Assembly: GCF_004403945.1 (NCBI RefSeq)
Contig: NZ_SOHM01000008.1
Coordinates: 186,743-250,742, forward strand
From: Cryobacterium lactosi
GTDB taxonomy: Bacteria; Actinomycetota; Actinomycetes; Actinomycetales; Microbacteriaceae
Reading direction: 5' to 3'
DNA: 64,000 nt
Shown here: one piece after another, positions 1-64,000 of the stretch
Position numbering within the stretch: the stretch's first letter is position 1
How the letters are laid out: every line of letters starts with the position of its first letter
Notes under the pieces: model-generated
The model's input: the letters and a program-made list of their open reading frames with translations, nothing else
Databases searched by the model: none
Told to the model about the DNA's origin: nothing
Program-made: the position numbers and the translations under genes

Positions 1-396
1 GCGAAGAAGCTCGAGACACCAGCGCGTGTCGACGACGAAGACTATGCGTTTCACTGGACTTGGGTGACAAATGCGTGTTCGCCTTCAATGCTGCAGAGCG
101 GTAAGCATCGCGGTGAAATGGTTCTTATCGCCCATGCGCGGCTGCTGATTTCGAGGGGTTATGACGTTGTCGCGATGATCGACGACCAAGACGCGATCAA
201 ACTAGCCCATAAGGCCCAGGTGCCAACTTTCACGACCGTGGATCTGTTCTTTGAGAGCATCTCTGCGGGTCTGATAAGTACGAGAGCGGAGCTAAGGCGA
301 CTGTATGGTCTCGTTCAGCCAAACGACGATGGGCTGCTTCCTTTTGAGCGCACTGAACTCGAGCATTTTTCGTGGCCTGCCACTAAAGCCGCCTAA
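1..396 (+). CDS. C-terminal part of a PIN-like nuclease-domain protein (5' end outside window)
   Basis: The frame is open from base 1 and ends in TAA at 394-396, so the gene begins upstream; the GTG at 64 is the first internal start codon. The visible part has a GE pair, then an acidic MIDDQDA segment and TFTTVDLFFESISAGLI. This order (E, then DD, then a 'T-x-x-L' helix before a glycine-leucine turn) resembles the second half of PIN-domain nucleases such as VapC-like toxins. No antitoxin partner is visible downstream. Base composition is clearly more AT-rich than the next 9 kb, which suggests recent acquisition or a decaying region. The PIN assignment rests on pattern only and could be wrong; that the gene is real and partial is more certain. 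Confidence 0.5.
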   Translation, partial: AKKLETPARVDDEDYAFHWTWVTNACSPSMLQSGKHRGEMVLIAHARLLISRGYDVVAMIDDQDAIKLAHKAQVPTFTTVDLFFESISAGLISTRAELRRLYGLVQPNDDGLLPFERTELEHFSWPATKAA

Positions 397-490
397 GGCT
401 GGACCCGCCATACCAGGCATCTACGCTGTATCTTCTTCACTGCGGAGCCTTAGCTAGTCCCTAGCTGACGGACGCAAGCCGTCAAGCGAC

Positions 491-520
491 AAACCCGCGG
501 ACTGACGTCTCCGCGGGTTT
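491..520. terminator. Perfect 10-bp hairpin, probable terminator
   Basis: AAACCCGCGG (491-500) and CCGCGGGTTT (511-520) form a perfect 10-bp stem with a 10-nt loop. The stem ends in A/T runs on both strands, so it could work in either direction. It separates the partial gene at the window start from the lacI promoter. Confidence 0.7.
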
Positions 521-531
521 GCATCCCGCGC

Positions 532-561
532 TTGACATCCACAAAAACGTTTATGTAAGCT
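532..561 (+). promoter_or_regulatory. Promoter of the fructan operon / lacI
   Basis: A -35 TTGACA (532-537) and a -10 TAAGCT (556-561) are separated by 18 bp. The first LacI operator lies inside the spacer, so bound repressor would block RNA polymerase. Confidence 0.6.
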
Positions 562-589
562 CTCACCCAGATCAACAAAAACGTTTTTG
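543..589. promoter_or_regulatory. Two LacI-family operators
   Basis: A centrally symmetric AAACGTTT core occurs at 545-552, and a perfect 14-bp palindrome CAAAAACGTTTTTG at 576-589. The CpG-centred palindrome is typical of LacI-family sites. One copy overlaps the promoter spacer and one lies between the transcription start and the lacI start codon, with centres 34 bp apart. No copy was seen before the binding-protein or levanase genes, so control probably acts on one long transcript starting here. Confidence 0.75.
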
Positions 590-601
590 GGAATGGGTTC
601 A

Positions 602-1624
602 ATGATGAGCAAGCGTGTGGGTATTCGAGAGGTCGCGGCCGCGGCCGGCGTCTCCGTGACGACCGTGTCGCACTCGCTCAGCGGCGGCGGACAGCTCAGC
701 GACGCCACCCGGGAACGCGTGAAGTCGGTGGCCGAGGGCCTCAACTACGCACCCAACCGGCTCGCCAGCGGCCTGCGTAGCAAGCGCTCGCAGATCATCG
801 GCTTCGTCAGCGACGAGATCTCCACCACGCCCTATGCCGGCAACGTTTTGCTCGGCGCTCAAGAAGCTGCCGCCGCCAACGACCAGGTGCTCATGGTGGT
901 CAACTCCAACCGCAATTCCAAGGTTGAAGACCGTGGAATCGAGGCGCTGCTGCAGCACCGGGTCGACGGCATCATCTACGCCCGCATGTACCACCAGGCC
1001 GTTGAGCTTCCCGCGGCGCTGAGCGGCATCCCCACGGTGCTGCTCGACGCATCCAGCGACCGCACCGACTTGTCCTCGGTGGTGCCCGACGAAGAAGGCG
1101 CCGCCCGCACCGCCATGGCGCACCTGCTCCAGGCCGGACACCGCCGCATCGGCTACCTGGGCAATATCGACGACATCCCCGCCACCCGCGGCCGCCTCGC
1201 CGGGTACCGTGCCGCTCTGGCCGAACAGGGCATCGCCTACGACGAGTCCCTTGTCACCGCGAGTGAGTCGATGACCGGGCCGGGCCGCGACGCCGCCAGC
1301 CGGCTGCTGGCCCTGGCCGACCGGCCCACCGCGCTGTTCTGCTTCAACGACCGCATCGCCATGGGCGCCTACCAGGCGGCACACCTGGCAAGCCTGGAGA
1401 TCCCCCGGGACCTGAGCATCGTGAGCATCGACAACTTCGAGGTGTTGGCCGACGCGCTGCTGCCCGGGCTCACCTCTATCGCGCTGCCGCACTACGAGAT
1501 GGGCCGCTGGGCCATCGAGCGGCTCGCCGCCGAACTGGCCGATGACGCCGATTCGGCACCGCAGCAGATTCAGATGCCCTGCCCCCTGGTGCTGCGGCAG
1601 TCAGTCGGCCCGCCTCCGCGATAA
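602..1624 (+). CDS. LacI-family repressor of the fructan/sucrose locus
   Basis: About 340 aa. An N-terminal helix-turn-helix (VGIREVAAAAGVS, TTVSHSLSG) and hinge helix (LNYAPNRLASGLRS) are followed by a periplasmic-binding-protein-like effector domain (RVDGIIYARM, TALFCFNDRIAMGAY, PRDLSIVSIDNFE), the full LacI layout. ATG at 602 or 605 is the likely start because GGGAATGGG lies just upstream; a TTG at 587 in the same frame would overlap the operator. The next genes are a sugar ABC importer, glycosidases and a fructokinase, so the effector is probably sucrose, a fructan fragment or a fructose derivative. The operators at 545-589 imply autoregulation. Confidence 0.92.
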   Translation: MMSKRVGIREVAAAAGVSVTTVSHSLSGGGQLSDATRERVKSVAEGLNYAPNRLASGLRSKRSQIIGFVSDEISTTPYAGNVLLGAQEAAAANDQVLMVVNSNRNSKVEDRGIEALLQHRVDGIIYARMYHQAVELPAALSGIPTVLLDASSDRTDLSSVVPDEEGAARTAMAHLLQAGHRRIGYLGNIDDIPATRGRLAGYRAALAEQGIAYDESLVTASESMTGPGRDAASRLLALADRPTALFCFNDRIAMGAYQAAHLASLEIPRDLSIVSIDNFEVLADALLPGLTSIALPHYEMGRWAIERLAAELADDADSAPQQIQMPCPLVLRQSVGPPPR

Positions 1625-1731
1625 CGCGGCGACGAGCCAACCTCCACACTTCGCAACCGCTGGAACGGTCGCGACGATCGGCTCCCCTCGCCGATGTACT
1701 CCCCCACAACCCCCGATTAGAAGGAATGAAG

Positions 1732-3030
1732 ATGAGACACGCAAAGAAGCGCCTGATCGTAGCGAGTGTACTCGCCACGAGTCTCGTTGCCGCGTTGACT
1801 GGCTGCGCCAACGGCACTGCCGCCAGCGGCTCCGACGGTAAGAACGGCGAACTGACCATTTGGACCCACAACGGCGGCAACACCGAAGAGCTCGCCGCCG
1901 TGCAGGCCATCGTGGACGGCTACAACTCCAGCCAGGACGAGACCACTGTGAAGCTGCAGGCGTTCCCACAGGCCTCCTACAACGACTCGGTGATCGCGGC
2001 CGCCGCATCCGGCAAGCTGCCCTGCATCGTCGACATCGACGGCCCCAACGTGCCCAACTGGGCCTGGGCCAAGTACCTCACCCCGCTCGACCTCAGCGTG
2101 GACCTGGACGAGAACCTGCCCAGCACGCTGGGCATCTGGAATGGCGAGACCTACTCGGTGGGTTACTACGACGTGGCGTTGGCGATGTTCGCCCGCAAGT
2201 CCGTGCTCGCCGAGAACGGCATCCGCCAGGCCACCATTGACCAGCCCTGGACCCAGGAGGAGTTCGACGACGCACTCGCCAAGCTCAAGGCCACCGGCAA
2301 CTGGAAGAATCCGCTCGACATCGGCACCGGCGACGTGGGCGAGTGGTACCCCTACGCGTTCTCCCCGCTGCTGCAGTCCTTCGGCGGCGACCTGGTCAAC
2401 CGCGATGACTACCAGTCGGCGGATGGCGTGCTCAACGGACCGGAAGCCCTCGAGTGGGCCGAGTGGATGCAGTCCCTCGCCACCGACGGTTACATCGCCA
2501 CCAAGAGCGGCGCCGACTCCGCGCTCGACTTCCAGAACGACGTGACCGCCATCCAGTACGGCGGCAGCTGGGCCGCGGCCAACAACGCCGCCGCACTCGG
2601 CGACGACTTGGCCGTGATGCCCTCCGTCGACCTCGGCGAAGGCACCAAGATCGGCGGCGGCTCCTGGCAGTGGGGCGTGACCACCGGCTGCGCCGACCCC
2701 GAAGCGGCCATGGACTACCTCTCCTACTCGCTCTCCCCCGAGAACATCGCCGCGGTCGCGGTGGCCACCGCCACCATCCCCGCCACGGATGCCGCCGCCG
2801 CCCTGGTGCCCGGCTTCGAGGAGGGCGGCAACCTCGCCATCTTCCGCGAGTTCTCGGCCACGAGCGCGGTGCTCCGCCCGGAGACCCCGGCGTACCCGTT
2901 CATCGCGACGGAGTTCACCAAGGCCACGCAGGACATCATCAACGGCGGTGACCCGCAGGGCACCCTCGACTCGGCGGTCAAGGCCATCGACGCCAACATC
3001 AAGTCCAACGGCGGCTACACGCAGAAGTAG
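1732..3030 (+). CDS. Sugar ABC transporter substrate-binding lipoprotein (family 1)
   Basis: About 432 aa. A signal peptide with lipobox LTGC anchors the protein on the outer face of the membrane. The mature part has the family-1 SBP opening (ELTIWTHNGG) and ends with KAIDANIKSNGG. AGAAGGA ends 6 nt before ATG 1732, so that start is preferred to the overlapping in-frame ATG at 1726. It lies about 100 bp after lacI and just before the two permeases; a long hairpin at 3037-3080 follows its stop. It should capture sucrose or fructo-oligosaccharides released outside by the levanase at 7028. No ATPase is encoded here, so a shared MsiK-type ATPase elsewhere is likely. Confidence 0.92.
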   Translation: MRHAKKRLIVASVLATSLVAALTGCANGTAASGSDGKNGELTIWTHNGGNTEELAAVQAIVDGYNSSQDETTVKLQAFPQASYNDSVIAAAASGKLPCIVDIDGPNVPNWAWAKYLTPLDLSVDLDENLPSTLGIWNGETYSVGYYDVALAMFARKSVLAENGIRQATIDQPWTQEEFDDALAKLKATGNWKNPLDIGTGDVGEWYPYAFSPLLQSFGGDLVNRDDYQSADGVLNGPEALEWAEWMQSLATDGYIATKSGADSALDFQNDVTAIQYGGSWAAANNAAALGDDLAVMPSVDLGEGTKIGGGSWQWGVTTGCADPEAAMDYLSYSLSPENIAAVAVATATIPATDAAAALVPGFEEGGNLAIFREFSATSAVLRPETPAYPFIATEFTKATQDIINGGDPQGTLDSAVKAIDANIKSNGGYTQK

Positions 3031-3036
3031 TCGACC

Positions 3037-3080
3037 GCGGGGGTGCGGCTCAGTGCCTCAACTGACAGCCGCGCCCCCGC
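3037..3080 (+). promoter_or_regulatory. Intercistronic hairpin between SBP and permease genes
   Basis: GCGGGGG (3037-3043) pairs with CCCCCGC (3074-3080), and GCGGCT (3045-3050) with AGCCGC (3067-3072), with a T-G wobble between them. CAGT/ACTG (3051-3054/3061-3064) extends the stem inward. There is no T-run. It sits in the 70-nt gap after the binding-protein stop, where a stabilising or attenuating hairpin would raise binding-protein output over permease output. Confidence 0.6.
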
Positions 3081-3100
3081 CCTCGCTCAGGGAGACTCTC

Positions 3101-4054
3101 ATGACCAGCACGATCGAACGACCCCCGGCGGCCCCCGCCGCCGGCGGCCCGGCCCGGCCTCGCCGGCCCAAACGGGACCGCACCAGCAAGACCGAGAACG
3201 TCGCCGGGCTGGCCATGCTGGCCCCCGCGGTACTGCTGCTGGCCCTGTTCATCTTCGTCCCGGCGATCCTCGCATTCGGGCTCGCCTTCACCAACGCCCG
3301 GCTCATCTCGCCCTACCCGGCCGTGTTCGTGGGCCTCGACAACTTCGTGCGCCTGTTCGCGGATGCCGCCTTCTTCCGCGCGCTGCTCAACGTGGGCTAC
3401 TTCGCCGTGGTGGTCGTCCCGCTGCAGGCCGGCCTCGCCCTGGTGATGGCCATCCTGGTGAACAAGCAGGTGCGCGGCACCACGTTCTTCCGCACGGTGT
3501 ACTTCCTGCCGGTGGTCACCTCCATGGTCGTCGTCTCGCTGCTCTGGCTGTTCATGTACCGCCAGGACGGCCTGATCAACGTGATCATCGAACGGGTCAC
3601 CATGGGCATGGTCACCGGCCCCGACTGGCTCAACGACACCTCCACCTCGATGCCGGCGATCATCCTCATGTCGGTCTGGCAGGGTGTGGGCTTCCACATG
3701 ATCATCTGGCTGTCCGGGCTGCAGACCATCCCCGCCGACCTCTACGAAGCCGCCGACCTCGACGGCGTCACCGCCTGGCAGCGCTTCCGGTACATCACCT
3801 GGCCGGGCCTCTCCGCCACCCGCAGCCTGATCCTGGTGACCATCACCATCCAGGCCCTCAGCCTGTTCACCCAGATCAGCGTGATGACCCAGGGCGGCCC
3901 GCTCAACTCCACCACCACCGTGGTCTACGAGGCCGTGCGCAGCGGCTTCGCCCAGCAGGAGACCGGCTACGCCTCGGCGATCTCCCTCGTGTTCTTCGTC
4001 ATCGTGCTGCTGATCTCGGTCGTGCAGCGCTTCCTCAGCAGAGAGAAGGCCTGA
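3101..4054 (+). CDS. Sugar ABC transporter permease, MalF type
   Basis: About 317 aa with six predicted membrane helices (first LAMLAPAVLLLALFIFVPAI; last ISLVFFVIVLLISVV). The cytoplasmic EAA loop, which docks the ATPase, is visible as EAADLDGVTAWQRFRYITWPG. A charged, proline-rich N-terminus of about 35 residues precedes helix 1. ATG 3101 has GGGAGA 5 nt upstream; the frame is open further upstream, but that part overlaps the binding-protein gene. It pairs with the permease starting 2 nt after its stop. Confidence 0.93.
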   Translation: MTSTIERPPAAPAAGGPARPRRPKRDRTSKTENVAGLAMLAPAVLLLALFIFVPAILAFGLAFTNARLISPYPAVFVGLDNFVRLFADAAFFRALLNVGYFAVVVVPLQAGLALVMAILVNKQVRGTTFFRTVYFLPVVTSMVVVSLLWLFMYRQDGLINVIIERVTMGMVTGPDWLNDTSTSMPAIILMSVWQGVGFHMIIWLSGLQTIPADLYEAADLDGVTAWQRFRYITWPGLSATRSLILVTITIQALSLFTQISVMTQGGPLNSTTTVVYEAVRSGFAQQETGYASAISLVFFVIVLLISVVQRFLSREKA

Positions 4055-4056
4055 TC

Positions 4057-5022
4057 ATGGCGATCTCACAAGTAGCGATTCCCGAAGTGGCCGGCACAAA
4101 ATCGGCGCAGGCATCCGCCCCGCACGCCGTGCTCGGACGCAAGACGGCCAAGAAGAAGCGCGTGATCGGCATCGGCGGCTGGATCCTCCGCATCGGCCTG
4201 ACCGTGCTGTTCCTCTTCCCGATCCTGTTCATGTTCGTGTCGTCGCTGAAGCCCGACCAGCAGATCTTCGGCGACCTGTCCTCGATCGCGGCGTTCCTGC
4301 CCATCGGCAACATCTCGATGGACAACTACGCGGCCGTGTTCGACCGGGTGCCCGCCGCCCGGTTCCTGGTCAACTCCATCGGCATCTCGGCGATCACCGT
4401 GGTCGCCGGCATCCTGGTGAACAGCCTCGCCGCCTTCGCGCTCAGCCGGATGCGCGTGCGCGGCAAGACCGTCATCCTCACCCTCATCATCGCCACCCTC
4501 ATCGTGCCGTTCGAGACCCTCGCGCTGCCGCTGGTGTGGTGGGTGAACCAGCTGCCCTCGTTCGAACTGACCGAGTTCGGCTTCCTCTTCACCAAGGGCT
4601 GGATCGACACCTACCAGGTGCAGATCATCCCGTTCATCGCCAACGCGTTCTCGATCTACCTGTTCCACCAGTACTTCGAGTCGATCCCCAAGGAGCTCGA
4701 CGAGGCCGCCCGCATGGACGGCGCAGGCTGGTTCCGCATCTACCGGCAGGTGGTCATGCCGCTCTCCGGCCCGGCCATCGCCACCGTCGCCATCCTCACC
4801 TTCCTGCCCGCCTGGAACTCCTACCTCTGGCCGCTCATGGTGGTGCAAACCGAGGAGCTTCGCCCGGTGATGGTGGGCGTGCAGTACTTCTTCCAGCTCA
4901 ACGTCTCCTGGGGCGAGGTGATGGCGTACTCCACGCTGATCACCCTGCCCGTGGTGGCCCTGTTCATCGCGTTCCAACGCTCATTCGTCAACAGCATCGC
5001 GTCCAGCGGTGTGAAAGGTTAG
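4057..5022 (+). CDS. Sugar ABC transporter permease, MalG type
   Basis: About 321 aa; MalG-like membrane helices, a long extracytoplasmic loop after helix 1, and an EAA loop (ELDEAARMDGAGWFRIYRQV) followed by the typical MPLSGPAIATVAILTF helix. The start lies 2 nt after the MalF-type stop, with AGAGAAGG inside the end of that gene as ribosome site, so the two are translationally coupled. Forms the membrane channel with its neighbour for import of the sugar captured by the upstream lipoprotein. Confidence 0.93.
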   Translation: MAISQVAIPEVAGTKSAQASAPHAVLGRKTAKKKRVIGIGGWILRIGLTVLFLFPILFMFVSSLKPDQQIFGDLSSIAAFLPIGNISMDNYAAVFDRVPAARFLVNSIGISAITVVAGILVNSLAAFALSRMRVRGKTVILTLIIATLIVPFETLALPLVWWVNQLPSFELTEFGFLFTKGWIDTYQVQIIPFIANAFSIYLFHQYFESIPKELDEAARMDGAGWFRIYRQVVMPLSGPAIATVAILTFLPAWNSYLWPLMVVQTEELRPVMVGVQYFFQLNVSWGEVMAYSTLITLPVVALFIAFQRSFVNSIASSGVKG

Positions 5023-5030
5023 GCCCGGTT

Positions 5031-6029
5031 ATGTCGCTCCAACTGCCCGATAAGTGGATCTGGGACTCCTGGTACGTGCAGGTCGACGGCGTCACGCACG
5101 CCTTCTACCTGCACGCCAGCAAGGCCCTGGGGGATCCCGACCGCCGGCACCGGCATCCGATCGTGGGCCACGCCGTGAGTACCGACCTGACCAACTGGAC
5201 GGTCGTGCAGGATGCGCTGATCATCTCGGATGCGCCCGCCTTCGACGACGGCACCACCTGGACCGGCTCCGTGGTGCAGAACGACGACGGGCTCTGGTGG
5301 ATGTTCTACACCGGCACCTCCCGCGCGGACGACACCATGGTGCAGCGGGTGGGCGCGGCCACCTCGGCCGACCTGCTCACCTGGACGAAGGTCTCGACCG
5401 AGCCGCTGGTGGAGGCCGACTCCGCTTATTACGAGAAGCTCGACCTCTCTCTGTGGCACGACGAGGCCTGGCGCGACCCGTGGGTGTTCCGGTTCCCCGG
5501 CGAGAGCACCTGGCAGATGCTGATCACCGCGCGCGCCTCCACCGGCGACCCGCTCGTGCGCGGCGTGCTCGGCCATGCCACCAGCGACGACCTGCTTAAC
5601 TGGACGGTGCAGCCGCCGCTCAGCCAGCCCGGCCAGGGCTTCGGCCAGCTGGAGGTGTTCCAGTTCGAGATCGTCGACGGGGTGCCCGTGTTGTTGTTCT
5701 GCTGCGGCGTCAGCGAGCTCTCCCCCGAACGCCAGGCCGCCGGCGAGGTGGGCGGCGTCTACAGCGTGGCCGTGGATGCCCGACTGGAGCAGGTGGACTT
5801 CACCGGGTCGGTGCTGTTCGACCGCACCGATCTCTACGCTGCCCGACTGCTGCGGGATGCCGACGGCGGCTGGGTGCTGCTCGGCTTCATCAACATCGTC
5901 GACGGCGAGTTCGTCGGCACACTGAGCGACCCGATCCCGGTGACGGCGGATCCGGTGCTCGGGCTGGTGCACCGGACGGGTGCCGGTTCCGCCGTCGCCG
6001 ACGGCGCGTTCGCCGCGGCAACGCTGTGA
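5031..6029 (+). CDS. Cytoplasmic GH32/GH68-clan glycoside hydrolase (beta-fructosidase-like)
   Basis: About 332 aa, no signal peptide. Five-bladed-propeller signatures of clan GH-J are visible: a tryptophan-framed nucleophile (WIWDSWY, Asp12), TWTGSVV, the RDP transition-state stabiliser (WRDPWVF, Asp149) and a candidate acid/base in GQLEVFQFE (Glu208). The family's C-terminal beta-sandwich is missing; the protein is only the catalytic domain. It should hydrolyse imported sucrose or fructo-oligosaccharides and feed fructose to the kinase, whose start overlaps its stop by 4 bp (GTGA). The exact substrate cannot be read from sequence. Confidence 0.8.
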   Translation: MSLQLPDKWIWDSWYVQVDGVTHAFYLHASKALGDPDRRHRHPIVGHAVSTDLTNWTVVQDALIISDAPAFDDGTTWTGSVVQNDDGLWWMFYTGTSRADDTMVQRVGAATSADLLTWTKVSTEPLVEADSAYYEKLDLSLWHDEAWRDPWVFRFPGESTWQMLITARASTGDPLVRGVLGHATSDDLLNWTVQPPLSQPGQGFGQLEVFQFEIVDGVPVLLFCCGVSELSPERQAAGEVGGVYSVAVDARLEQVDFTGSVLFDRTDLYAARLLRDADGGWVLLGFINIVDGEFVGTLSDPIPVTADPVLGLVHRTGAGSAVADGAFAAATL

Positions 6030-6964
6030 CCGGGACCGTGGCCGATGCGTCCGAGCGTCAGGTGCTCGTCGTGGGCGAAGCGCTGGTGGACCTCGTGCAG
6101 CGGGCCGACGGCTCCCGGCACGAGGCGCCCGGCGGCAGCCCGGCCAACGTGGCGCTGACGCTGGGCCGGTTGGGGCGGCATCCGCAGCTACTCACCAGCC
6201 TGGGCGACGATGCGCGCGGGCTCGTGCTGCGGGCATGGCTGGAGGACTCGGGGGTACGGGTGTCGGCGGGGAGCGCGACAGGGGCGCACACCTCCACCGC
6301 CACGGCTCTACTCGATGCCACGGGGGCGGCCACCTACGAGTTCGCCCTGGACTGGTCCGTTGACGTGTCGCTGGCCGGCGCGGCCGACGTGCTGCACGTG
6401 GGGTCGGTCGCCACGGTGATCGAGCCGGGCGCCTCCGACGTGGCCCGCCTGGTCGAGGCCCGGCGGGCGACGGCCACCATCACGTTCGACCCGAACATCC
6501 GGCCCGCGCTGATCGACGACGCCGCGGCCGCACGGGCGCGGGTGGAACAGCTCGTGGGCCTCGCCGACGTGGTGAAAGTCAGCGACGAGGACCTGCTCTG
6601 GCTGCACCCCGACCGCGATCTCGCCGAGACGGCGGCGTCCTGGCTGGCCGCCGGGCCGGCCGTTGTGGTCGTCACCCAGGGCGGCGAGGGCGCGTTCGCG
6701 CTCACCGCTCAGGGCCGGGTCTGGGCGTCAGCGCCCCGGGTGAGCGTGGTCGACACCGTCGGTGCCGGCGACACGTTCATGGGCGCGCTCATCGACGGAC
6801 TGATCGGCGCGGACCTGATCGGCGCCGACCGCCGCCAGGCGCTCCGCGACGTGCCGCTGGGTGTGCTGGAGAGCATCATGCGGCGAAGCGCGGATGCGGC
6901 CGCCGTCACGGTGTCCCGCCCCGGCGCCGACCCGCCCACCCGCACCGAACTCGCCGCGGTGTAG
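6026..6964 (+). CDS. PfkB-family carbohydrate kinase, probable fructokinase
   Basis: About 312 aa. The ribokinase/PfkB fold is shown by VVGEALVDLV near the N-terminus, the GGSPANVA substrate-side motif, and the DTVGAGDTFMGAL signature 2 with the catalytic Asp. The GTG start overlaps the glycosidase stop by 4 bp. Context (fructan import and hydrolysis) argues for phosphorylation of fructose to fructose-6-phosphate; other PfkB substrates remain possible. A threonine/aspartate pair before the C-terminal helices fits the ATP site. Confidence 0.88.
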   Translation: MTGTVADASERQVLVVGEALVDLVQRADGSRHEAPGGSPANVALTLGRLGRHPQLLTSLGDDARGLVLRAWLEDSGVRVSAGSATGAHTSTATALLDATGAATYEFALDWSVDVSLAGAADVLHVGSVATVIEPGASDVARLVEARRATATITFDPNIRPALIDDAAAARARVEQLVGLADVVKVSDEDLLWLHPDRDLAETAASWLAAGPAVVVVTQGGEGAFALTAQGRVWASAPRVSVVDTVGAGDTFMGALIDGLIGADLIGADRRQALRDVPLGVLESIMRRSADAAAVTVSRPGADPPTRTELAAV

Positions 6965-7027
6965 TCCACCGAGCCCTCAACCACCCGCACTACCCAACTG
7001 CGATCCACCCGCAACACAACGGAGTCA

Positions 7028-9073
7028 ATGATGACTGCACCACTCGTGTTCCCCCGTCCGACCCGTCCCCTCCGGCGGACCGCCGCGATCGTGATCGGTG
7101 CCTTGGCCGTCGCGGCGCTCATTCCGGTGGCCGCACCGGACAGCGCCCCACCGGACAGCGCCGCACCGGACAGCGCCGCCTCGGACGGCAACCGGGCGCA
7201 GTACCACTTCACGGTTCCGGACCATTGGAAGAACGACCCTCAACGACCGCTCTACGTCAACGGCGAATTCAACTACTACTACCTCTACAACGGTGACTAC
7301 GACCAGAAGGTCGGCACCGCCTGGCGGCTGGCCACCACCACCGACAACGTGATGTTCGCCGACCAGGGCGTCGTCGCGGACAAGGGCACCAACGCCAACT
7401 ACGACCTATGGTCCGGCTCGGCCGTGCTCGACAGCGCCAACACCGCTGGGTACGGTTCGGACGCCATCATCATGCTGGTCACCCAGATGGACCACCCCAC
7501 GCCCGCCCAGATCGCCAATGCCTCCGGCCCGCAGGCACAGTTCCTCTGGTACTCCACCGATGGCGGCCTGAACTTCCAGCCGGCCGGCGACACCCCGGTG
7601 ATCGCCAACGGCGGGCGCACCGACTTCCGCGACCCCAAGGTGATCTGGGACGCGGACCGCGGCCGCTGGGTGGCGCTCATCGCCGAGGGGCAGAAGATCG
7701 GCTTCTACACCTCGCCCAACCTCAAGGACTGGACCCGCGCATCCGAGTACGTGAACACCGGGCTGGGCACCCTGGAGTGCCCCGACCTGTTCCAGATCAC
7801 CGCGGACGACGGCTCCACCCGATGGGTCATGGGGATCAGCGCGAACGGCTACGCCACCGACGAGCCGAACACCTTGGCCTACTGGACGGGAACGTTCGAC
7901 GGCACCACCTTCGTTCCGGACGTGACCGCGCCCCAGTGGCTCGACCACGGCTTCGACTGGTACGGGGCGGTCACCTGGGCCGACCCGGCGAATGCCGCGA
8001 ACGACAGCCGGTTCGCGATGGCGTGGATGAACAACTGGTCCTACCCGCACGTCACGCCCAACTGGCCGGCCGATGGCTTCAACGGCACCGATTCCATCGT
8101 GCGGGAGATCAGCCTCAAGCGCTACGGCGCCGGCTACAGCCTCGTCTCGCAGCCGGTCGCCGCCCTCGAGGACCACGCCACCAGCGTGAGAAATCTGGGT
8201 ACCTTCGCGGTGAACGGGCAGCTTCCCCTGGACTATGAGGGTTCGGCCTACCAGCTCGAAGCTGACATCAGTTGGGCCGACCTCGACAATGTCGGCCTGC
8301 AGTTGCGGTCCTCCGCAGACGACAGCCGGCACGCCGACGTGGGCGTCTTCGATGATTTCGCCTACCTGAACCGCGGCGGCACAGGCAACCCGGATGCCTC
8401 CGGCCAGAAACTCGAGAGCCAGGTTCCGTTCGATCCGGCCGCGACGAACGTGCACCTGCGGATCCTCGTTGACCGCACCACCGTCGAGGTCTTCGTGGAC
8501 GACGGGCGCTACGTGATGTCGAGCCAGGTGTTCGCCGACTCGGCGGATACCGGGATCAACCTGTTCAGCAGTGGCGGCACGGCGACCTTCTCCGACGTGA
8601 CCATCACGGAGTTCGCCAGTGTCGACCAGCGGCCCGCCCGGGTGATCGGAGACTTCGAGGGCCCCACGTGGGGAGAGGGCTGGACGGCGACGGGCAGCTT
8701 CGCCGGGCAGGGGCCGAGCGGCTCCACCGCACCCGGAACGGTGGGCAGCCAGGTGCTGGACAGCTACGTCGGTGGCGGCGATGCCGCCACCGGCACCGTC
8801 ACCTCGGCGCCGTTCACCATCGATCGCAGCTTCCTCCGATTCCTGATCGGCGGCGGCGCGCATCCACTCGGCGTGGAACCGGCGACCTCGGTGAACCTGC
8901 TGGTCAACGGCCAACCCGTGCGCACCGCCACCGGCAACGACGACGGCACCCTGCGCCCTGTGAGATGGGATCTGAACGACCTCGCCGGCCAGACCGCCCA
9001 GCTGCAGGTGCTCGATGACGCGACCGGCGCCTGGGGGCACCTGATGGTGGACCAGGCGGTGTTGAGCGACTAG
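7028..9073 (+). CDS. Secreted GH32 levanase / exo-beta-fructosidase
   Basis: About 681 aa. An N-terminal membrane-type signal (RRTAAIVIGALAVAALIPVAA) is followed by a low-complexity AAPDS repeat and then the GH32 catalytic propeller: nucleophile motif WKNDPQRP (Asp70), DLWSGSAV, DFRDPKV (Asp202) and GTLECPDLF (Glu250, acid/base). The C-terminal beta-sandwich contains VDRTTVEVFVDDG. An extra domain of about 140 aa (VIGDFEGPTWGEGW ... WGHLMVDQAV) resembles the accessory sandwich found in bacterial levanases. ATG 7028 or 7031 follows ACGGAG. It degrades levan or inulin outside the cell for the ABC importer upstream. Confidence 0.93.
   Translation: MMTAPLVFPRPTRPLRRTAAIVIGALAVAALIPVAAPDSAPPDSAAPDSAASDGNRAQYHFTVPDHWKNDPQRPLYVNGEFNYYYLYNGDYDQKVGTAWRLATTTDNVMFADQGVVADKGTNANYDLWSGSAVLDSANTAGYGSDAIIMLVTQMDHPTPAQIANASGPQAQFLWYSTDGGLNFQPAGDTPVIANGGRTDFRDPKVIWDADRGRWVALIAEGQKIGFYTSPNLKDWTRASEYVNTGLGTLECPDLFQITADDGSTRWVMGISANGYATDEPNTLAYWTGTFDGTTFVPDVTAPQWLDHGFDWYGAVTWADPANAANDSRFAMAWMNNWSYPHVTPNWPADGFNGTDSIVREISLKRYGAGYSLVSQPVAALEDHATSVRNLGTFAVNGQLPLDYEGSAYQLEADISWADLDNVGLQLRSSADDSRHADVGVFDDFAYLNRGGTGNPDASGQKLESQVPFDPAATNVHLRILVDRTTVEVFVDDGRYVMSSQVFADSADTGINLFSSGGTATFSDVTITEFASVDQRPARVIGDFEGPTWGEGWTATGSFAGQGPSGSTAPGTVGSQVLDSYVGGGDAATGTVTSAPFTIDRSFLRFLIGGGAHPLGVEPATSVNLLVNGQPVRTATGNDDGTLRPVRWDLNDLAGQTAQLQVLDDATGAWGHLMVDQAVLSD
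7130..7189 (+). repeat. 15-bp tandem repeat in the levanase linker
   Basis: Units of gccgcaccggacagc run at 7130-7144, 7145-7159 (one change) and 7160-7174, with a degenerate fourth copy to 7189. They encode repeated AAPDS between the signal segment and the catalytic domain. Copy number may vary between strains. Confidence 0.8.
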
Positions 9074-9106
9074 CTGCACCCTGCTCGAGCGCTGCGGGTC
9101 GAGGGG

Positions 9107-10483
<1,377 letters not shown>

Positions 10484-10505
10484 CTAGACCATCTTCTCCA
10501 CCATG

Positions 10506-10532
10506 CTGTTCGATTCTGCCGAACAGTAGACT
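10506..10532 (+). promoter_or_regulatory. LysR-type palindrome and -10 box between dgdA and its regulator
   Basis: CTGTTCG (10506-10512) and CGAACAG (10520-10526) form a perfect inverted repeat with 7-bp spacing, containing a T-N11-A LysR box. TAGACT (10527-10532) directly follows and ends 6 nt before the ATG at 10539, a leaderless arrangement. A regulator bound here would occlude its own promoter and could activate dgdA in the other direction. Confidence 0.65.
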
Positions 10533-10538
10533 CGGGCC

Positions 10539-11513
10539 ATGACCCTGAATCCGTGGCGGTTGCGGCTCCTCGACGTGTTCGCGCGGGTGGGCACCGTGCG
10601 GGCGGTGGCGGCCGAGCTGCTGCTGAGCCCGTCGACGGTGTCACAGCAGCTGTCAGCGCTGGAGGCCGAGACCGGAGTGGTCCTGTTCGACCGGGTGGGC
10701 CGCACCCTCACGCTCACGGCGACCGGGGTGCTCCTGGTGGAGCGGGCGCGGGAGCTGCGCGACCACATGGACGCCATCGAGGCGGAAATCGCCGAGATCA
10801 GCACCGAGCCCGCCGGGCACCTGCGAGTAGGCGGCTTCGCCAGCTCGATGGCGCCGATCCTGATCCGGGCGGCGAAGGAGCTGGCGCGCACGCATCCACG
10901 GCTCACGTTGGAGCTGCTCGAGATCGAACCGCGCGCGGCCACCACGGCGCTGGACCAGGGCCGGTGCGACCTCATCGTGACCGTCGACGAGGCTGACGGC
11001 ACACTGCTGAGCCCCACCATCACGGTGATCCCGCTGGCCACCGACCCGCTGATGGCCGTCGCCGCGACCGGCCATCCCCTGGGTGAGCTCCACAGCGTGT
11101 CGCTGGCCGATCTGGCCACCGAGCGGTGGGCGCTGGACGAGCCGGGCACCTACCTGGGCGAACTCGTTCCCCGGCACTGCCGGCTGGAAGGATTCGAACC
11201 CGTCGTGGCCGGCCGGTTCTCAAGCTACGGGGTGCTTCTGGACCACGTGGCCGCGGGCCTGTCGGTGGCCGTGCTCCCCGAGCTCGCGGTGGAACCGCGC
11301 GCGGGCATCGTGGCCCGCCCGGTGCTCGGGCTGGCCGACCGGCAGATCGTGGCGGCGGTGCGCACCGGCAGCGCACGACGGCTCGCCATCGGCACGGTGA
11401 TCGCGGCGCTGCAGCGGGCATCCGCCGGCCCGGTGGATGCCGCGCTGCAGCCCTCGGGCCATGAGCCGGTGCAGGCGGTGGGGCAACGGAACGCCGGGTC
11501 ACTGGAGGGCTGA
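10539..11513 (+). CDS. LysR-family regulator, DgdR-like
   Basis: About 324 aa. An N-terminal winged helix-turn-helix (RLRLLDVFARVGTVRAVAAEL, SPSTVSQQLSALE) and linker helix are followed by the two-lobed co-inducer-binding domain (GHLRVGGFASSMAPIL ...). The spacing matches canonical LysR proteins, with a slightly long C-terminal tail. There is no ribosome site; the -10 TAGACT lies 6 nt before the ATG, so the transcript is probably leaderless. Divergence from dgdA and the palindrome between them suggest it controls dialkylglycine use. Confidence 0.9.
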   Translation: MTLNPWRLRLLDVFARVGTVRAVAAELLLSPSTVSQQLSALEAETGVVLFDRVGRTLTLTATGVLLVERARELRDHMDAIEAEIAEISTEPAGHLRVGGFASSMAPILIRAAKELARTHPRLTLELLEIEPRAATTALDQGRCDLIVTVDEADGTLLSPTITVIPLATDPLMAVAATGHPLGELHSVSLADLATERWALDEPGTYLGELVPRHCRLEGFEPVVAGRFSSYGVLLDHVAAGLSVAVLPELAVEPRAGIVARPVLGLADRQIVAAVRTGSARRLAIGTVIAALQRASAGPVDAALQPSGHEPVQAVGQRNAGSLEG

Positions 11514-11551
11514 CCCATGCTGCTCCCGCTCACACCGCCCACACCGGCGAC

Positions 11552-12367
11552 TCAGACGCGGGCGGGTTCCTCGTCGAGGGAACGCTCGACCTCGGCGAAT
11601 TCGGGGTCGTCGTCGAAGGACTTGATGCGGGCGACCCTGAAGATGATCAACGCATAGACGGCCTTGGCCAGAATGTCGGCGATCGAGTAGCCGACCTGCT
11701 TGAAGACCCAGGCATCCGCGCCCTCGAGGTTCAGCATCGGCAGCAGGTAGGCGATCGGGTAGACGCCCCAGCTCAACAGCAGCAACCAGCGCAGCTGGCT
11801 GAGGATCCTGCGCACCCCCACGGGCTGCTTGTTCAGCGACTTGGTGAGCTGCACGAACAGAACGTAGAGGATGTAGGCGAACGGGATGGTGGAAAGCAAT
11901 CCGAACAGGCCACGGATGCCGTTGTCGCCGCTGATCTCACCGGGGTAGCCGAGCAGGATCATGAGCGCGGCGGCGGGAACCAGCCGCACCAGCAGGCCAC
12001 GCTGCACCGACCGGGCCAGGGCGAGAACCGCGATGAGCTCCACAAGCAGCAGCGGAACTGTGAGCAGCCAGTCCACGTACCGGTAGCCCTCGTTGAACCC
12101 GGCTCCGGCAGCCTGGGCGTAGTCGCCCTGCCCACCGGCGGCCTCGGTCACGAAGGCTTCCCTGAACGAGTCGAAGATGCGGAAGTAGTGGTACGCAGCG
12201 ATGCCGCAGACAATGATCGCCACCGTGATCGCCTGCCGGTACCGCGGCAGGATGCGTGGCAACGCGATGAGCAGGAAAACCGCCGTGAACAGCTGCGCGG
12301 CGATCACCAGCGAGAGGGAATTGTAAACAGTGTCGTATTGTCCGGGCGAGAGGATGTCGGGAATCAT
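11552..12367 (-). CDS. Light-driven proton-pump rhodopsin, xanthorhodopsin type
   Basis: About 271 aa with seven membrane helices. Helix C reads YVDWLLTVPLLLVEL: Asp99 (proton acceptor), Thr103 and Glu110 (donor) make the DTE motif of outward proton pumps; Leu107 is the green-tuning residue. His60 in helix B matches the histidine partner of the acceptor. Helix G has Asp231 and the retinal lysine Lys235 (SIADILAKAVYAL). Gly156 lies where xanthorhodopsin and Gloeobacter rhodopsin have the glycine that leaves room for a carotenoid antenna (alignment from memory). GGAG lies 7 nt before the start. No retinal- or carotenoid-synthesis gene is in the window. Confidence 0.95.
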   Translation of the reverse strand: MIPDILSPGQYDTVYNSLSLVIAAQLFTAVFLLIALPRILPRYRQAITVAIIVCGIAAYHYFRIFDSFREAFVTEAAGGQGDYAQAAGAGFNEGYRYVDWLLTVPLLLVELIAVLALARSVQRGLLVRLVPAAALMILLGYPGEISGDNGIRGLFGLLSTIPFAYILYVLFVQLTKSLNKQPVGVRRILSQLRWLLLLSWGVYPIAYLLPMLNLEGADAWVFKQVGYSIADILAKAVYALIIFRVARIKSFDDDPEFAEVERSLDEEPARV

Positions 12368-12407
12368 GAGCTACTCCATCGGGGGTTGACGGTGCCTGAT
12401 ATCGCTT

Positions 12408-12452
12408 AGCAAGTAATTTGCTTAGTCATTAAACTACATTCTCAGCTAGTTT
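12408..12452. promoter_or_regulatory. Two inverted repeats in the AT-rich rhodopsin-MarR intergenic region
   Basis: AGCAA (12408-12412) and TTGCT (12418-12422) flank GTAAT; AAACTA (12431-12436) and TAGTTT (12447-12452) flank 10 bp. MarR proteins bind such short AT-rich palindromes. The region is much more AT-rich than its surroundings and must hold both divergent promoters; TACAAT at 12466-12471 is a candidate -10 for the MarR gene. Confidence 0.5.
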
Positions 12453-12539
12453 GGGAAGGATTCGGTACAATATTTTCCACACCACGAATTCGCACCCACC
12501 GCGAGTGACTCACCTCGCTCCGCCCCGGCCGGAGACGCC

Positions 12540-12998
12540 ATGCCCGCACCCGCACCGCCCGCGCACACCCTCACGGGCTTTCCGGCCGCCGCAACGGCGT
12601 TCGTGAGCGCTCTCGACGCCAACCGGCAGCGCATCGCCGAGGATGCCGGCGTGAGCGCCACCGAGCTGCGCACCCTCTTCAAGGTGGCCAGGTCGGTGAG
12701 CATCACGCCCAAGGAACTGGCCGACTATCTGGGCATGACCACCGGGGCGATCACGGCCATCGCGCGCCGGCTGGTGGAGGCCGGCCTGCTGCACCGAGTG
12801 GACCATCCCGGCGACCGCCGCAGCCTTTACCTGGAGCTGACCCCGCACGGGCACGACGTGATGGGCGGCATCCACCACGACTTCTCCGAGATGCTCGCCG
12901 CCTCCACCGCGAGCCTGGATGCCGATCAGCTGGCCGCTTTCACCGACGCGTTGACCTCGGTCGCCGCCGAGGTGCGCACCCGGTTGACCCGGTCCTGA
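12540..12998 (+). CDS. MarR-family transcriptional regulator
   Basis: About 152 aa, usual MarR length. The winged HTH is clear: TPKELADYLGMTTGAITAIARRLVEAGLL (recognition helix region) and a wing with HPGDRRSLYLELTPHG (the D-x-R-x3 pattern of MarR wings). Flanking helices form the dimer region. CGGAG lies 6 nt before the ATG. It diverges from the rhodopsin gene with palindromes between them, so control of the rhodopsin and of itself is the simplest reading; the ligand is unknown. Confidence 0.9.
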   Translation: MPAPAPPAHTLTGFPAAATAFVSALDANRQRIAEDAGVSATELRTLFKVARSVSITPKELADYLGMTTGAITAIARRLVEAGLLHRVDHPGDRRSLYLELTPHGHDVMGGIHHDFSEMLAASTASLDADQLAAFTDALTSVAAEVRTRLTRS

Positions 12999-13106
12999 CC
13001 GCACGCTGCACCCGGGGCGCGCCCCACGGCATCCGCATCGGCGGCCACCTGCTCCATACTTGGATGGATGGGCACACGCCCGCCACGATCCACGGAGATG
13101 AAACCG

Positions 13107-13865
13107 GTGTCAGACCCCAGCCTTCGCCTGCCCAACACGCAGTTCTGCGCTGTGCTCAATCTGGGCGTGCTTCCCCTGGTGGCACCTCCGCTGCCGCCGC
13201 GTTTCGCGTACCCGGTGCTGGATGCCCAGTGGCTGGAAGACGGCGCCGCGGTCTACATCGGCTTCGAAGAGGGTGAGCTGCACTTCGACGTGACCGAGCG
13301 CGGCATGGAACACCACTTCCACAACGCGGACGGCATGGATAGCGACATCAGCCCGTGGCCGCGCGCCGACACCGAAGCCCTGCTGGCCTGGTCGGTGCCG
13401 TTCGTGAACCATGTCAGCGCCTTGCTCGAAGAACTCACCATGGACGCCGCCGAGGCGGCCGAGTGGAGCGCGCTCGGCCTCACCGTCTACGCGACCAGCC
13501 CGGAAGAACCGACCCAGCTGGAGGTCGTGGACCTCGAGCTCGAGGGCGAACAGTTGATGCTGCCGTGGCTCGGCGCCGGCCACGTGGGCCACGACCACAT
13601 CGACGGGCCCAACCACCCCATCGCGCTGCTCTGGAACGCCGCGCACGAGGAGCCCGACCTGCCCCTGGCCTCGGCCTGGACCGACCCCGCCAACGGCCAG
13701 CCCGCCGTGCTCGCCCGGCCCGGTGTGGACTGGGACGCCGTGGGCCTGCCCGAGGCCGAGGTGCTCGAGTGGCTGGAGGGCCTCTACCTCAACCACCACC
13801 TGCTGGCCGACCCCGAAGAGCTCATCCTGCGCGCCGGACTGGAGCGCATCGCGGGCATCCGCTAG
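13107..13865 (+). CDS. Conserved hypothetical acidic protein
   Basis: About 252 aa from the GTG at 13107, which has GGAG 9 nt upstream; an in-frame ATG at 13068 would add 13 residues with a poorer ribosome site. The protein is acidic and soluble with no signal or membrane segment. It is rich in tryptophan and has LEVVDLELEGEQLMLPWLGAG and HDHIDGPNHPIALLWNA with several His/Asp residues. I do not recognise the family. Codon use is typical for the region, so it is very likely a real gene. It is 55 bp upstream of a DoxX-like gene. Confidence 0.75.
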   Translation: MSDPSLRLPNTQFCAVLNLGVLPLVAPPLPPRFAYPVLDAQWLEDGAAVYIGFEEGELHFDVTERGMEHHFHNADGMDSDISPWPRADTEALLAWSVPFVNHVSALLEELTMDAAEAAEWSALGLTVYATSPEEPTQLEVVDLELEGEQLMLPWLGAGHVGHDHIDGPNHPIALLWNAAHEEPDLPLASAWTDPANGQPAVLARPGVDWDAVGLPEAEVLEWLEGLYLNHHLLADPEELILRAGLERIAGIR

Positions 13866-13919
13866 CCGCACCCCGTCCCGCCTCACCGCCCCGTTCCGCT
13901 TTATCGACAAGGAGCAGTC

Positions 13920-14342
13920 ATGACGCAGCGCCGCAGCTCACCCTCAGCCAAGGCACGCACCGCGGGCCGGATCGCACTCGGGGCAATTCTCGTCTTAGCG
14001 GGCACGAGTCACCTCACCTTTGCGCGCGACGACTTTCGCGCCCAGGTGCCTGAGTTCGTGCCACTGAAGGAAGACACCACGGTGTTGCTCTCCGGAGTGG
14101 CCGAGATCTCGCTCGGCAGCGCGCTGCTGTTCGCACCGACCAGCCTGCGCGGCAAGGTCGGGCTGCTCGCCGCCACCTTCTTCACCGCGATCTTTCCCGG
14201 CAACATCGCCCAGGCCGTGCACCACAGGGATGCGTTCGGGCTGGACACCGACGCCAAGAGGATCGGCCGCTTGTTCGGCCAGCCGCTGTTGGTGGCCTGG
14301 GCGCTGTGGTCGACGGCCGCCCTGGTGCGACGCTCGAAGTAG
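13920..14342 (+). CDS. DoxX-family small membrane protein
   Basis: About 140 aa with four membrane helices: RIALGAILVLAGTSHLTFA, VLLSGVAEISLGSALLF, VGLLAATFFTAIFPGNIAQAV and QPLLVAWALWSTAAL. The G-x-S-H-x-x-F after helix 1 and the E in helix 2 are typical of DoxX/DUF4870-like proteins. AAGGAG lies 5 nt before the ATG. Function is not known for most members; quinone- or thiol-linked redox roles have been proposed. Its stop is 4 bp from the stop of the convergent cupin gene. Confidence 0.85.
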   Translation: MTQRRSSPSAKARTAGRIALGAILVLAGTSHLTFARDDFRAQVPEFVPLKEDTTVLLSGVAEISLGSALLFAPTSLRGKVGLLAATFFTAIFPGNIAQAVHHRDAFGLDTDAKRIGRLFGQPLLVAWALWSTAALVRRSK

Positions 14343-14346
14343 GGCG

Positions 14347-14757
14347 TTAGCCAGGCGTGATGCCGTTGTACTCGTCGTCGGTGATCTGCTCGCCCCACCA
14401 GGTGGGCGTCTCGGCACCGTCATCGCCTTCGAGGATCGCGTAGTGCTCCATGAAGACGCCGGGCGCGGCCGCGTGCCAGTGCTGTTCGTTCGGCGGCGTG
14501 TACAGGGTCTGCCCGGGATGCACCTCGATGATGTTGCCGGCGCGATCCCCGAAGCGGGCGACACCGTCGGTGACGTGCAGGTACTGGCCGCGGGCGTGGG
14601 AGTGCCAGGCGGTGCGCGCCCCGGGCTGAAAACGGACCTTCGCGACCGTGGTGCGCTGCTCGGGGCCGTGCGGAACGGCGATCAGGTCGAGCCAGACCCC
14701 GCCGGGGAATCTGTCTTCGGGGTTGAGAATGGTTTCGCGGGTGGGTTCGATCTCCAT
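14347..14757 (-). CDS. Cupin-domain protein
   Basis: About 136 aa from ATG 14757, preceded by AAAGGAAC; an upstream in-frame ATG lacks such a site. Single cupin barrel: motif 1 ARTAWHSHARGQYLHVTDG supplies His-His-...-Gln/His ligands and motif 2 HPGQTLYTPPNEQHWHAA supplies the last histidine. It matches the (R)-mandelonitrile-lyase/carboxymuconolactone-associated cupin type with conserved EHYAI near the end. The neighbouring HxlR regulator is transcribed in the same direction upstream, and an operon or control link is possible. Confidence 0.85.
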   Translation of the reverse strand: MEIEPTRETILNPEDRFPGGVWLDLIAVPHGPEQRTTVAKVRFQPGARTAWHSHARGQYLHVTDGVARFGDRAGNIIEVHPGQTLYTPPNEQHWHAAAPGVFMEHYAILEGDDGAETPTWWGEQITDDEYNGITPG

Positions 14758-14899
14758 GGTGTTCCTTTCGGAGGCGTCGTCGTCGCCGTCCATGCCCTCG
14801 ACGCTACGAGTCGGGCGGCGGATGAGGGAGACCCTGTCAGTACGCGCTTCGTCAGGGTGTCGGCCCAGACAGTTGACCGGCTCAGCCGGGGAGAGGCCG

Positions 14900-15292
14900 C
14901 TAGGAGGCGGACACGCCCTGACGGGTGCGGCTCCAGGTGACCAGGGGGTGCAGCAGCGAGATCAGCTGGAGGCCGGACGCGGTCAGGTTGTAGCTGATTG
15001 ACACCGGGGTGGTGGGCTGCACATGGCGTTCGATCAGGCCTTCCTGCTCCAACTCCTTGAGCCGGGCGGCGAGCAACCGATCGGAGATGCCCTCCACGAG
15101 GGTGCGGTACTCGGAGAACCGGCGAGCGCCACGGGCTCCGGCCATGAGGATCGCTGCGCTCCACTTGCGGCCGGCCAGCTCCACGGAGATTTGGAACCGG
15201 CGGCACTCTTCCTCGTCGAGGGCGAAGGTGGACTCGGTCACGCTGTCGTTGAGAACACTGCCTTCGACGGAGTGGTTTACGGGCTGGCTCAT
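14900..15292 (-). CDS. HxlR-family transcriptional regulator
   Basis: About 130 aa. The HxlR winged helix is clear: ELAGRKWSAAILMAG, RFSEYRTLVEGISDRLLAARLKELE, GLIERHVQ, SYNLTASGLQLISLL. The redox cysteine common near the start of the domain in some HxlR proteins is absent, so a cysteine-switch mechanism is unlikely. It diverges from the dehydrogenase gene at 15419, a common HxlR-target layout. An inverted repeat at 15309-15323 lies in the shared upstream region. Confidence 0.9.
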   Translation of the reverse strand: MSQPVNHSVEGSVLNDSVTESTFALDEEECRRFQISVELAGRKWSAAILMAGARGARRFSEYRTLVEGISDRLLAARLKELEQEGLIERHVQPTTPVSISYNLTASGLQLISLLHPLVTWSRTRQGVSAS

Positions 15293-15308
15293 TGTGGTCC
15301 CCTGCTCA

Positions 15309-15323
15309 CTAACTATTGATTAG
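15309..15323. promoter_or_regulatory. Possible HxlR operator
   Basis: CTAA (15309-15312) and TTAG (15320-15323) flank a 7-bp AT-rich centre in the divergent promoter region, within GCT...AGC. Short arms; an assignment by position only. Confidence 0.35.
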
Positions 15324-15418
15324 CAGCTTACCACCGGTTGGCGCTCGTCCGCGAGGTTTGCCATTGTTGAATATCGGCGTTCGCACTCCGGCGCCCGCAA
15401 TTCTGCAGAAAGGCCCCC

Positions 15419-16069
15419 ATGGTCACCACGATCGGCATCCTCGGAGCGGGCCGCGTCGGCTCCGCCATCGCCCGCACAGCCCTCGAGGCGGGCTACGCCC
15501 TGCACATCGCCGGCTCCGGCCCGGCCGCCGATATCCAGCTGATCGTCGACATCGTCACCCCCGGCGCCGTGGCCATGACAGCCGCCGAGGTCGCCGCCAC
15601 CTCCGACCTGGTGGTGCTCGCCGTGCCGATGCACAAGTTCCGCTCGGTCGACCCGGCCACCCTGGCCGGCCGCCTTGTGCTCGACACCATGAACTACTGG
15701 CAGCCCATCGACGGCCAGCTCGACGAGTTCGCCGGCGACCCGCGTGGCAGCAGCGAGGTTGTCGCCGAGTACTTCGCCGGCGCCCGCCTGGTGAAGACGC
15801 TCAACCACATCGGCTACCACGACCTGGAGACCGACGCCCGGCCCGCCGGCGCCGACGACCGGCACGCGCTGGCCATCGCGGGCGACGCGGATGCCGCATC
15901 CGTCGTGGCCGAGGTCATCGAGCGCTTCGGCTTCGATGCCGTCTACGCCGGCCCGCTCGAGGCCGGCGTGGCGTTCGAGCCGGGCTCCCCGGTTTTCGGC
16001 GGCCGGCACACCGCGGCCGAGCTCACCGCCGAGCTGGAGCTCGCCGCGCGGGAGACCGAAGCGGCGTAG
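15419..16069 (+). CDS. NAD(P)-binding reductase, F420:NADP oxidoreductase-like
   Basis: About 216 aa. The N-terminal Rossmann motif IGILGAGRVGSAIARTA binds NAD(P); DLVVLAVPMHKF and LVLDTMNYW follow as in NADPH-dependent F420 reductases and related predicted dinucleotide-binding enzymes, then VKTLNHIGYHDLE and a C-terminal helix domain (FGFDAVYAGPLEAG). GAAAGG lies 5 nt before the ATG. It diverges from the HxlR regulator and precedes a luciferase-like monooxygenase, which would fit supply of reduced cofactor, though this pairing is inference. Confidence 0.85.
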   Translation: MVTTIGILGAGRVGSAIARTALEAGYALHIAGSGPAADIQLIVDIVTPGAVAMTAAEVAATSDLVVLAVPMHKFRSVDPATLAGRLVLDTMNYWQPIDGQLDEFAGDPRGSSEVVAEYFAGARLVKTLNHIGYHDLETDARPAGADDRHALAIAGDADAASVVAEVIERFGFDAVYAGPLEAGVAFEPGSPVFGGRHTAAELTAELELAARETEAA

Positions 16070-16096
16070 CCCGCCCACACGGGCCCGCGCCCGAGC

Positions 16097-16167
16097 GCAA
16101 CTGTTGCCCGCGCGGACAAGTGCGGCCGGTACGCCGGCCGCAGAAGTCCGCTTCGGGAACAGTTACG
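16097..16167. repeat. Concentric palindrome, REP-like element
   Basis: Three inverted arms share one centre (16131/16132): AACTGTT/AACAGTT (16099-16105/16158-16164), GCGGAC/GTCCGC (16112-16117/16146-16151) and TGCGGCCGG/CCGGCCGCA (16121-16129/16134-16142) around a TACG loop. It occupies most of the gap between the dehydrogenase and monooxygenase genes. There is no T-run. Its architecture resembles the element at 39888-39957. Confidence 0.7.
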
Positions 16168-16198
16168 CAGGCATCCACCACAGACAGAGGACAGACTC

Positions 16199-17254
16199 AT
16201 GGAAATCGGCGCCTACAGCTTCGGCGACACCCCGTTGAACCCCGACGGCAGCCCGCGCAGCACGGCGGAGGGCATCCGCAACCTCTTCGACGCCATCGTG
16301 GTGGCCGACCGGGCGGGGCTGGACTACTTCGGCATCGGCGAGCACCACACCGTGAGCATGCCCGCGTCCTCCCCCGGCGCCGTGATCGCCGCGGCGGCCG
16401 CGGCCACCAGCCAGATCATCCTCGGCAGCGCGGCGAGCATCATCAGCACGGATGACCCGGTGCGGGTGTTCCAGCAGCTCGCCACCGCCGATGCCATCTC
16501 CGGCGGCGGCCGGGTGGAGATCACCGCGGGTCGGGGCTCCTCCGTCGAGACGTTCCCCCTGTTCGGCTACGACCTGGCCGACTACGACCGGCTCTACGCG
16601 GAGAAGCTCGACCTGCTGATGACCATCAACAACAGCCCCACCGAGACGGTGAGCTGGTCGGGCACCGTGCGCCCCACGCTCGACGAGTTGGCCGTGGTTC
16701 CCCGGCCGTTCGCCGGCCGGCTGCCGATCTGGCTGGCCACCGGCGGCAACGCGGCGTCGTCGGCCCGGGCCGGCAAGCTCGGCCTGCCGGTGTCGTACGG
16801 CATCATCGGCGGTGAGCCGCACCGATTCAAGCCGCTCACCGAGCTGTACCGCCGGTCGGCCGCGCAGGCCGGACACACCGAGGGCGTCGATGCGGAGAAC
16901 ATCAAGGTGTCGGTGGCCACGTTCGGCCTGGTCGCGCCGACGAAGCAGGAGGCGCTGGACCGGTTCTACCCCGGCTGGCACAACCTCAACGTGGAGATGG
17001 GCCGGCTGCGCGGCTGGGGTGCCCCCGACCGCCGCCAGTACCTGGCCCAGAGCCACGCACCTGGCGCGTACTACGTGGGCGACCCCGACGACGTCGCTGA
17101 ACGCATCGTGCACCTGCACGGCTACCTCGGCCACATGCGGCACTTCCTGCAGGGCGACCTGGGCGGTCTGCCGCACGAGCACCTGCTGGAGTCGCTCACC
17201 CTGCTGGCCACCGAGGTGAAGCCCCGCGTGGCCCGGCTGCTCGCCGCGAAGTAG
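16199..17254 (+). CDS. Luciferase-like (LLM class) flavin-dependent monooxygenase
   Basis: About 351 aa. A TIM-barrel opening ([11 protein letters not shown]), then [11 protein letters not shown], the classic flavin-face motif, then [31 protein letters not shown] with GRGSS, all typical of bacterial luciferase-family enzymes of group 2. It would use FMNH2 or F420H2 and oxygen on an unknown substrate. GAGGAC lies upstream of the ATG. The gap to the preceding gene contains the large palindrome at 16097-16167, which would form a hairpin in the transcript just before this gene. Confidence 0.88.
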   Translation: [351 protein letters not shown]

Positions 17255-17319
17255 GCGGTGAGACCGGGTCACCAGGTCTCGACAAGCTCGACCGACGACG
17301 AGTTCGGCGAGACCGCCTA
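17252..17319. repeat. Structured intergenic repeat-like sequence
   Basis: TAGGCGGT (17252-17259) pairs with ACCGCCTA (17312-17319). Inside, GAGACC (17260-17265) pairs with GGTCTC (17275-17280), and a further CGAGACC at 17308-17314 competes for the same partner. The word ggtctcgacaagctcgacc resembles a recurring intergenic sequence in this family, from memory. It lies between convergent genes and may also terminate transcription. Confidence 0.5.
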
Positions 17320-17335
17320 GGTGGGTTGTGTCACC

Positions 17336-18691
17336 TCAGCGGCGCGGGCGTATCAGCGCAACGGCTTCGCAGTCGTAGCTCTGGGAGCTGGCCATGGTGC
17401 CGCGGAACCAGAGCAACGTGACCCGGGTGCGATCGCCGGGCGCCACGATCGGCCGGAGGTTGTCCACGGCGGAGTTCTCGGTGACCGGCGTCCACGACCA
17501 GGTCCGGCCGGCGTCCCCGGTGCGGCCGTGGAAGATCTCGTGGTGCGGCAGCGGCGTTTCGTTGCGCGGGTCGATCGGCAGCGACGCGTACACGGAATCC
17601 AGGTCGTCCGGGTCGATGGCGACGAGCCCCGTGTAGTCCTGCTCGTGCGGGAGCAGCCCCGCTCCGGCCCGAGCGAGCGGATGCGCCCGCCAGGTGCCCC
17701 CTGGCGTGTGCCGGGCGTAGAAGAACCGGTGGTCCGGCACCGGGCGCATCCGCTCGTAGGCCTCGCCGGGGTTGCCCGAATCGGGGGCGCCGGGCCCTGG
17801 GCCGCCGCGCGTCGACAGCACCGCCGCGAGCGTGCCGTCCGCGGCCCGGCGGATGTCGACGGTCCAGGCGTGCGACATGCGCTCCCCGCCCCAGACCGAG
17901 CTGGAGGTCAGCACTGTGCTCGCGGCGAGCACCGTCGTCAGTCTCACCTGCGACGGCGCCTCGCCGGTGAGTACGCGGGTGTCGATGACCGTGCCGTCGG
18001 TGCCGTGCAGCGCTCCCTGCTCGAGGTAGCCGTGGTAGATGCTGTTGTCGTAGTCCCGGGGATGGTGGTCGGTGGTGACCAGATCGATGCGGGTCTGCGT
18101 CGACACGTAGCGGGTGTACCCGTTGACGTAGCCGATCTTGGGTCTCGTGAAGAGCTTGCCCGAATAGTTCCAGGTATCGCCGTCGTCGTCGGAGACGAGG
18201 GCACATTGATCGTCGTTCACCGCGCGCGCGAAGCAGTACAGCCGGCCGTCGAGCTTATGCAGGTTGGAGTAGGTCACCCCGATGCCACCGGTGTGCGGGC
18301 TCCAGTCGAAGCGGCGCTCTGGCCCCCAGAGTCGCGGATCGCCGGGTTCGCTGATACGCCAGCGGGTGAGGTCGTCGGTCTTGTGCTTCGTATAGACGGC
18401 GAGCCAACGACCGTCGGCCCGGCGCCAGAGGGCGGGCGCGTTGTGATCGTCGGCCTCGAGGTTCTCGTGCAGCACGACGACCTCACTCGCCCCGGTGCCC
18501 AGGTCCACCACGGCGAGCTCGATGTTGCCGTCGCGGCGGGCGCCGTCCGGGCCGTCGGCCGAAGCGACGGAGCCCACAAGGAGAAGGCCGGCGCCCGGGT
18601 CCACGACCGCGCGTTCGTCTTGGAACCAGCACCAGGCGGCGTTGTCGTTGATGACAACCGGTGGTGACGGAACGGGTGTCGGCGTCCTCAT
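17336..18691 (-). CDS. BNR/Asp-box beta-propeller protein (sialidase- or lyase-like)
   Basis: About 451 aa from ATG 18691, which has GGGAGG 7 nt upstream; the open frame extends 47 codons further without a ribosome site. Two Asp-box turns are visible (SDDDGDTW; GDAGRTW). The opening NDNAAWCWFQDERAV and DDHNAPALWRR resemble the BNR_4 family, some of whose members degrade polysaccharides. No signal peptide is seen, so it is probably cytosolic. The sialidase arginine triad is not evident, so I do not call it a sialidase. It is about 2 kb from the sialic-acid operon but is not part of it. Confidence 0.75.
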   Translation of the reverse strand: MRTPTPVPSPPVVINDNAAWCWFQDERAVVDPGAGLLLVGSVASADGPDGARRDGNIELAVVDLGTGASEVVVLHENLEADDHNAPALWRRADGRWLAVYTKHKTDDLTRWRISEPGDPRLWGPERRFDWSPHTGGIGVTYSNLHKLDGRLYCFARAVNDDQCALVSDDDGDTWNYSGKLFTRPKIGYVNGYTRYVSTQTRIDLVTTDHHPRDYDNSIYHGYLEQGALHGTDGTVIDTRVLTGEAPSQVRLTTVLAASTVLTSSSVWGGERMSHAWTVDIRRAADGTLAAVLSTRGGPGPGAPDSGNPGEAYERMRPVPDHRFFYARHTPGGTWRAHPLARAGAGLLPHEQDYTGLVAIDPDDLDSVYASLPIDPRNETPLPHHEIFHGRTGDAGRTWSWTPVTENSAVDNLRPIVAPGDRTRVTLLWFRGTMASSQSYDCEAVALIRPRR

Positions 18692-18861
18692 CGGGTGACC
18701 TCCCGGGGAGCACGGAACAGCTCCTGCATCGGGCTCACCTCCATCGGCTTCGGCCAACGGTAGCCGATTGCGGCGATGCCCGGCAAGCCCTTTCCCAGAT
18801 GCTCGCGGGCGTGGCCGGGCCCGGGATGGCACCCCGGCCGACCGGGGGTACGGTGGGTCGC

Positions 18862-19740
18862 ATGACGGATGCGGCGCTGATCGGTGCGGTGAGCGCGCCC
18901 GACCTGCAGGTGATGACCTACAACATCCGCCGCCGGGTGCCCACCCTGAGGGCGGGCAGCCCCGACCGGTGGGATGCCCGCAAACTGCTGCTGCATCGCC
19001 TGCTCACGGCGGAGCAGCCCACGCTACTGGGCGCACAGGAGGCGCTGGTCGACCAGGTGGATTTTGTGGCCGACGCGCTCGGCCCGCACTACCGGTGGGT
19101 GGGCCGCGGCCGGCATGCCGCCGGGCGCGACGAGCACAATCCGATCTTCTACGACAGCCGGCGCCTGCATCTGACCGCATGGCAACAGCGGGCGCTTTCG
19201 GCCACGCCGCACGCGCACGGGTCGCGCTCCTGGGGCAATCTCACCCGGCGGGTGGTGGTGTCGGCCGACTTCACCGATCTCGCCACGGGCACCCGCCTGC
19301 TGGCCTTCAACACCCACTTCGACCACCTCTCCTGGCGCTCCAGGCTCACCTCGGCAGAGTTCATCCTGGCCCTGGTCAACAGCGCTCACGCCGCCGAACC
19401 TGACGCCGCGATCGTGGTGACCGGTGACCTGAACGCCACCGTGGAATCCGCCGTCTACCGGCGTCTGACCGGGGAAGGTGCGCTTCGGGACTCCTGGTTG
19501 GTGGCCGCCGAACGCCTGACCCCGCAGTGGGGCACCTTCTCGGGATACCGGCGCCAGCGGCGCGGCGGGGCCCGCATCGACTACGTGCTGGTGGGGCCCG
19601 GCGTCGAGGTGGCGAGCACGGGTATCAACGCCGCCAGGTTCGACGGCCGGTCGGCGTCCGACCACGAGCCCGTGCAAGCGGTACTGCGGCACGCGGCACC
19701 CCACCCGGCGCGCTCCTCCGCCGGCCGCCAATCCGACTAG
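18862..19740 (+). CDS. Endonuclease/exonuclease/phosphatase-family hydrolase
   Basis: About 292 aa. EEP-superfamily motifs in order: LQVMTYNIRR, LLGAQEALVDQ (metal-binding Glu), FNTHFDHLS, VVTGDLNATVES, and the C-terminal SDHEPVQAV with catalytic His. Such proteins hydrolyse phosphodiesters or sugar phosphates; without a signal peptide it is probably cytosolic. TACGGT ends 7 nt before the ATG and no ribosome site is present, so the message is probably leaderless. Confidence 0.88.
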   Translation: MTDAALIGAVSAPDLQVMTYNIRRRVPTLRAGSPDRWDARKLLLHRLLTAEQPTLLGAQEALVDQVDFVADALGPHYRWVGRGRHAAGRDEHNPIFYDSRRLHLTAWQQRALSATPHAHGSRSWGNLTRRVVVSADFTDLATGTRLLAFNTHFDHLSWRSRLTSAEFILALVNSAHAAEPDAAIVVTGDLNATVESAVYRRLTGEGALRDSWLVAAERLTPQWGTFSGYRRQRRGGARIDYVLVGPGVEVASTGINAARFDGRSASDHEPVQAVLRHAAPHPARSSAGRQSD

Positions 19741-19750
19741 TGTGCTGGCC

Positions 19751-20365
19751 ATGATCCATACATTGCTGCGACGGCCGTCCGGCGTCGCGGAAGCCACGGC
19801 CGACGCGCTGCGGGCGCTGGCCGTGGTCGGCATCGTCGTCGCCGGCATCGGCTGGGGCCCGATGTCGGGGCTGAGCCTGGCGGTGGTGGCCGTGGCCATG
19901 CTGCTCCCCCGGTTCCTGGAGCTCCGGCCGAGCGTTGACATCGCCTTCGGCGCCGTGGTGCTCGTGGCGGTTTGGAGCAGCGTGCTGGGGATCTACATCA
20001 CCACTCGCTGGTGGGACCTGCCGGTGCACTTCCTCACCAACGGACTCTGCGCCGCGCTTCTCTACATAGTCCTTGTGCAGTTCGGCATCCTGGCCGACGC
20101 GGGCACGCTCCCCCGGCCCGTGCTGTCCGCCGCCGTGGTGACCACGGCGCTGGGCTTGGCGCTCGGCGTGCTCTGGGAGGTCTTCGAGTGGGTCGGGCAC
20201 ACCTTCCTCGACCCGGAGATCTTCGTCGGCTACAACGACTCGATCGGCGACCTCGTCTGGGGCGGCGCCGGGGCGCTGCTCGCGGGGTGCGGCATGCACT
20301 ATTTCACCGGTCCGTCCACAGACCGGGCCGGACGCACCGCCGGACTCGACCCTGCGGACTTCTAG
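19751..20365 (+). CDS. YjdF/DUF2238-like membrane protein
   Basis: About 204 aa with five or six helices (LAVVGIVVAGIGWGP, LSLAVVAVAMLLPRFLELRPS, FGAVVLVAVWSSVLGIYI). A conserved patch PVHFLTNGLCAALLY, then GVLWEVFEWVGHTFL and NDSIGDLVWGGAGALLA, matches integral membrane proteins of the YjdF type, with conserved D, H, W, E and N/D residues. ATG 19751 is chosen because TAGTGT (19738-19743) ends 7 nt upstream, giving a leaderless start; the in-frame GTG at 19742 lies inside this box. Function unknown. Confidence 0.8.
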   Translation: MIHTLLRRPSGVAEATADALRALAVVGIVVAGIGWGPMSGLSLAVVAVAMLLPRFLELRPSVDIAFGAVVLVAVWSSVLGIYITTRWWDLPVHFLTNGLCAALLYIVLVQFGILADAGTLPRPVLSAAVVTTALGLALGVLWEVFEWVGHTFLDPEIFVGYNDSIGDLVWGGAGALLAGCGMHYFTGPSTDRAGRTAGLDPADF

Positions 20366-20369
20366 CGGG

Positions 20370-21047
20370 TCAGCGCGCGACCGATTCCGCGAACCAGGTG
20401 GTGATGGTCGTCGGATGCGTGATGGCCGTGCCGACGACAACGGCGAACGCCCCGGAGTCGATGCAGGCCGACGCTTGGGTCGGGGTGTGAACGCGGCCCT
20501 CCGCGATGACCGGGATCGGCAGGACGGCAGCGAGGATACGCAGCACCTCGAGGTCGGGTCCGTCGGTCTTCGTCCGTTCCCCGGTGTAGCCGCACAGGGT
20601 GGTGCCCACACAGTCGGCGCCCGCTGCGTAGGCGGCGATGCCGTCAGCCACCGACCCCACGTCAGCCATGACCAGGGCGGTCGTCTGCTCGTGGATGCGG
20701 TCGATGGTTTCCGCCAGGCTCAGGCCGTCGGGCCGGGCGCGACGGGTGCCGTCGATGGCGACGATTTCGGCGCCGGCGGCGATCACGGCCAGTGCATGTT
20801 CGAGGGTCGGCGTGATGAACACGTCATCATCGCCGTCCTTCCAGAGGCCGATCTGCGGCAGCGCCACGCGCTCGTGGATCAAGCGGATGTCGTCGAGACC
20901 CTGGGCGCGGATGCCCACGGCGCCGCCGCGCACGGCGGCTTCGGCGATCTGGGTCATGGTCTCGGGGTGCCGCATGGGCTCGGCCGGGTAGGCCTGGCAC
21001 GACACGATGAGGCCGCCCTTGAGCGCGGCGAGGTGGGCGTGCGTCAT
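20370..21047 (-). CDS. nanE: N-acetylmannosamine-6-phosphate 2-epimerase
   Basis: About 225 aa TIM barrel. LKGGLIVSCQAYPAEPM is the NanE opening; GAVGIRAQGLDDI, ALPQIGLWKDG, ITPTLEHALAVIAAGAEIVAIDGTRR (phosphate/catalytic lysine and acidic region), LVMADVGSVADG and VGTTLCGYTGE follow in family order. It converts ManNAc-6-P to GlcNAc-6-P. It is the last gene of the minus-strand operon, 13 nt after the kinase. NagA and NagB, needed for the next steps, are not in the window. Confidence 0.92.
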   Translation of the reverse strand: MTHAHLAALKGGLIVSCQAYPAEPMRHPETMTQIAEAAVRGGAVGIRAQGLDDIRLIHERVALPQIGLWKDGDDDVFITPTLEHALAVIAAGAEIVAIDGTRRARPDGLSLAETIDRIHEQTTALVMADVGSVADGIAAYAAGADCVGTTLCGYTGERTKTDGPDLEVLRILAAVLPIPVIAEGRVHTPTQASACIDSGAFAVVVGTAITHPTTITTWFAESVAR

Positions 21048-21060
21048 GGAATAGATCCGT

Positions 21061-22008
21061 TCACGGTGTCAGAGATGCGGTGTTGGGGAGTGCGGGGGCG
21101 GCGGTGTTGATGAGGGAAGCCGCGCCGACGATGGCCGAGTTCGCGCCCAGGGAGGTCGGCACGATCCGGCAGCCGGCCAGCAGGCCCATCGCTTCGGCGC
21201 GGGCCTGGCTCTCCACGGTATTCCACCAGCGGGAACCGGCGGCAGCGAGGCCCCCGCCGACGATGACGAGGTCGGGGTCGACGCTGTTGATCGAGCCGCC
21301 GATCGAGCGGCCCAGCGCGGTGGCGGCGACGCCGATCACCTCTGCCGCCAGGGCGTCACCGGCGTCGGCTCTGGCGAAGATCTCCCGGGTGTCCCCTGGC
21401 TCGGTTCCGCCGCGGCGCAGATACGCCTGGAGGATCGCGGGCCCCGAGGCGATGACCTCAAGGTGGCCGGTACCGCCGCAGGTGCAGGACAGCCCCGCGG
21501 CTTCCGTGGCGGGGACGTGGCCGTAGTGGCCCGCGGCCCCGTGCCGACCGGCCTGCAGCACGCCGTCGATCACGAGCGCACCGCCGATCCCGGTGCCCGC
21601 GGCGATCACGAGCACCGTGCGCTCGCCCCGGCCGGCGCCGTGCACCGCCTCGCCGATGGCGTGTGCGTGCACATCGTTGACCGTGGCCACGGGCATGCCC
21701 AGCCGGCGCTCGATCTCGGCGCCGAGCCGCGTTCCCGCCCAGCCGGGCAGGGAGCTCGTGGCGAACTGCACGGTGCGGCTCACCGGGTCGATCACACCCG
21801 CCGCGCCGATCCCGCACCCGGCGATCACGACGCCGGGTGCGGATGCGGTGAGGCTGGTGGCGAGGTCGACGATGGTCTGGAGAATGGCCTCCGGACCCTC
21901 GGCCGCCGGCGTCGGCGCTGAGCGCTGCCGGGTGACAACACCACCGGGGGTGACGAGTCCCGCCGCGATCTTGGTGCCGCCGAGGTCGACGCCGAGTGTG
22001 ACTGTCAT
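21061..22008 (-). CDS. nanK: ROK-family kinase, probable N-acetylmannosamine kinase
   Basis: About 315 aa. ATP motif LGVDLGGTKIAAGLV, catalytic Asp in TVNDVHAHAIGEA, GTGIGGALVIDG and the zinc segment SCTCGGTGHLEVIASG. In most ROK kinases the last position of C-x-C-G-x-x-G-C is Cys; here it is His, which may still bind zinc. The start overlaps the lyase stop by 4 bp (ATGA), so the two are coupled. Position between lyase and epimerase supports ManNAc phosphorylation. Confidence 0.88.
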   Translation of the reverse strand: MTVTLGVDLGGTKIAAGLVTPGGVVTRQRSAPTPAAEGPEAILQTIVDLATSLTASAPGVVIAGCGIGAAGVIDPVSRTVQFATSSLPGWAGTRLGAEIERRLGMPVATVNDVHAHAIGEAVHGAGRGERTVLVIAAGTGIGGALVIDGVLQAGRHGAAGHYGHVPATEAAGLSCTCGGTGHLEVIASGPAILQAYLRRGGTEPGDTREIFARADAGDALAAEVIGVAATALGRSIGGSINSVDPDLVIVGGGLAAAGSRWWNTVESQARAEAMGLLAGCRIVPTSLGANSAIVGAASLINTAAPALPNTASLTP

Positions 22009-22931
22009 CGCACCAGCAGGCCTGCGCGGTCGACGATGGCCTGGATCCGCTCGACGGTGTCGCCGGTGAGGGCGGGTACCGGCGGCGACATCCGGTTGGT
22101 CGAGATGATGTCCAGGTGCGCGAGGGCGGTCTTGAACGCGCCGAGACCGGCCGCTTCACCGCTGACGCCGGAGGCCTGGAAGACGATCTCGAACAGTTCG
22201 GACAGTTCGTCCTGGATGCGGCGAACGGCCTCCCAGTCGCCCTCCTTCGACGCGGCGAACAGGTCGACGTAGCGCTTCGGGTCGACGTTGCCGAGGCCGG
22301 GCACCACACCGTCGGCGCCGAGCAGCAGGGCGCCGTCGACGACGACCTCGTGGCCGGTGAAGACCACCAGGGGGCTGCCGGCGGCCCGGTTGGCCATCAC
22401 CAGCCGGCGGAAGCCGACGTCGTCACCGCTGGAGTCCTTGACACCGGCGATGATGCCCTCGGTGCCCAGGCGGATGAGCATGTCGAGGCTGAGCTTGTTG
22501 TGCACCCGCACCGGGACGTCGTAGGCGAAGATCGGCAGCGTCGTCGCGGCGGCGAGCAGACGGAAGTGGGTTTCGATCTCGGCCTGGTTCGGCAGCGTGT
22601 AGAACGGGGCTGTCGCCACGATCGCGTCGACGCCGGCGGCCTCGGCCAGGCGGATCTGCGCCACGACGCGCGCCGGGGTCATGTCGTTGACGCCGGTCAT
22701 GACCTTGACGCGGCCGGCGGAGATGCGCACGGCTTCGGTGAGGACGAGGGTGCGGTCGGCGTCGGAGAGGAAGGCGACCTCGCCGGAGGAGCCCAGCACG
22801 AACAGGCCGTCGACGCCGGCGTCGATGAGGTGGTTGACGAGCCGCTCGAAGGACTCGAGATCGATGGCTCCGTCAGCTGTGAGAGGGGTGACAAGAGGGG
22901 GAACGACTCCGCCGAAGGTGGGTGCTGACAT
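22005..22931 (-). CDS. nanA: DHDPS-family aldolase, probable N-acetylneuraminate lyase
   Basis: About 308 aa. Family motifs: GVVPPLVTPLTADG, GLFVLGSSGEVAFLS, ATAPFYTLP, IFAYDVPVRVHNK with Tyr137, and GIIAGVKDSSGDD with Schiff-base Lys165. Both catalytic residues fall at the same numbers as in E. coli NanA. The GSSGE loop differs from the GSTGE of classical NanA, so another 2-keto acid is possible, but linkage to nanK and nanE supports sialic-acid cleavage to ManNAc and pyruvate. It follows the transporter ATPase by 20 nt. Confidence 0.85.
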   Translation of the reverse strand: MSAPTFGGVVPPLVTPLTADGAIDLESFERLVNHLIDAGVDGLFVLGSSGEVAFLSDADRTLVLTEAVRISAGRVKVMTGVNDMTPARVVAQIRLAEAAGVDAIVATAPFYTLPNQAEIETHFRLLAAATTLPIFAYDVPVRVHNKLSLDMLIRLGTEGIIAGVKDSSGDDVGFRRLVMANRAAGSPLVVFTGHEVVVDGALLLGADGVVPGLGNVDPKRYVDLFAASKEGDWEAVRRIQDELSELFEIVFQASGVSGEAAGLGAFKTALAHLDIISTNRMSPPVPALTGDTVERIQAIVDRAGLLVR

Positions 22932-22951
22932 AGTTGGTGCTCCTGTTTTCT

Positions 22952-23755
22952 TTAGTTATGGATGAGAAGGCTGGGGGCCGCACCGAGGAGGGTGCGGGTG
23001 TAGGGATCGGTCGGGTTGGTGAAGACCTGCTCTGCAGATCCTTCTTCGACCACGGAACCGGACTTCATGACGACGATCCGGTCGGAGACGTAGCGCACGG
23101 TCTGGATGTCGTGGGAGATGAAGGCCATGCCGAGGTTGAGCCCCACCTTCAGGTCGCTCAACAGGTTGAGGATCTGGGCGCGCACCGACACATCCAGGGC
23201 ACTGGTCGGTTCGTCGGCGATGATGACGTCGGGTTCGAGCGCGAGTGCCCTGGCGATGGCCACGCGCTGACGCTGACCGCCCGAGACCTGACCGGGGAAG
23301 ACGTCGCTGGTGGAGGCGGGCAGCCCGACGAGGTCGAGCAGCTCGCGCACCCGGGCCTCTCGCTGCGCCAGGGTGCCGATGCCGTGCACCCGGAGCGGGT
23401 CCATCAGCACATCGTGCACGCTCATGCGGGCGTTCAACGCGGTAGAGGGGTCCTGGAAGATGATGGACACCGACTTGCCGTAGGCCCGGGCCGTGGCCCG
23501 GTCACGCTTGACGATGTTGCGTCCCTTGAACGACACCGTGCCGCTGGTCGGCTCCTGCAGTCCCACCATCACCCTGGCGAGGGTGGACTTGCCGCAGCCG
23601 GACTCCCCGACGATGCCGATGGTCTCGCCGCGGTTGAGGGTCAGACTCACCGCGTTGACGGCGTGCACCTTGTCCCGGCGGAACAGGGTTCCGGTGCGGG
23701 CGGTGTGGATGACGTGGATGTCGTCGAGCCGCAGAATCTCGTTGGCGGTGCTCAT
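22952..23755 (-). CDS. Oligopeptide-type ABC transporter ATPase (OppF/DppF-like)
   Basis: About 267 aa. Walker A GESGCGKS at residues 50-57, signature VSGGQRQRVAIARAL, Walker B VIIADEPTSALD, and a C-terminal segment PYTRTLLGAAPS as in OppF proteins, although the long FeS-type tail is missing. The start overlaps the fused permease-ATPase stop by 4 bp (ATGA). It would form the second nucleotide-binding subunit of the importer with the ATPase half of the fusion. Context points to sialic acid as substrate. Confidence 0.92.
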   Translation of the reverse strand: MSTANEILRLDDIHVIHTARTGTLFRRDKVHAVNAVSLTLNRGETIGIVGESGCGKSTLARVMVGLQEPTSGTVSFKGRNIVKRDRATARAYGKSVSIIFQDPSTALNARMSVHDVLMDPLRVHGIGTLAQREARVRELLDLVGLPASTSDVFPGQVSGGQRQRVAIARALALEPDVIIADEPTSALDVSVRAQILNLLSDLKVGLNLGMAFISHDIQTVRYVSDRIVVMKSGSVVEEGSAEQVFTNPTDPYTRTLLGAAPSLLIHN

Positions 23756-25737
23756 CGTGTGGTCTCCAGTTCGTCATCCGGTGCCAGCAGGGCATCGTTG
23801 TGGGTGGACACAAGGTGCAGGGTGCCCGTGACCGGCCGCAGCTCCGGGCGGGTGGCCCGTACCGCGTCGCCCGACCTCGACCGTGGCGCGAACCTGTCGC
23901 CGGTGGCGAAGTCGCGCGGCGAGGGCACCGTGCCGGGGATCTGGTGCAGCCGGGTGGCGCCGTCCTCGATGGAGAGCACCGAACCGAGCAGGCCCCGGGT
24001 GTACTCGTGGCGGGGGCTCATCAGCAACGCGGTGGTCGGAGCGGACTCCACCACCTGCCCGGCGTACATGACCGTGATGCGGTGCGCCAGCTCCGCGACC
24101 AACGCGAGGTCGTGGCTGACGAACACCATCGCGAAGCCGAGCTTCTCGCGCAGGTCGTTGAGCAGGTCGATGACCTGGGCCTGCACCGTCACGTCCAGCG
24201 CGGTGGTGGGCTCGTCGGCCACGATCAGCTTGGGGTCCCGGGTGAGAGCCATGGCGATCAGCACCCGTTGGCGCTGTCCGCCGGAGAGCTCGTGCGGGTA
24301 GCTCTTCAGGGTGCGCACGGGGTCCAGGCCCACGAGTTCCAGCAGATCCTTGGCGCTGCGGGTACCGCCGCGCTTGATCAGCTGGCCGAGCTGGGCGCTG
24401 ACGAGCATCGACGGGTTCAACGAGCTCAACGCATCCTGGTAGACCATCGCCATCTCGTGTCCGAGCAGCGCCTGACGCTCCTTGCGGGGCATGGTCAAGA
24501 GGTCGCGTCCCTCGAAGAGGATCTGGCCGGTGATCTCGGCGGTGTCTGGCAGCAGCCCCATGATGGCGAGGCTGGTGATGCTCTTGCCGCAGCCGGACTC
24601 GCCGACCAGGGCCATCGTTTCGCTGGGCCGAACCGAGAAGCTCACGTTGTCGACGATGGCGATGTCCCCGTGCCGATCCGGGAAGCGGATGCTCAGGTTC
24701 TTCACCTCGAGCAGTGGGGCCGCGTCTCCGGTGTACACGAGCCGGTCGGTGCGGGTGGATTCGATCAGTCGCAGCTGGGCCAGGTGAACTTCCAGGGGCA
24801 CGGATGCCGCGGCGACCTCCACCACGGACACCGTCATGGTGGTGGCGCTGTCGGCCGCTGACACGGCCGCAACGGCCTTGGCGTTCTTCGTGGCCGGCTT
24901 CACCAGGGCGTCGGTGAGTCCCTCGGCCAGGATGTTCAGCGACAGCACCGTGATCAGGATCAGCATGCCGGGGAAGAAGGTGGCCCACCAGCCGCCGCTG
25001 AGCAGCAGGTTGCGGCCGGAGGAGATCACGTTGCCCCAGGACGGTGCCGGGTCCTGCACGCCGGCGCCGATGAACGACAGGCTGGCTTCGAAGACGATCG
25101 CGTCGGCGACGAGCACGGTGACGAACACCATGATCGGGGCGGCGCAGTTGCGGGCGACGTGCCAGAACAGGATGTGCGGCAGCCGGGCGCCCATCACCCG
25201 CTCGGCCGAGACGTAGTCCTCACCGAACTGGGCCATCACGTTGGCGCGCACGATCCGGGCGATCTGCGGAACGTAGAGGAACGCGATCGTGCAGATCAGG
25301 ATCGGCAGTTCCTTGCCGAAGACGGCAACGAAGACGATCGCGAGGGCGATGCCGGGGAACGACATGATGATGTCGAGGATCCGCATGATGGTTTCGCTCA
25401 GCCACTTGGATGCGGTGGCTGCGATCGACCCGATGATCGCACCGGCGATGAGAGCCAGCGACGTGGCGCCCAGGCCGATGGCCAGGGAGAACCGGGCACC
25501 GTAGAGCAGCCTGGAGAAGATGTCGCGGCCGTTGCGGTCGGTGCCGAAGAGGTGCTCGAACGAGGGCGGCAGTGCCGGGATGCCCGATTTGAGCGGGTCG
25601 TACGGGGCGATGACCGGCGCGAGGATGGCGAGGAGCACAACCAGGCCGAAGAACGCGAGGGCGATCTTGGAGCCGAGCGGCATGGCGCCGAAGCGCTGGG
25701 CGGGCACGCTCAGTCGTGCGTTGAGTGATCGACGCAT
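23752..25737 (-). CDS. Fused permease-ATPase of the sialic-acid-linked ABC importer (DppC-DppD)
   Basis: About 661 aa. Residues 1-280 form a DppC permease with about six helices and an EAA-type loop (SAERVMGARLPHILFWHV, about 177-194). A 60-residue Ala/Ser/Thr linker leads to a DppD ATPase: Walker A GESGCGKS 379-386, LSGGQRQ about 484-490, Walker B LIVADEP about 504-510. ATG 25737 lies 2 nt after the DppB-type stop; the frame is open upstream only in overlap. The C-terminus carries the EYTRGLLGSV segment of peptide-type ATPases. Such fusions occur in actinobacterial importers; in sialic-acid uptake a comparable organisation has been described in Corynebacterium (recalled). Confidence 0.92.
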   Translation of the reverse strand: MRRSLNARLSVPAQRFGAMPLGSKIALAFFGLVVLLAILAPVIAPYDPLKSGIPALPPSFEHLFGTDRNGRDIFSRLLYGARFSLAIGLGATSLALIAGAIIGSIAATASKWLSETIMRILDIIMSFPGIALAIVFVAVFGKELPILICTIAFLYVPQIARIVRANVMAQFGEDYVSAERVMGARLPHILFWHVARNCAAPIMVFVTVLVADAIVFEASLSFIGAGVQDPAPSWGNVISSGRNLLLSGGWWATFFPGMLILITVLSLNILAEGLTDALVKPATKNAKAVAAVSAADSATTMTVSVVEVAAASVPLEVHLAQLRLIESTRTDRLVYTGDAAPLLEVKNLSIRFPDRHGDIAIVDNVSFSVRPSETMALVGESGCGKSITSLAIMGLLPDTAEITGQILFEGRDLLTMPRKERQALLGHEMAMVYQDALSSLNPSMLVSAQLGQLIKRGGTRSAKDLLELVGLDPVRTLKSYPHELSGGQRQRVLIAMALTRDPKLIVADEPTTALDVTVQAQVIDLLNDLREKLGFAMVFVSHDLALVAELAHRITVMYAGQVVESAPTTALLMSPRHEYTRGLLGSVLSIEDGATRLHQIPGTVPSPRDFATGDRFAPRSRSGDAVRATRPELRPVTGTLHLVSTHNDALLAPDDELETTR

Positions 25738-25739
25738 CG

Positions 25740-26693
25740 TTACACCGTCCGAATCCGTGGGTTGATGAGCAGGTAGAGCATGTCGACGACGATGTTGACG
25801 AGCACGAAGGCCAGCGCAACGGTGAGGGTGACGCCCTGCACCAGGTTGATGTCGTTGTTGGTCACACCGTTGAGGATGAGCTTGCCCATTCCGGGCAGGT
25901 CGAAGATGACCTCGATGATGACCGCGCCGCCGATGAGGTAGCCGACCCGCAGGCCGAGCACCGTCACCGGGGTTATGAGCGCGTTCCGCAGTACGTTGCG
26001 GCTCACCACGACGCTGCGCGGCAGGCCGCTGCCGATGGCGGTGCGCACGTAGTCCCGGTCGAGTTCTTCGACCATCGAGGTGCGCACCACCCGGGTGAGG
26101 GAGGCGGCAACCGGAATGCCGAGCGAGATCGCCGGCAGGATCATGGTGCCCAGCCAGCCCGTGAAGGAGTCGTTGATGTTGACGTAGCCGCCGGTGGGCA
26201 ACCAGCCGAGTCCGAGGGCGAAGTTCTGGATCAGCAGGATGGCGAGCCAGAACGACGGCACCGCGATGCCGGCGATGGACACCACCCGGATGAGCTGGTC
26301 GGGCCAACGGTCGCGGTAGAGGGCCGCGGTCACGCCGAGCGTGAGTGAGAGCACCACGGCGATGAGCAGGCCCATGATGGTCAGCTGCACGGTGAGGGGG
26401 AAGGCGGAGCCGATCAGGGTGGTCACCTTGCTGGCCGGCGGCACGGTGACACCGAGGTTGCCCTGCACCAGATTGGCCAGGAAGGTGAGGTAACGCACGA
26501 TCAGGGGGTCGTTGAGGCCCGCGTCTTCGCGATACGCCTCTCTGGCGGTCTCTGACGAGCTTTCCCCGAGGGCGTTGATGGCCGGGTCTCCCGGCGCGAG
26601 TTGCATAACGAAAAAGACGAGGGCGGTGATGCCCAGGATCATAATCGGGAGCACGGCGATTCGTCGGGCCATGAGCCTGAGCAGCGCGGTCAC
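25740..26693 (-). CDS. Oligopeptide-type ABC permease (DppB-like)
   Basis: About 317 aa, six helices. The DppB opening is seen in RRIAVLPIMILGITALVFFVMQLAPGDPA; the cytoplasmic loop VEELDRDYVRTAIGSGLPRSVV is the EAA-type coupling motif, and VIIEVIFDLPGMGKL is the family's penultimate segment. It lies 60 nt after the binding-protein gene, beyond the strong hairpin at 26722-26747, and ends 2 nt before the fused permease-ATPase starts. Confidence 0.93.
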   Translation of the reverse strand: MTALLRLMARRIAVLPIMILGITALVFFVMQLAPGDPAINALGESSSETAREAYREDAGLNDPLIVRYLTFLANLVQGNLGVTVPPASKVTTLIGSAFPLTVQLTIMGLLIAVVLSLTLGVTAALYRDRWPDQLIRVVSIAGIAVPSFWLAILLIQNFALGLGWLPTGGYVNINDSFTGWLGTMILPAISLGIPVAASLTRVVRTSMVEELDRDYVRTAIGSGLPRSVVVSRNVLRNALITPVTVLGLRVGYLIGGAVIIEVIFDLPGMGKLILNGVTNNDINLVQGVTLTVALAFVLVNIVVDMLYLLINPRIRTV

Positions 26694-26721
26694 AAATGTC
26701 TCCTCTAAGAAGGAATGGAGT

Positions 26722-26747
26722 GGGGGCCGGCCAGGCGGCCGGCCCCC
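26722..26747 (-). promoter_or_regulatory. Strong hairpin between binding-protein and permease genes
   Basis: GGGGGCCGGCC (26722-26732) and GGCCGGCCCCC (26737-26747) form a perfect 11-bp GC stem with a 4-nt loop, with no T-run. It lies a few bases after the binding-protein stop, and probably protects the upstream message from 3' decay or attenuates readthrough so that the binding protein is made in excess. Confidence 0.7.
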
Positions 26748-26753
26748 GTTGGA

Positions 26754-28361
26754 TTACTGAGCCGTGCGAGCCACGTCGAGGAAGGACAGGCCGGTGAAGG
26801 CCACCGGCTTGAAGCCGGTGATGGCGTCTTCATTCCAGGCCGTCGGCAGCTTGCGGTGCACCAGCGGGTACACCGGGCATTCTTCGGCGATGAGATCGAA
26901 CGCCTTGCCCCACAGCTTCTTCTGCTCGGCGGCATCCGACGTCGCCATGGCGTCGTCGAGGTATCCGGTCAGTTCGGCGAACTCGGCGGAGTCGGCCCAG
27001 CGGTACCGCTTGGTGGGCCAGACGGTGGCGGCGCCGTACCACCAGCGCAGCAGAAGGTCAGCGTCGTTGCCGAACACCGACGGGTCACCGGGGGCGACCA
27101 TCACCGTGTAGTTGCCCTCATCGACGGTCTTGTACTGCGCCCCGGACTGGTTCGTGTCGATGGTGGTGGCAATGCCGGCGGCGTCGAGGTCCTCCTTGAT
27201 CAGCGGCAGCACGTCCTTGACCCAGCTGGTGTCGGTGGCCAGCAGCGTGATCGACAGTCCGTCGACGCCGGCGGCCTTGAGCATCTTCTTGGCCTTGGCC
27301 AGGTCGTAGGTGTAGACCGTCTTGGCCTTCTGGTACGACGGGTGTTCCTTCTGCAGGTAACTGGTGGCCGCGGTGGCCTGGCCGAGCATGCCCGTGTTGA
27401 TGAGCTTGTCGTAGTCGATGGCGTACCGGAATGCCTGACGAACGCGCTTGTCGTCGAAGGGGGCGACCGAGGTGTTGAACATCATGAACAGCTGACCGAA
27501 CGACTGCACGGACTCCACCGTGGCATCCTTCAGCGATGCGACGTCGATGTAGGGCACATCCTCGATGGCCTGCACCCGGCCGGACTGCACGGCGGTGACG
27601 CGGGCGGCGGCATCCGAGAGCAGGTTCCAGGTCATCGCCGCGGCCAGGGCGGGGCGGGCGCCCGTGTAGGCGTCGAAGCGCTCGAACATGATCTTGTCGT
27701 CCTTGACTGCGGACAGCATCTTGTACGGGCCGGTTCCGGTGGGCAGGGAGTCGAAGGCGACCTTGTCGGCCTCGACCAGAGCCTGGGGAACGATCTTGAC
27801 GACCGACAAACGCTCCAGTGCGAGGGCGGTCTCCTGCTTGAGTGTGATCACGACGGTGCTGTCGTCGACCTTGGCGATGGAGTCGACGAACGGCAGGAAG
27901 GTCAGGTACAGCGACGCGTTGGCCGGGTCGAGCACGCGCTGGAACGAGAAGACGACGTCGTCTGCCGTTACCGGGCTGCCGTCGTGGAAGACCGCTCCCT
28001 CGCGCAATACCGCTGTGATGGTCTTGCCCTTGACCGTGGGCAGCTCGGACGCGAGTGCCGCGTAGACCTCGCGGGTGACCGGGTCGAGCTCGACGAGACC
28101 TTCGAGCACGTGCCAGTTGGCGGCGACGGTGACGGCGCCGGTGGTGGTCATCGGGTCGAAACCGGTGGAGAGGGCGTAGGAGATGCCCGCTTCAATGGTT
28201 CCGTTTTTGTCAACGCCCGGGCCGTCGGCGGTGGCCGGTGCCACGCTGTTGGTAGAGGCGGGGCCGCTGCAGGCTGACAGTGTTGCCACCAAGCCCATTG
28301 CGCCTGCGACCTGGAGGAAGGCCCTACGGCTAGTCTTCCCCTGAAGTGTTTCGTGAAGCAT
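26754..28361 (-). CDS. Family-5 substrate-binding lipoprotein with Tat signal (sialic-acid-linked)
   Basis: About 535 aa. The N-terminus has a twin-arginine motif TSRRAFLQ and then lipobox LSAC with Cys31, so it is probably folded before export by Tat and then lipid-anchored. The body has SBP_bac_5 features: FDPMTTTGAVT, LVELDPVTREV, FHDGSPVTADDVVFSFQRVLDP, TGTGPYKM, DDKRVRQAFRYAIDYDKL. It is first in the operon that continues with permease, fused permease-ATPase, ATPase and nan enzymes. AAAGG precedes the ATG. The ligand is inferred as sialic acid from the downstream genes. Confidence 0.92.
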   Translation of the reverse strand: MLHETLQGKTSRRAFLQVAGAMGLVATLSACSGPASTNSVAPATADGPGVDKNGTIEAGISYALSTGFDPMTTTGAVTVAANWHVLEGLVELDPVTREVYAALASELPTVKGKTITAVLREGAVFHDGSPVTADDVVFSFQRVLDPANASLYLTFLPFVDSIAKVDDSTVVITLKQETALALERLSVVKIVPQALVEADKVAFDSLPTGTGPYKMLSAVKDDKIMFERFDAYTGARPALAAAMTWNLLSDAAARVTAVQSGRVQAIEDVPYIDVASLKDATVESVQSFGQLFMMFNTSVAPFDDKRVRQAFRYAIDYDKLINTGMLGQATAATSYLQKEHPSYQKAKTVYTYDLAKAKKMLKAAGVDGLSITLLATDTSWVKDVLPLIKEDLDAAGIATTIDTNQSGAQYKTVDEGNYTVMVAPGDPSVFGNDADLLLRWWYGAATVWPTKRYRWADSAEFAELTGYLDDAMATSDAAEQKKLWGKAFDLIAEECPVYPLVHRKLPTAWNEDAITGFKPVAFTGLSFLDVARTAQ

Positions 28362-28398
28362 CGGATTGCCTTTCGTTCATGTTCGGAAAGCTTAATCA

Positions 28399-28411
28399 GA
28401 CGTCAGACGTC
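28399..28411. promoter_or_regulatory. FadR-type GntR operator, copy 1
   Basis: GACGTCAGACGTC contains the odd palindrome ACGTCAGACGT (28400-28410). Its GTC-A-GAC core fits the GTM-N-KAC rule for FadR-subfamily GntR sites. It lies midway between the binding-protein start (28361) and the regulator start (28462). The reverse complement shares 12 identical bases with the site at 32278-32289. Confidence 0.7.
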
Positions 28412-28461
28412 CTACGTGTTAGATTGAAGTTATACATACTCGAGTGAAAGGTCAAGCACGG

Positions 28462-29211
28462 ATGCTGAATATCGACGATTCGAAAGCAGGAGTTTTCGCC
28501 TCCGACACATCCCGGAAACGAAGCTCCGTGACCGACCAGATCAAGGATTTCATCCTCACCAAAGGCCTGAAGTCCGGCGATCTCATGCCCACGGAGACCG
28601 AAATCTGCGCTGAACTGGGGGTTAGCCGGTCCAGCGTTCGTGAGGCCATCCGAACCCTTGCGGCGCTTGACATCGTGGAAGTCAAACACGGTTACGGCAC
28701 CTATGTCGGCCAGCTCTCCCTTGCCCCCCTGGTGGAGGGTTTGGTCTTCCGCGGCGTTCTGCGCCCGCAGGATGACTTCGCGGCGCTGCGCGAAGTGATC
28801 GAGGTGCGCGAGGCCCTCGACATCGTCATGGCCCAGCAGATCATTGACGCCTTGCACGGCGAAACCGACGAGATCCTCGAGGGCCTGGTGTCGACCATGG
28901 TGGAGAAGTCGGCGTCCGGCACGGCCTTCGCCGAGGAAGACCTGGCCTTCCACACCCGGTTGCTCGCGTATCTCGACAACACCCTGGTCGGCCAGCTCGT
29001 CACCGCATTCTGGGAGATCAACACGGTGCTGTACCCGAAGCTCGGCATCGCCCCGGCCGCGGACATCGACGACACCGCCCGCGCCCACGGCGCGATGCTG
29101 GAGGCTGCCAAGGCTGGCGACCTGGAGGCTTATCGGGCTGCGGTTGTGGCTCACTACCAGCCGCTTCGTCGCTCCCTGGAGAAGGCCGCGCTGAAGAGCG
29201 TCGTCGACTAA
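28462..29211 (+). CDS. GntR-family (FadR subfamily) regulator of the sialic-acid regulon
   Basis: About 249 aa. N-terminal winged HTH (VTDQIKDFILTKGLKSGDLMPTE, ELGVSRSSVREAIRTLAAL, VKHGYGTYVG) and a C-terminal all-helical FCD domain (EVREALDIVMAQ, EEDLAFHTRLL, ARAHGAMLEAAKAGD with metal-type Asp/His residues). ATG 28462 has AAAGG 9 nt upstream and is preferred to the GTG at 28444. It is divergent from the importer operon and functionally parallels NanR. The operator copies at 28399 and 32278 suggest it also controls the Tat/FAH/esterase operon. Confidence 0.9.
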   Translation: MLNIDDSKAGVFASDTSRKRSSVTDQIKDFILTKGLKSGDLMPTETEICAELGVSRSSVREAIRTLAALDIVEVKHGYGTYVGQLSLAPLVEGLVFRGVLRPQDDFAALREVIEVREALDIVMAQQIIDALHGETDEILEGLVSTMVEKSASGTAFAEEDLAFHTRLLAYLDNTLVGQLVTAFWEINTVLYPKLGIAPAADIDDTARAHGAMLEAAKAGDLEAYRAAVVAHYQPLRRSLEKAALKSVVD

Positions 29212-30176
29212 CCGTTCGCCAACGTCCGTCGCGCGATGTCGAGCACCAGCTGCTCGTCATCGACACCACCGCCCTCGTGGCCGTTGAACGGCCACACGGT
29301 GATCTCCTTCGGTCCGTCGTAGGCGTTGAATGCACCGAAAACGGTCGAGGGCGGGCAGATCGGGTCCATCTGAGCCGCCGAGAGCCACACCGGCGCTGAG
29401 GCGCGCCTGATGAAGTTCACGCCGTCGAAGTAGGCGAGCGTCTGCAGTACCGCGCCGGCTCGGTCGCGGTACCAGGACAGGTAATTCGCGATTTCCTTGT
29501 AGGGGTTGGAATCGGTGATCATGATCGCCCGGGGGAAGTCGCAGAGGAACGGCACCCGGGCCGCCACCGCTCGCAGGCCCGGCACCAGCCCGGCCACGGC
29601 CAGCGCGAGTCCGCCGCCCTGGCTGATGCCGGTGACGAGTACCCGGGCCGGATCGGTCAGCGGCAGTTCCCCGGCCGCGTCGACCAGCCGCACGGCATCG
29701 ACGATCAGTCGCCGGTAGTAGTACGTCTCCCGGGAGTCGATCCCGCGGGTGAGGAAGCCGGGAACCTGGGGCCCGGAGCCGGTGCGGTCGGGCGTGCTCC
29801 CCCGTGAGCCGCTCCAGGCTTGACCCCGGGTATCCAGTTCCAGATGCGCGTAGCCCGCCGAAGCCCAGAGCAGGTTCTCGATGGCATCACCCCGCCCGCG
29901 TCCGTAGCCGTGGAACTGCACGATCGTGGGCAGGGCATCCGTGGTGCCGGCGGGCACCCGCAGCCAGGCCTTGATCCTCTCCCCCTCGAAGCCCGAGAAG
30001 GTGAGGTCGTAGACGTCAAGGGTGGCCAGGCCGGCGTCGACCTTCTGAACGGCCAGCGCCAGCGGATGCCGGCGGGACGACCGCAGGGTGTCCGACCAGA
30101 ACTCGTCGAAGTCGTCCGGGTCGACCTGGGCGCTCCGGTAGGCGTGGAGCTCCGCTTCGGGCAGGTCCAACAGCAT
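29208..30176 (-). CDS. CE7-family acetylesterase (acetylxylan esterase-like)
   Basis: About 322 aa alpha/beta hydrolase. CE7 hallmarks: HGYGRGRGD, the family-specific DTRGQ, nucleophile GISQGGG (Ser185), MDPICPPST (Asp271) and NGHEGGG (His300). There is no signal peptide. These enzymes remove acetyl groups from short acetylated sugars after uptake. It ends the Tat/FAH operon, 8 nt after the FAH gene, and its stop overlaps the regulator's stop region by 4 bp. In this regulon it could deacetylate O-acetylated sialic acids or another acetylated glycan fragment; that substrate is inference. Confidence 0.9.
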   Translation of the reverse strand: MLLDLPEAELHAYRSAQVDPDDFDEFWSDTLRSSRRHPLALAVQKVDAGLATLDVYDLTFSGFEGERIKAWLRVPAGTTDALPTIVQFHGYGRGRGDAIENLLWASAGYAHLELDTRGQAWSGSRGSTPDRTGSGPQVPGFLTRGIDSRETYYYRRLIVDAVRLVDAAGELPLTDPARVLVTGISQGGGLALAVAGLVPGLRAVAARVPFLCDFPRAIMITDSNPYKEIANYLSWYRDRAGAVLQTLAYFDGVNFIRRASAPVWLSAAQMDPICPPSTVFGAFNAYDGPKEITVWPFNGHEGGGVDDEQLVLDIARRTLANG

Positions 30177-30184
30177 CCGTACGC

Positions 30185-30787
30185 TCAGCGGACCGTGTTG
30201 CGAAGGGTGCCGATGCCGGGGATGGTGATCGCCACCTCGTCACCCGGATTCAGCTCCGCCGCGGTGTTCGGCGACCCGGTCATGACCACGTCGCCCGGCT
30301 CCAGTGTCATCCACCGGGTGACGTAGACGAGGGTGTCGACCACCCGGGAGGGCAGGTTGAAGGTGCCTGAGCTGGCCACGACCTGGCCGTTCACCTCCAC
30401 GACGATCTCGAGGGCTTCCGGGTCGGCGATCTCGGTCTCGATCCACCCGCCCAGCGGCGTGTAGTTGATGCCGGCCTTGCTCTCGAAGTTCTTGTTGTCC
30501 ACGGCGTTGCGCTCGGCGCTGGTCACGTCGTTCACGATCGTGTAGCCCAGCACGTGCTCGAGCGCGTTCTCCACCGTCAACCGGCTCGCCGTGCGGCCGA
30601 TGACGACCGCGAGCTCTCCCTCGGCCACGACGGTACCCGCATCCGCCGCCAGCACGATCTCGTCGCCGTCGTTGGCCACGGTGCGCACCGACTTGAGCCA
30701 CGCCTGTACGGGTAGAGCGGCCTGGGGGTCGGCGTTGTGACCGATGCCTACAACGAGGCCGGGGGTGCTGGTGCGGGCGATCTTCAC
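30185..30787 (-). CDS. Fumarylacetoacetate hydrolase-family protein, catalytic core only
   Basis: About 200 aa. FAH core: VVGIGHN, GELAVVIGRTA, VLGYTIVNDVTSAERN, KGIN-like KAGINYTPLGGWIETE, FNLPSRVVDTLVYVTRWMTLEPGDVVMTGSP, PGDEVAITIPGIGTLRN; metal-binding Glu/Asp residues are retained. The usual N-terminal segment of about 55 residues is absent, and MKIART joins the core directly. The paralog at 56173 has that segment but with a stop codon in it. Its start overlaps the tatB stop by 4 bp. It should hydrate or hydrolyse a 2-keto-3-deoxy sugar-acid type substrate. Confidence 0.88.
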   Translation of the reverse strand: MKIARTSTPGLVVGIGHNADPQAALPVQAWLKSVRTVANDGDEIVLAADAGTVVAEGELAVVIGRTASRLTVENALEHVLGYTIVNDVTSAERNAVDNKNFESKAGINYTPLGGWIETEIADPEALEIVVEVNGQVVASSGTFNLPSRVVDTLVYVTRWMTLEPGDVVMTGSPNTAAELNPGDEVAITIPGIGTLRNTVR

Positions 30788-31092
30788 GGGGTGGAGCCTT
30801 TCCTGGAGGGGGTGGAGGGGGTGGAGAGGTCGGGCGGCGTTTCGTCCAGCAGGGCATCGCGGATGATCCGGCGGGGGTCGTACTGGCGTGGGTTGAGCTT
30901 CTTCCAGTCGATGTCGTCGAATTCCGGGCCCATCTCGTCCTTGAGGCGGTCCTTGGCACCGTTGGCCAGTTCTTTGGCCTTGCGCACGAACCGGCCGAGC
31001 ACGGCGGCGTAGTGCGGAATGCGTTCGGGGCCGAGCAGGAACGCGGCGATGATCACGATGATGATGAGCTTGTCGAACGTCAATCCGAACAT
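30784..31092 (-). CDS. tatB: Sec-independent translocase subunit TatB
   Basis: About 102 aa. A single N-terminal helix (LIIIVIIAAFLLGPERIPHYAAVLGRFVRKAKEL) with the G-P-E-R-I-P hinge typical of TatB, an amphipathic helix, then DEMGPEFDDIDW, which matches actinobacterial TatB tails. It binds Tat signal peptides together with TatC. It lies 72 nt after tatC and overlaps the FAH gene by 4 bp. In many actinobacteria tatB is unlinked from tatAC; here all three are together. Confidence 0.9.
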   Translation of the reverse strand: MFGLTFDKLIIIVIIAAFLLGPERIPHYAAVLGRFVRKAKELANGAKDRLKDEMGPEFDDIDWKKLNPRQYDPRRIIRDALLDETPPDLSTPSTPSRKGSTP

Positions 31093-31164
31093 GGCGGCAA
31101 CTCCTTCACTGGCTTGTCTTCAATCACTGTCTGGTCTTCAAGCTCGCTGGAGCAGCTCGGCCGG

Positions 31165-31965
31165 TCATCGGAGGCCGGCCAGTTCTTGGTCGATCCGGTC
31201 GGAGGCCTTTCGGGCCCGTCGGTCGTGGATCCAGGCGATGAAGCCGGCCACGAAGTAGAGGAGCATCATCGGGACGGCGAGCAGGAACATCGACATCACG
31301 TCGGCGGCGGGGGTGGCCACAGCGGTGAAGACGATCACCACGACGATGGCCATCCGCCACGAGCCGAGGATCGATCTGGCGCTCAGGACGCCGGCGAAGT
31401 TGAGCAGCACCAGGAACACCGGCAACACGAAGGCGATGCCGATGGCGACCACGAGCTTGAGCACGAAGTCGTAGTAGCCCTTGGCACTGATGATCGCCGC
31501 CGAGTCCTCCGGGGCGAACGAGGTGAGCAGGGCGACCATATTGGGCAGCACGAACCAACCTGCCGCGCAGCCGGCCAGGAACAGCGGCACCGCGGAGGCG
31601 ACGAACGCGATCGCGAACTGCTTCTCCCGGCGGGCAAGGCCGGGCATGAAGAATGCCCAGATCTGGTAGAGCCAGATCGGTGAGGAGACCACGACGCCCA
31701 CGGTGACGGCGATCTGCATTCGAAGATCGAACGCCTCGGAGATGGTGGTGAAGTTGAGCTCGGAGGTGCGCCCCTGGGCCTGGGCGATGTTCCCGATCGG
31801 AACACGAAGGGCGTCGAGCACAGGCTCGGAGAGCAACCAGCCCACAACGGCGCCCACGAGGACTCCGATGGCTGCGCGGGTAATCCGCTTGCGCAGCTCG
31901 ATCAGGTGTCCGCCCAGCGTCATCCTCCCGTCGCGGGCGGACTTCACCTTCGTGACGGTGGTCAC
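31165..31965 (-). CDS. tatC: Sec-independent translocase subunit TatC
   Basis: About 266 aa, six helices. The N-terminal TLGGHLIELRKRITRA is the conserved signal-peptide contact region, with FDLRMQIAVTVGVVVSSPIWLYQIWAFFMPGL and the conserved acidic residue before helix 4 (TSFAPED), then FVLPVFLVLLNFAGVLS. It starts 6 nt after the tatA stop. Together with the neighbouring tatA and tatB it makes a complete translocase inside an operon with catabolic genes. Confidence 0.93.
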   Translation of the reverse strand: MTTVTKVKSARDGRMTLGGHLIELRKRITRAAIGVLVGAVVGWLLSEPVLDALRVPIGNIAQAQGRTSELNFTTISEAFDLRMQIAVTVGVVVSSPIWLYQIWAFFMPGLARREKQFAIAFVASAVPLFLAGCAAGWFVLPNMVALLTSFAPEDSAAIISAKGYYDFVLKLVVAIGIAFVLPVFLVLLNFAGVLSARSILGSWRMAIVVVIVFTAVATPAADVMSMFLLAVPMMLLYFVAGFIAWIHDRRARKASDRIDQELAGLR

Positions 31966-31971
31966 GATGGG

Positions 31972-32223
31972 TCAGATCCGGGTGGAGGCGCGCGTCGGGA
32001 GGGGGATGGGCTCGGCAACCGGAGCGCCGGGGTGGGCCGGTCCGGCCGTCGGGTCGGGCGCATCGGTGCTGTCGTCGTCTTTCAGGGTCTTGACCTCGCT
32101 CTTGAAGATGCGCATCGACTGACCGACGCTGCGGGCCAGGCCCGGGAGCTTGGGAGCGCCGAACAACAACAGGACAATCGCCAGGATGATGACCATGTGC
32201 CATCCGGTGAGGTTTGCAAGCAT
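31972..32223 (-). CDS. tatA: Sec-independent translocase subunit TatA
   Basis: About 83 aa. One membrane helix (MVIILAIVLLLFGAPKLPGLARSVG) with the F-G-x-x-K-L-P hinge and amphipathic helix SMRIFKSEVKTLK, then an acidic and proline-rich tail: the TatA layout. It is the first gene of the operon; the operator at 32278-32289 lies 55-66 bp upstream of its start codon. Confidence 0.92.
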   Translation of the reverse strand: MLANLTGWHMVIILAIVLLLFGAPKLPGLARSVGQSMRIFKSEVKTLKDDDSTDAPDPTAGPAHPGAPVAEPIPLPTRASTRI

Positions 32224-32277
32224 GATTTCGCCTCTCGTCTGTGGGATTCATCACGGGGGGTAGAACCGGGATGTAGA

Positions 32278-32289
32278 ACGTCTGACGTC
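32278..32289. promoter_or_regulatory. FadR-type GntR operator, copy 2 (Tat operon)
   Basis: ACGTCTGACGTC is identical over 12 bases to the reverse complement of the site at 28399-28411 and includes the palindrome ACGTCTGACGT (32278-32288) with a GTC-T-GAC core. It lies upstream of tatA. The exact match 4 kb apart, in front of two operons flanking the GntR gene, supports common control. Confidence 0.7.
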
Positions 32290-32451
32290 ATACGCTACTG
32301 GAATTCGGTGGGAATGCAAGAGGATGCCGTTGATTGGTCAGACATGCGAGGTTCACCCCTCCCGGATGAGGCGCGCCTGCCTGCTCGGGGGAAGTGTCCC
32401 CATCAGACAACCGAGGGCGTCCGCAGGGCGTGCCCGCCGAGAGGAGCCGAG

Positions 32452-33351
32452 ATGACCGGCAGCGACCTACCGAGCTGGACCGATGGGCCGGCCGAGCGCG
32501 CCGTGCGCGCGTTCGTGGCGGCGGCGACCACTGCAGGCCCCGCCTTCATCGACGTGGCCGATCGCATCGCCGCCTTCGACAATGACGGCACCCTGTGGAG
32601 TGAGCAGCCGGTTCCCCCTCAGTTCGATTTCGTCTTTCGCCGGTGGGGCAGGGAGGTCGCCGCTGACCCGTCGCTGGCGGGCATCCAGCCCTACAAGGCG
32701 CTCGTGGAACACGACAAGGCATTCTTCGCCCGGGTCCTGGCGCAGGACCCGGAGACCATCACGGCGCTGCTCTCCGCGTTCGGGCGCTCCTGGAACGGAG
32801 TGACCCCGGCGGACTTCGACGCCGAGGTGCGGGTCTGGCTTGAGACGGTCAAGCAGCCCAAGTTCGACAAGCCGTATATCGACCTCGTATACCGGCCGAT
32901 GCTCGAGCTGATCGAGTTTCTCCGGTCCCATGACTTCAGGGTCTTCGTGTGCTCCGGCGGTGGGCGCGACTTCATGCGCACCTTCGCCGAAGAGACCTGG
33001 GGCATCTACAAGGAGAACGTGATCGGCACGGCGGCGGACTACCGGTACGTCGACGGCACGATCGTCCGAACCGATTCCGTGCTCGGCGGCCTCGACATCG
33101 GCCCGGGCAAGCCGGAGCACATCTTTGCGCAGACCGGTCGACTGCCTGTCTTCGCCGGCGGCAACGCGGATGTCGACGTCGAGATGCTTGAATCCGCGAA
33201 ATTCTCGATGATCATCCGGCACGACGACGACCGGCGGGAATTTGCGTACACCTCGGGGGCCGAAAGGGCCCTCGGCCGTGCTGCTGTGCTCGGTTGGACC
33301 GTGGTGAGCATCGCAGAGGACTGGTCCACGGTCTTCACGGGCGGTCGCTGA
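32452..33351 (+). CDS. HAD-superfamily phosphatase
   Basis: About 299 aa. HAD motif I DNDGTLWSEQ, motif II FVCSGGGRDFM, a Lys in motif III (DIGPGKPEHI) and motif IV AGGNADVDVEML. The D-N-D-G-T opening and long cap (WGREVAADPSLAGIQPYKAL ...) place it with phosphoserine-phosphatase-like HAD proteins. GAGGAG precedes the ATG; the frame is open upstream but overlaps tatA antisense. No signal peptide, so cytosolic. Not obviously linked to neighbours, though it starts 229 nt from tatA in the other direction. Confidence 0.88.
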   Translation: MTGSDLPSWTDGPAERAVRAFVAAATTAGPAFIDVADRIAAFDNDGTLWSEQPVPPQFDFVFRRWGREVAADPSLAGIQPYKALVEHDKAFFARVLAQDPETITALLSAFGRSWNGVTPADFDAEVRVWLETVKQPKFDKPYIDLVYRPMLELIEFLRSHDFRVFVCSGGGRDFMRTFAEETWGIYKENVIGTAADYRYVDGTIVRTDSVLGGLDIGPGKPEHIFAQTGRLPVFAGGNADVDVEMLESAKFSMIIRHDDDRREFAYTSGAERALGRAAVLGWTVVSIAEDWSTVFTGGR

Positions 33352-33379
33352 GGGTCGTTGAAGGGGGGTCGCTTCTGCG

Positions 33380-33404
33380 CTACATATCTGATAGATATAT
33401 GTAG
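33380..33404. promoter_or_regulatory. PadR-type operator
   Basis: CTACATAT (33380-33387) and ATATGTAG (33397-33404) form an 8-bp inverted repeat, and ATATCT/AGATAT (33384-33389/33393-33398) a nested one. The ATGT/ACAT-type arms are typical of PadR sites. It lies 20 bp before the padR start, so autorepression is likely. Confidence 0.6.
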
Positions 33405-33424
33405 AGCGAATCAAGGAGTCACCC

Positions 33425-33994
33425 ATGGCAGCGTCAGACCAGACCCAGATGGCCGTTCTCGGCGGCCTCAGCATCGCCCCGATGACCGGCTACGCCCTGC
33501 GGGAGCAGATCCGCGACGCCCTCGGGCAGTTCTGGGCGGAGAGCTTCGGGCAGATCTATCCGGCCCTGGCGACGCTCGAACGCCAGGGGCTGATCGAGCG
33601 CCAGGCGGCCCTCCGGGCGGGCTCCTCCACCTTCGCCATCACCCCGCAGGGCAGTGCGCGCCTGCGTGAACTGCTCGCCGAGGCGCCGCAGCCGGTGAAG
33701 CCGCGGAACGGCGTGCTGCTGCGACTGTTCTTCGGGCGCCAACTGGGCGAGGAGGCCTGTCGGCGGCTCGTGATGAACACGCGGGCCAAGGCCGAGGCCG
33801 AACTCTCCGGGCTGCGGGACATCCGCGCCGAGCTGCAGTCCGACACCGGCCCGGATGCGCCGTACATCCTGCTCACCGTGCTGGCCGGTGAGCACTCCGC
33901 ACGCGCGTCGCTCGCCTGGGCGAATGAGGCGCTGGGCGTTCTCGACGGCATCTCCGGCGCGAGTGCTGCCGGCTCGAGTGCGGTGCCGCGGTGA
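33425..33994 (+). CDS. PadR-family transcriptional regulator
   Basis: About 189 aa. Winged HTH with MAVLGGLSIAPMTGYALREQI, FWAESFGQIYPALATLERQGLIE and FAITPQGSARLRELL, then the C-terminal Vir_act_alpha_C dimerisation helices (RLFFGRQLGEEACRRL). AAGGAG precedes the ATG. The next gene overlaps by 4 bp. Probable target is its own operon, encoding a membrane protein. Confidence 0.9.
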   Translation: MAASDQTQMAVLGGLSIAPMTGYALREQIRDALGQFWAESFGQIYPALATLERQGLIERQAALRAGSSTFAITPQGSARLRELLAEAPQPVKPRNGVLLRLFFGRQLGEEACRRLVMNTRAKAEAELSGLRDIRAELQSDTGPDAPYILLTVLAGEHSARASLAWANEALGVLDGISGASAAGSSAVPR

Positions 33995-34383
33995 GCGCCG
34001 GCCTCGTGGCGGGCGCCGCCGTGACCTTCTGCGTGCTGATGGTCGCACTGATCATCTTCCAGGCCGCGCTCATCGCCGGAGCTCCGCTGGGGCACTTCGC
34101 CTGGGGCGGGCAAGACCGGGTCCTGCCGATCCGCAAGCGCCTGGGCAGCGCCACCTCGATCGGTCTCTACCTGATCTTCGCGGTGCTCATTCTGCAGCGG
34201 GCCGGGCTGGCCGAGGTCATCCCGTGGCCCGCGGTCGTCAGTATCGCGAGCTGGGTTCTGGCCGGGTACTTCCTGCTCGGCATCGTTCTGAACGCGGCCT
34301 CCCGGTCACGGCCGGAGCGGTGGACCATGGCGCCGCTGTGCGTCGTCTTGGCGGGTCTCACGGGGCTGGTCGCCCTGAGCTGA
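33991..34383 (+). CDS. Small four-helix membrane protein
   Basis: About 130 aa; GTG start overlaps the padR stop (GTGA). Helices: GLVAGAAVTFCVLMVALIIFQAALI, SIGLYLIFAVLILQRAGL, ASWVLAGYFLLGIVLNAAS and MAPLCVVLAGLTGLVAL. A conserved-looking LGHFAWGGQDRVLPIRKR loop resembles small actinobacterial membrane proteins found after PadR or MarR genes. Function unknown; translational coupling suggests it is the regulator's main target. Confidence 0.8.
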   Translation: MSAGLVAGAAVTFCVLMVALIIFQAALIAGAPLGHFAWGGQDRVLPIRKRLGSATSIGLYLIFAVLILQRAGLAEVIPWPAVVSIASWVLAGYFLLGIVLNAASRSRPERWTMAPLCVVLAGLTGLVALS

Positions 34384-34430
34384 GGGCACGCTGTCAACCA
34401 CAAGACGGGAACCACTTGCGGAGATCCAGA

Positions 34431-34450
34431 GAGTGAGTGTACAGTCACTC
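34431..34450. promoter_or_regulatory. TetR operator, copy 1, over a leaderless promoter
   Basis: GAGTGAGTGT and ACAGTCACTC are inverted repeats with one mismatch (34431-34440/34441-34450). TACAGT (34440-34445) inside it is a -10 box that ends 7 nt before the ATG at 34453. The core AGTGAGTGnnCAGTCACT recurs at 35086-35103. Confidence 0.75.
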
Positions 34451-34452
34451 TT

Positions 34453-35004
34453 ATGTCAACCCTCTCCACCGCCGAACTGCGGATGCCCGTCGTCGCGGCG
34501 AGCGCCGTGCGCGAGTTCGCCCGCGGCGGCTATCACGGCACCACCATCGCCGACGTGGCCCGCGACGCCCAGATCTCGCCCGCGTACGTTTTCAAGCTCT
34601 TCCCGAGCAAGGAACGCCTCTTCGTGGCGGCGCTCGACGACTGCTTCGAGCGCATTCTCGAGACCCTCGCAGCCGGGGCCGATGCCGCGGGCAGCCAGGA
34701 GGCTGAGGCGGTGTTAGACGCCATGGGCGGCGCGTACGCCGAACTGATCAGCGACCGCACCCTGTTGCTGCTCCAGGTGCACGCCCAGTCCGTCGCCGAG
34801 ATCCCGGAGATCGGCCAGGCCCTTCGTGCGGGACTGAAACGGGTGACCCGTTTCGCCAAGATCCGCTCGGGGGCGAGCGACAGCGCCGTGCAACGCTTCG
34901 TCGCCTACGGACAGCTCTGCCACCTCATCGTCACGGCCGGCATCGACGGCGTGCCCGACGAGTGGGCGACGATCCTCTCGCACGGCATCCGTCACCCCCG
35001 CTGA
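34453..35004 (+). CDS. TetR-family regulator of the adjacent efflux pump
   Basis: About 183 aa. HTH segment SAVREFARGGYHGTTIADVARDAQISPAYVFKLFPSKERLFVAAL is standard TetR; the C-terminal part is helical and ligand-specific. The start is leaderless, with the operator over its own -10. A second copy of the operator precedes the MFS gene 120 bp downstream, so it represses both; the inducer is probably a pump substrate. Confidence 0.9.
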   Translation: MSTLSTAELRMPVVAASAVREFARGGYHGTTIADVARDAQISPAYVFKLFPSKERLFVAALDDCFERILETLAAGADAAGSQEAEAVLDAMGGAYAELISDRTLLLLQVHAQSVAEIPEIGQALRAGLKRVTRFAKIRSGASDSAVQRFVAYGQLCHLIVTAGIDGVPDEWATILSHGIRHPR

Positions 35005-35085
35005 GCCACTCCCTTTCCGCTTCGCCACGCCACCCCAGCCCACCCCGCTCTCCCCAGTCACTCCATCGTCCCTGTTGTCCAATTT

Positions 35086-35103
35086 AGTGAGTGGTCAGTC
35101 ACT
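35086..35103. promoter_or_regulatory. TetR operator, copy 2, before the MFS gene
   Basis: AGTGAGTGGTCAGTCACT (35086-35103) matches the operator at 34432-34449 in all but two central bases. It lies 23 bp before the MFS start codon and 82 bp after the TetR stop. Confidence 0.7.
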
Positions 35104-35125
35104 CTCCTCTCGAAAGGTGTTCATC

Positions 35126-36601
35126 ATGAACCGCAACACCCGCCCGACGCCTGTCCTCCCCACGGCGCTGCCGCCCGGCCCACCGCCCATCTCGCGGAGC
35201 ACCCATCGCTGGGCGGCGCTGACCGTGCTAGCCCTGGCGCAGTTCCTCGTCGTCCTCGACGCCTCCATCGTCAACATCGCCCTCCCCGTGCTCGGCGACC
35301 AGCTGGGAATGGACACCGTGGCCCTGGCCTGGGTGATCACCGCCTACGTGCTGCCCTTCGGCGGGCTCCTCCTCCTCGGCGGCCGACTGGCCGACCGCTA
35401 CGGCCACCGGCGACTGTTCCTTGTCGGCACGGCGGGCTTCGTCACCGCCTCGGCCCTCGCCGGACTCTCCGTCACGGGCGGCATGCTGCTCGGCGCCCGC
35501 GCCGTGCAGGGAGCATCCGCTGCACTGCTCGCCCCCGCCGCTCTGGCGCTGCTCACCCAGCTGTTCCCCGCGAGCACGGACCGAGCGAAGGCCCTGGGCA
35601 TCTGGGGCGCCGTGGCCGGCATCGGCTCGGCCGCCGGCGTGCTGCTCGGCGGCGTGCTGACCGCTGGGCTCGGCTGGCAGGCCGTGTTCTTCGTCAATGT
35701 GCCGGTCGGGCTGCTCGTGCTCATCGCCCTCCCGCTGCTCATCAGCCGCGACCCCGCCTCGATCCCCGGCCGGCTCGACTTCCCCGGCGCGGCCACCATC
35801 ACGGGTGCGCTGGTCGCGGCGGTCGGCGCCCTCAGCAGCATCGAGCAGGTCGGCTTCGCGCATCCACTCACCCTGGGACTGGCCGTCGCCGCCCTCGCGC
35901 TCGGCACCGCGTTCATCCTCATCGAGCGCCGCACCGCCGAGCCGCTGGTGCCGCTGGGTGTCTTCCGCAACCGCAACCTCAGCTCCGGCAACCTCGTGAT
36001 GCTGCTGCTCGGCGCGGCGATGGTGGCCCTGTTCTTCGCACTGTCGGTGTACCTGCAGGCCGTGCTCGGCTACGACGCCCTGACCGCCGGACTCAGCCAG
36101 CTGCCGCTCGCCGGCGCCCTGGTACTGGTTGCCGGACTCGCACCAGCACTGGTGGGCCGACTGGGCACGAAGCGCACCCTGGTCGGCTCCCTGCTGCTTC
36201 TCGCGGCCGGCCTGCTCTGGCTGGCGGCGGCGCCGAGCGACGCCGACTTCACCGTGCACATCCTCGGACCCAGCCTGGTCATCGGGATCGGTCTCGGTGG
36301 CGCCTTCATCACCGCCACCCAGCTCTCCGTCGACGGCGTCGAGGGTGGCGAGGCGGGCCTGGCCGGCGGACTCATCAATACCAGTCAGCAGATCGGCGGC
36401 GCCCTCGGCCTGGCGTTGCTCGCGTCCCTGGCAGCCGCACGCACCGCCGCGCTCGAAACGGCGGGAGCGGCGGGCGGCGAGGCGCTGACCGGCGGGTTCT
36501 CCTGGCTGTTCCTCGGCACGGCGGCCTTCGCCCTCGTCGGCGCCGGAGTCGCGGGCATCGCCCGACGCTCACCTGATGCCGACGTCCAGCACTCCGCCTG
36601 A
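35126..36601 (+). CDS. MFS drug efflux transporter, DHA2 (14-helix) type
   Basis: About 491 aa with 14 predicted helices. DHA2 motifs: LDASIVNIALPVL in helix 1, LGGRLADRYGHRRLFL (motif A), RAVQGASAALLAPAALAL (motif C region), and GLINTSQQIGGALGLALLA near the end. GAAAGG lies 8 nt before ATG 35126; an upstream GTG-type frame would begin before the operator. It exports drugs or toxic metabolites by proton antiport and is controlled by the upstream TetR. Confidence 0.92.
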   Translation: MNRNTRPTPVLPTALPPGPPPISRSTHRWAALTVLALAQFLVVLDASIVNIALPVLGDQLGMDTVALAWVITAYVLPFGGLLLLGGRLADRYGHRRLFLVGTAGFVTASALAGLSVTGGMLLGARAVQGASAALLAPAALALLTQLFPASTDRAKALGIWGAVAGIGSAAGVLLGGVLTAGLGWQAVFFVNVPVGLLVLIALPLLISRDPASIPGRLDFPGAATITGALVAAVGALSSIEQVGFAHPLTLGLAVAALALGTAFILIERRTAEPLVPLGVFRNRNLSSGNLVMLLLGAAMVALFFALSVYLQAVLGYDALTAGLSQLPLAGALVLVAGLAPALVGRLGTKRTLVGSLLLLAAGLLWLAAAPSDADFTVHILGPSLVIGIGLGGAFITATQLSVDGVEGGEAGLAGGLINTSQQIGGALGLALLASLAAARTAALETAGAAGGEALTGGFSWLFLGTAAFALVGAGVAGIARRSPDADVQHSA

Positions 36602-36685
36602 TCGATCATCGGCACTCGTGCCGCCCAGCCCCGCCTGCCCCAGCAAGAACCCCGACAGAACCCCCGATAGAACGGAAAACCCACC

Positions 36686-37024
36686 ATGTCCTCAAGCGCC
36701 ATTCCCACCACCACCGGCCGCGCCCTGCGGTACGTGCAAATCTCGGCTTGGGCGATCCCCGTCCTGGTCATCGGCCAGTTCTCGATGCTGGCGATCATCC
36801 CCGTGGCCCTCGTGCTCGTCGGCACCCTGCGCGACACCCGCCTCCGGGCGCTGCGCTGGTGGGGCGGACTGCTCGCGGCGAGCTACGTCGCACCCCTGGC
36901 CATCTGGCTGCTGCGACCGGACGGCGCGCAGAGCCTGTCTAAGGACATGCATCCGGCATTCGCCGCTCTGATCGTCGCCGTCGCGGCAGTAGTGCTCGTC
37001 AAGCTCTACCGGCCCAGGCGCTGA
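36686..37024 (+). CDS. Small membrane protein downstream of efflux pump
   Basis: About 112 aa with four helices (AIPVLVIGQFSMLAIIPVALVLVG, WWGGLLAASYVAPLAIWLL, AFAALIVAVAAVVLVKLY). I do not recognise a family. It lies 84 nt after the MFS gene with only a weak ribosome site (ACGGAA, 9 nt before the ATG), and may be co-transcribed with it. Confidence 0.7.
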   Translation: MSSSAIPTTTGRALRYVQISAWAIPVLVIGQFSMLAIIPVALVLVGTLRDTRLRALRWWGGLLAASYVAPLAIWLLRPDGAQSLSKDMHPAFAALIVAVAAVVLVKLYRPRR

Positions 37025-37155
37025 ATCGCCGCCGGCCGCGTCTGCGAATCGACGCGCTCGGTCCGGGGTCAGGTCGCCTGCAGTACGGTAAGTGCACATG
37101 CAATCAGGAATCCCACCGGTGAGATTCCAGACCAGCGCCGTCGAGAGGTGACCGC

Positions 37156-38247
37156 ATGACCGGGTCCGCAGTTGTCGTCCCCCTGGCCCCGCGCCTGCAG
37201 CCCGGCCGCTTCCTGGTTCCCGATGTGGCACGCGGTGTGGCCATCATGGCGATGCTCGTGGCGCACGCCGGCCCGATCATGGCGCAGCAACCGGCCGCCA
37301 CCCTGTTCCTGCAGGGGCAGCTCAACGACGTGGCGTCCCCGCTGTTCGCCACCACCATGGGCGCGGCCGCGGCAATCGTGCTGGCCAAGGCCGGCACCGC
37401 ATCCGCCCAGCGCACGGTGATCGTGCAGAACGTCATCCGAGGCGCCATCCTGGTGCTGCTCGGGTTGCTCCTGGCCACCTGGGGCAGCTGGATCGCGATC
37501 GTCCTGTCGTTCCTGGGCATCGTTCTCGCCATCGGCACGCCGCTGGTGCTGCTCGGCACCCGGGCGCTGATCGCCGTGCTGGCGGCGGTCCTGGTGATCG
37601 GCGCCCCGCTCAACGAGCTGATGCTGGCCGCCACCGGTCCGCTGATCACGGTGGGTGAGCGCACCCCGGCGAGCTTCCTGCTCGAGTGGCTGTTCCTCAG
37701 CCCGCACTACCGGGTGACCAACCTGCTGCCGTGGTTCCTGTTCGGGGCGCTGTTGTTCCGCATCCGCTTCGGGGGCCGACGCGCCGGCTGGATCCTGCTC
37801 GCGCTCTCGGTGCCGGCCTGGTGGCTCGGCCCCCTGTGGCGCGTCGCCACCGGCGAGGAGTTCAGCCCGTCTGGCAGCTACCTCGACACCCTGCACGACG
37901 CCGGACTGGTGCTCGGGGTGCTGGGCGTGATCATGCTGCTCGCGTCGCTCCGCGGCCGACGCACCGCGGCGGTGGTGCGGGCGGTGTTCCTGCCCTTCGA
38001 GGCGATCGGCTCGCTGTCGCTGTCGCTCTACGTGTTCCAGGTGGCCGTGGTCGGGTGGATGTCGGCCAACGGGATCCGCTTCGGCACCACCGACCCGGTG
38101 GCCTGGGTCGTGCTCGTGATCGGCGTGCCGATCGTGGGGATCCTCTGGTGGCGGTTCGTGGGCAAGGGGCCGATCGAGTGGCTGATCGGGGTGCTCTCGG
38201 GCCGGTACCGGCTCCGCCGCCCTGTGCGGGTCGGTTCGGAACCCTAG
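37156..38247 (+). CDS. DUF418/DUF1624-like multi-spanning acyltransferase-type membrane protein
   Basis: About 363 aa with roughly ten helices. The opening RFLVPDVARGVAIMAMLVAHAGP is the heparan-acetyltransferase/DUF1624-like motif with Asp-x-x-Arg-Gly, and the end has LSLYVFQVAVVGWM, then GPIEWLIGVLSG, as in DUF418 C-termini. GAGAGG precedes the ATG. Such proteins probably acylate surface glycans, but the substrate is unknown. Convergent with the TetR gene, 13 bp apart. Confidence 0.82.
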   Translation: MTGSAVVVPLAPRLQPGRFLVPDVARGVAIMAMLVAHAGPIMAQQPAATLFLQGQLNDVASPLFATTMGAAAAIVLAKAGTASAQRTVIVQNVIRGAILVLLGLLLATWGSWIAIVLSFLGIVLAIGTPLVLLGTRALIAVLAAVLVIGAPLNELMLAATGPLITVGERTPASFLLEWLFLSPHYRVTNLLPWFLFGALLFRIRFGGRRAGWILLALSVPAWWLGPLWRVATGEEFSPSGSYLDTLHDAGLVLGVLGVIMLLASLRGRRTAAVVRAVFLPFEAIGSLSLSLYVFQVAVVGWMSANGIRFGTTDPVAWVVLVIGVPIVGILWWRFVGKGPIEWLIGVLSGRYRLRRPVRVGSEP

Positions 38248-38260
38248 CGTCGCGCGGGAG

Positions 38261-38866
38261 TCAGGTCGCGGCCTGGTGCAGGGGCTCGAGCGCGGAGTCG
38301 AGGGCCGCTTCCAGAGGCCACGCCGAGCGCATCGGCTGGCTGAGCACGAGGCCACCCTGGATCGCGGCGAGGATCACGACGGCAATGCGCTGGGGATCGA
38401 CCGCCGGGTCGATCTGGCTGGCGGCCTGCATTTTCTTCACGCCCACGGCCAGCAGGTCCCGCCACTCGGCCATGCTGGCGCCGAGGAAGGCCTCGAGGTC
38501 GGGATCGGTCATCGCTGCCTGCGTCGCCAGCGACCCGATCGGGCACGCCCAGCGACCGAGGCCGAGGTAGTACTCCACCAGGGCGGCCCGCCACTGATTC
38601 CACGACTCCCAGGTGCTCAGGTCGTGGATGAACGGCTCCTGCGCCTCGAGCAGCTGGTGGCCCTCCCACGTCGCGACCTCGCGCACGAGCTCGGTCTTGC
38701 CGCCGGGAAAGTAGTGGAAGAGCTGGCTCTTGCTGGTGAGGGTGGCGGCGCGAACTGTGTCGAGGGTGGTGCCGCCGATCCCCGCGGCGAGGATCTGCTC
38801 GCCGGTGGCCTCGATGATCCGCTGGCGGGTGGCCCGGCCCCGCGCGGTGATCTTCTTCTCCTCCAT
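38261..38866 (-). CDS. TetR-family regulator divergent from an SDR gene
   Basis: About 201 aa. HTH: TRQRIIEATGEQILAAGIGGTTLDTVRAATLTSKSQLFHYFPGGKTELVREVA; the C-terminal domain has CPIGSLA, as in TetR proteins of the LmrA/YxaF type. TACGAT (38873-38878, read on the minus strand) ends 6 nt before the ATG, so the message is leaderless. Two TGGAC-N6-GTCCA operators lie just upstream, over both divergent promoters. Confidence 0.9.
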   Translation of the reverse strand: MEEKKITARGRATRQRIIEATGEQILAAGIGGTTLDTVRAATLTSKSQLFHYFPGGKTELVREVATWEGHQLLEAQEPFIHDLSTWESWNQWRAALVEYYLGLGRWACPIGSLATQAAMTDPDLEAFLGASMAEWRDLLAVGVKKMQAASQIDPAVDPQRIAVVILAAIQGGLVLSQPMRSAWPLEAALDSALEPLHQAAT

Positions 38867-38883
38867 GCATCGATCGTAGCGTG

Positions 38884-38930
38884 CTGGACCGCACGGTCCA
38901 GAATGTGGTACGAATGGACCGTGAAGTCCA
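38884..38930. promoter_or_regulatory. Two TetR operators between divergent TetR and SDR genes
   Basis: CTGGACCG-CA-CGGTCCAG (38884-38901) is a perfect palindrome; a second site TGGAC-N6-GTCCA follows at 38915-38930. Both share TGGAC-N6-GTCCA and are 30 bp apart. The second lies over the SDR start region, where TACGAA (38909-38914) is a candidate -10. Confidence 0.75.
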
Positions 38931-39880
38931 ATGGCAGAGTCCAGCCCATGTCCCCCGCCCCCCGAGCCCCCTTCGGAGCCGAGTCCACCGCACTCGAGGT
39001 GGTGGAGGGGATCGACCTGACCGGCCGGTTCGCGCTCGTCACCGGGGCGAGTTCCGGCATCGGGGTGGAGACCGCGCGGGCGTTGGCCGCTGCCGGGGCG
39101 AACGTCACTCTCGCGGTGCGGGATGTGGCGGCAGGAGCCCGCACCGCGGAGGAGATCCGCTCCAGCACCGACAACAGTACTGTGCGGGTGGCCCACCTCG
39201 ACCTGGCCGACCTGGGCACGGTGCGGGCGTTGGCGGCGGGGTGGTCGGGCCCGTTGCACATCCTGGTCAACAACGCCGGCATCATGCACACCCCGGAGTT
39301 GCGGACGCCCTCCGGGTGGGAGTTGCAGTTCGCAGTGAACCACCTGGGCCATTTCGCACTCGCGACGGCGCTGCATCCCGCGCTGGCCGCCGCGGACGGG
39401 GCCCGGATCGTGGCGGTGAGCTCCAGCGGGCACGGGTCCAGCGACATCCGCTTCGACGACCTGTTCTTCGAGCGGGAGCCGTACGATTCGGGGCTCGCGT
39501 ACGGGCAGTCGAAGAGCGCGAACGTCCTGTTCGCCCTCGAGGCCACCAGGCGTTGGGCGGATGACGGCATCGCCGCGGCCGCGCTCATGCCGGGCGGAAT
39601 CTGGACGAACCTGCAGCGGCACTGGGACCCGGAGATGCTGGCGGGGATGAAGCGCCGGTATCCGGGCAAGAGCCCGGCGCAGGGAGCCGCGACCTCGGTC
39701 TTCGTCGCGACCCGGGCGGTGCTCGGCGTGGGAACGCCGGGCTACTACGAGGACTGCCACCCGGCGGCCGTAGTGCCGGCCATCGTCGACGGCATCCACG
39801 GTGTGCTCCCGCACGCGCTCGACCCGGACACCGCCCACCGGCTGTGGGACGTGTCCGCCGGGCTGGTCGCGTCGGTCTGA
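38921..39880 (+). CDS. Short-chain dehydrogenase/reductase
   Basis: About 319 aa from GTG 38921 (6 nt after TACGAA, leaderless) or 310 aa from ATG 38948, which has no clear ribosome site. SDR motifs: cofactor loop TGASSGIG, LVNNAGIMHT, catalytic VSSSGHG and YGQSK. The long form with GAESTALEVVEGIDLTGR resembles retinol-dehydrogenase/WW-type oxidoreductases. Substrate unknown; induced by release of the divergent TetR. Confidence 0.9.
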   Translation: MKSNGRVQPMSPAPRAPFGAESTALEVVEGIDLTGRFALVTGASSGIGVETARALAAAGANVTLAVRDVAAGARTAEEIRSSTDNSTVRVAHLDLADLGTVRALAAGWSGPLHILVNNAGIMHTPELRTPSGWELQFAVNHLGHFALATALHPALAAADGARIVAVSSSGHGSSDIRFDDLFFEREPYDSGLAYGQSKSANVLFALEATRRWADDGIAAAALMPGGIWTNLQRHWDPEMLAGMKRRYPGKSPAQGAATSVFVATRAVLGVGTPGYYEDCHPAAVVPAIVDGIHGVLPHALDPDTAHRLWDVSAGLVASV

Positions 39881-39887
39881 CCTCTCG

Positions 39888-39957
39888 CCGAGTTGCCCCG
39901 ATCTGGACGAGTTGCCCCGGCGCAGCGGGGCAACTCGTCCGCAGGTGGGCAACTCGG
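39888..39957. repeat. 70-bp concentric palindrome, REP-like element
   Basis: Outer arms CCGAGTTGCCC (39888-39898) and GGGCAACTCGG (39947-39957) and inner arms GGACGAGTTGCCCC (39905-39918) and GGGGCAACTCGTCC (39927-39940) are perfect and share one centre. The word GAGTTGCCC thus occurs twice on each strand. It fills the gap between the SDR gene and a metallohydrolase. It may act as terminator, but the nested direct copies go beyond a simple terminator. Confidence 0.8.
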
Positions 39958-40016
39958 TGCGTTCGGCGGCATACTGGCGACAACACCTGCCCATGCCGCA
40001 CCGTGGAAGGAACCCC

Positions 40017-40832
40017 GTGAGCTTCTGGATCTGTGCCACCTGCGGCGTCGAACATGCCGAGAACTCCGGCGTCTGCGCCATCTGCGCCGATGAACGGCAG
40101 TGGGTGCCGGCCACCGGCCAGCGCTGGAGCACGCTCTTCGACCTGCACGAGGCCGGCTACCGGGCCGACCTCCACGAGCTGGAACCCGACCTGTTCGGCA
40201 TCGAGAGCACCCCGCACGTGGGCATCGGACAGCAGGCCAAGCTGCTCTGCACCCCCACGGGGAGCGTGCTCTGGGATCCGCTCGGGTTCGTGGACAACGA
40301 CATCGCCAGTCAGGTACTCGCGCACGGCCCGGTGCGCGCGATCGTGGCCAGCCATCCGCACATGTTCGGTGTGCAGGTGGAGTGGAGCCACGCTCTCGGC
40401 GGGGTGCCCGTGCTGGTGGCCGAGGCCGACCTGGCCTGGGTCGCCAGGCCCGACCCGGTGATCGAACCCTGGTCGACCGAGGTGAGCCTGCTACCCGGCG
40501 TCACCCTGGTGCAGGTGGGCGGGCATTTTCCCGGCAGCGGGGTGATCCACTGGGCGGCCGGCGCCAGAGGACGCGGCGTGCTACTCAGCGGTGACACCGT
40601 GTTCGCCAACCCCGACCGCAGTTCGGTGAGCTTCATGCGCAGCTACCCCAACCGGCTGCCACTCTCGGGCCCGGTGGTGGAGCGCATCGCCCGCAGCCTG
40701 GAGAGATTCGACTTCGACAGGCTGTACGGCAACTTCGACAATGTGATCCAGGCGGATGCCCGCGCCGTCGTGCGCCGATCGGCCGACAGGCACTGGGGCT
40801 GGGTGCGCGGCGACTTCGACCACCTCACCTGA
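40017..40832 (+). CDS. Metallo-beta-lactamase-fold hydrolase with N-terminal zinc ribbon
   Basis: About 271 aa from GTG 40017 with GGAAGGA 5 nt upstream. Residues 1-30 hold a CxxC...CxxC zinc ribbon (CATC, CAIC). The MBL fold follows with a reduced H-x-H region (ASHPHMFG), GGHFPGSG and SGDTVF with Asp. The typical HxHxDH is altered, so the metal site may be mononuclear or changed. Substrate unknown; cytosolic. Confidence 0.82.
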   Translation: MSFWICATCGVEHAENSGVCAICADERQWVPATGQRWSTLFDLHEAGYRADLHELEPDLFGIESTPHVGIGQQAKLLCTPTGSVLWDPLGFVDNDIASQVLAHGPVRAIVASHPHMFGVQVEWSHALGGVPVLVAEADLAWVARPDPVIEPWSTEVSLLPGVTLVQVGGHFPGSGVIHWAAGARGRGVLLSGDTVFANPDRSSVSFMRSYPNRLPLSGPVVERIARSLERFDFDRLYGNFDNVIQADARAVVRRSADRHWGWVRGDFDHLT

Positions 40833-40865
40833 GGTTTCCTGCGCGCCGGTCAGGTGCGGCGCCGG

Positions 40866-41186
40866 TCAGATCGGGTGCGGGCTGCGCTCCGGCGGTTCGG
40901 GCAGAATGCGCAGCCCGGCCGGGGTGTTCGCCACCTGCACGAGCTCGTCGATCCAGGCCCGGTTGAGTGTGGGCTCACGCTTGCCGGAGAACTCGAAGTC
41001 CAGCGGCACCGCGGGGTTCAACCAGATGGAGCTGTGGCCGCTGCCGGACTCCTTCGACCTTTCCCAGGAGAACGCGAAACTCTCGCCCCGGCGCAGCTTG
41101 GCCACGATCACGACCTTGAGGTGGGCCAGGGTGCGATCGTCGATTTCCACCGAGATCGCCGGCGACCCGTAGATGAACTTGCCCAT
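40866..41186 (-). CDS. Conserved small protein typical of Microbacteriaceae
   Basis: About 106 aa. MGKFIYGSP, IEIDD-like VEIDDRTLAHLKVVIVAKLRRGESFAFSW and SSIWLNPAVPLDFEF match a family of about 100 aa that is frequent in Microbacteriaceae genomes, sometimes mislabelled as ATP-dependent DNA ligase. No ligase motif is present. All-beta prediction, single domain. Function unknown. Confidence 0.8.
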   Translation of the reverse strand: MGKFIYGSPAISVEIDDRTLAHLKVVIVAKLRRGESFAFSWERSKESGSGHSSIWLNPAVPLDFEFSGKREPTLNRAWIDELVQVANTPAGLRILPEPPERSPHPI

Positions 41187-41294
41187 CGCATTCCTCGTTT
41201 TTGCTGGCGGGCCCGCACGATCCGAGTACCGGCGCGGCCCGGTGTCTCACGACGGAGTGTAGGCCGAGGCGGCCCGGCTGGCTAGAACGAGCGG

Positions 41295-41314
41295 CGGGCC
41301 GGAACGCCGGCCCG
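41295..41314 (-). terminator. GC-rich hairpin after the 41316 gene
   Basis: CGGGCCGG (41295-41302) and CCGGCCCG (41307-41314) form an 8-bp stem with AACG loop, 2 nt after the TAG of the minus-strand gene. There is no T-run; actinobacterial terminators often lack one. Confidence 0.55.
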
Positions 41315-41315
41315 G

Positions 41316-41690
41316 CTACCGGCGCCCGTCGGTACCCTGGTCGATCTCCTCGACGGCCTCATTAAAGTCGGTGGCGTGCCGCTCGGCCTCGGCTTCGGTC
41401 TCGGCCGACGGCTCCTCCACCGCGAGGATGCGGGCGGGCGGGAACACCGGCAACGGAAACAGCGCGATCTCCCCCTCGAGGCTCTCCTCGGCCACATCCG
41501 CCACATCGAGCTCGGTGGCCGGGCCGAGCACCAGGGTGTGCGTGCGGGTGGTGCCGTCGGCTTCGAGGACCTTGATGTCGACCGCGATGCTCTCCTCTCC
41601 CTTGGAGTGCGCGGTCACGTAGCCGAGCAGGGCCTCCGCGACGTCGTCGCCGGTGAGGATGGTGCCGCCGGCGTAGGTGATGAGCTTCAT
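41316..41690 (-). CDS. Conserved hypothetical acidic protein
   Basis: About 124 aa, soluble and acidic. It begins MKLITYAGGTILTGDDVAEALLGYV and has a beta-rich centre (IAVDIKVLEADG, THTLVLGPATELDV) and an acidic C-terminal tail. No known motif. The sequence fits small actinobacterial proteins of unknown role. A strong hairpin follows its stop codon. Confidence 0.75.
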   Translation of the reverse strand: MKLITYAGGTILTGDDVAEALLGYVTAHSKGEESIAVDIKVLEADGTTRTHTLVLGPATELDVADVAEESLEGEIALFPLPVFPPARILAVEEPSAETEAEAERHATDFNEAVEEIDQGTDGRR

Positions 41691-41739
41691 GCCACCGACG
41701 ATAACCTCGCGGCGGGGTCTTGGGAATAACCCGGCCCGG

Positions 41740-42651
41740 CTACCCGGCGAGCGCGTGCACCGCAGCCGAGCCCTCCGGCAGCACCACCTCGAGCGTGGTC
41801 TCGCCCAGCCGAAGGGCGACGACGGATGCGCCCAGGTAGTCGGCGTGCGGGCGCAGGCTGATCTCGTCGATCGCGGCCAGCGGAATCGTCAGGTGCGAGC
41901 GCGACAGGTCGGGGGTGCTGCCGCGGAGCAGCCAGGCCTTGCGCCCGAGGATGTGCAACTCGCGTTCGGTACGGCAGAGCACCGCCCCGTGCAGCGTCAT
42001 CGGATAGAACGCGTGCACGGCGCGGCTGATAAGGCCGCCACGCGGCGTGAGCACCGTGCGGCCATGGGCGGCGAGCAGGCTCGCCCCCAACTCACGGCGC
42101 ATCAGGTCGAAGTACGAGGTGACCAGGCCCACATCCTCTTTGCCCAGGTCGAGCAGATCGAGGTCGGCGGGCGGGTCGTCGGGCGCGGGGAGAGTCAGCA
42201 CTGGGGTGGGTCGCATCGCTGCCAGGGAGAGTTCGCTCAACACGTCGACAAGGTGGGTGATCACGGCCTCGGATGACACGTTGTACGGCACCGTCAGGGT
42301 GTCCCCGGTGCCGGAGCGGATGTCCAGGCGACCGTCGACCAGGTCGACGGTGTCGGTCAGGGCCACGATGTCGGCGTAGTCGAACACGCTCCTGGTGTAG
42401 CCGGTGTTCGCCCGGCTCAGCACTATGAGCGCCTCCGGCGCCACCACGACGAGGTGGTCGTAGAGGTCCATGGTCGGCTGCGCGTCGCGACGGCTGATGT
42501 TGCGGGGCACCTTGAGCACCAGCCGGCTGGTGCTGAAATCCAGCGGATAGTCCCGGTACAGGCCGGGGACCTCGGTGGCGTCGCGCACCCGGTCTACCCA
42601 GGGGCCGAACGCGTCGAACTCCGCCGATCGTGTCATATCCGTCGCACTCAC
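41740..42651 (-). CDS. Conserved hypothetical protein
   Basis: About 303 aa from GTG 42651, which has AGAAGG 7 nt upstream; an internal ATG at 42636 is the alternative. Alternating beta-strands and helices with repeated PH-like segments (DHLVVVAPEALIVLSR, RTERELHILGRKAWLLRG, LGASVVALRLGETTLEVVL). No catalytic motif or membrane segment seen. I do not recognise the family. Confidence 0.72.
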   Translation of the reverse strand: MSATDMTRSAEFDAFGPWVDRVRDATEVPGLYRDYPLDFSTSRLVLKVPRNISRRDAQPTMDLYDHLVVVAPEALIVLSRANTGYTRSVFDYADIVALTDTVDLVDGRLDIRSGTGDTLTVPYNVSSEAVITHLVDVLSELSLAAMRPTPVLTLPAPDDPPADLDLLDLGKEDVGLVTSYFDLMRRELGASLLAAHGRTVLTPRGGLISRAVHAFYPMTLHGAVLCRTERELHILGRKAWLLRGSTPDLSRSHLTIPLAAIDEISLRPHADYLGASVVALRLGETTLEVVLPEGSAAVHALAG

Positions 42652-43031
42652 TGGCCGCCTTCTGCGAGCCCGCTCCGGTGCGCGCCCGCCAACGGCCGCT
42701 GTGCCGCTAATGCTCAGGCTAGACCGTGGGAGTGGCACCGGCCGACCGGCGGGAGCGGAGCGCCACCCGCACGAAGCCCCGACGAAGCCATCTTCGATAC
42801 TGCTAGCACGATCGGGCACGCCTCAGGGTCGCGACGCGCCGACACCATCCCGACACTCTGCACAGCGCTGTCCCCAGGTTATCCACATCACAATCCACAG
42901 CCTGTGAGCAGTCAGGGCGGGGATTTCCACACCCTGTGCACAGACTTATCCACAGGTGTGCACACGAATGCAGGTTCGAAACTGCACCCCGTCACCGACG
43001 AATCGCCCTGGAGCGTCGAACGGATGCGGGC
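42652..43031. other. Gene-free region with DnaA-box cluster
   Basis: The 393 bp between two start codons (minus-strand gene ending its upstream side at 42651; plus-strand ATG at 43045) have no credible gene: frames are short or lack normal codon use. The right half, 42850-42970, is rich in TCCACA/TGTGCACA words and includes two consensus DnaA boxes. The left half shows no clear structure. Confidence 0.6.
42879..42954 (+). promoter_or_regulatory. Cluster of DnaA boxes
   Basis: TTATCCACA, the consensus DnaA box, occurs at 42879-42887 and 42946-42954. CAATCCACA (42891-42899) and ATTTCCACA (42923-42931) match 7 of 9 positions. All four are in the same orientation within 76 bp. No dnaA, dnaN, gyr or rpmH gene is nearby, so this is not the usual oriC setting. 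Confidence 0.6.
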
Positions 43032-43044
43032 TACACTCCCCCGC

Positions 43045-43533
43045 ATGCAGACCCAACACTATGAAATCGCAGTTCACGCACCCGTCGAGGTGGTGTGGGA
43101 GACGATGCTGGACGATGCCACCTACCGCCTCTGGGCGAGCGAGTTCCAGCCCGGCTCCTACTTCGAGGGCTCCTGGCTGCCGGGCAGCGAGATCCTCTTC
43201 CTGGGTGACAACGAAGACGGCACGAGCGGCATGGTGGGGGTGATCGCCGAACACCGCCCACACGAGTTCGTCTCGATCGAATACCGCGGGCAGATCGTGA
43301 ACGGGATCGAGGACACCACGAGCGACGATGCGCTTGCCGTGGCCGGTACACACGAGAACTACACCTTCACCGAGGCCGGCGGGGTCACCACCGTCGTGGT
43401 GGACATCGATGTGGATGACCGCTACGCCGACATGTTCGCCGAGATGTGGCCCCGGGCCCTCATAGCCCTGCGGGACCTCGCCGAGGCCGAGGCGCACACT
43501 CACGGGCAGCATCAGGCCGACCGGGAGGACTGA
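43045..43533 (+). CDS. SRPBCC (AHSA1/START-like) domain protein, copy 1
   Basis: About 162 aa. Helix-grip opening HYEIAVHAPVEVVWETMLDDATYRLWASEFQPGSYFEGSWLPGSEILFL is typical of AHSA1/SRPBCC proteins; a hydrophobic ligand cavity is expected. TACACT (43032-43037) ends 7 nt before the ATG with no ribosome site, so it is leaderless. It is about half identical to the next gene by eye, a tandem duplicate. Confidence 0.85.
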   Translation: MQTQHYEIAVHAPVEVVWETMLDDATYRLWASEFQPGSYFEGSWLPGSEILFLGDNEDGTSGMVGVIAEHRPHEFVSIEYRGQIVNGIEDTTSDDALAVAGTHENYTFTEAGGVTTVVVDIDVDDRYADMFAEMWPRALIALRDLAEAEAHTHGQHQADRED

Positions 43534-43601
43534 ACTCGGGGAGGGCGTCTTCCTTATCCCGGGGCCTGGAAGCACCGCGGTACCGGAGCTACACTCGCGC
43601 C

Positions 43602-44087
43602 ATGCACAGCCAGCAATTCTCGATCCAGGTGCACGCGTCTGCCGTTCTTGTGTGGCAGACCATGTTCGACGACACAACTTACCGTCAGTGGACGAGCGTA
43701 TTCAATCCGGATTCCTATTTCGAAGGTGACTGGTTGCCCGGCAGCGAGATTCGGTTCCTGGGCAGCAACCCGGATGGTGCTCACGGCGGCCTGACCGGGA
43801 TGTTCGGTGTGATCACCGAGAACCGCCCCTATGAATTCGTTCTGATCGAGTACCAGGGCCAGATCGTCAACGACGTCGACGACACATCCAGCCGCGAGGC
43901 ACGACAGCTGATCGGAGCACGCGAGTCGTACTCGCTCGACGAGGTCGATGGATTCACGACGATCACCGTGGACGTGGACACGGCAGACACCTACGCCGAA
44001 CTGTTCGGCGAGCTGTGGCCGCAGGGACTGGCCAAGCTCAAGGAATTGGCCGAGACCAAGGCCGCGGAGGCGGCGAGCTCGAGCTGA
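43602..44087 (+). CDS. SRPBCC (AHSA1/START-like) domain protein, copy 2
   Basis: About 161 aa. QFSIQVHASAVLVWQTMFDDTTYRQWTSVFNPDSYFEGDWLPGSEIRFLG aligns directly with the preceding gene, and IEYQGQIVND is also shared. TACACT (43590-43595) ends 6 nt before the ATG (leaderless). Its stop is 6 nt before the LuxR regulator, so the two are probably one transcript. Confidence 0.85.
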   Translation: MHSQQFSIQVHASAVLVWQTMFDDTTYRQWTSVFNPDSYFEGDWLPGSEIRFLGSNPDGAHGGLTGMFGVITENRPYEFVLIEYQGQIVNDVDDTSSREARQLIGARESYSLDEVDGFTTITVDVDTADTYAELFGELWPQGLAKLKELAETKAAEAASSS

Positions 44088-44093
44088 ACGGCC

Positions 44094-46817
44094 ATGGCAC
44101 TGCCGGTCCTGACCACCAAACTGTTCGTTCCGGCCGTCAGACCCCACGCCGTGTCCCGCCCGCGGCTCATCGAGAAGCTGCGTGACGGGCGCCGCGCCGG
44201 CCGCAAGCTGACGCTGGTGTCGGCCCCGGCCGGGTTCGGCAAGACCTCGGTGCTCAGCGAGTGGATGGCCGACGCCCGCCGGCGGGATCCCCTGCTGCGG
44301 GTCGCCTGGATCTCGCTCGACGCGGCCGACAACGACCCGGCCCGGTTCCTCGGCTATCTGATCAGCGCCCTGCAGGCTGCCGATCCCGCGCTCGAGCTGG
44401 GCGCGGTAACGGGCCAGCCGGGCTCGGACGAGCAGACCCTGACGGCCCTCATCAATGCCCTCGCCGCGAGCACCACCCCGATCATCCTGGTGCTCGATGA
44501 TTTCCAGACCATCGAGGCGCAACCCGTCCGCGACGCCGTCTCGTTCTTGCTCGACCACCAGCCGCCCACGCTGCACCTCGCTCTGGCCAGCCGGTCGGAC
44601 CCGCTCCTGCCGGTGGCCCGGCTACGCGCCGGCGGTCAGCTCACCGAGTTGCGGGCGGCCGACCTGCGCTTCACCCCCGCCGAGGCCGCCGGCTTTCTCA
44701 CCGAGATAATGGGACTGAACCTGTCCGCCACGGATGTCGCGGTGCTCGACGCGCGCACGGAGGGGTGGATCGCCGGACTCCAGCTGGCCGCCCTGTCGCT
44801 GCGGGAGCGCGACGACGTGTCAGGCTTCATTGCGGGCTTCGCCGGCAGCAACCGGTTCGTCCTCGACTATCTCGTGGAGGAGGTGCTGCAACGCCAACCC
44901 GCGCCCGTGCGCGACTTCCTGCTGCGGACCTCCGTCCTGGACGGGCTGAACGGTGCGCTCTGCGACGCCGTCACCGGACTCACCGGAAGCAGCGAGATGC
45001 TGGCCGCCTTGGAACGGGACAACCTGTTCGTGGTTCCACTGGACGACCGGCGACAGTGGTACCGCTACCACCACCTGTTCGCCGATGTGCTCCGCGCCCG
45101 GCTGACCGGCCAGGATCCCGGCCTGCACGTTCTGCACACCCGCGCGAGCGAGTGGTACGAACGCAACGACCTCATCGAGGACGCCGTGAGACACGCTCTG
45201 GCGGCCGACGACGTCGAGCGGGCGGCCCGGCTGATCGAGCTCGCCGTTCCGTCCGTGCGGCTGAGCCGGCACGACGCCACCCTGCTGCGCTGGCTGGCGC
45301 TGTTGCCGCCACCCGTCATCCGTCGCCGGCCGGTTCTGGGCGTCTATCGCGCGTGGTCTTCGCTCGTCGCCGGCGATGTGGAGGCCGTTGAGCCCAGGCT
45401 CGCCGCCGCGGAAAGCGCCCTGGCCGCCCGCGACGAGACGGGGCGGCCGGCGCACGACTCGGCGCCGAGCGAGGAACTGCGCACCCTGCCTGTAACGATC
45501 GCCGTGTACCGGGCGGCGGTGGCGCAGGCCCGCGGAGACCTGGCCGGCATGAGAACCCACGCGCAACGGGCCCTGGACCTCACCGAACCCGGCGACCATC
45601 TGGGCCGCGGTGCGGCGGCCGGTTTCCTCGGGCTCGCCGCGTGGGCCACCGGCGACCTCGACGCCGGGGTGCGGGCGTTCGGCGAGGTCCGAGCCAGCCT
45701 GCGGCGGGCCGGCAACCTGGCGGATGCGCTCAGCACGACCATCCCCACCGCCGACATGCTCCTGGGCCAGGGCCGGCTGCGGGATGCCCAGCGGTCCTAT
45801 GAGGACGCACTCGGGGAGGCGCTCCGGCTGAGTGCCGCAGAGGGCACTCCCCCGCAGTCCACCGGCGACCTGGAGGTGGGGCTCAGCGACATCCTGCGGG
45901 AGCAGAACGACCTGCCCGCTGCCCTGGCCCACCTGGCCGCGAGCGAGGCGCTCGGCGAACAGGCGCATTCGCACGAGAACCGGTACCGCTGGTTCGTGTC
46001 GATGGCACATATCCGGCAGGCGCAGGGAGACCCCGAGGCCGCGCTCGAGCTGCTCGGCACGGCGGAGCGGCACTACCGGCGCGGGTTCCTGCCGGAACTG
46101 CGCCCGATCCACGCGCAGACGGCCCGGGTGTGGATCAGCCAGGGACGCCTGGGCGAGGCCACCGCCTGGGCAAGGGCGCGGGGCCTGTCGAGCTCGGATG
46201 CCCCGACCTACCTCCGCGAATTCGAGCACCTCACCCTGGCCCGGCTGCTGATCGCCGGGCACCGGGCCGACCCCGGCGTCGGCCGGCACCGCCAGGCCCT
46301 GCACCTGCTGGGCAGGCTGCTCGCGACCGCCGAGACCGGGCGGCGCTGGGGCAGCGTGACCGAGATCCAGCTGCTGCAGGCGCTCGCGCACGCGGCGAAC
46401 GGCGACACCGTCCGGGCGCTCGAGCCCCTGGAGACGGCCCTTCGCCGGGCGGAGCCGGAGGGGTACTGCCGGCTGTTCCTCGACGAGGGTGAACCGATGG
46501 CGGCGCTCCTGCGGCACGCCGCCGCTGCGGGAATCGCTCCCGACGCCGTCCGACGGTTGAGCGGCACCCTCGCGCCGGGCGGCCTGCAGGCGGGTGGGAG
46601 CGAGGCGCCGGTGGGCGGGCTCGCCGACCCGCTGAGCGAGCGCGAACGGCACGTGCTGCGGTTGTTGGCCAGCGAACTGAGCGGCCCCGACATCGCCCGC
46701 GAGCTCTACATCTCGCTGAACACCCTGCGCACCCACACCCGGCACATTTTCGGCAAGCTCGACGTGAACAGCCGCCCCGCCGCCGTGCGCCGGGCCGAGG
46801 CGCTGGGCCTGGTCTAG
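44094..46817 (+). CDS. MalT-like LuxR-family ATP-dependent regulator
   Basis: About 907 aa. N-terminal STAND-type NTPase: Walker A SAPAGFGKTS, Walker B IILVLDDF, sensor region LALASRSDPLLPVARLRA; a long helical TPR-like middle (about 400-830); C-terminal LuxR HTH (DPLSERERHVLRLLASELSGPDIARELYISLNTLRTHTRHIFGKL). This is the MalT/LAL layout: ligand and ATP cause oligomerisation and promoter activation. The start lies 6 nt after the SRPBCC gene. Candidate targets are the membrane-protein genes at 46964-48662. Confidence 0.92.
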   Translation: MALPVLTTKLFVPAVRPHAVSRPRLIEKLRDGRRAGRKLTLVSAPAGFGKTSVLSEWMADARRRDPLLRVAWISLDAADNDPARFLGYLISALQAADPALELGAVTGQPGSDEQTLTALINALAASTTPIILVLDDFQTIEAQPVRDAVSFLLDHQPPTLHLALASRSDPLLPVARLRAGGQLTELRAADLRFTPAEAAGFLTEIMGLNLSATDVAVLDARTEGWIAGLQLAALSLRERDDVSGFIAGFAGSNRFVLDYLVEEVLQRQPAPVRDFLLRTSVLDGLNGALCDAVTGLTGSSEMLAALERDNLFVVPLDDRRQWYRYHHLFADVLRARLTGQDPGLHVLHTRASEWYERNDLIEDAVRHALAADDVERAARLIELAVPSVRLSRHDATLLRWLALLPPPVIRRRPVLGVYRAWSSLVAGDVEAVEPRLAAAESALAARDETGRPAHDSAPSEELRTLPVTIAVYRAAVAQARGDLAGMRTHAQRALDLTEPGDHLGRGAAAGFLGLAAWATGDLDAGVRAFGEVRASLRRAGNLADALSTTIPTADMLLGQGRLRDAQRSYEDALGEALRLSAAEGTPPQSTGDLEVGLSDILREQNDLPAALAHLAASEALGEQAHSHENRYRWFVSMAHIRQAQGDPEAALELLGTAERHYRRGFLPELRPIHAQTARVWISQGRLGEATAWARARGLSSSDAPTYLREFEHLTLARLLIAGHRADPGVGRHRQALHLLGRLLATAETGRRWGSVTEIQLLQALAHAANGDTVRALEPLETALRRAEPEGYCRLFLDEGEPMAALLRHAAAAGIAPDAVRRLSGTLAPGGLQAGGSEAPVGGLADPLSERERHVLRLLASELSGPDIARELYISLNTLRTHTRHIFGKLDVNSRPAAVRRAEALGLV

Positions 46818-46963
46818 CGCAGGCGCCCGCCCGACTATCCGCACAATCACCACATCGATCACCATGCCGGGTGATGCCGCGTCACCAGGTCTCTCCGTAG
46901 ATTCCAGTCATCCTCAGGTTGCCGCCTGGAGTCAATCGACATCATCCATCAAGGAGAACCGCC

Positions 46964-47749
46964 ATGAGCGCCACCCGGTCCGCATCCACCTCTTCCGCCC
47001 CGACCCCAGCCACGCCAGCCCGAACCACCGTCACCCCGTCCGGCCTCACCCGCGCCGCCGGCGCATCCGCCGCACTGGCCGGACTGATCTACATCGTCAT
47101 CCAGTTCATCCATCCCCGTGACGTCATCACCTCGATCACCACCCCGATGTGGCTGGTCGTGCACCTGCTCAGTATGAGCATGGCCGTACTGGCCCTGATC
47201 GGGCTGGCGGGCCTGTACCTCAGCCAGGTGCGCCGGCTCGGGGTGCTCGGCCTGATCGGCTACCTCATGTTCAGCCTCTTCTTCATCCTGCAGGCGGCCT
47301 TCAACTTCGCCGAGGCCCTCATCGCGCCCCTGCTCACGGATGCCGCACCGCAGTTCGCCACGGACTTCGTCGGCCTGTTCGGGCGCTACGCCAGCACGAC
47401 CGACCTCGGCCCGTTGGCCCTGGTCGTGCCCGTGGGCAGCGCCCTCTATATCGTCGGCGCGCTTGTATTCGGCATCGCGCTCCTCCGGGCCCACGTCCTG
47501 TCCCGCGGCGCGAGCATCCTGCTCATCGTCGCCGCCGTGCTGACGCCCGTGGCCGGCCTGCTTCCGCACACCGTCGAACGGATGGCCGCGATTCCGATGG
47601 GTCTCGCACTGATCTGGCTCGGCTACTCGCTGTGGTCGACCCAGCGCCGGGCGGCGCAGCAGCCCACCGATGGTGCCGAAGGTACCAACGGCACCGCGGG
47701 CACCGCGGGCACCGAGCGAGGCATCCGCCGTGCCACCCCGACTCGCTGA
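46964..47749 (+). CDS. DUF4386-like integral membrane protein
   Basis: About 261 aa from ATG 46964 with AAGGAGAA 5 nt upstream. A Ser/Thr/Ala-rich N-tail, then about six helices (SAALAGLIYIVIQFIHP, WLVVHLLSMSMAVLALIGLAGLYLSQV, LIGYLMFSLFFILQAAFNFAEALIAPLL) and a Gly/Thr-rich tail. Small proteins of this kind follow MalT-like regulators in several actinobacteria. Function unknown. Confidence 0.82.
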   Translation: MSATRSASTSSAPTPATPARTTVTPSGLTRAAGASAALAGLIYIVIQFIHPRDVITSITTPMWLVVHLLSMSMAVLALIGLAGLYLSQVRRLGVLGLIGYLMFSLFFILQAAFNFAEALIAPLLTDAAPQFATDFVGLFGRYASTTDLGPLALVVPVGSALYIVGALVFGIALLRAHVLSRGASILLIVAAVLTPVAGLLPHTVERMAAIPMGLALIWLGYSLWSTQRRAAQQPTDGAEGTNGTAGTAGTERGIRRATPTR

Positions 47750-47960
47750 TCCGCACCGCTTCGAGATCCGCATCCAGGGGCAGCTGGATGCGGGCTGGAG
47801 CGACTGGTTCGACGGCTTCGAGCTGACCGACGGCCGAGACGGAACCACCATCCTGACCGGACCGGTCACCGACCAGGCCGCCCTGCACGGGATCCTGCGG
47901 CGCATCGGCGACGTGGGACTCACCCTCCTCTCGGTCAACCCGACGCCGTCCCGTCCCTAG
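47730..47960 (+). CDS. Small conserved hypothetical protein
   Basis: About 76 aa from GTG 47730, overlapping the preceding gene by 20 nt. FEIRIQGQLDAGWSDWFDGFEL, TTILTGPVTDQAALHGILRRIGDVGLTLLSV is a recurrent small domain found near LuxR or membrane-protein genes. Beta-alpha fold likely; no catalytic motif. An upstream frame extension exists but lies inside the membrane-protein gene. Confidence 0.75.
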   Translation: MPPRLADPHRFEIRIQGQLDAGWSDWFDGFELTDGRDGTTILTGPVTDQAALHGILRRIGDVGLTLLSVNPTPSRP

Positions 47961-47972
47961 GAGCTGACGCAG

Positions 47973-48662
47973 ATGAACGACACACAGATCACCGAAACGC
48001 TCCGAACACCGCGCCCGCGCACCACCTGGCCGGTGCCGGCCGGGCTGATCCTGCTCAGCCTCATTCCGGTGCTGGCCGGGGCCGCCCGGCTCGGCGAACT
48101 GACCGGAGGGGCCGTGCCGACCGTGCACAACGCCCGGTTCCTCGACTCCCCGGTTCCGGTGCTGGCGCATATAGTCGGCGCCACGGTCTTCAGCCTGGTG
48201 GGAGCGTTCCAGTTCGTGCCGGCCCTGCGCCGGGGCCGCGCCGGCTGGCACCGGGTCGCGGGCCGCGTCCTCCTGCTCCCGGCCGGGCTGCTCGCGGCCC
48301 TCTCCGGCATGTGGATGGCGGCGTTCTACCCGCATCCGCCCGGCGACGGCCTGGTCATGTCGCTGCTTCGCCTGGTCTTCGGGGCTGCGATGGTGGCCAG
48401 CCTCGCCCTGGGCATCCGCGCGATCTCGCGCCGCGACCTCGTCGGCCACGGCAGCTGGATGACCCGGGCCTACGCGATCGGGGTGGCGGCCGGCACCCAG
48501 GCTCTCCTGCTCATCCCCGGAGCCATGCTGTTCGGACCCACAGACGAGCCCTCCCGAACGGTGATCATGGGCGTCGCCTGGCTGCTGAATCTGGCGGTGG
48601 CCGAAGGGATCATCCGTCGCCGCGCCCGGCACTCCGCCCGGTCGCCCCGGCCGGTTCGGTGA
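47973..48662 (+). CDS. DUF2306-family membrane protein
   Basis: About 229 aa with six helices. Motifs typical of DUF2306: HIVGATVFSLVGAFQFVPALRRGRAGWHRVAGRVLL, SGMWMAAFYP, RRDLVGHGSWMTRAYAIGVAAGTQ. The conserved His residues may bind heme or metal. It follows the small gene by 12 nt, making a three-gene unit after the MalT-like regulator. Confidence 0.88.
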   Translation: MNDTQITETLRTPRPRTTWPVPAGLILLSLIPVLAGAARLGELTGGAVPTVHNARFLDSPVPVLAHIVGATVFSLVGAFQFVPALRRGRAGWHRVAGRVLLLPAGLLAALSGMWMAAFYPHPPGDGLVMSLLRLVFGAAMVASLALGIRAISRRDLVGHGSWMTRAYAIGVAAGTQALLLIPGAMLFGPTDEPSRTVIMGVAWLLNLAVAEGIIRRRARHSARSPRPVR

Positions 48663-48678
48663 CGGCGGTCCCGTTCCG

Positions 48679-49902
48679 TCAGTGGGCGTCGCCGGACCGG
48701 GCGGCCTCGAGGGCAGTTCGGCCGATACCCCGCGCGAGCCGGGGCGCAACGACGAGCAAGAGCACGAGAGCGATGACCGCTCCGACGAGGAAGCCGAGCT
48801 GCGGATCGGCCACGTCGACCACGGCGCCGACCACAATCGCGGCCCCTGCCGCACCCGCATTGACGGCCGTGTTGATCCAGCTGGAGGCCTCGGTGCGCAC
48901 CTCGGCCGCCGTGAGCTCGTCGGCGCTGAGGTACCCGGTGATCAGTGCGGGCGCCAGGAAGAAGCCGACCGCCGCGAGCACGATCGCGAGGGCGAGCAGC
49001 CCGGGCAGCAATGCGAGGGCCGCGCACAGCAGGCTCATCGTCGTGCCGGTGACCACCAAGCGCACCCCGAGGGAGGCCCGCCAGACGCGTTGCCCATAGA
49101 ACAACCCGCCGATCGCGCTGCCCGCGGCAAAGGCGGCCAGCAGCATCCCCGCCACCTGCACCGAGCCCGCACGCTCGGCCACGGCCGGGGCGGCCACCTC
49201 GACGGTGCCGAGCACGCATCCCACGGCCACGAGGGCGACCAGCACCAGGGCGAAGCCGGGCTGCCGCAGCGGACGCAGGGCCAGTGGCGCCGGCGTGCGG
49301 CGGGCGGTGCGCTGCCGTGAGGCCGCACCCCCGGTCATGCCCAGGGTGCCGAGCACCGCGATGCCGCCGGTCACCAGCAGCGCTGTCGCGGGGCTCGTCA
49401 GCGCGATGATCGCCGCGGCGATCAGCGGCCCGGTCGTGAACAGCACCTCCTCGCACACGGCGTCGATGCTGTACGCGCGGGTGCGCTGCGGGCCCGGAGC
49501 GGTGAGCGACCCCCAGATCACCCGCATGGCGGCGCCGAGCGGCGGCGGGAAGAGGCCGGTGAGGGCGGCGATGCCGACCACGAGCCCCACCGGGGCGTCG
49601 GGCCGGGTTGTCGCCCATGCCACCCCGCCGAGGCCGACCGCGAAGAGGATGCTCATGGCACCCAGCGCCATCCGCTGCCCGACCCGGTCGACGACCCGGG
49701 CGCGGTAGGGCGAGGCGATCACGTTCGCCAGCCCGAACGCCCCCGTGGCGGCGCCCGCCGCGGCGAACGAGCCGGTGCTCGTCTGCACGCTGAAGAGCAG
49801 GGCGAGCGTCACCATGGCGAACGACAGGCGCCCCAGCAGGGCGGGCAGGAACACCCGAAGGGCTCCCGGCGTGCGGAGCGCCTGCAGATAGCCGGCGATC
49901 AC
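48679..49902 (-). CDS. MFS transporter under ArsR-like control
   Basis: About 407 aa, 12 helices. It opens with ALRVFLPALLGRLSFAMVTLALLF, then ASPYRARVVDRVGQRMALG (motif A-like); the second half has GQRVWRASLGVRLVVTGT. The GTG start overlaps the stop of the regulator gene by 4 bp, so it is translationally coupled. Substrate unknown, probably efflux. Confidence 0.9.
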   Translation of the reverse strand: MIAGYLQALRTPGALRVFLPALLGRLSFAMVTLALLFSVQTSTGSFAAAGAATGAFGLANVIASPYRARVVDRVGQRMALGAMSILFAVGLGGVAWATTRPDAPVGLVVGIAALTGLFPPPLGAAMRVIWGSLTAPGPQRTRAYSIDAVCEEVLFTTGPLIAAAIIALTSPATALLVTGGIAVLGTLGMTGGAASRQRTARRTPAPLALRPLRQPGFALVLVALVAVGCVLGTVEVAAPAVAERAGSVQVAGMLLAAFAAGSAIGGLFYGQRVWRASLGVRLVVTGTTMSLLCAALALLPGLLALAIVLAAVGFFLAPALITGYLSADELTAAEVRTEASSWINTAVNAGAAGAAIVVGAVVDVADPQLGFLVGAVIALVLLLVVAPRLARGIGRTALEAARSGDAH

Positions 49903-50468
49903 TCCGCTCCGGGATCGGAAGAGGGCGGGGCTTCGGAGGCCGGGGCGGCGGGGCCCGGCGCGACCGGGAAGAGGGTCACCGTGGCGGCGACCCTCACGGC
50001 TCCGGGTGTGCCGGCGGCGACGGCCTCGTCGTGCAGGAGCCGGCCCAGTTCACGTCCGAGGTCGCGCACGCGTTGCCATGCCTCGGCGGGCAGCCGTACC
50101 TCGGCGTCGGTGAAGACGATCGGCGCCCCCGGTTCGTAGCGGGCGCTGCGCTGCACCAGCTCGGCCGCCAGGGCGGACATCAACGCCCGGTGTTCGTCCG
50201 CATCCCCGCTGGCGAGGGCCTCGCCGGACGCGGGATCGTGCCGGTAGCGCTTGGCGACACCGCCACGCACCCGGGCTTCCTCGACCAGCTGCACGAGACC
50301 CGCCTGGGCCAACCGGCGCAGGTGGTAGCTCACGTTCGCCTGGCTCTCGCCGAGCACCCGGGCGGCCTCCGCGGCGCTCAGGCTCTCGGCCGTGAGCAGG
50401 GAGAGGAGCTTGAGCCGGAGCGGATGGGCCACCACGCGCAGGCCCTCGAGGTCGTGAGGAGTGGGCAT
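49899..50468 (-). CDS. ArsR-like helix-turn-helix regulator
   Basis: About 189 aa. Winged HTH: LEGLRVVAHPLRLKLLSLLTAESLSAAEAARVLGESQANVSYHLRRLAQAGLVQ; no metal-binding CxC motif. The rest is helical with a proline/alanine-rich tail. Its promoter (50475-50503) is close to consensus and leaderless. It forms an operon with the MFS gene that follows and probably represses it. Confidence 0.88.
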   Translation of the reverse strand: MPTPHDLEGLRVVAHPLRLKLLSLLTAESLSAAEAARVLGESQANVSYHLRRLAQAGLVQLVEEARVRGGVAKRYRHDPASGEALASGDADEHRALMSALAAELVQRSARYEPGAPIVFTDAEVRLPAEAWQRVRDLGRELGRLLHDEAVAAGTPGAVRVAATVTLFPVAPGPAAPASEAPPSSDPGAE

Positions 50469-50474
50469 GTGTTC

Positions 50475-50503
50475 AGGCTAGACATCCGTTCGCCTACTGT
50501 CAA
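50475..50503 (-). promoter_or_regulatory. Consensus leaderless promoter of the ArsR-like/MFS operon
   Basis: Read on the minus strand: TTGACA (50498-50503), a 17-bp spacer, TAGCCT (50475-50480), then 6 nt to the ATG at 50468. The spacing is ideal and places the transcription start on the start codon. Confidence 0.8.
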
Positions 50504-50525
50504 ACAACCCTTTGGGAGTGAGCGG

Positions 50526-50605
50526 GCGCAGGTGGGGCGGCGCAGGTGGGGCGGCGCAGGTGGGGCGGCGCAGGTGGGGCGGCGCAGGTGGGGCGGCGCA
50601 GGTGG
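50526..50605. repeat. 14-bp minisatellite
   Basis: Five exact copies of gcgcaggtggggcg (50526-50595) and a 10-bp partial sixth copy lie between the nudix stop codon and the ArsR-like promoter. Exact copies suggest recent expansion and possible length variation between strains. Confidence 0.9.
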
Positions 50606-50606
50606 C

Positions 50607-51287
50607 TCAGAGCAGACCCGTCAGCGCCGCCCACTGCAGCAGGATGACGGTCTTGCCGTCGACGATGCGGCCGTCGGCCACCATGAGTAGGGCGTCATCG
50701 ACCGGGATCTCGAGCACCTCGATATCCTCGCCCTCCTCGGCCAGACCGCCGCCCGGAGCCACCCGATCGGCCGGTGCGTAGGCGGCCACGTAGAAGTGCA
50801 CCCGCTCAGTGACCGAACCCGGGCTCATATACAGGTCGAAGACGTGCAGCAGCTCCCCCACGTCGACGCCGAGCTCCTCGCTCGCCTCGCGGCGGATCGC
50901 CACCTCGGGGGCATCGTCGTCGAGCAGCCCGGCGGCGGTCTCGATGAGCATGCCGTCGGGGTGGCCGTTGACGTAGGCGGGGTAGCGGAACTGGCGCGTG
51001 AGCAAAACCGTGCGGCGCAGCGGGTCGTAGAGCAGGATGGTGGCTCCGTTGCCGCGGTCATAGGTCTCGCGTTCCTGCCGCTCCACCCGGCCGTCGCGGC
51101 GCCGGTAGTCGAACGTAGTGCGGCGCAACACGTGCCACCCGTCGCTGGTCACCTCGACCTGGCCGATCGAGACGTCTGGATTGCCGTGCAGCCCCGTCGC
51201 GGTCAGGTGCAGACCGGTGCGGCCCCGGCCGTCGGGCCGGTCCATGCCGGGCCGGCCGGTGAGGGTGCCGTCGACTGCGGCGGTCAC
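50607..51287 (-). CDS. Nudix hydrolase, ADP-sugar/GDP-mannose pyrophosphatase-like
   Basis: About 226 aa. The Nudix box is complete: GLLDDDAPEVAIRREASEELGV (G-x5-E-x7-REUxEExGU). QFRYPAYVNGHPDGMLIETAAG upstream and YMSPGSVTERVHFYVAAY downstream place it with NudK/NudF-type sugar-nucleotide pyrophosphatases. The GTG start overlaps the upstream DUF4406 gene by 4 bp. A minisatellite begins just after its stop. Confidence 0.9.
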   Translation of the reverse strand: MTAAVDGTLTGRPGMDRPDGRGRTGLHLTATGLHGNPDVSIGQVEVTSDGWHVLRRTTFDYRRRDGRVERQERETYDRGNGATILLYDPLRRTVLLTRQFRYPAYVNGHPDGMLIETAAGLLDDDAPEVAIRREASEELGVDVGELLHVFDLYMSPGSVTERVHFYVAAYAPADRVAPGGGLAEEGEDIEVLEIPVDDALLMVADGRIVDGKTVILLQWAALTGLL

Positions 51288-51670
51288 GGCTGCGGCTGCA
51301 GTGCGCCGACGCCGGGCACCTCGTCCAGACTCGTGTACACAGGGATGCCCAGGCGGCGGGCGATGACCACATCCTGGTCGGCACCCTGGGATTCACCGGG
51401 GAGCCTCAACACACCGTCGCACCGCTCGAGCAGGCGCTCGGCCGTGGGGTACATGACGTCGGCGGCCAACGGATGCGCGACATCCGTCACACCGGCACTG
51501 GCGAGCACGGGCAGCGCCACCCACTCGCCGATCATCGGCAGGTGGCCGGCGCGGAAGATCGGCCAGGCCGCCTCCTCGAGCCGGTCGAGGTTCTGGCGGA
51601 GGAGCACGGGGTCGTCGCCCGTGCCCGATCGGTACGGGCCGGCGATCAGGATCATCAGGGATGCGGTCAT
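51284..51670 (-). CDS. DUF4406 / nucleoside 2-deoxyribosyltransferase-like protein
   Basis: About 128 aa. MILIAGPYRSGTGDDP, MIGEWVALP and CDGVLRLPGESQGADQDVVIARRLGIPVY match DUF4406, a relative of nucleoside deoxyribosyltransferases. TACTCT (51678-51683, minus strand) ends 7 nt before the ATG, so the start is leaderless. It forms an operon with the nudix gene and is divergent from a DeoR regulator; a role in nucleotide-sugar or nucleoside clean-up is possible. Confidence 0.85.
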   Translation of the reverse strand: MTASLMILIAGPYRSGTGDDPVLLRQNLDRLEEAAWPIFRAGHLPMIGEWVALPVLASAGVTDVAHPLAADVMYPTAERLLERCDGVLRLPGESQGADQDVVIARRLGIPVYTSLDEVPGVGALQPQP

Positions 51671-51691
51671 GTCGGCTAGAGTAGTACAACG

Positions 51692-51708
51692 TGCACAAAC
51701 ATGCACAA
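51692..51708. promoter_or_regulatory. Direct repeats in DeoR/DUF4406 divergent promoter
   Basis: TGCACAA occurs at 51692-51698 and 51702-51708, in phase at 10 bp. DeoR-family regulators often bind short in-phase direct repeats. The site is just upstream of the DUF4406 -10 box and 18 bp before the deoR start. Confidence 0.5.
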
Positions 51709-51725
51709 GTCGGAAGGAACGTGTA

Positions 51726-52481
51726 ATGCTGGCAGCGGAACGACAGGCCCTCCTCCTTGCTCGACTGGCCCGCGACGGCAAGGTGGTCGCCAAGGAGATC
51801 GCGGCCGAGCTGGGCCTGTCCGACGACAGCGTGCGCCGTGACCTGCGCGAGCTCGCGGCCGCCGGCCTGTGCCAGCGGGTCTACGGCGGGGCGCTGCCCG
51901 TGTCGGCGGCGCTCGTGCAGTACGCGGAGCGCACCCTGGTGCAGCCGGCCAGCAAGGACCGGGTCGCCGCGCGCGCCGCGCGCCTGATCGTGCCCGGCAG
52001 TACCGTGATCCTCGACGGCGGTACGACCACCCTCGCCGTGGTGCACGCCCTCCCGCCGACACTGAGCTGCACGATCATCACCCACAGCCCCACGATCGCC
52101 GCCGCGTTGGTGCCGCACGAGGGCGTGGAGGTTTTTCTGCTCGGCGGCAGGCTGTTCAAGCACTCCGCGGTGACCTGCGGGGCCGCCGCAGTGGAGGCCG
52201 CCCAGGCGATCACGGCCGACCTGTTCCTGCTGGGGGTCACCGGGGTGCATCCCACCGCCGGCCTGACCACCGGCGACGTGGAGGAGGCCGCCATGAAGCG
52301 GGCCCTGGCCGGCCGGGCCGCCGACACCTTCGTGTTGGCCAGCGCCGAGAAGATCGGGGCGGCCTCGCCCTACCGGGTGCTGCCGTTCGCCGAGATTGCG
52401 GGAATCGTCACCGACACCGCCGCGGACGATGCGACTCTGGTCGACCTGCGCGACGCCGGCGTGGCCATCCTGGCTGCCTGA
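51726..52481 (+). CDS. DeoR-family transcriptional regulator
   Basis: About 251 aa. HTH: MLAAERQALLLARLARDGKVVAKEIAAELGLSDDSVRRDLRELAAAGL and the family signature VYGGALPVS; effector domain with LIVPGSTVILDGGTTTLAVVHAL, LGGRLFKHSAVTCG and MKRALAGRA. GGAAGGA lies 8 nt before the ATG. Effector is typically a sugar phosphate. It is divergent from the DUF4406-nudix pair. Confidence 0.92.
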   Translation: MLAAERQALLLARLARDGKVVAKEIAAELGLSDDSVRRDLRELAAAGLCQRVYGGALPVSAALVQYAERTLVQPASKDRVAARAARLIVPGSTVILDGGTTTLAVVHALPPTLSCTIITHSPTIAAALVPHEGVEVFLLGGRLFKHSAVTCGAAAVEAAQAITADLFLLGVTGVHPTAGLTTGDVEEAAMKRALAGRAADTFVLASAEKIGAASPYRVLPFAEIAGIVTDTAADDATLVDLRDAGVAILAA

Positions 52482-52514
52482 CCTGACCCCGGCGCGGGCG
52501 CGCGGGCCGGGCGG

Positions 52515-54818
52515 CTATTCGCGCAGGCCGAAGCGGCTGTGGATGGGGGCACTCCAGCGCGGCGCCCACCAGAGGATGCGCTCGAGAGAGGTCATCACCG
52601 CGGGCACGAGCACGATCCGCACCAGCGTCGCATCCAGCAACACGGCCACCGCCAGGGCGGTGCCGATCTGCTTCATCTGCATCAGCTCGCCGGTGGCGAA
52701 GCCCGCGAAGACCAGCACGATGATCAACGCCGCCGAGGTGATGATGCGGCCGGAGCTCTGCAGGCCGGTCTCGATGGCCTTGCGGGTGCTCTCGCCACGG
52801 TCGTGGTGTTCCTTGATGCGCGCCAGCAGGAACATCTCGTAGTCCATGGCCAGGCCGAAGCCGAAGGTGAGCACCAGCGTGAGCACGAGGGCGTCGACAC
52901 CGGAGATGGTGTCGGGGTCGAAATCCAGCACCCCAGACAGGTTGCCCTCCTGGAACCCCCACACCAGCACGCCGGCCGCCGCGCCCAGGGAGATGGCACT
53001 GATGACCAGGGCGGTGAGCGGGATGATCACCGATCCGGTCATCAGGAACAGCAACACGAAGGTGGCCAGGGCGATGATCAACACCGCCCAGGGAGCTCCA
53101 CTGGCCAGCGAGTCGAGGTAGTCAACGGCCTGCGCGTCAGCGCCGCCGACCCAGTTGTCGAAGGCCGGCCGGTCGGCCCGGATCTCCCGCACCACGTCGG
53201 CGCCCTGGTGCGTGTCCACGGCAACCCTGGACACCCAGTAGCCGTTGGTCTCGACCGGCGGCGCCACATCCGTCACCCCGGGCAGGGCGGCGACATCGGC
53301 CGCCCAAGCCGCCGCCGCGGCCTCGTCGGTGCTGGACACCAGCTGCACCCGTGGTGCGGTGGCAAGGGGGAACTCCTCGTTCAGGGTGGTGACGAAGTCG
53401 TACTGGCTCGACGACCGGGGGATGGCGTCGTCGGCACTGTTGGCCACCGTCATCGACAGCACCGGGCTGCTCAGCAGCAACAGCACGGCGGCACCGCCGA
53501 GCGCCACGAGCACCGGAGCCCGCTGCACGAGCCGGGCCAGCTTCGAGAAGACGCCTTCCTCCGGCGCGATGTCGCCGAACCGGGTGAGCCACGCTCCGAC
53601 GCCCGGGATGCGGGTGAGCACGCCGGGCTGCACCAGCCGTTCACCGAGGTAGCCGAGCAACGCCGGCACCAGGACGAGCGCGGTGAGGATGGCGATGAGC
53701 ACCACGCAGATCGCGCCGATGGCGATGGCGCGGATGATCGACGGTTCGAACACGAGCAGCCCCGCGGTGGCGATCGCGAAGGTGAGTCCGGAGTAGAGCA
53801 CGGTGCGCCCGGCGGTGTTGACCGTGCTGCCCACAGCTTGGAGCATCAGTTCATGACGGCTGTGTCGGTGGTGTGGGAGGGTGGCCAGTTCCGCGGTTTG
53901 CAGCGGCGGCACATCCGCAAACGGCTCACCGTGCGGGCCCGGCGGGGCGCCGGGGCCACCTCCGCCCACCCGCGCCCGGAACTCCTCCCGGAACCGGCTC
54001 ACCATCAACAGCCCGTAGTCGATCGAGAGTCCGAGGCCGATCACGGTGATCACGTTCATCACGGTGATGCCGATGTCCATCACGAACGTGAACGCGAAGA
54101 GCATCCCGAGCGCGCCGATGATCGACGCGATGGCACCGACCAGCGGGATGCCGGCCGCGAGGAAGCCGCCGAAGATGATCAGCATCACCAGGAGCGCGAT
54201 CGGCAGGGCGATCAGCTCGCCCTTCTGCAGGTCGGACTCGGCGACGGCGATCAGCGACTCCACGATGAGGGGCGTGCCGCCGACCTCCACCTGGGCGCCC
54301 GGGTCGAGCTGGCCGATCTCGTCGGCGGCCACCTGCAGCCGGCGTTGAACATAGGTGAGCAGTGGGTCACTGACGACGCCGTCGGTGGCCTGCATGGCCA
54401 CGGTGAAGAGCATCCCCTCACCGTCCGCGGAGAGCAGCGGCGCTGCCGCCGGGTTCGGGCTCCCATCGGGCAGGGGCGGGATGACGAGCGGGTTGATCAC
54501 CCGGCTGACCCCGTTGACCTGCTCAAGGCGCAGAGTGGCGGAGTCCAGGATCGCGGCGAGGTCGGGCGAATCAAGATCGGTGGGGTGCACGAGCAGCGAC
54601 AGGGACTCGGTCTGCTCACTCTCCGGACCCGCGATCAGGTCGGCGGCAGCTTGCGCTTCGCCGTCCACCGACGGACCGGCGCTGGAGAGCCTCTGGAAGA
54701 GGCTCTCGCCGCCGACCCCGAGCAGCGCCGTGGCCAGACAGGCGCCGAGCGCCACCACCCAGCACAGCAAGGAGATCAGACGATGGCGGGCGACGCTCAC
54801 ACCCAGTTTTCGCAACAT
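52515..54818 (-). CDS. MMPL/RND-family membrane transporter
   Basis: About 767 aa; GGAGG precedes ATG 54818. Two halves, each with one helix, a large external domain and a five-helix bundle. MMPL motifs: GLSIDYGLLMVSRFREE in the first half, FGLAMDYEMFLLARIKEHHD in the second. The external loop after helix 1 holds RLSSAGPSVDGEAQAAADLI. Such proteins export lipids or drugs with proton motive force. It stands alone between convergent and divergent genes, with no adjacent TetR. Confidence 0.92.
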   Translation of the reverse strand: MLRKLGVSVARHRLISLLCWVVALGACLATALLGVGGESLFQRLSSAGPSVDGEAQAAADLIAGPESEQTESLSLLVHPTDLDSPDLAAILDSATLRLEQVNGVSRVINPLVIPPLPDGSPNPAAAPLLSADGEGMLFTVAMQATDGVVSDPLLTYVQRRLQVAADEIGQLDPGAQVEVGGTPLIVESLIAVAESDLQKGELIALPIALLVMLIIFGGFLAAGIPLVGAIASIIGALGMLFAFTFVMDIGITVMNVITVIGLGLSIDYGLLMVSRFREEFRARVGGGGPGAPPGPHGEPFADVPPLQTAELATLPHHRHSRHELMLQAVGSTVNTAGRTVLYSGLTFAIATAGLLVFEPSIIRAIAIGAICVVLIAILTALVLVPALLGYLGERLVQPGVLTRIPGVGAWLTRFGDIAPEEGVFSKLARLVQRAPVLVALGGAAVLLLLSSPVLSMTVANSADDAIPRSSSQYDFVTTLNEEFPLATAPRVQLVSSTDEAAAAAWAADVAALPGVTDVAPPVETNGYWVSRVAVDTHQGADVVREIRADRPAFDNWVGGADAQAVDYLDSLASGAPWAVLIIALATFVLLFLMTGSVIIPLTALVISAISLGAAAGVLVWGFQEGNLSGVLDFDPDTISGVDALVLTLVLTFGFGLAMDYEMFLLARIKEHHDRGESTRKAIETGLQSSGRIITSAALIIVLVFAGFATGELMQMKQIGTALAVAVLLDATLVRIVLVPAVMTSLERILWWAPRWSAPIHSRFGLRE

Positions 54819-54927
54819 GGCGGTCCTCCACTCGTGAACGCGCGCCCGCTGCACCGGATGCGCCCGCTCCCCGGTCGTTCCGCGGCCAAACTACTCCCGT
54901 GCGGGCGGACCGGACTACCCTGCAGGC

Positions 54928-55308
54928 ATGACCAGCCACGGGGAACCGATTCCGCTCGAGCAGTTTTTCGCGGGCAGGGATCCGCACGCACGGGCGCTGT
55001 TCGATGCCGTGCGGTCGGTCATCCTGTCGATCGGCGAGACCGAAATCCGCGTCACCACCAGTCAGATCGCCTTCCGCCGGCAGCGGTCGTTCGCGTGGAC
55101 GTGGCTCCCGGGTCAGTACCTCTCCGGCGACGTCGCCCCGCTCGTGCTGTCGGTCGACCTGGACAGGTTCGACACGTCAGCGCAGTGGAAAGAGGTGGTG
55201 GAGCCCACCCTCAACCACTTCATGCACCACCTCGAATTGCACTCGCCCGCAGACCTGGACCCCGGCGTGCTCGACTGCCTGCGTGAAGCCTGGTCCAAGG
55301 CCGGCTGA
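54928..55308 (+). CDS. DUF5655-family protein
   Basis: About 126 aa. PLEQFFAGRDPHARALFDAVRSVI, TTSQIAFRRQRSFAWTWLPGQYL and WKEVVEPTLNHFMHHLEL match DUF5655/DUF1801-like small proteins. TACCCT (54916-54921) ends 6 nt before the ATG (leaderless). Soluble; function unknown. Confidence 0.82.
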   Translation: MTSHGEPIPLEQFFAGRDPHARALFDAVRSVILSIGETEIRVTTSQIAFRRQRSFAWTWLPGQYLSGDVAPLVLSVDLDRFDTSAQWKEVVEPTLNHFMHHLELHSPADLDPGVLDCLREAWSKAG

Positions 55309-55321
55309 GATGCCGCTCTGG

Positions 55322-55792
55322 TCAGCCCAGGGGTGAGCCGGTGGGGTTCACCAGCAGGAAATCGGTGAGCTGGACCCAGCCCTCGGACTCCGGGTAGGTC
55401 GTCGTGTCCCCGGAGATCCTGGCCGAGCCGACGCCCATTCCCGAGGTGGACATCCCGCTCTCGTTCGAGCTGCACCCCGCGACGGCCGTATCGGTGTCGA
55501 GATTGTTCACCTGGATGATGCAGGCGCTCTTCTGGCCGCTGTCCGGATCGGTCATCGACGAGACGAAGTAGTCGACGTGACCGACGGTTCCGACGAAACG
55601 GCTTGACTCCTGGTCGACATTCCAGTCCGCCGTCCAGTCGGGCAGGACGTCCTCGGCCTCTCGGGGCGTGGCCAAAACCTCGCTCACCCGCGGATACGAA
55701 TTGGCGGGCGCGCAGCCGGCCAGGCCGAGCATCCCACCGGCGAGGAGCGTCGCCGCCAGCCAGGCTGTGCCGGTCGTCGTCCTGTGCCTCAT
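55322..55792 (-). CDS. Putative lipoprotein
   Basis: About 156 aa from ATG 55792, preceded by GGGGGC. Signal peptide AWLAATLLAGGMLGLAGC with lipobox LAGC. The mature domain has two cysteines beyond the lipid one (SACIIQV, VAGCSSN) that could pair, and no known motif. Surface-exposed, function unknown. Confidence 0.8.
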   Translation of the reverse strand: MRHRTTTGTAWLAATLLAGGMLGLAGCAPANSYPRVSEVLATPREAEDVLPDWTADWNVDQESSRFVGTVGHVDYFVSSMTDPDSGQKSACIIQVNNLDTDTAVAGCSSNESGMSTSGMGVGSARISGDTTTYPESEGWVQLTDFLLVNPTGSPLG

Positions 55793-55885
55793 CCGAGCCC
55801 CCCGCTCATTCAGACCGATGCATTCCCGCCGTCGGTCGTGGCCGAAATCTAGCACGTCCGCATTGTCCGAGTTGCGGCGGTGGTG

Positions 55886-56119
55886 CTACGCGCTGGCCTC
55901 GGGCACGAAGCGATTGACGACCTCCGCGCGGCTCTCGTCTTCACTGGCGAGGACTCCGCCGTTCGCGACGATGTCCGGCGTGATCTCCTCGAAAACGATC
56001 CGGACGTCGCCGCGGCGTGCACCCAGGGTCAGAACGGCGCTGTTGGTGACGTCGTGAACGAAGGCTCGGCGCTGGTTGATGTCGCGGCCTGCGAGGAGTT
56101 GAACGGTGATATTGGGCAT
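55886..56119 (-). CDS. 4-oxalocrotonate tautomerase-like protein
   Basis: About 77 aa. After Met removal Pro1 is the catalytic base (MPNITVQLLAGRDINQRRAFVHDVTNSAV); ITPDIVANGG follows as in the 4-OT family. It would tautomerise a 2-hydroxydienoate or related keto acid. It lies 53 nt after the broken FAH gene and probably shares the transcript that starts at the GPH transporter. Confidence 0.85.
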   Translation of the reverse strand: MPNITVQLLAGRDINQRRAFVHDVTNSAVLTLGARRGDVRIVFEEITPDIVANGGVLASEDESRAEVVNRFVPEASA

Positions 56120-56172
56120 GTGTGCTCCTTCGCATCCTCGCCCGCCGGATTGGCGGGCAAGCGTGTCTTCAT

Positions 56173-56904
56173 CTAGACGATGGTGTTGCTCAGTGTGCCG
56201 ATGCCGGCGAGGGTGATGTCGACGGTGTCACCCGGCTGCACGGGGAGGTCGGTGCCGGGGGCCCCGGTGAGCACCACGTCCCCGGGCTCGAGGGTGAGCC
56301 ACCTCGTCACGTAGACGAGCGTGGCGGCGACCGAGGAGGGCAGGTTGAACGAGCCCGAGTTGACCACGACGGCACCGTTGATGACCACCTGGGTGGCAAC
56401 GTTCTCGGGGTCGGCCAGTTCGGTTTCGATCCACGGGCCGAGCGGGGTGTAGTTCTTGCCGCTCTTGCCCTGGAAGTTGCGCTGGTCGACCGGGCACTGG
56501 TCGACGTTGGTGACGTCGTTGGCCACGGTGTAGCCGAGCACGGCGTCGAAGGCGTTCTCGAGAGTGAGATTCGTGGCCGTGGAACCGATCACGACGGCGA
56601 GCTCGCCCTCGATGTTCACGGTGCCCACGTCGCGCACGGCGTAGATGTCGTCGCCGGTGCCGGCGACGGTGTGCACCGACTTGTGCCAGGCCTGCATGGG
56701 CAGGGGGTTGCCCGGCTCGTTGTGGCCGATGCCGACCACCACGCGCGGGTCGACCGCGGCGAGCAGTACGGCGTCCGCGGCCGGGATCGACTCGCCGGTG
56801 TAGACGAGCGGTGCGGCGAACGGGTCGGTGACGACGGTCCAGCTGTCACCGGTGGCGACAGCGTAACGCGGGCCGGTCGGGGTTTAGAGTCGGGCGATGC
56901 GCAT
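56173..56904 (-). pseudogene. Fumarylacetoacetate hydrolase-family gene with premature stop at codon 7
   Basis: ATG 56904 has AGGAAAG upstream and reads MRIARL, then TAA (56884-56886); the same frame then continues with TPTGPRYAVATGDSWTVV and into the FAH core (VVGIGHNEPGN, GELAVVIGSTA, YTVANDVTN, GKNYTPLGPWIETELADP, VYVTRWLTLEPGDVVLTG). All downstream sequence is intact, so the stop is recent or a sequencing error. A GTG at 56742 could restart at the core, which is just where the paralog at 30185 begins, but it has no ribosome site. Confidence 0.8.
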
Positions 56905-56979
56905 GAGTTACTTTCCTGGATGGGAGGGGACGAACGAGGCGCCGTGCGTGCACACGGCGCCCCTCGTGCGGGTGCTGGA

Positions 56980-58440
56980 CTACTTCACGGCCAGCGAGGC
57001 GCGGGTGCTCTCGCCGATGACGCCGTGTTCCCAGCGACCCTCGTTCAGGTCCTTGGCGATGCGACGGTACTTGTCATCGCTCATGTTGTAGATGAAGTAG
57101 ATGATGATGGCGGCGATGGTGAGAGCAAGGGCCGGGTAGAGCGTCATGACCGCCTTGATTCCCAGCAGCGTCGCATCCGACTGCTCGGCGGCCTGCGCGA
57201 CATAACCGGAGACGGCCAACATGCCGGCACCGACCAGGGCGGCGAGGGACTGCGAGACCTTGCGGGAGAAGCTGAAGGCCGCGTAGGTCATGCCCTCCCG
57301 GCGCACGCCGGTGTGCCATTCGCCGTAGTCGATGGTGTCGGAGACGAACGCCCAGGTGATGCCGTTCGGGATCGACAGCGCGACATACCCGATGGTGACC
57401 AGGATCATGAACGTCCACAGGTTGGTCGGAATGATGAAGTTCAGGCCGTTGGCGGCCACCGCGATGGCGAAGCTGACCATGACTGTGCGCTTCTTGCCGA
57501 AACGCACCACCAGCTTCGGAATGAACATGATGCCCACGATGGAGGCACCGATCATCACAAAGTTGAGCACGGCCATCAGCGCGATGTTGCCGAGATTGAA
57601 TTCGGCGAAGAAGATCATCATCATGTTGTTCACGTTCATCGAGGAGATGGTGAACAGGCTCATCAGCACGAGGCCGAGCAGCGGGCGGTTGGTGAGCACG
57701 GCGCGGGCGTAGTCCTTGATGCCCGTCTTCTCCTTATTGGCTTCGCGGTTCACGACCACGTGTTCCTTGGTGCCGCGGTAGCAGAGCACGAAGGAGACCA
57801 TCCCGAGGACTGACATGGCGACGGCGGCCCACATGTAGTTCTGCGCGGTCATGCCACCGAGCATCATCATGATCGGGATGAAGGCGATGCCGCAGATCCA
57901 CTGGGCGCCGAGCGAGCCGGCCTGGCGGGAGGTGGCGAGCTGGGCACGTTCCTTGATGTTGCGGGTCATCACCGAGGCCAACGAACCGTACGGGCCGTTG
58001 ACGAAGGAGTAGACACCGCCCCAGATGGCGTAGGAGCCGGCAGCGAAGGCGATCTTCCAGCCCATCGACACATCCGGCATGGTGAAGGTGACCACGGTCA
58101 TGACAGCGAGGACGAATGCCGACACCATCATCACCGGGCGGAACTTGCCACGCTTGCCGACCTTGCGGCCGTCGATGAAGAGCGCCGCGACGGTGTCCAT
58201 CACGGCGTCGAAGAGCTTGACCAGAACGAAGATCAACGCGACGACCGCCGGGCCGATGCCCGCGGTGTCGATCCAGAACTTGGTGAGGTAGGCCTGCCCG
58301 AGGTCGAACATGAACCCGTTGCCGAGGTCACCGAACCCGTAGGCCACCTTCTCCTTGCCGGTGAGGGTGCCTTCAGCCTCTTCGACGTCGTCGATGGGCG
58401 CTGCGTCCGGGACGACGGCAATGCTGTCTTGGATACTCAT
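56980..58440 (-). CDS. GPH-family (glycoside-pentoside-hexuronide) MFS transporter
   Basis: About 486 aa, 12 helices. GPH signatures: KVAYGFGDLGNGFMFDLGQAYLTKFW at the N-terminus, DAVMDTVAALFIDGRK (motif with Asp), and DTIDYGEWHTGVRREGMTYAAFSF in the second half. It imports hexuronides or oligouronides with cations. Divergent from kduI and upstream of FAH and tautomerase, so unsaturated uronates from pectin- or alginate-like polymers are likely substrates. Confidence 0.92.
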   Translation of the reverse strand: MSIQDSIAVVPDAAPIDDVEEAEGTLTGKEKVAYGFGDLGNGFMFDLGQAYLTKFWIDTAGIGPAVVALIFVLVKLFDAVMDTVAALFIDGRKVGKRGKFRPVMMVSAFVLAVMTVVTFTMPDVSMGWKIAFAAGSYAIWGGVYSFVNGPYGSLASVMTRNIKERAQLATSRQAGSLGAQWICGIAFIPIMMMLGGMTAQNYMWAAVAMSVLGMVSFVLCYRGTKEHVVVNREANKEKTGIKDYARAVLTNRPLLGLVLMSLFTISSMNVNNMMMIFFAEFNLGNIALMAVLNFVMIGASIVGIMFIPKLVVRFGKKRTVMVSFAIAVAANGLNFIIPTNLWTFMILVTIGYVALSIPNGITWAFVSDTIDYGEWHTGVRREGMTYAAFSFSRKVSQSLAALVGAGMLAVSGYVAQAAEQSDATLLGIKAVMTLYPALALTIAAIIIYFIYNMSDDKYRRIAKDLNEGRWEHGVIGESTRASLAVK

Positions 58441-58489
58441 TGGTCACTCACTGGTTCCTCTGCTTTGAGCTTCAGTGACGACGACGCGG

Positions 58490-58508
58490 TGTTCCGCTGC
58501 ACAGAATT
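58490..58508. promoter_or_regulatory. Imperfect IclR-like site near the GPH transporter promoter
   Basis: TGTTCCG (58490-58496) is identical to the left arm of the site at 58616; after 5 bp the right arm CAGAATT matches only 4 of 7 expected bases. It lies 50 bp upstream of the GPH transporter start. Confidence 0.4.
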
Positions 58509-58610
58509 CATGTCCGCCGCACAGACCTACATTAGGGGCGCAGCGCTCCGCATGGCGGGACCAAGGTCCCATTTTCGGCTTCGAAGTTCCACGCCGGGCG
58601 CAATCATTGG

Positions 58611-58634
58611 TATACTGTTCCGCGAGACGGAACA
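58611..58634 (+). promoter_or_regulatory. kduI promoter -10 with IclR-type operator
   Basis: TATACT (58611-58616) is a good -10. Directly over its end, TGTTCCG (58616-58622) and CGGAACA (58628-58634) form a perfect 7-bp inverted repeat with 5-bp spacer, typical of IclR-family operators including KdgR-like regulators. No IclR gene is in the window. Confidence 0.65.
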
Positions 58635-58694
58635 TTGGCCTTCGCCGCGTCCCGCGGCAGCTGACCCAGAGCTCCCCAGGAAATGAGATAAACA

Positions 58695-59525
58695 ATGCAG
58701 TTGCGTCATTCCACCCATCCCAGCCAGATCCGCAGCTTCGACACCGCTGCGCTCCGCGAGAACTACCTCGTCGACGACCTCTTCGCCGACGACGAGTTCC
58801 GCGCCACCTATACCCACGAAGACCGGATCGTCTTGGGCGGGGCGCGACCCGTTGCCGGCCCGATCGCTCTGGGAAGCTTCGACCTGCTGCGCACCGACAC
58901 GTTCTTTGAAAACCGGGAGGCCGGGATCATCAACGTCGGCGGCGCCGGAACCATCACGGTCGACGGCACCGGCTACGACCTCGAGCCGGGCGCGTGCCTC
59001 TATATCGGGCGCGGTGTCTCCGATGTGGTCTTCGCCAGCGCCGACGGGGCCGCTCCGGCCGCCTTCTACCTCTTCTCCGCCACCGCGCACACCGCCTACC
59101 CCACGACGCTGGTGGGCCGGGGCCAGGGCACCGTCCGGGAGCTGGGCGACGCATCCACCTCGAACGAACGCACGATCAACCAGTACATCCACGCCAACGG
59201 TGTGCAGAGCTGCCAGGTGGTGATGGGCGTGACCGTTCTGAGCACCGGCAGCATGTGGAACACCATGCCGGCGCACACTCACGACCGCCGCACGGAGTGC
59301 TACCTGTACTTCGACCTGGCGCCGGAGCACCGCGTGATCCACCTGATGGGCGAACCCACCGAAAGCCGCCACCTGGTCGTGGCCAACAACGAGGCCGTCA
59401 TCTCACCCAGCTGGTCACTGCACAGCGGCTTCGCCACCGGCAGCTACTCGTTCGTCTGGGCGATGGCCGGCGAGAACAAGGCCTTCGACGACATGGACCA
59501 CGTGCAGCCGGCCGAACTGAGGTAA
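58695..59525 (+). CDS. kduI: 5-dehydro-4-deoxy-D-glucuronate isomerase
   Basis: About 276 aa bicupin. Family motifs: HPSQIRSFDTAALRENYLVDDLF, the metal site MPAHTHDRRTECYLYFDL (His-x-His ... Glu) and the final His in LHSGFATGSYSFVWAMAGEN. It isomerises 5-keto-4-deoxyuronate (from unsaturated uronate) to 3-deoxy-D-glycero-2,5-hexodiulosonate. Divergent from the GPH transporter with an IclR-type site between. The next enzymes (KduD, KdgK, KdgA) are not in the window. Confidence 0.95.
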   Translation: MQLRHSTHPSQIRSFDTAALRENYLVDDLFADDEFRATYTHEDRIVLGGARPVAGPIALGSFDLLRTDTFFENREAGIINVGGAGTITVDGTGYDLEPGACLYIGRGVSDVVFASADGAAPAAFYLFSATAHTAYPTTLVGRGQGTVRELGDASTSNERTINQYIHANGVQSCQVVMGVTVLSTGSMWNTMPAHTHDRRTECYLYFDLAPEHRVIHLMGEPTESRHLVVANNEAVISPSWSLHSGFATGSYSFVWAMAGENKAFDDMDHVQPAELR

Positions 59526-59529
59526 CCGC

Positions 59530-60795
59530 TCACCCTGTGTTCACCTGGGCGCAGGAGTCGTCGGCGGCCGTGCGCCCGGTGAGGCCGTCCAGCCGCTCCG
59601 GGGCCGGCGTGGCAGGTGTCGTCGTCGGCGCCGCGGCATCCGGTTCGGCAGGGTCCGCGCCCGCCGGCGCCTCAGGGTCCTCCGCGGGCGGCCAGACCAC
59701 CAGGGGTTCGTCGGTCGCGGGGGCGGGAGCCAACGAGAACGGCTCGTCGGCGGCGATTTTGGCGAACATGGTGGCGGCAAGGTCCCGCATGGGCACGACT
59801 CGGCCCGGGTAGTCCGGATCCTCCGTGCTGCCCGGGTACTGCACGAAGACCAGTCGGTCCAGGTCGATGTCCGCCAGCGCCAGGGCCATCGACACCATGG
59901 TGTCGGTGTGGGCGAGGCTGGTGGAGAGGTGGATGTTGCTGGCCGCCATGTTTGCCAGCGAGTACAGCCTGGGCAGGTCGGTGAGGGTGTCGTCTCCGCG
60001 GACGGTGCGCATCAACGAGGCCAGGTAGAGCTGCTGCGACGTGATCCGGGAGAGGTCGCTGCCGTCGCCGACTCCGTGGCGGCTGCGCAGGAAGGCCAGG
60101 GCGGTGTCGCCGGCTACGATGCTGGTGCCGGCGGGCAGCGACAGGCCGGCCTGCGGATCGTCGACGGGCTCGGTCAGGCAGACCGGCACGCCGCCGACCG
60201 CATCGCTGAGCCGCACGACGGCGGCGAAGGATGCCAGCCCCGCGTAGGGAATGTCGAGCCCGGTGAGCTGCTCCACCGTGTCGACCACGCAGGGCAGCCC
60301 ACCGCGCCCCATCGCCTCGTTGACCGGGGCAGCTTGCAGCGCGCCGCGCACCGCGCCGGTGCCGGCGTCGGTGCACTCCGGATGCGCCACGATGAGGTCC
60401 CGGGGAATGCTGACGACCACGGCGTTCGTGTGGTCCGCCGATACGTGCACCAGGATGTTGACGTCGTTGAGGGCGGTCTCCCTCTCGCCGTAGGTCGCCC
60501 CCTGGGCCGCGTCGTTGTCCACACCGACGATGAGCAGGTTGAAGCCGTTCTCGTAGCTGCCGATCCCCGGCGGCGGGTCATCGCCGCGGCCGTCGACGCT
60601 GCCGATGTTGATATCGATCGAGTTGGCGGCCACCGTGCTGCTGACCTGCCAGAGCGCGAACGCCGCCAGAGCGGCGCCGCTGACGAGGAGCACCGCCAGG
60701 CCCAGGGCCACGGTGCCCAGGATGCCCGCCACGGCGTGCGACCTCTTCAGTCGCCCGTGCCGGGCGCTGCCCGTCGTGTGCTGCACTTCGGTCAC
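59530..60795 (-). CDS. LytR-CpsA-Psr family cell-wall glycopolymer ligase
   Basis: About 421 aa. One N-terminal membrane anchor (GILGTVALGLAVLLVSGAALAAFALW), then the LCP domain: NLLIVGVDN, VVVSIPRDLIV with the key Arg residues, AVGGVPVCL, and FLRSRHGVGDGSDLSRITSQQ. A Pro/Ala/Glu-rich C-terminal tail replaces the common LytR_C domain. It attaches anionic glycopolymers to peptidoglycan outside the cell. Convergent with kduI, 4 bp apart. Confidence 0.92.
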   Translation of the reverse strand: MTEVQHTTGSARHGRLKRSHAVAGILGTVALGLAVLLVSGAALAAFALWQVSSTVAANSIDINIGSVDGRGDDPPPGIGSYENGFNLLIVGVDNDAAQGATYGERETALNDVNILVHVSADHTNAVVVSIPRDLIVAHPECTDAGTGAVRGALQAAPVNEAMGRGGLPCVVDTVEQLTGLDIPYAGLASFAAVVRLSDAVGGVPVCLTEPVDDPQAGLSLPAGTSIVAGDTALAFLRSRHGVGDGSDLSRITSQQLYLASLMRTVRGDDTLTDLPRLYSLANMAASNIHLSTSLAHTDTMVSMALALADIDLDRLVFVQYPGSTEDPDYPGRVVPMRDLAATMFAKIAADEPFSLAPAPATDEPLVVWPPAEDPEAPAGADPAEPDAAAPTTTPATPAPERLDGLTGRTAADDSCAQVNTG

Positions 60796-60965
60796 CGGTT
60801 CGGCCCATCCGCAGCACCCTCGGAGCGCTGCCCCAGACGGATTTCAACGCCGCGAGCTGCTGCGTCCGTCGGACGGGAGCATAGTCTGGCCGCTGCATCC
60901 CAGCCAGAGCTGAGCCGGGGGTGCCCATCGACGGGCTCCCGGCTAGGTGTGCGGCGCCGGTTCGG

Positions 60966-61430
60966 TTAGACGGCGACGTCCCCGCGCCAGCCGCCACTCT
61001 GGTTGGCGGGGTCCTCCACGAACGTCTTGAACTGCTTGAGGTCCTTGCGGATCACGTGGTCGTCAACGCCGAACACGGCGCCGACCTTCTCCAGGAACCC
61101 TTCGGCGTCCCAGTCCAGTTGTACGGTCACCCTGGACGTGGTGTCACTCAGGCGGTGGAACGTGACCACGCCGGCGTGCTTCTCGTCGCCGGAAATGCTC
61201 TTCCAGGCGACCCGCTCGTCGGGGTGCTGCTCGGTGATCTCAGCATCGAACTCACGTTCGGCTCCGCCGACCTTCACTTTCCAGTGCGTGTGGGTGTCGT
61301 CGATCTGGCGGATGCTCTCGACGAAGTCGAGGAAGTGCGGGAAGGACTCGAACTGGGTCCACTGGTCATACGCGGTGCGCACGGGAACGTCTACGTCGAT
61401 CGTTTCGATTACCTGGGTCACGGGGTTCAT
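60966..61430 (-). CDS. SRPBCC-family (polyketide cyclase/dehydrase-like) protein
   Basis: About 154 aa. TQVIETIDVDVPVRTAYDQWTQFESFPHFLDFVESIRQIDDTHTHWKV and ISGDEKHAGVVTFHRL are typical of the SRPBCC group annotated as polyketide cyclases or 'cyclase/dehydrase', often encoded near stress genes. AGGAACAGAGG precedes the ATG. Function unknown; its neighbour Dps suggests a stress context. Confidence 0.88.
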   Translation of the reverse strand: MNPVTQVIETIDVDVPVRTAYDQWTQFESFPHFLDFVESIRQIDDTHTHWKVKVGGAEREFDAEITEQHPDERVAWKSISGDEKHAGVVTFHRLSDTTSRVTVQLDWDAEGFLEKVGAVFGVDDHVIRKDLKQFKTFVEDPANQSGGWRGDVAV

Positions 61431-61601
61431 CCTCTGTTCCTAGAAAAGCGTGCCCTGCGCTGCCGATCGGGTCTGGCGGGCAGGTCACAGCCGGGTGGGC
61501 GGACTGGATCGTGCGAGTGTTCGTCTACCTATGACGCATCCAGGCGCCCATTCGTCACGGCGGCGGCCGGATTCATGGTGGATCCGACCGCCGGAGGCGA
61601 G

Positions 61602-62096
61602 TTACGCCTTGCCGACCGGACGGGTCGAGTCCTTCGCGGTGGGCTTGCGGGGCTTCCGGTCCTCCGCGCTGACCATCCAGATGTACTGCTCCAGCTTGAG
61701 GATGAAGCCGTTCAGAATATCGGCACTGGCCGGGTCTTCTTCGTCGACGGCCTCGTGAACGTCACGGATGTTGTCGACGGTTGCGGTCAGCAGAGCCGTC
61801 ACGAGGCCCACGGTCTCTGTGGTGTCGACCTCTCCGGCGGGGAACTTGGGCAGATGTGTGGTCTTGGTGACCGTCTCGGTGCGCCCGTCGGGCAGGGCGT
61901 CGAGCGCACGCATCCGCTCGGCCAGCTCATCGGTGAAGATGCGGGCGTCGTCGATGATCTCGTCGAGCTGCAGGTGCAGGTCGCGGAAATTCTTGCCCAC
62001 CACGCTCCAGTGCGCCTGCTTGCCCTGGATGTGGAGCTCGATCAGGTCGACGAGCACGGACTGGAGGTTGCTGCCGAGCTCTGCGGATGCCTTCAT
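61602..62096 (-). CDS. dps: Dps/ferritin-like DNA-protection protein
   Basis: About 164 aa from ATG 62096 with AAGGGAA upstream. Ferroxidase helix region QGKQAHWSVVGKNFRDLHLQLDEIIDDARIFTDELAERM carries the conserved His, Asp and Glu of Dps. LILKLEQYIWM-type helix (FILKLEQYIWMVSAED) closes the bundle; a basic Lys/Pro/Arg tail (RKPRKPTAKDSTRPVGKA) may bind DNA. Oxidises iron with peroxide and protects DNA in starvation. Confidence 0.92.
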   Translation of the reverse strand: MKASAELGSNLQSVLVDLIELHIQGKQAHWSVVGKNFRDLHLQLDEIIDDARIFTDELAERMRALDALPDGRTETVTKTTHLPKFPAGEVDTTETVGLVTALLTATVDNIRDVHEAVDEEDPASADILNGFILKLEQYIWMVSAEDRKPRKPTAKDSTRPVGKA

Positions 62097-62293
62097 GGGA
62101 TTCCCTTCATCACCAGCGGGAACGGTGGCGGCCGAGGGTTCAGCCGGCGTCCCGCCTGTTTGAGACAGCACACTAGCAGCGCCCACCGACAAGATCGGGA
62201 CTCAGCTTTTTCTCAGTTTCGCCGGCTGTGCGACGGATATTGTTTCCACTCTCTCGCACCTTCGTGCGAATAATTCCAGAACGAAAGAGCATC

Positions 62294-64000
<1,707 letters not shown>

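Follow-up and report, generated by a model that had tools for sequence, protein, structure and literature searches.

One repressor probably governs both a sialic-acid importer and the Tat translocase that would export the importer's binding protein, acting at two copies of a putative operator within 64,000 nucleotides of Cryobacterium lactosi DNA (the window, the whole stretch that was analysed). Some relatives probably share this arrangement. A preliminary description of this DNA had proposed a single regulon covering the importer, the nan genes, and a Tat/FAH/esterase operon. Conserved sites, the operators of relatives, and a held-out scan, in which the second site is weak, lend good comparative support to such a GntR/FCD regulon.

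Gene content of the region

The features, in window positions, are as follows.

20370..21047, minus strand: nanE, above the curated cut-off
21061..22008, minus strand: ROK kinase gene, nanK by context; NanK models below cut-off
22005..22931, minus strand: DHDPS-family gene, nanA by context; NanA model below cut-off
22952..23755, minus strand: importer ATPase gene (satD-like)
23752..26307, minus strand: satC-like ORF with fused permease and ATPase domains; true start internal to the ORF
25740..26693, minus strand: importer permease gene (satB-like)
26754..28361, minus strand: satA-like binding lipoprotein gene, match to solved SatA
28269..28361, minus strand: SatA twin-arginine lipoprotein signal, TSRRAFLQ...LSAC
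28399..28417, plus strand: putative operator A, GACGTCAGACGTC core and third box TACGT, in the divergent gntR-satA intergenic region
28462..29211, plus strand: NanR-like GntR/FCD regulator gene; start ATG at 28462, upstream GAAAGG (by eye)
29208..30176, minus strand: AXE1-family acetylesterase gene, family match
30185..30787, minus strand: FAH-family gene, family match
30784..31092, minus strand: tatB-like gene; best TatB model 77 bits, cut-off 96
31165..31965, minus strand: accessory tatC; TatC 172.8 bits, cut-off 132.7
31972..32223, minus strand: accessory tatA; TatA 80 bits, cut-off 72
32277..32294, plus strand: putative operator B, ACGTCTGACGTC and third box TACG, upstream of tatA

The importer is SatABCD-like and predicted to take up sialic acid. 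Its binding protein matches SatA of Haemophilus ducreyi (5za4/5z99/5yyb) with 571 bits over residues 53-533 (481 residues), and 5Z99 is SatA with bound Neu5Ac (PMC11364026). A motif search places a twin-arginine (RR) motif ahead of a hydrophobic stretch in the window's SatA, a signal absent from the preliminary description. A strict RR search of the window ORFs of at least 100 amino acids returned three matches, of which only that in SatA resembles a signal.

Of the three nan enzymes described initially, NanE is identified firmly and the kinase and lyase at family level only (ROK and DHDPS); their predicted nanK and nanA roles are based on gene context because the corresponding models fall below cut-off. 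A BNR_4 repeat protein is encoded near the nan operon (17336-18832, minus strand), with no operator match nearby.

The account of a complete Tat translocase holds for TatA and TatC, and TatB is recognized only below its cut-off. The FAH enzyme and acetylesterase assigned to the same operon were recovered as family matches. This Tat set is an extra one, because the genome (G000) carries another, separate tatC on contig C31. A second FAH-family gene (56179-56748, minus strand) is 62% identical to that of the tat operon.

The gene at 28462, located between the two operons, is FadR-type as first described: its product has the PF00392 (GntR helix-turn-helix) and PF07729 (FCD) domains above cut-offs. 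Its score against the NCBIfam NanR model (PRK03837) is 62.3 bits, far below the cut-off of 260, and we regard it as a predicted repressor that is NanR-like by role and lies outside the NCBIfam NanR subfamily. Relatives at an E value of ≤1e-45 occur in 12 of 398 genomes of a family sample and in 88 of 396 genomes of an order sample, the genome itself being counted in both. Seven loci emerged from a scan of genome contigs, and the five close ones come from Cryobacterium zongtaii, Cryobacterium sp. N22, Frondihabitans sucicola, Agromyces italicus, and Curtobacterium pusillum.

Two copies of one operator

The 12-mer ACGTCTGACGTC occurs in the window with 0 mismatches at 28399-28410 (minus strand) and 32278-32289 (plus strand), bearing out the claim of an identical 12-bp word on opposite strands at both promoters, and the 13-bp odd palindrome GACGTCAGACGTC occupies 28399-28411. 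The copies also lie where they had been placed, before the divergent regulator/importer operon (A) and before tatA (B). When A and B are compared on the same strand, 15 of 17 positions are identical (ACGTCWGACGTCMTACG); the opposite-strand match noted earlier covers 12 bases. Only the exact pair stands out, since with up to two mismatches the 12-mer has 7 matches in the window against a shuffle mean of 10.2, which is no enrichment.

A genome-wide search, which the preliminary description had suggested, found the word to be rare. ACGTCWGACGT occurs at three places in the 4.66-Mb genome, the two promoters and one site within a pyruvate kinase gene, and its backward-read control occurs at one. 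A longer consensus, ACRTCWGAYGTCNKAYG, was composed after both sites were known, so that A and B fit it by construction; they are its only places with 0 mismatches, and the sole place with 1 mismatch overlaps A. When up to two mismatches are allowed and both strands counted, it matches 23 places, and its control matches 9. A sigma-70 scan detected a promoter at neither operator, and -10-like elements next to operator A, seen by eye only, were discarded because the scan supports none.

Conservation on the importer side

On the importer side, the operator is conserved and is a candidate for binding by the regulator. Upstream of gntR, a block of the form GACrTC-W-GAyGTC, with kAyGT as a third box after it at a 7-bp pitch, is present in 18 of 21 distinct loci, or 20 of 23 when L106 and L107, duplicates of L100 and L101, are included (both were excluded from the 80-locus set used below). 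The consensus operator of FadR-subfamily GntR regulators is an odd palindrome with a GTm-N-kAC core. Across 45 distinct sites, the operator has an odd-palindrome core of this type, rTC-W-GAy, in which the G of GTC is replaced by A in 31. The odd palindrome with a GTC-N-GAC core described initially is therefore correct in its odd form and incomplete, as a third box adjoins it and GTC can be ATC. An even register (CGTnnGACGTCnnACG) was rejected: although the tat-side site of G023, another Cryobacterium, reads as a perfect even palindrome of 16 bp, it is the odd core with its third box that persists across the wider set.

A matrix was built from 14 distinct importer-side sites and no tat sites, and a match was defined as a score of >14 at ≤300 bp from the gntR match. 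Of 80 orthologous loci, 59 have such a match near gntR, namely 19 of the 20 around the training set and 40 of the 60 others; the 300-bp limit excludes L229, whose site is at -351. The 21 loci without an operator include some without detected nan genes (e.g., L204, L243, and L248). The 59 sites are oriented in one direction in 36 cases and in the other in 23. Importer-side sites score 26.4 to 40.0 and the tat sites 21.1 (window) and 15.3 (L046); in a control of 20 single-base window shuffles, scanned on the forward strand alone, no score exceeds 12.6.

In relatives, operators also precede sialidase genes (L101, L103, L108, L110, and L111), nagB-like genes (L108 and L109, their translations judged by eye), an MFS gene at the head of a second nan operon (L101), and a GFO/IDH/MocA oxidoreductase gene (L103). 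The sialidases were considered as Tat cargo and rejected, their signals having, as judged by eye only, a weaker RR motif or none. Within the nan loci of genus g29, DUF4862 proteins are encoded beside GFO/IDH/MocA oxidoreductases (L109, 6245-7201, minus strand; L108, 12238-13338, plus strand), making DUF4862 a candidate sialic-acid enzyme family.

The tatA-side site

Operators precede tatA in three g29 loci and the divergent esterase/tatA pair of Agromyces (L102). The genes under the operator are single tatA genes in g29 and Agromyces and the full tatACB set in Cryobacterium. Throughout the 80 loci, nan-linked tatA has a putative operator centered 33 to 88 bp before it in 8 of 8 cases (matrix scores, 15.3 to 24.3). 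Site B is retained at four Cryobacterium loci, despite much intergenic divergence in one. The block is retained exactly in L099 and L100, and it persists with one core change in G023, where about 25 bp are lost and the region before tatA is altered.

A held-out model, R2, excluded tat sites and drew on ten importer-side sites from beyond the clade of the window; one of them (L047) belongs to a nan locus that is distant but in the same genus. At an E value of ≤10, with 150 of 1,122 first-look candidates scored, its scan of G000 returned only A (E = 0.016, both strands) and B (E = 1.02). R2 matches site B in G446 (E = 0.90) and G454 (E = 0.88) and did not recover the diverged B site of G023. G004 has two R2 matches away from its nan locus (E = 0.27 and 1.67), the former a better match than B of the window. 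With a model that includes tat sites (R1), 37 of 38 matches in eight genomes are at nan loci, the remaining one being in G342. Although its held-out score is weak, site B is a persuasive putative operator because of its position and conservation. The housekeeping Tat genes of G000 were rejected as regulon members, as neither R2 nor ACRTCWGAYGTCNKAYG gave an operator match at that locus.

Twin-arginine signals and linked tat genes

A strict Tat-type SBP is encoded at 34 of the 80 loci, and 8 of these have linked tat genes; linkage was not found in the 28 with another signal or in the 18 in which no SBP was found. Linkage here covers about 10 kb around gntR, less at contig ends; 20 weak-RR loci count as non-Tat, three of which (L227, L245, and L246) may be Tat-type, and the SBP of L202 is doubtful (25% identity, 7 kb distant). 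Within Microbacteriaceae, 8 of the 11 loci whose SatA is Tat-type have linked tat genes, versus 0 of 6 with another signal (one further locus has no SBP; P = 0.009, Fisher exact test, a value that overstates the association because few independent lineages are involved). The eight linked loci span only three genera.

A dedicated Tat set is evidently not required, as 26 of the 34 Tat-type SatA loci have no linked tat genes; G148, for example, has a Tat-type SatA and an operator without a nan-linked tatA. Three genomes of the same genus as the window (G004, G024, and G031) have a nan locus with a 59% identical regulator, a non-Tat SatA, and no linked tat genes, and the SatA of G024 is 58% identical and lacks an RR signal. 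One Curtobacterium locus (L264; G453:C84:41915-42058) has tatA with tatC and a tatB-like gene on the gntR contig, but about 16 kb away, beyond the counted range and without an R2 match.

Proposed mechanism and alternatives

The NanR-like repressor encoded at 28462 would bind two three-box operators, in the gntR/satA divergent region and ahead of tatA. Once sialic acid or a breakdown product had released the repressor, the SatABCD-like importer with nanA/K/E and the extra Tat/FAH/esterase operon would be turned on together. SatA would be exported through Tat by means of its twin-arginine signal, and this export is the likely reason for which a translocase belongs to the regulon; induction of the importer would thereby supply export capacity for its own binding protein. 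We infer the binding, the repression, the inducer, and the role of SatA as a substrate of this particular Tat set. If correct, the arrangement is a compact, regulated export-import unit in which one repressor controls an importer and the translocase of its binding protein. Tat specificity could be tested within one genus, by comparing the Tat-type SatA with tatACB to the 58% identical SatA without RR signal or linked tat, and the operator offers a handle for annotating sialic-acid regulons throughout the order.

Alternatively, the second operon might belong to the regulon for the sake of its FAH enzyme and esterase, which might serve, for instance, in O-deacetylation of sialic acids, with the tat genes as passengers or serving other cargo. 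Nan loci without tat also hold an esterase (L103 and L195) or FAH (L101 and L103), and most Tat-type SatA loci lack linked tat genes. Against this, no esterase or FAH gene was found at L109, L110, and L111, where an operator precedes tatA, and the RR signal of SatA supplies a cargo, so that we consider this explanation unlikely. Recognition of the sites by a protein other than the 28462 regulator is very improbable: the genome has eight further matches to the regulator at an E value of ≤0.001, and binding by the 28462 product is a prediction, but the operator adjoins orthologous gntR genes throughout the order and the scans of G000 reveal no further site. A chance match at site B, to which the copy of the 11-mer inside pyruvate kinase and the unenriched mismatch-tolerant word might point, is scarcely credible given its conservation in place in Cryobacterium and the tatA-side operators of other genera.

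Relation to known systems

The type of repressor proposed here is already known. The Bifidobacterium NanR is a GntR-type repressor of genes for sialic-acid uptake and catabolism (PMC4746261, citing Egan et al. 2015); repressor type and target genes are alike, and Tat genes are unmentioned in that report's account of the regulon. Bifidobacterium breve possesses SatABCD (PMC10017367), and a nanR is named in Corynebacterium glutamicum (PMC4974736). Escherichia coli NanR is likewise a GntR/FCD-type repressor with an operator of three repeated boxes, (GGTATA)3 (PMC8012715); in the window, however, the box sequence differs, an odd palindrome is made up of the first two boxes, and the protein is under the NCBIfam NanR cut-off. 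Compared with SatABCD of H. ducreyi (PMC11364026), whose SatA matches, the window differs in that its binding protein bears a Tat lipoprotein signal and tat genes are linked. The phoD-tatAdCd genes of Bacillus subtilis similarly encode a Tat set beside, and induced with, a Tat substrate, but there the signal is phosphate starvation and the substrate a secreted phosphodiesterase, whereas in the window they are probably sialic acid and the importer's binding lipoprotein (PMC3068169). Titles and abstract openings, a weak negative with subscription literature mostly outside their coverage, contained no report linking Tat to sialic acid, and the Tat pairing may accordingly be new.

Origin of the Tat genes

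Within 25 genomes of the genus, the window's own included, a TatC >90% identical to that of the window occurs only in G000 and G023, and the same holds for the regulator. In FastTree phylogenies of short alignments, the nan-linked TatC and TatA cluster with the housekeeping Tat proteins of genus g29, not with those of Cryobacterium itself (supports, 0.83 and 0.965), which hints that the Cryobacterium tatACB may have been transferred from a lineage near g29. A broader reading would see here a Tat translocase that is substrate-inducible and dedicated to a nutrient-binding lipoprotein, a pairing that arose more than once, with tatACB of Cryobacterium drawn from near g29; we offer it tentatively, judging it slightly more doubtful than not.

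A nan link for the extra Tat sets of other Cryobacterium was rejected, as the neighbors at L147, L149, and L151 (the 3 annotated of ten Tat loci) are not nan genes; they comprise either ferritin-like and molybdopterin oxidoreductase genes or a set that includes a dioxygenase-like gene. At L147 and L149, the ferritin-like and molybdopterin oxidoreductase genes adjoin an extra tatA-tatC pair; additional Tat sets are a recurrent feature of the genus, and their neighbors vary.
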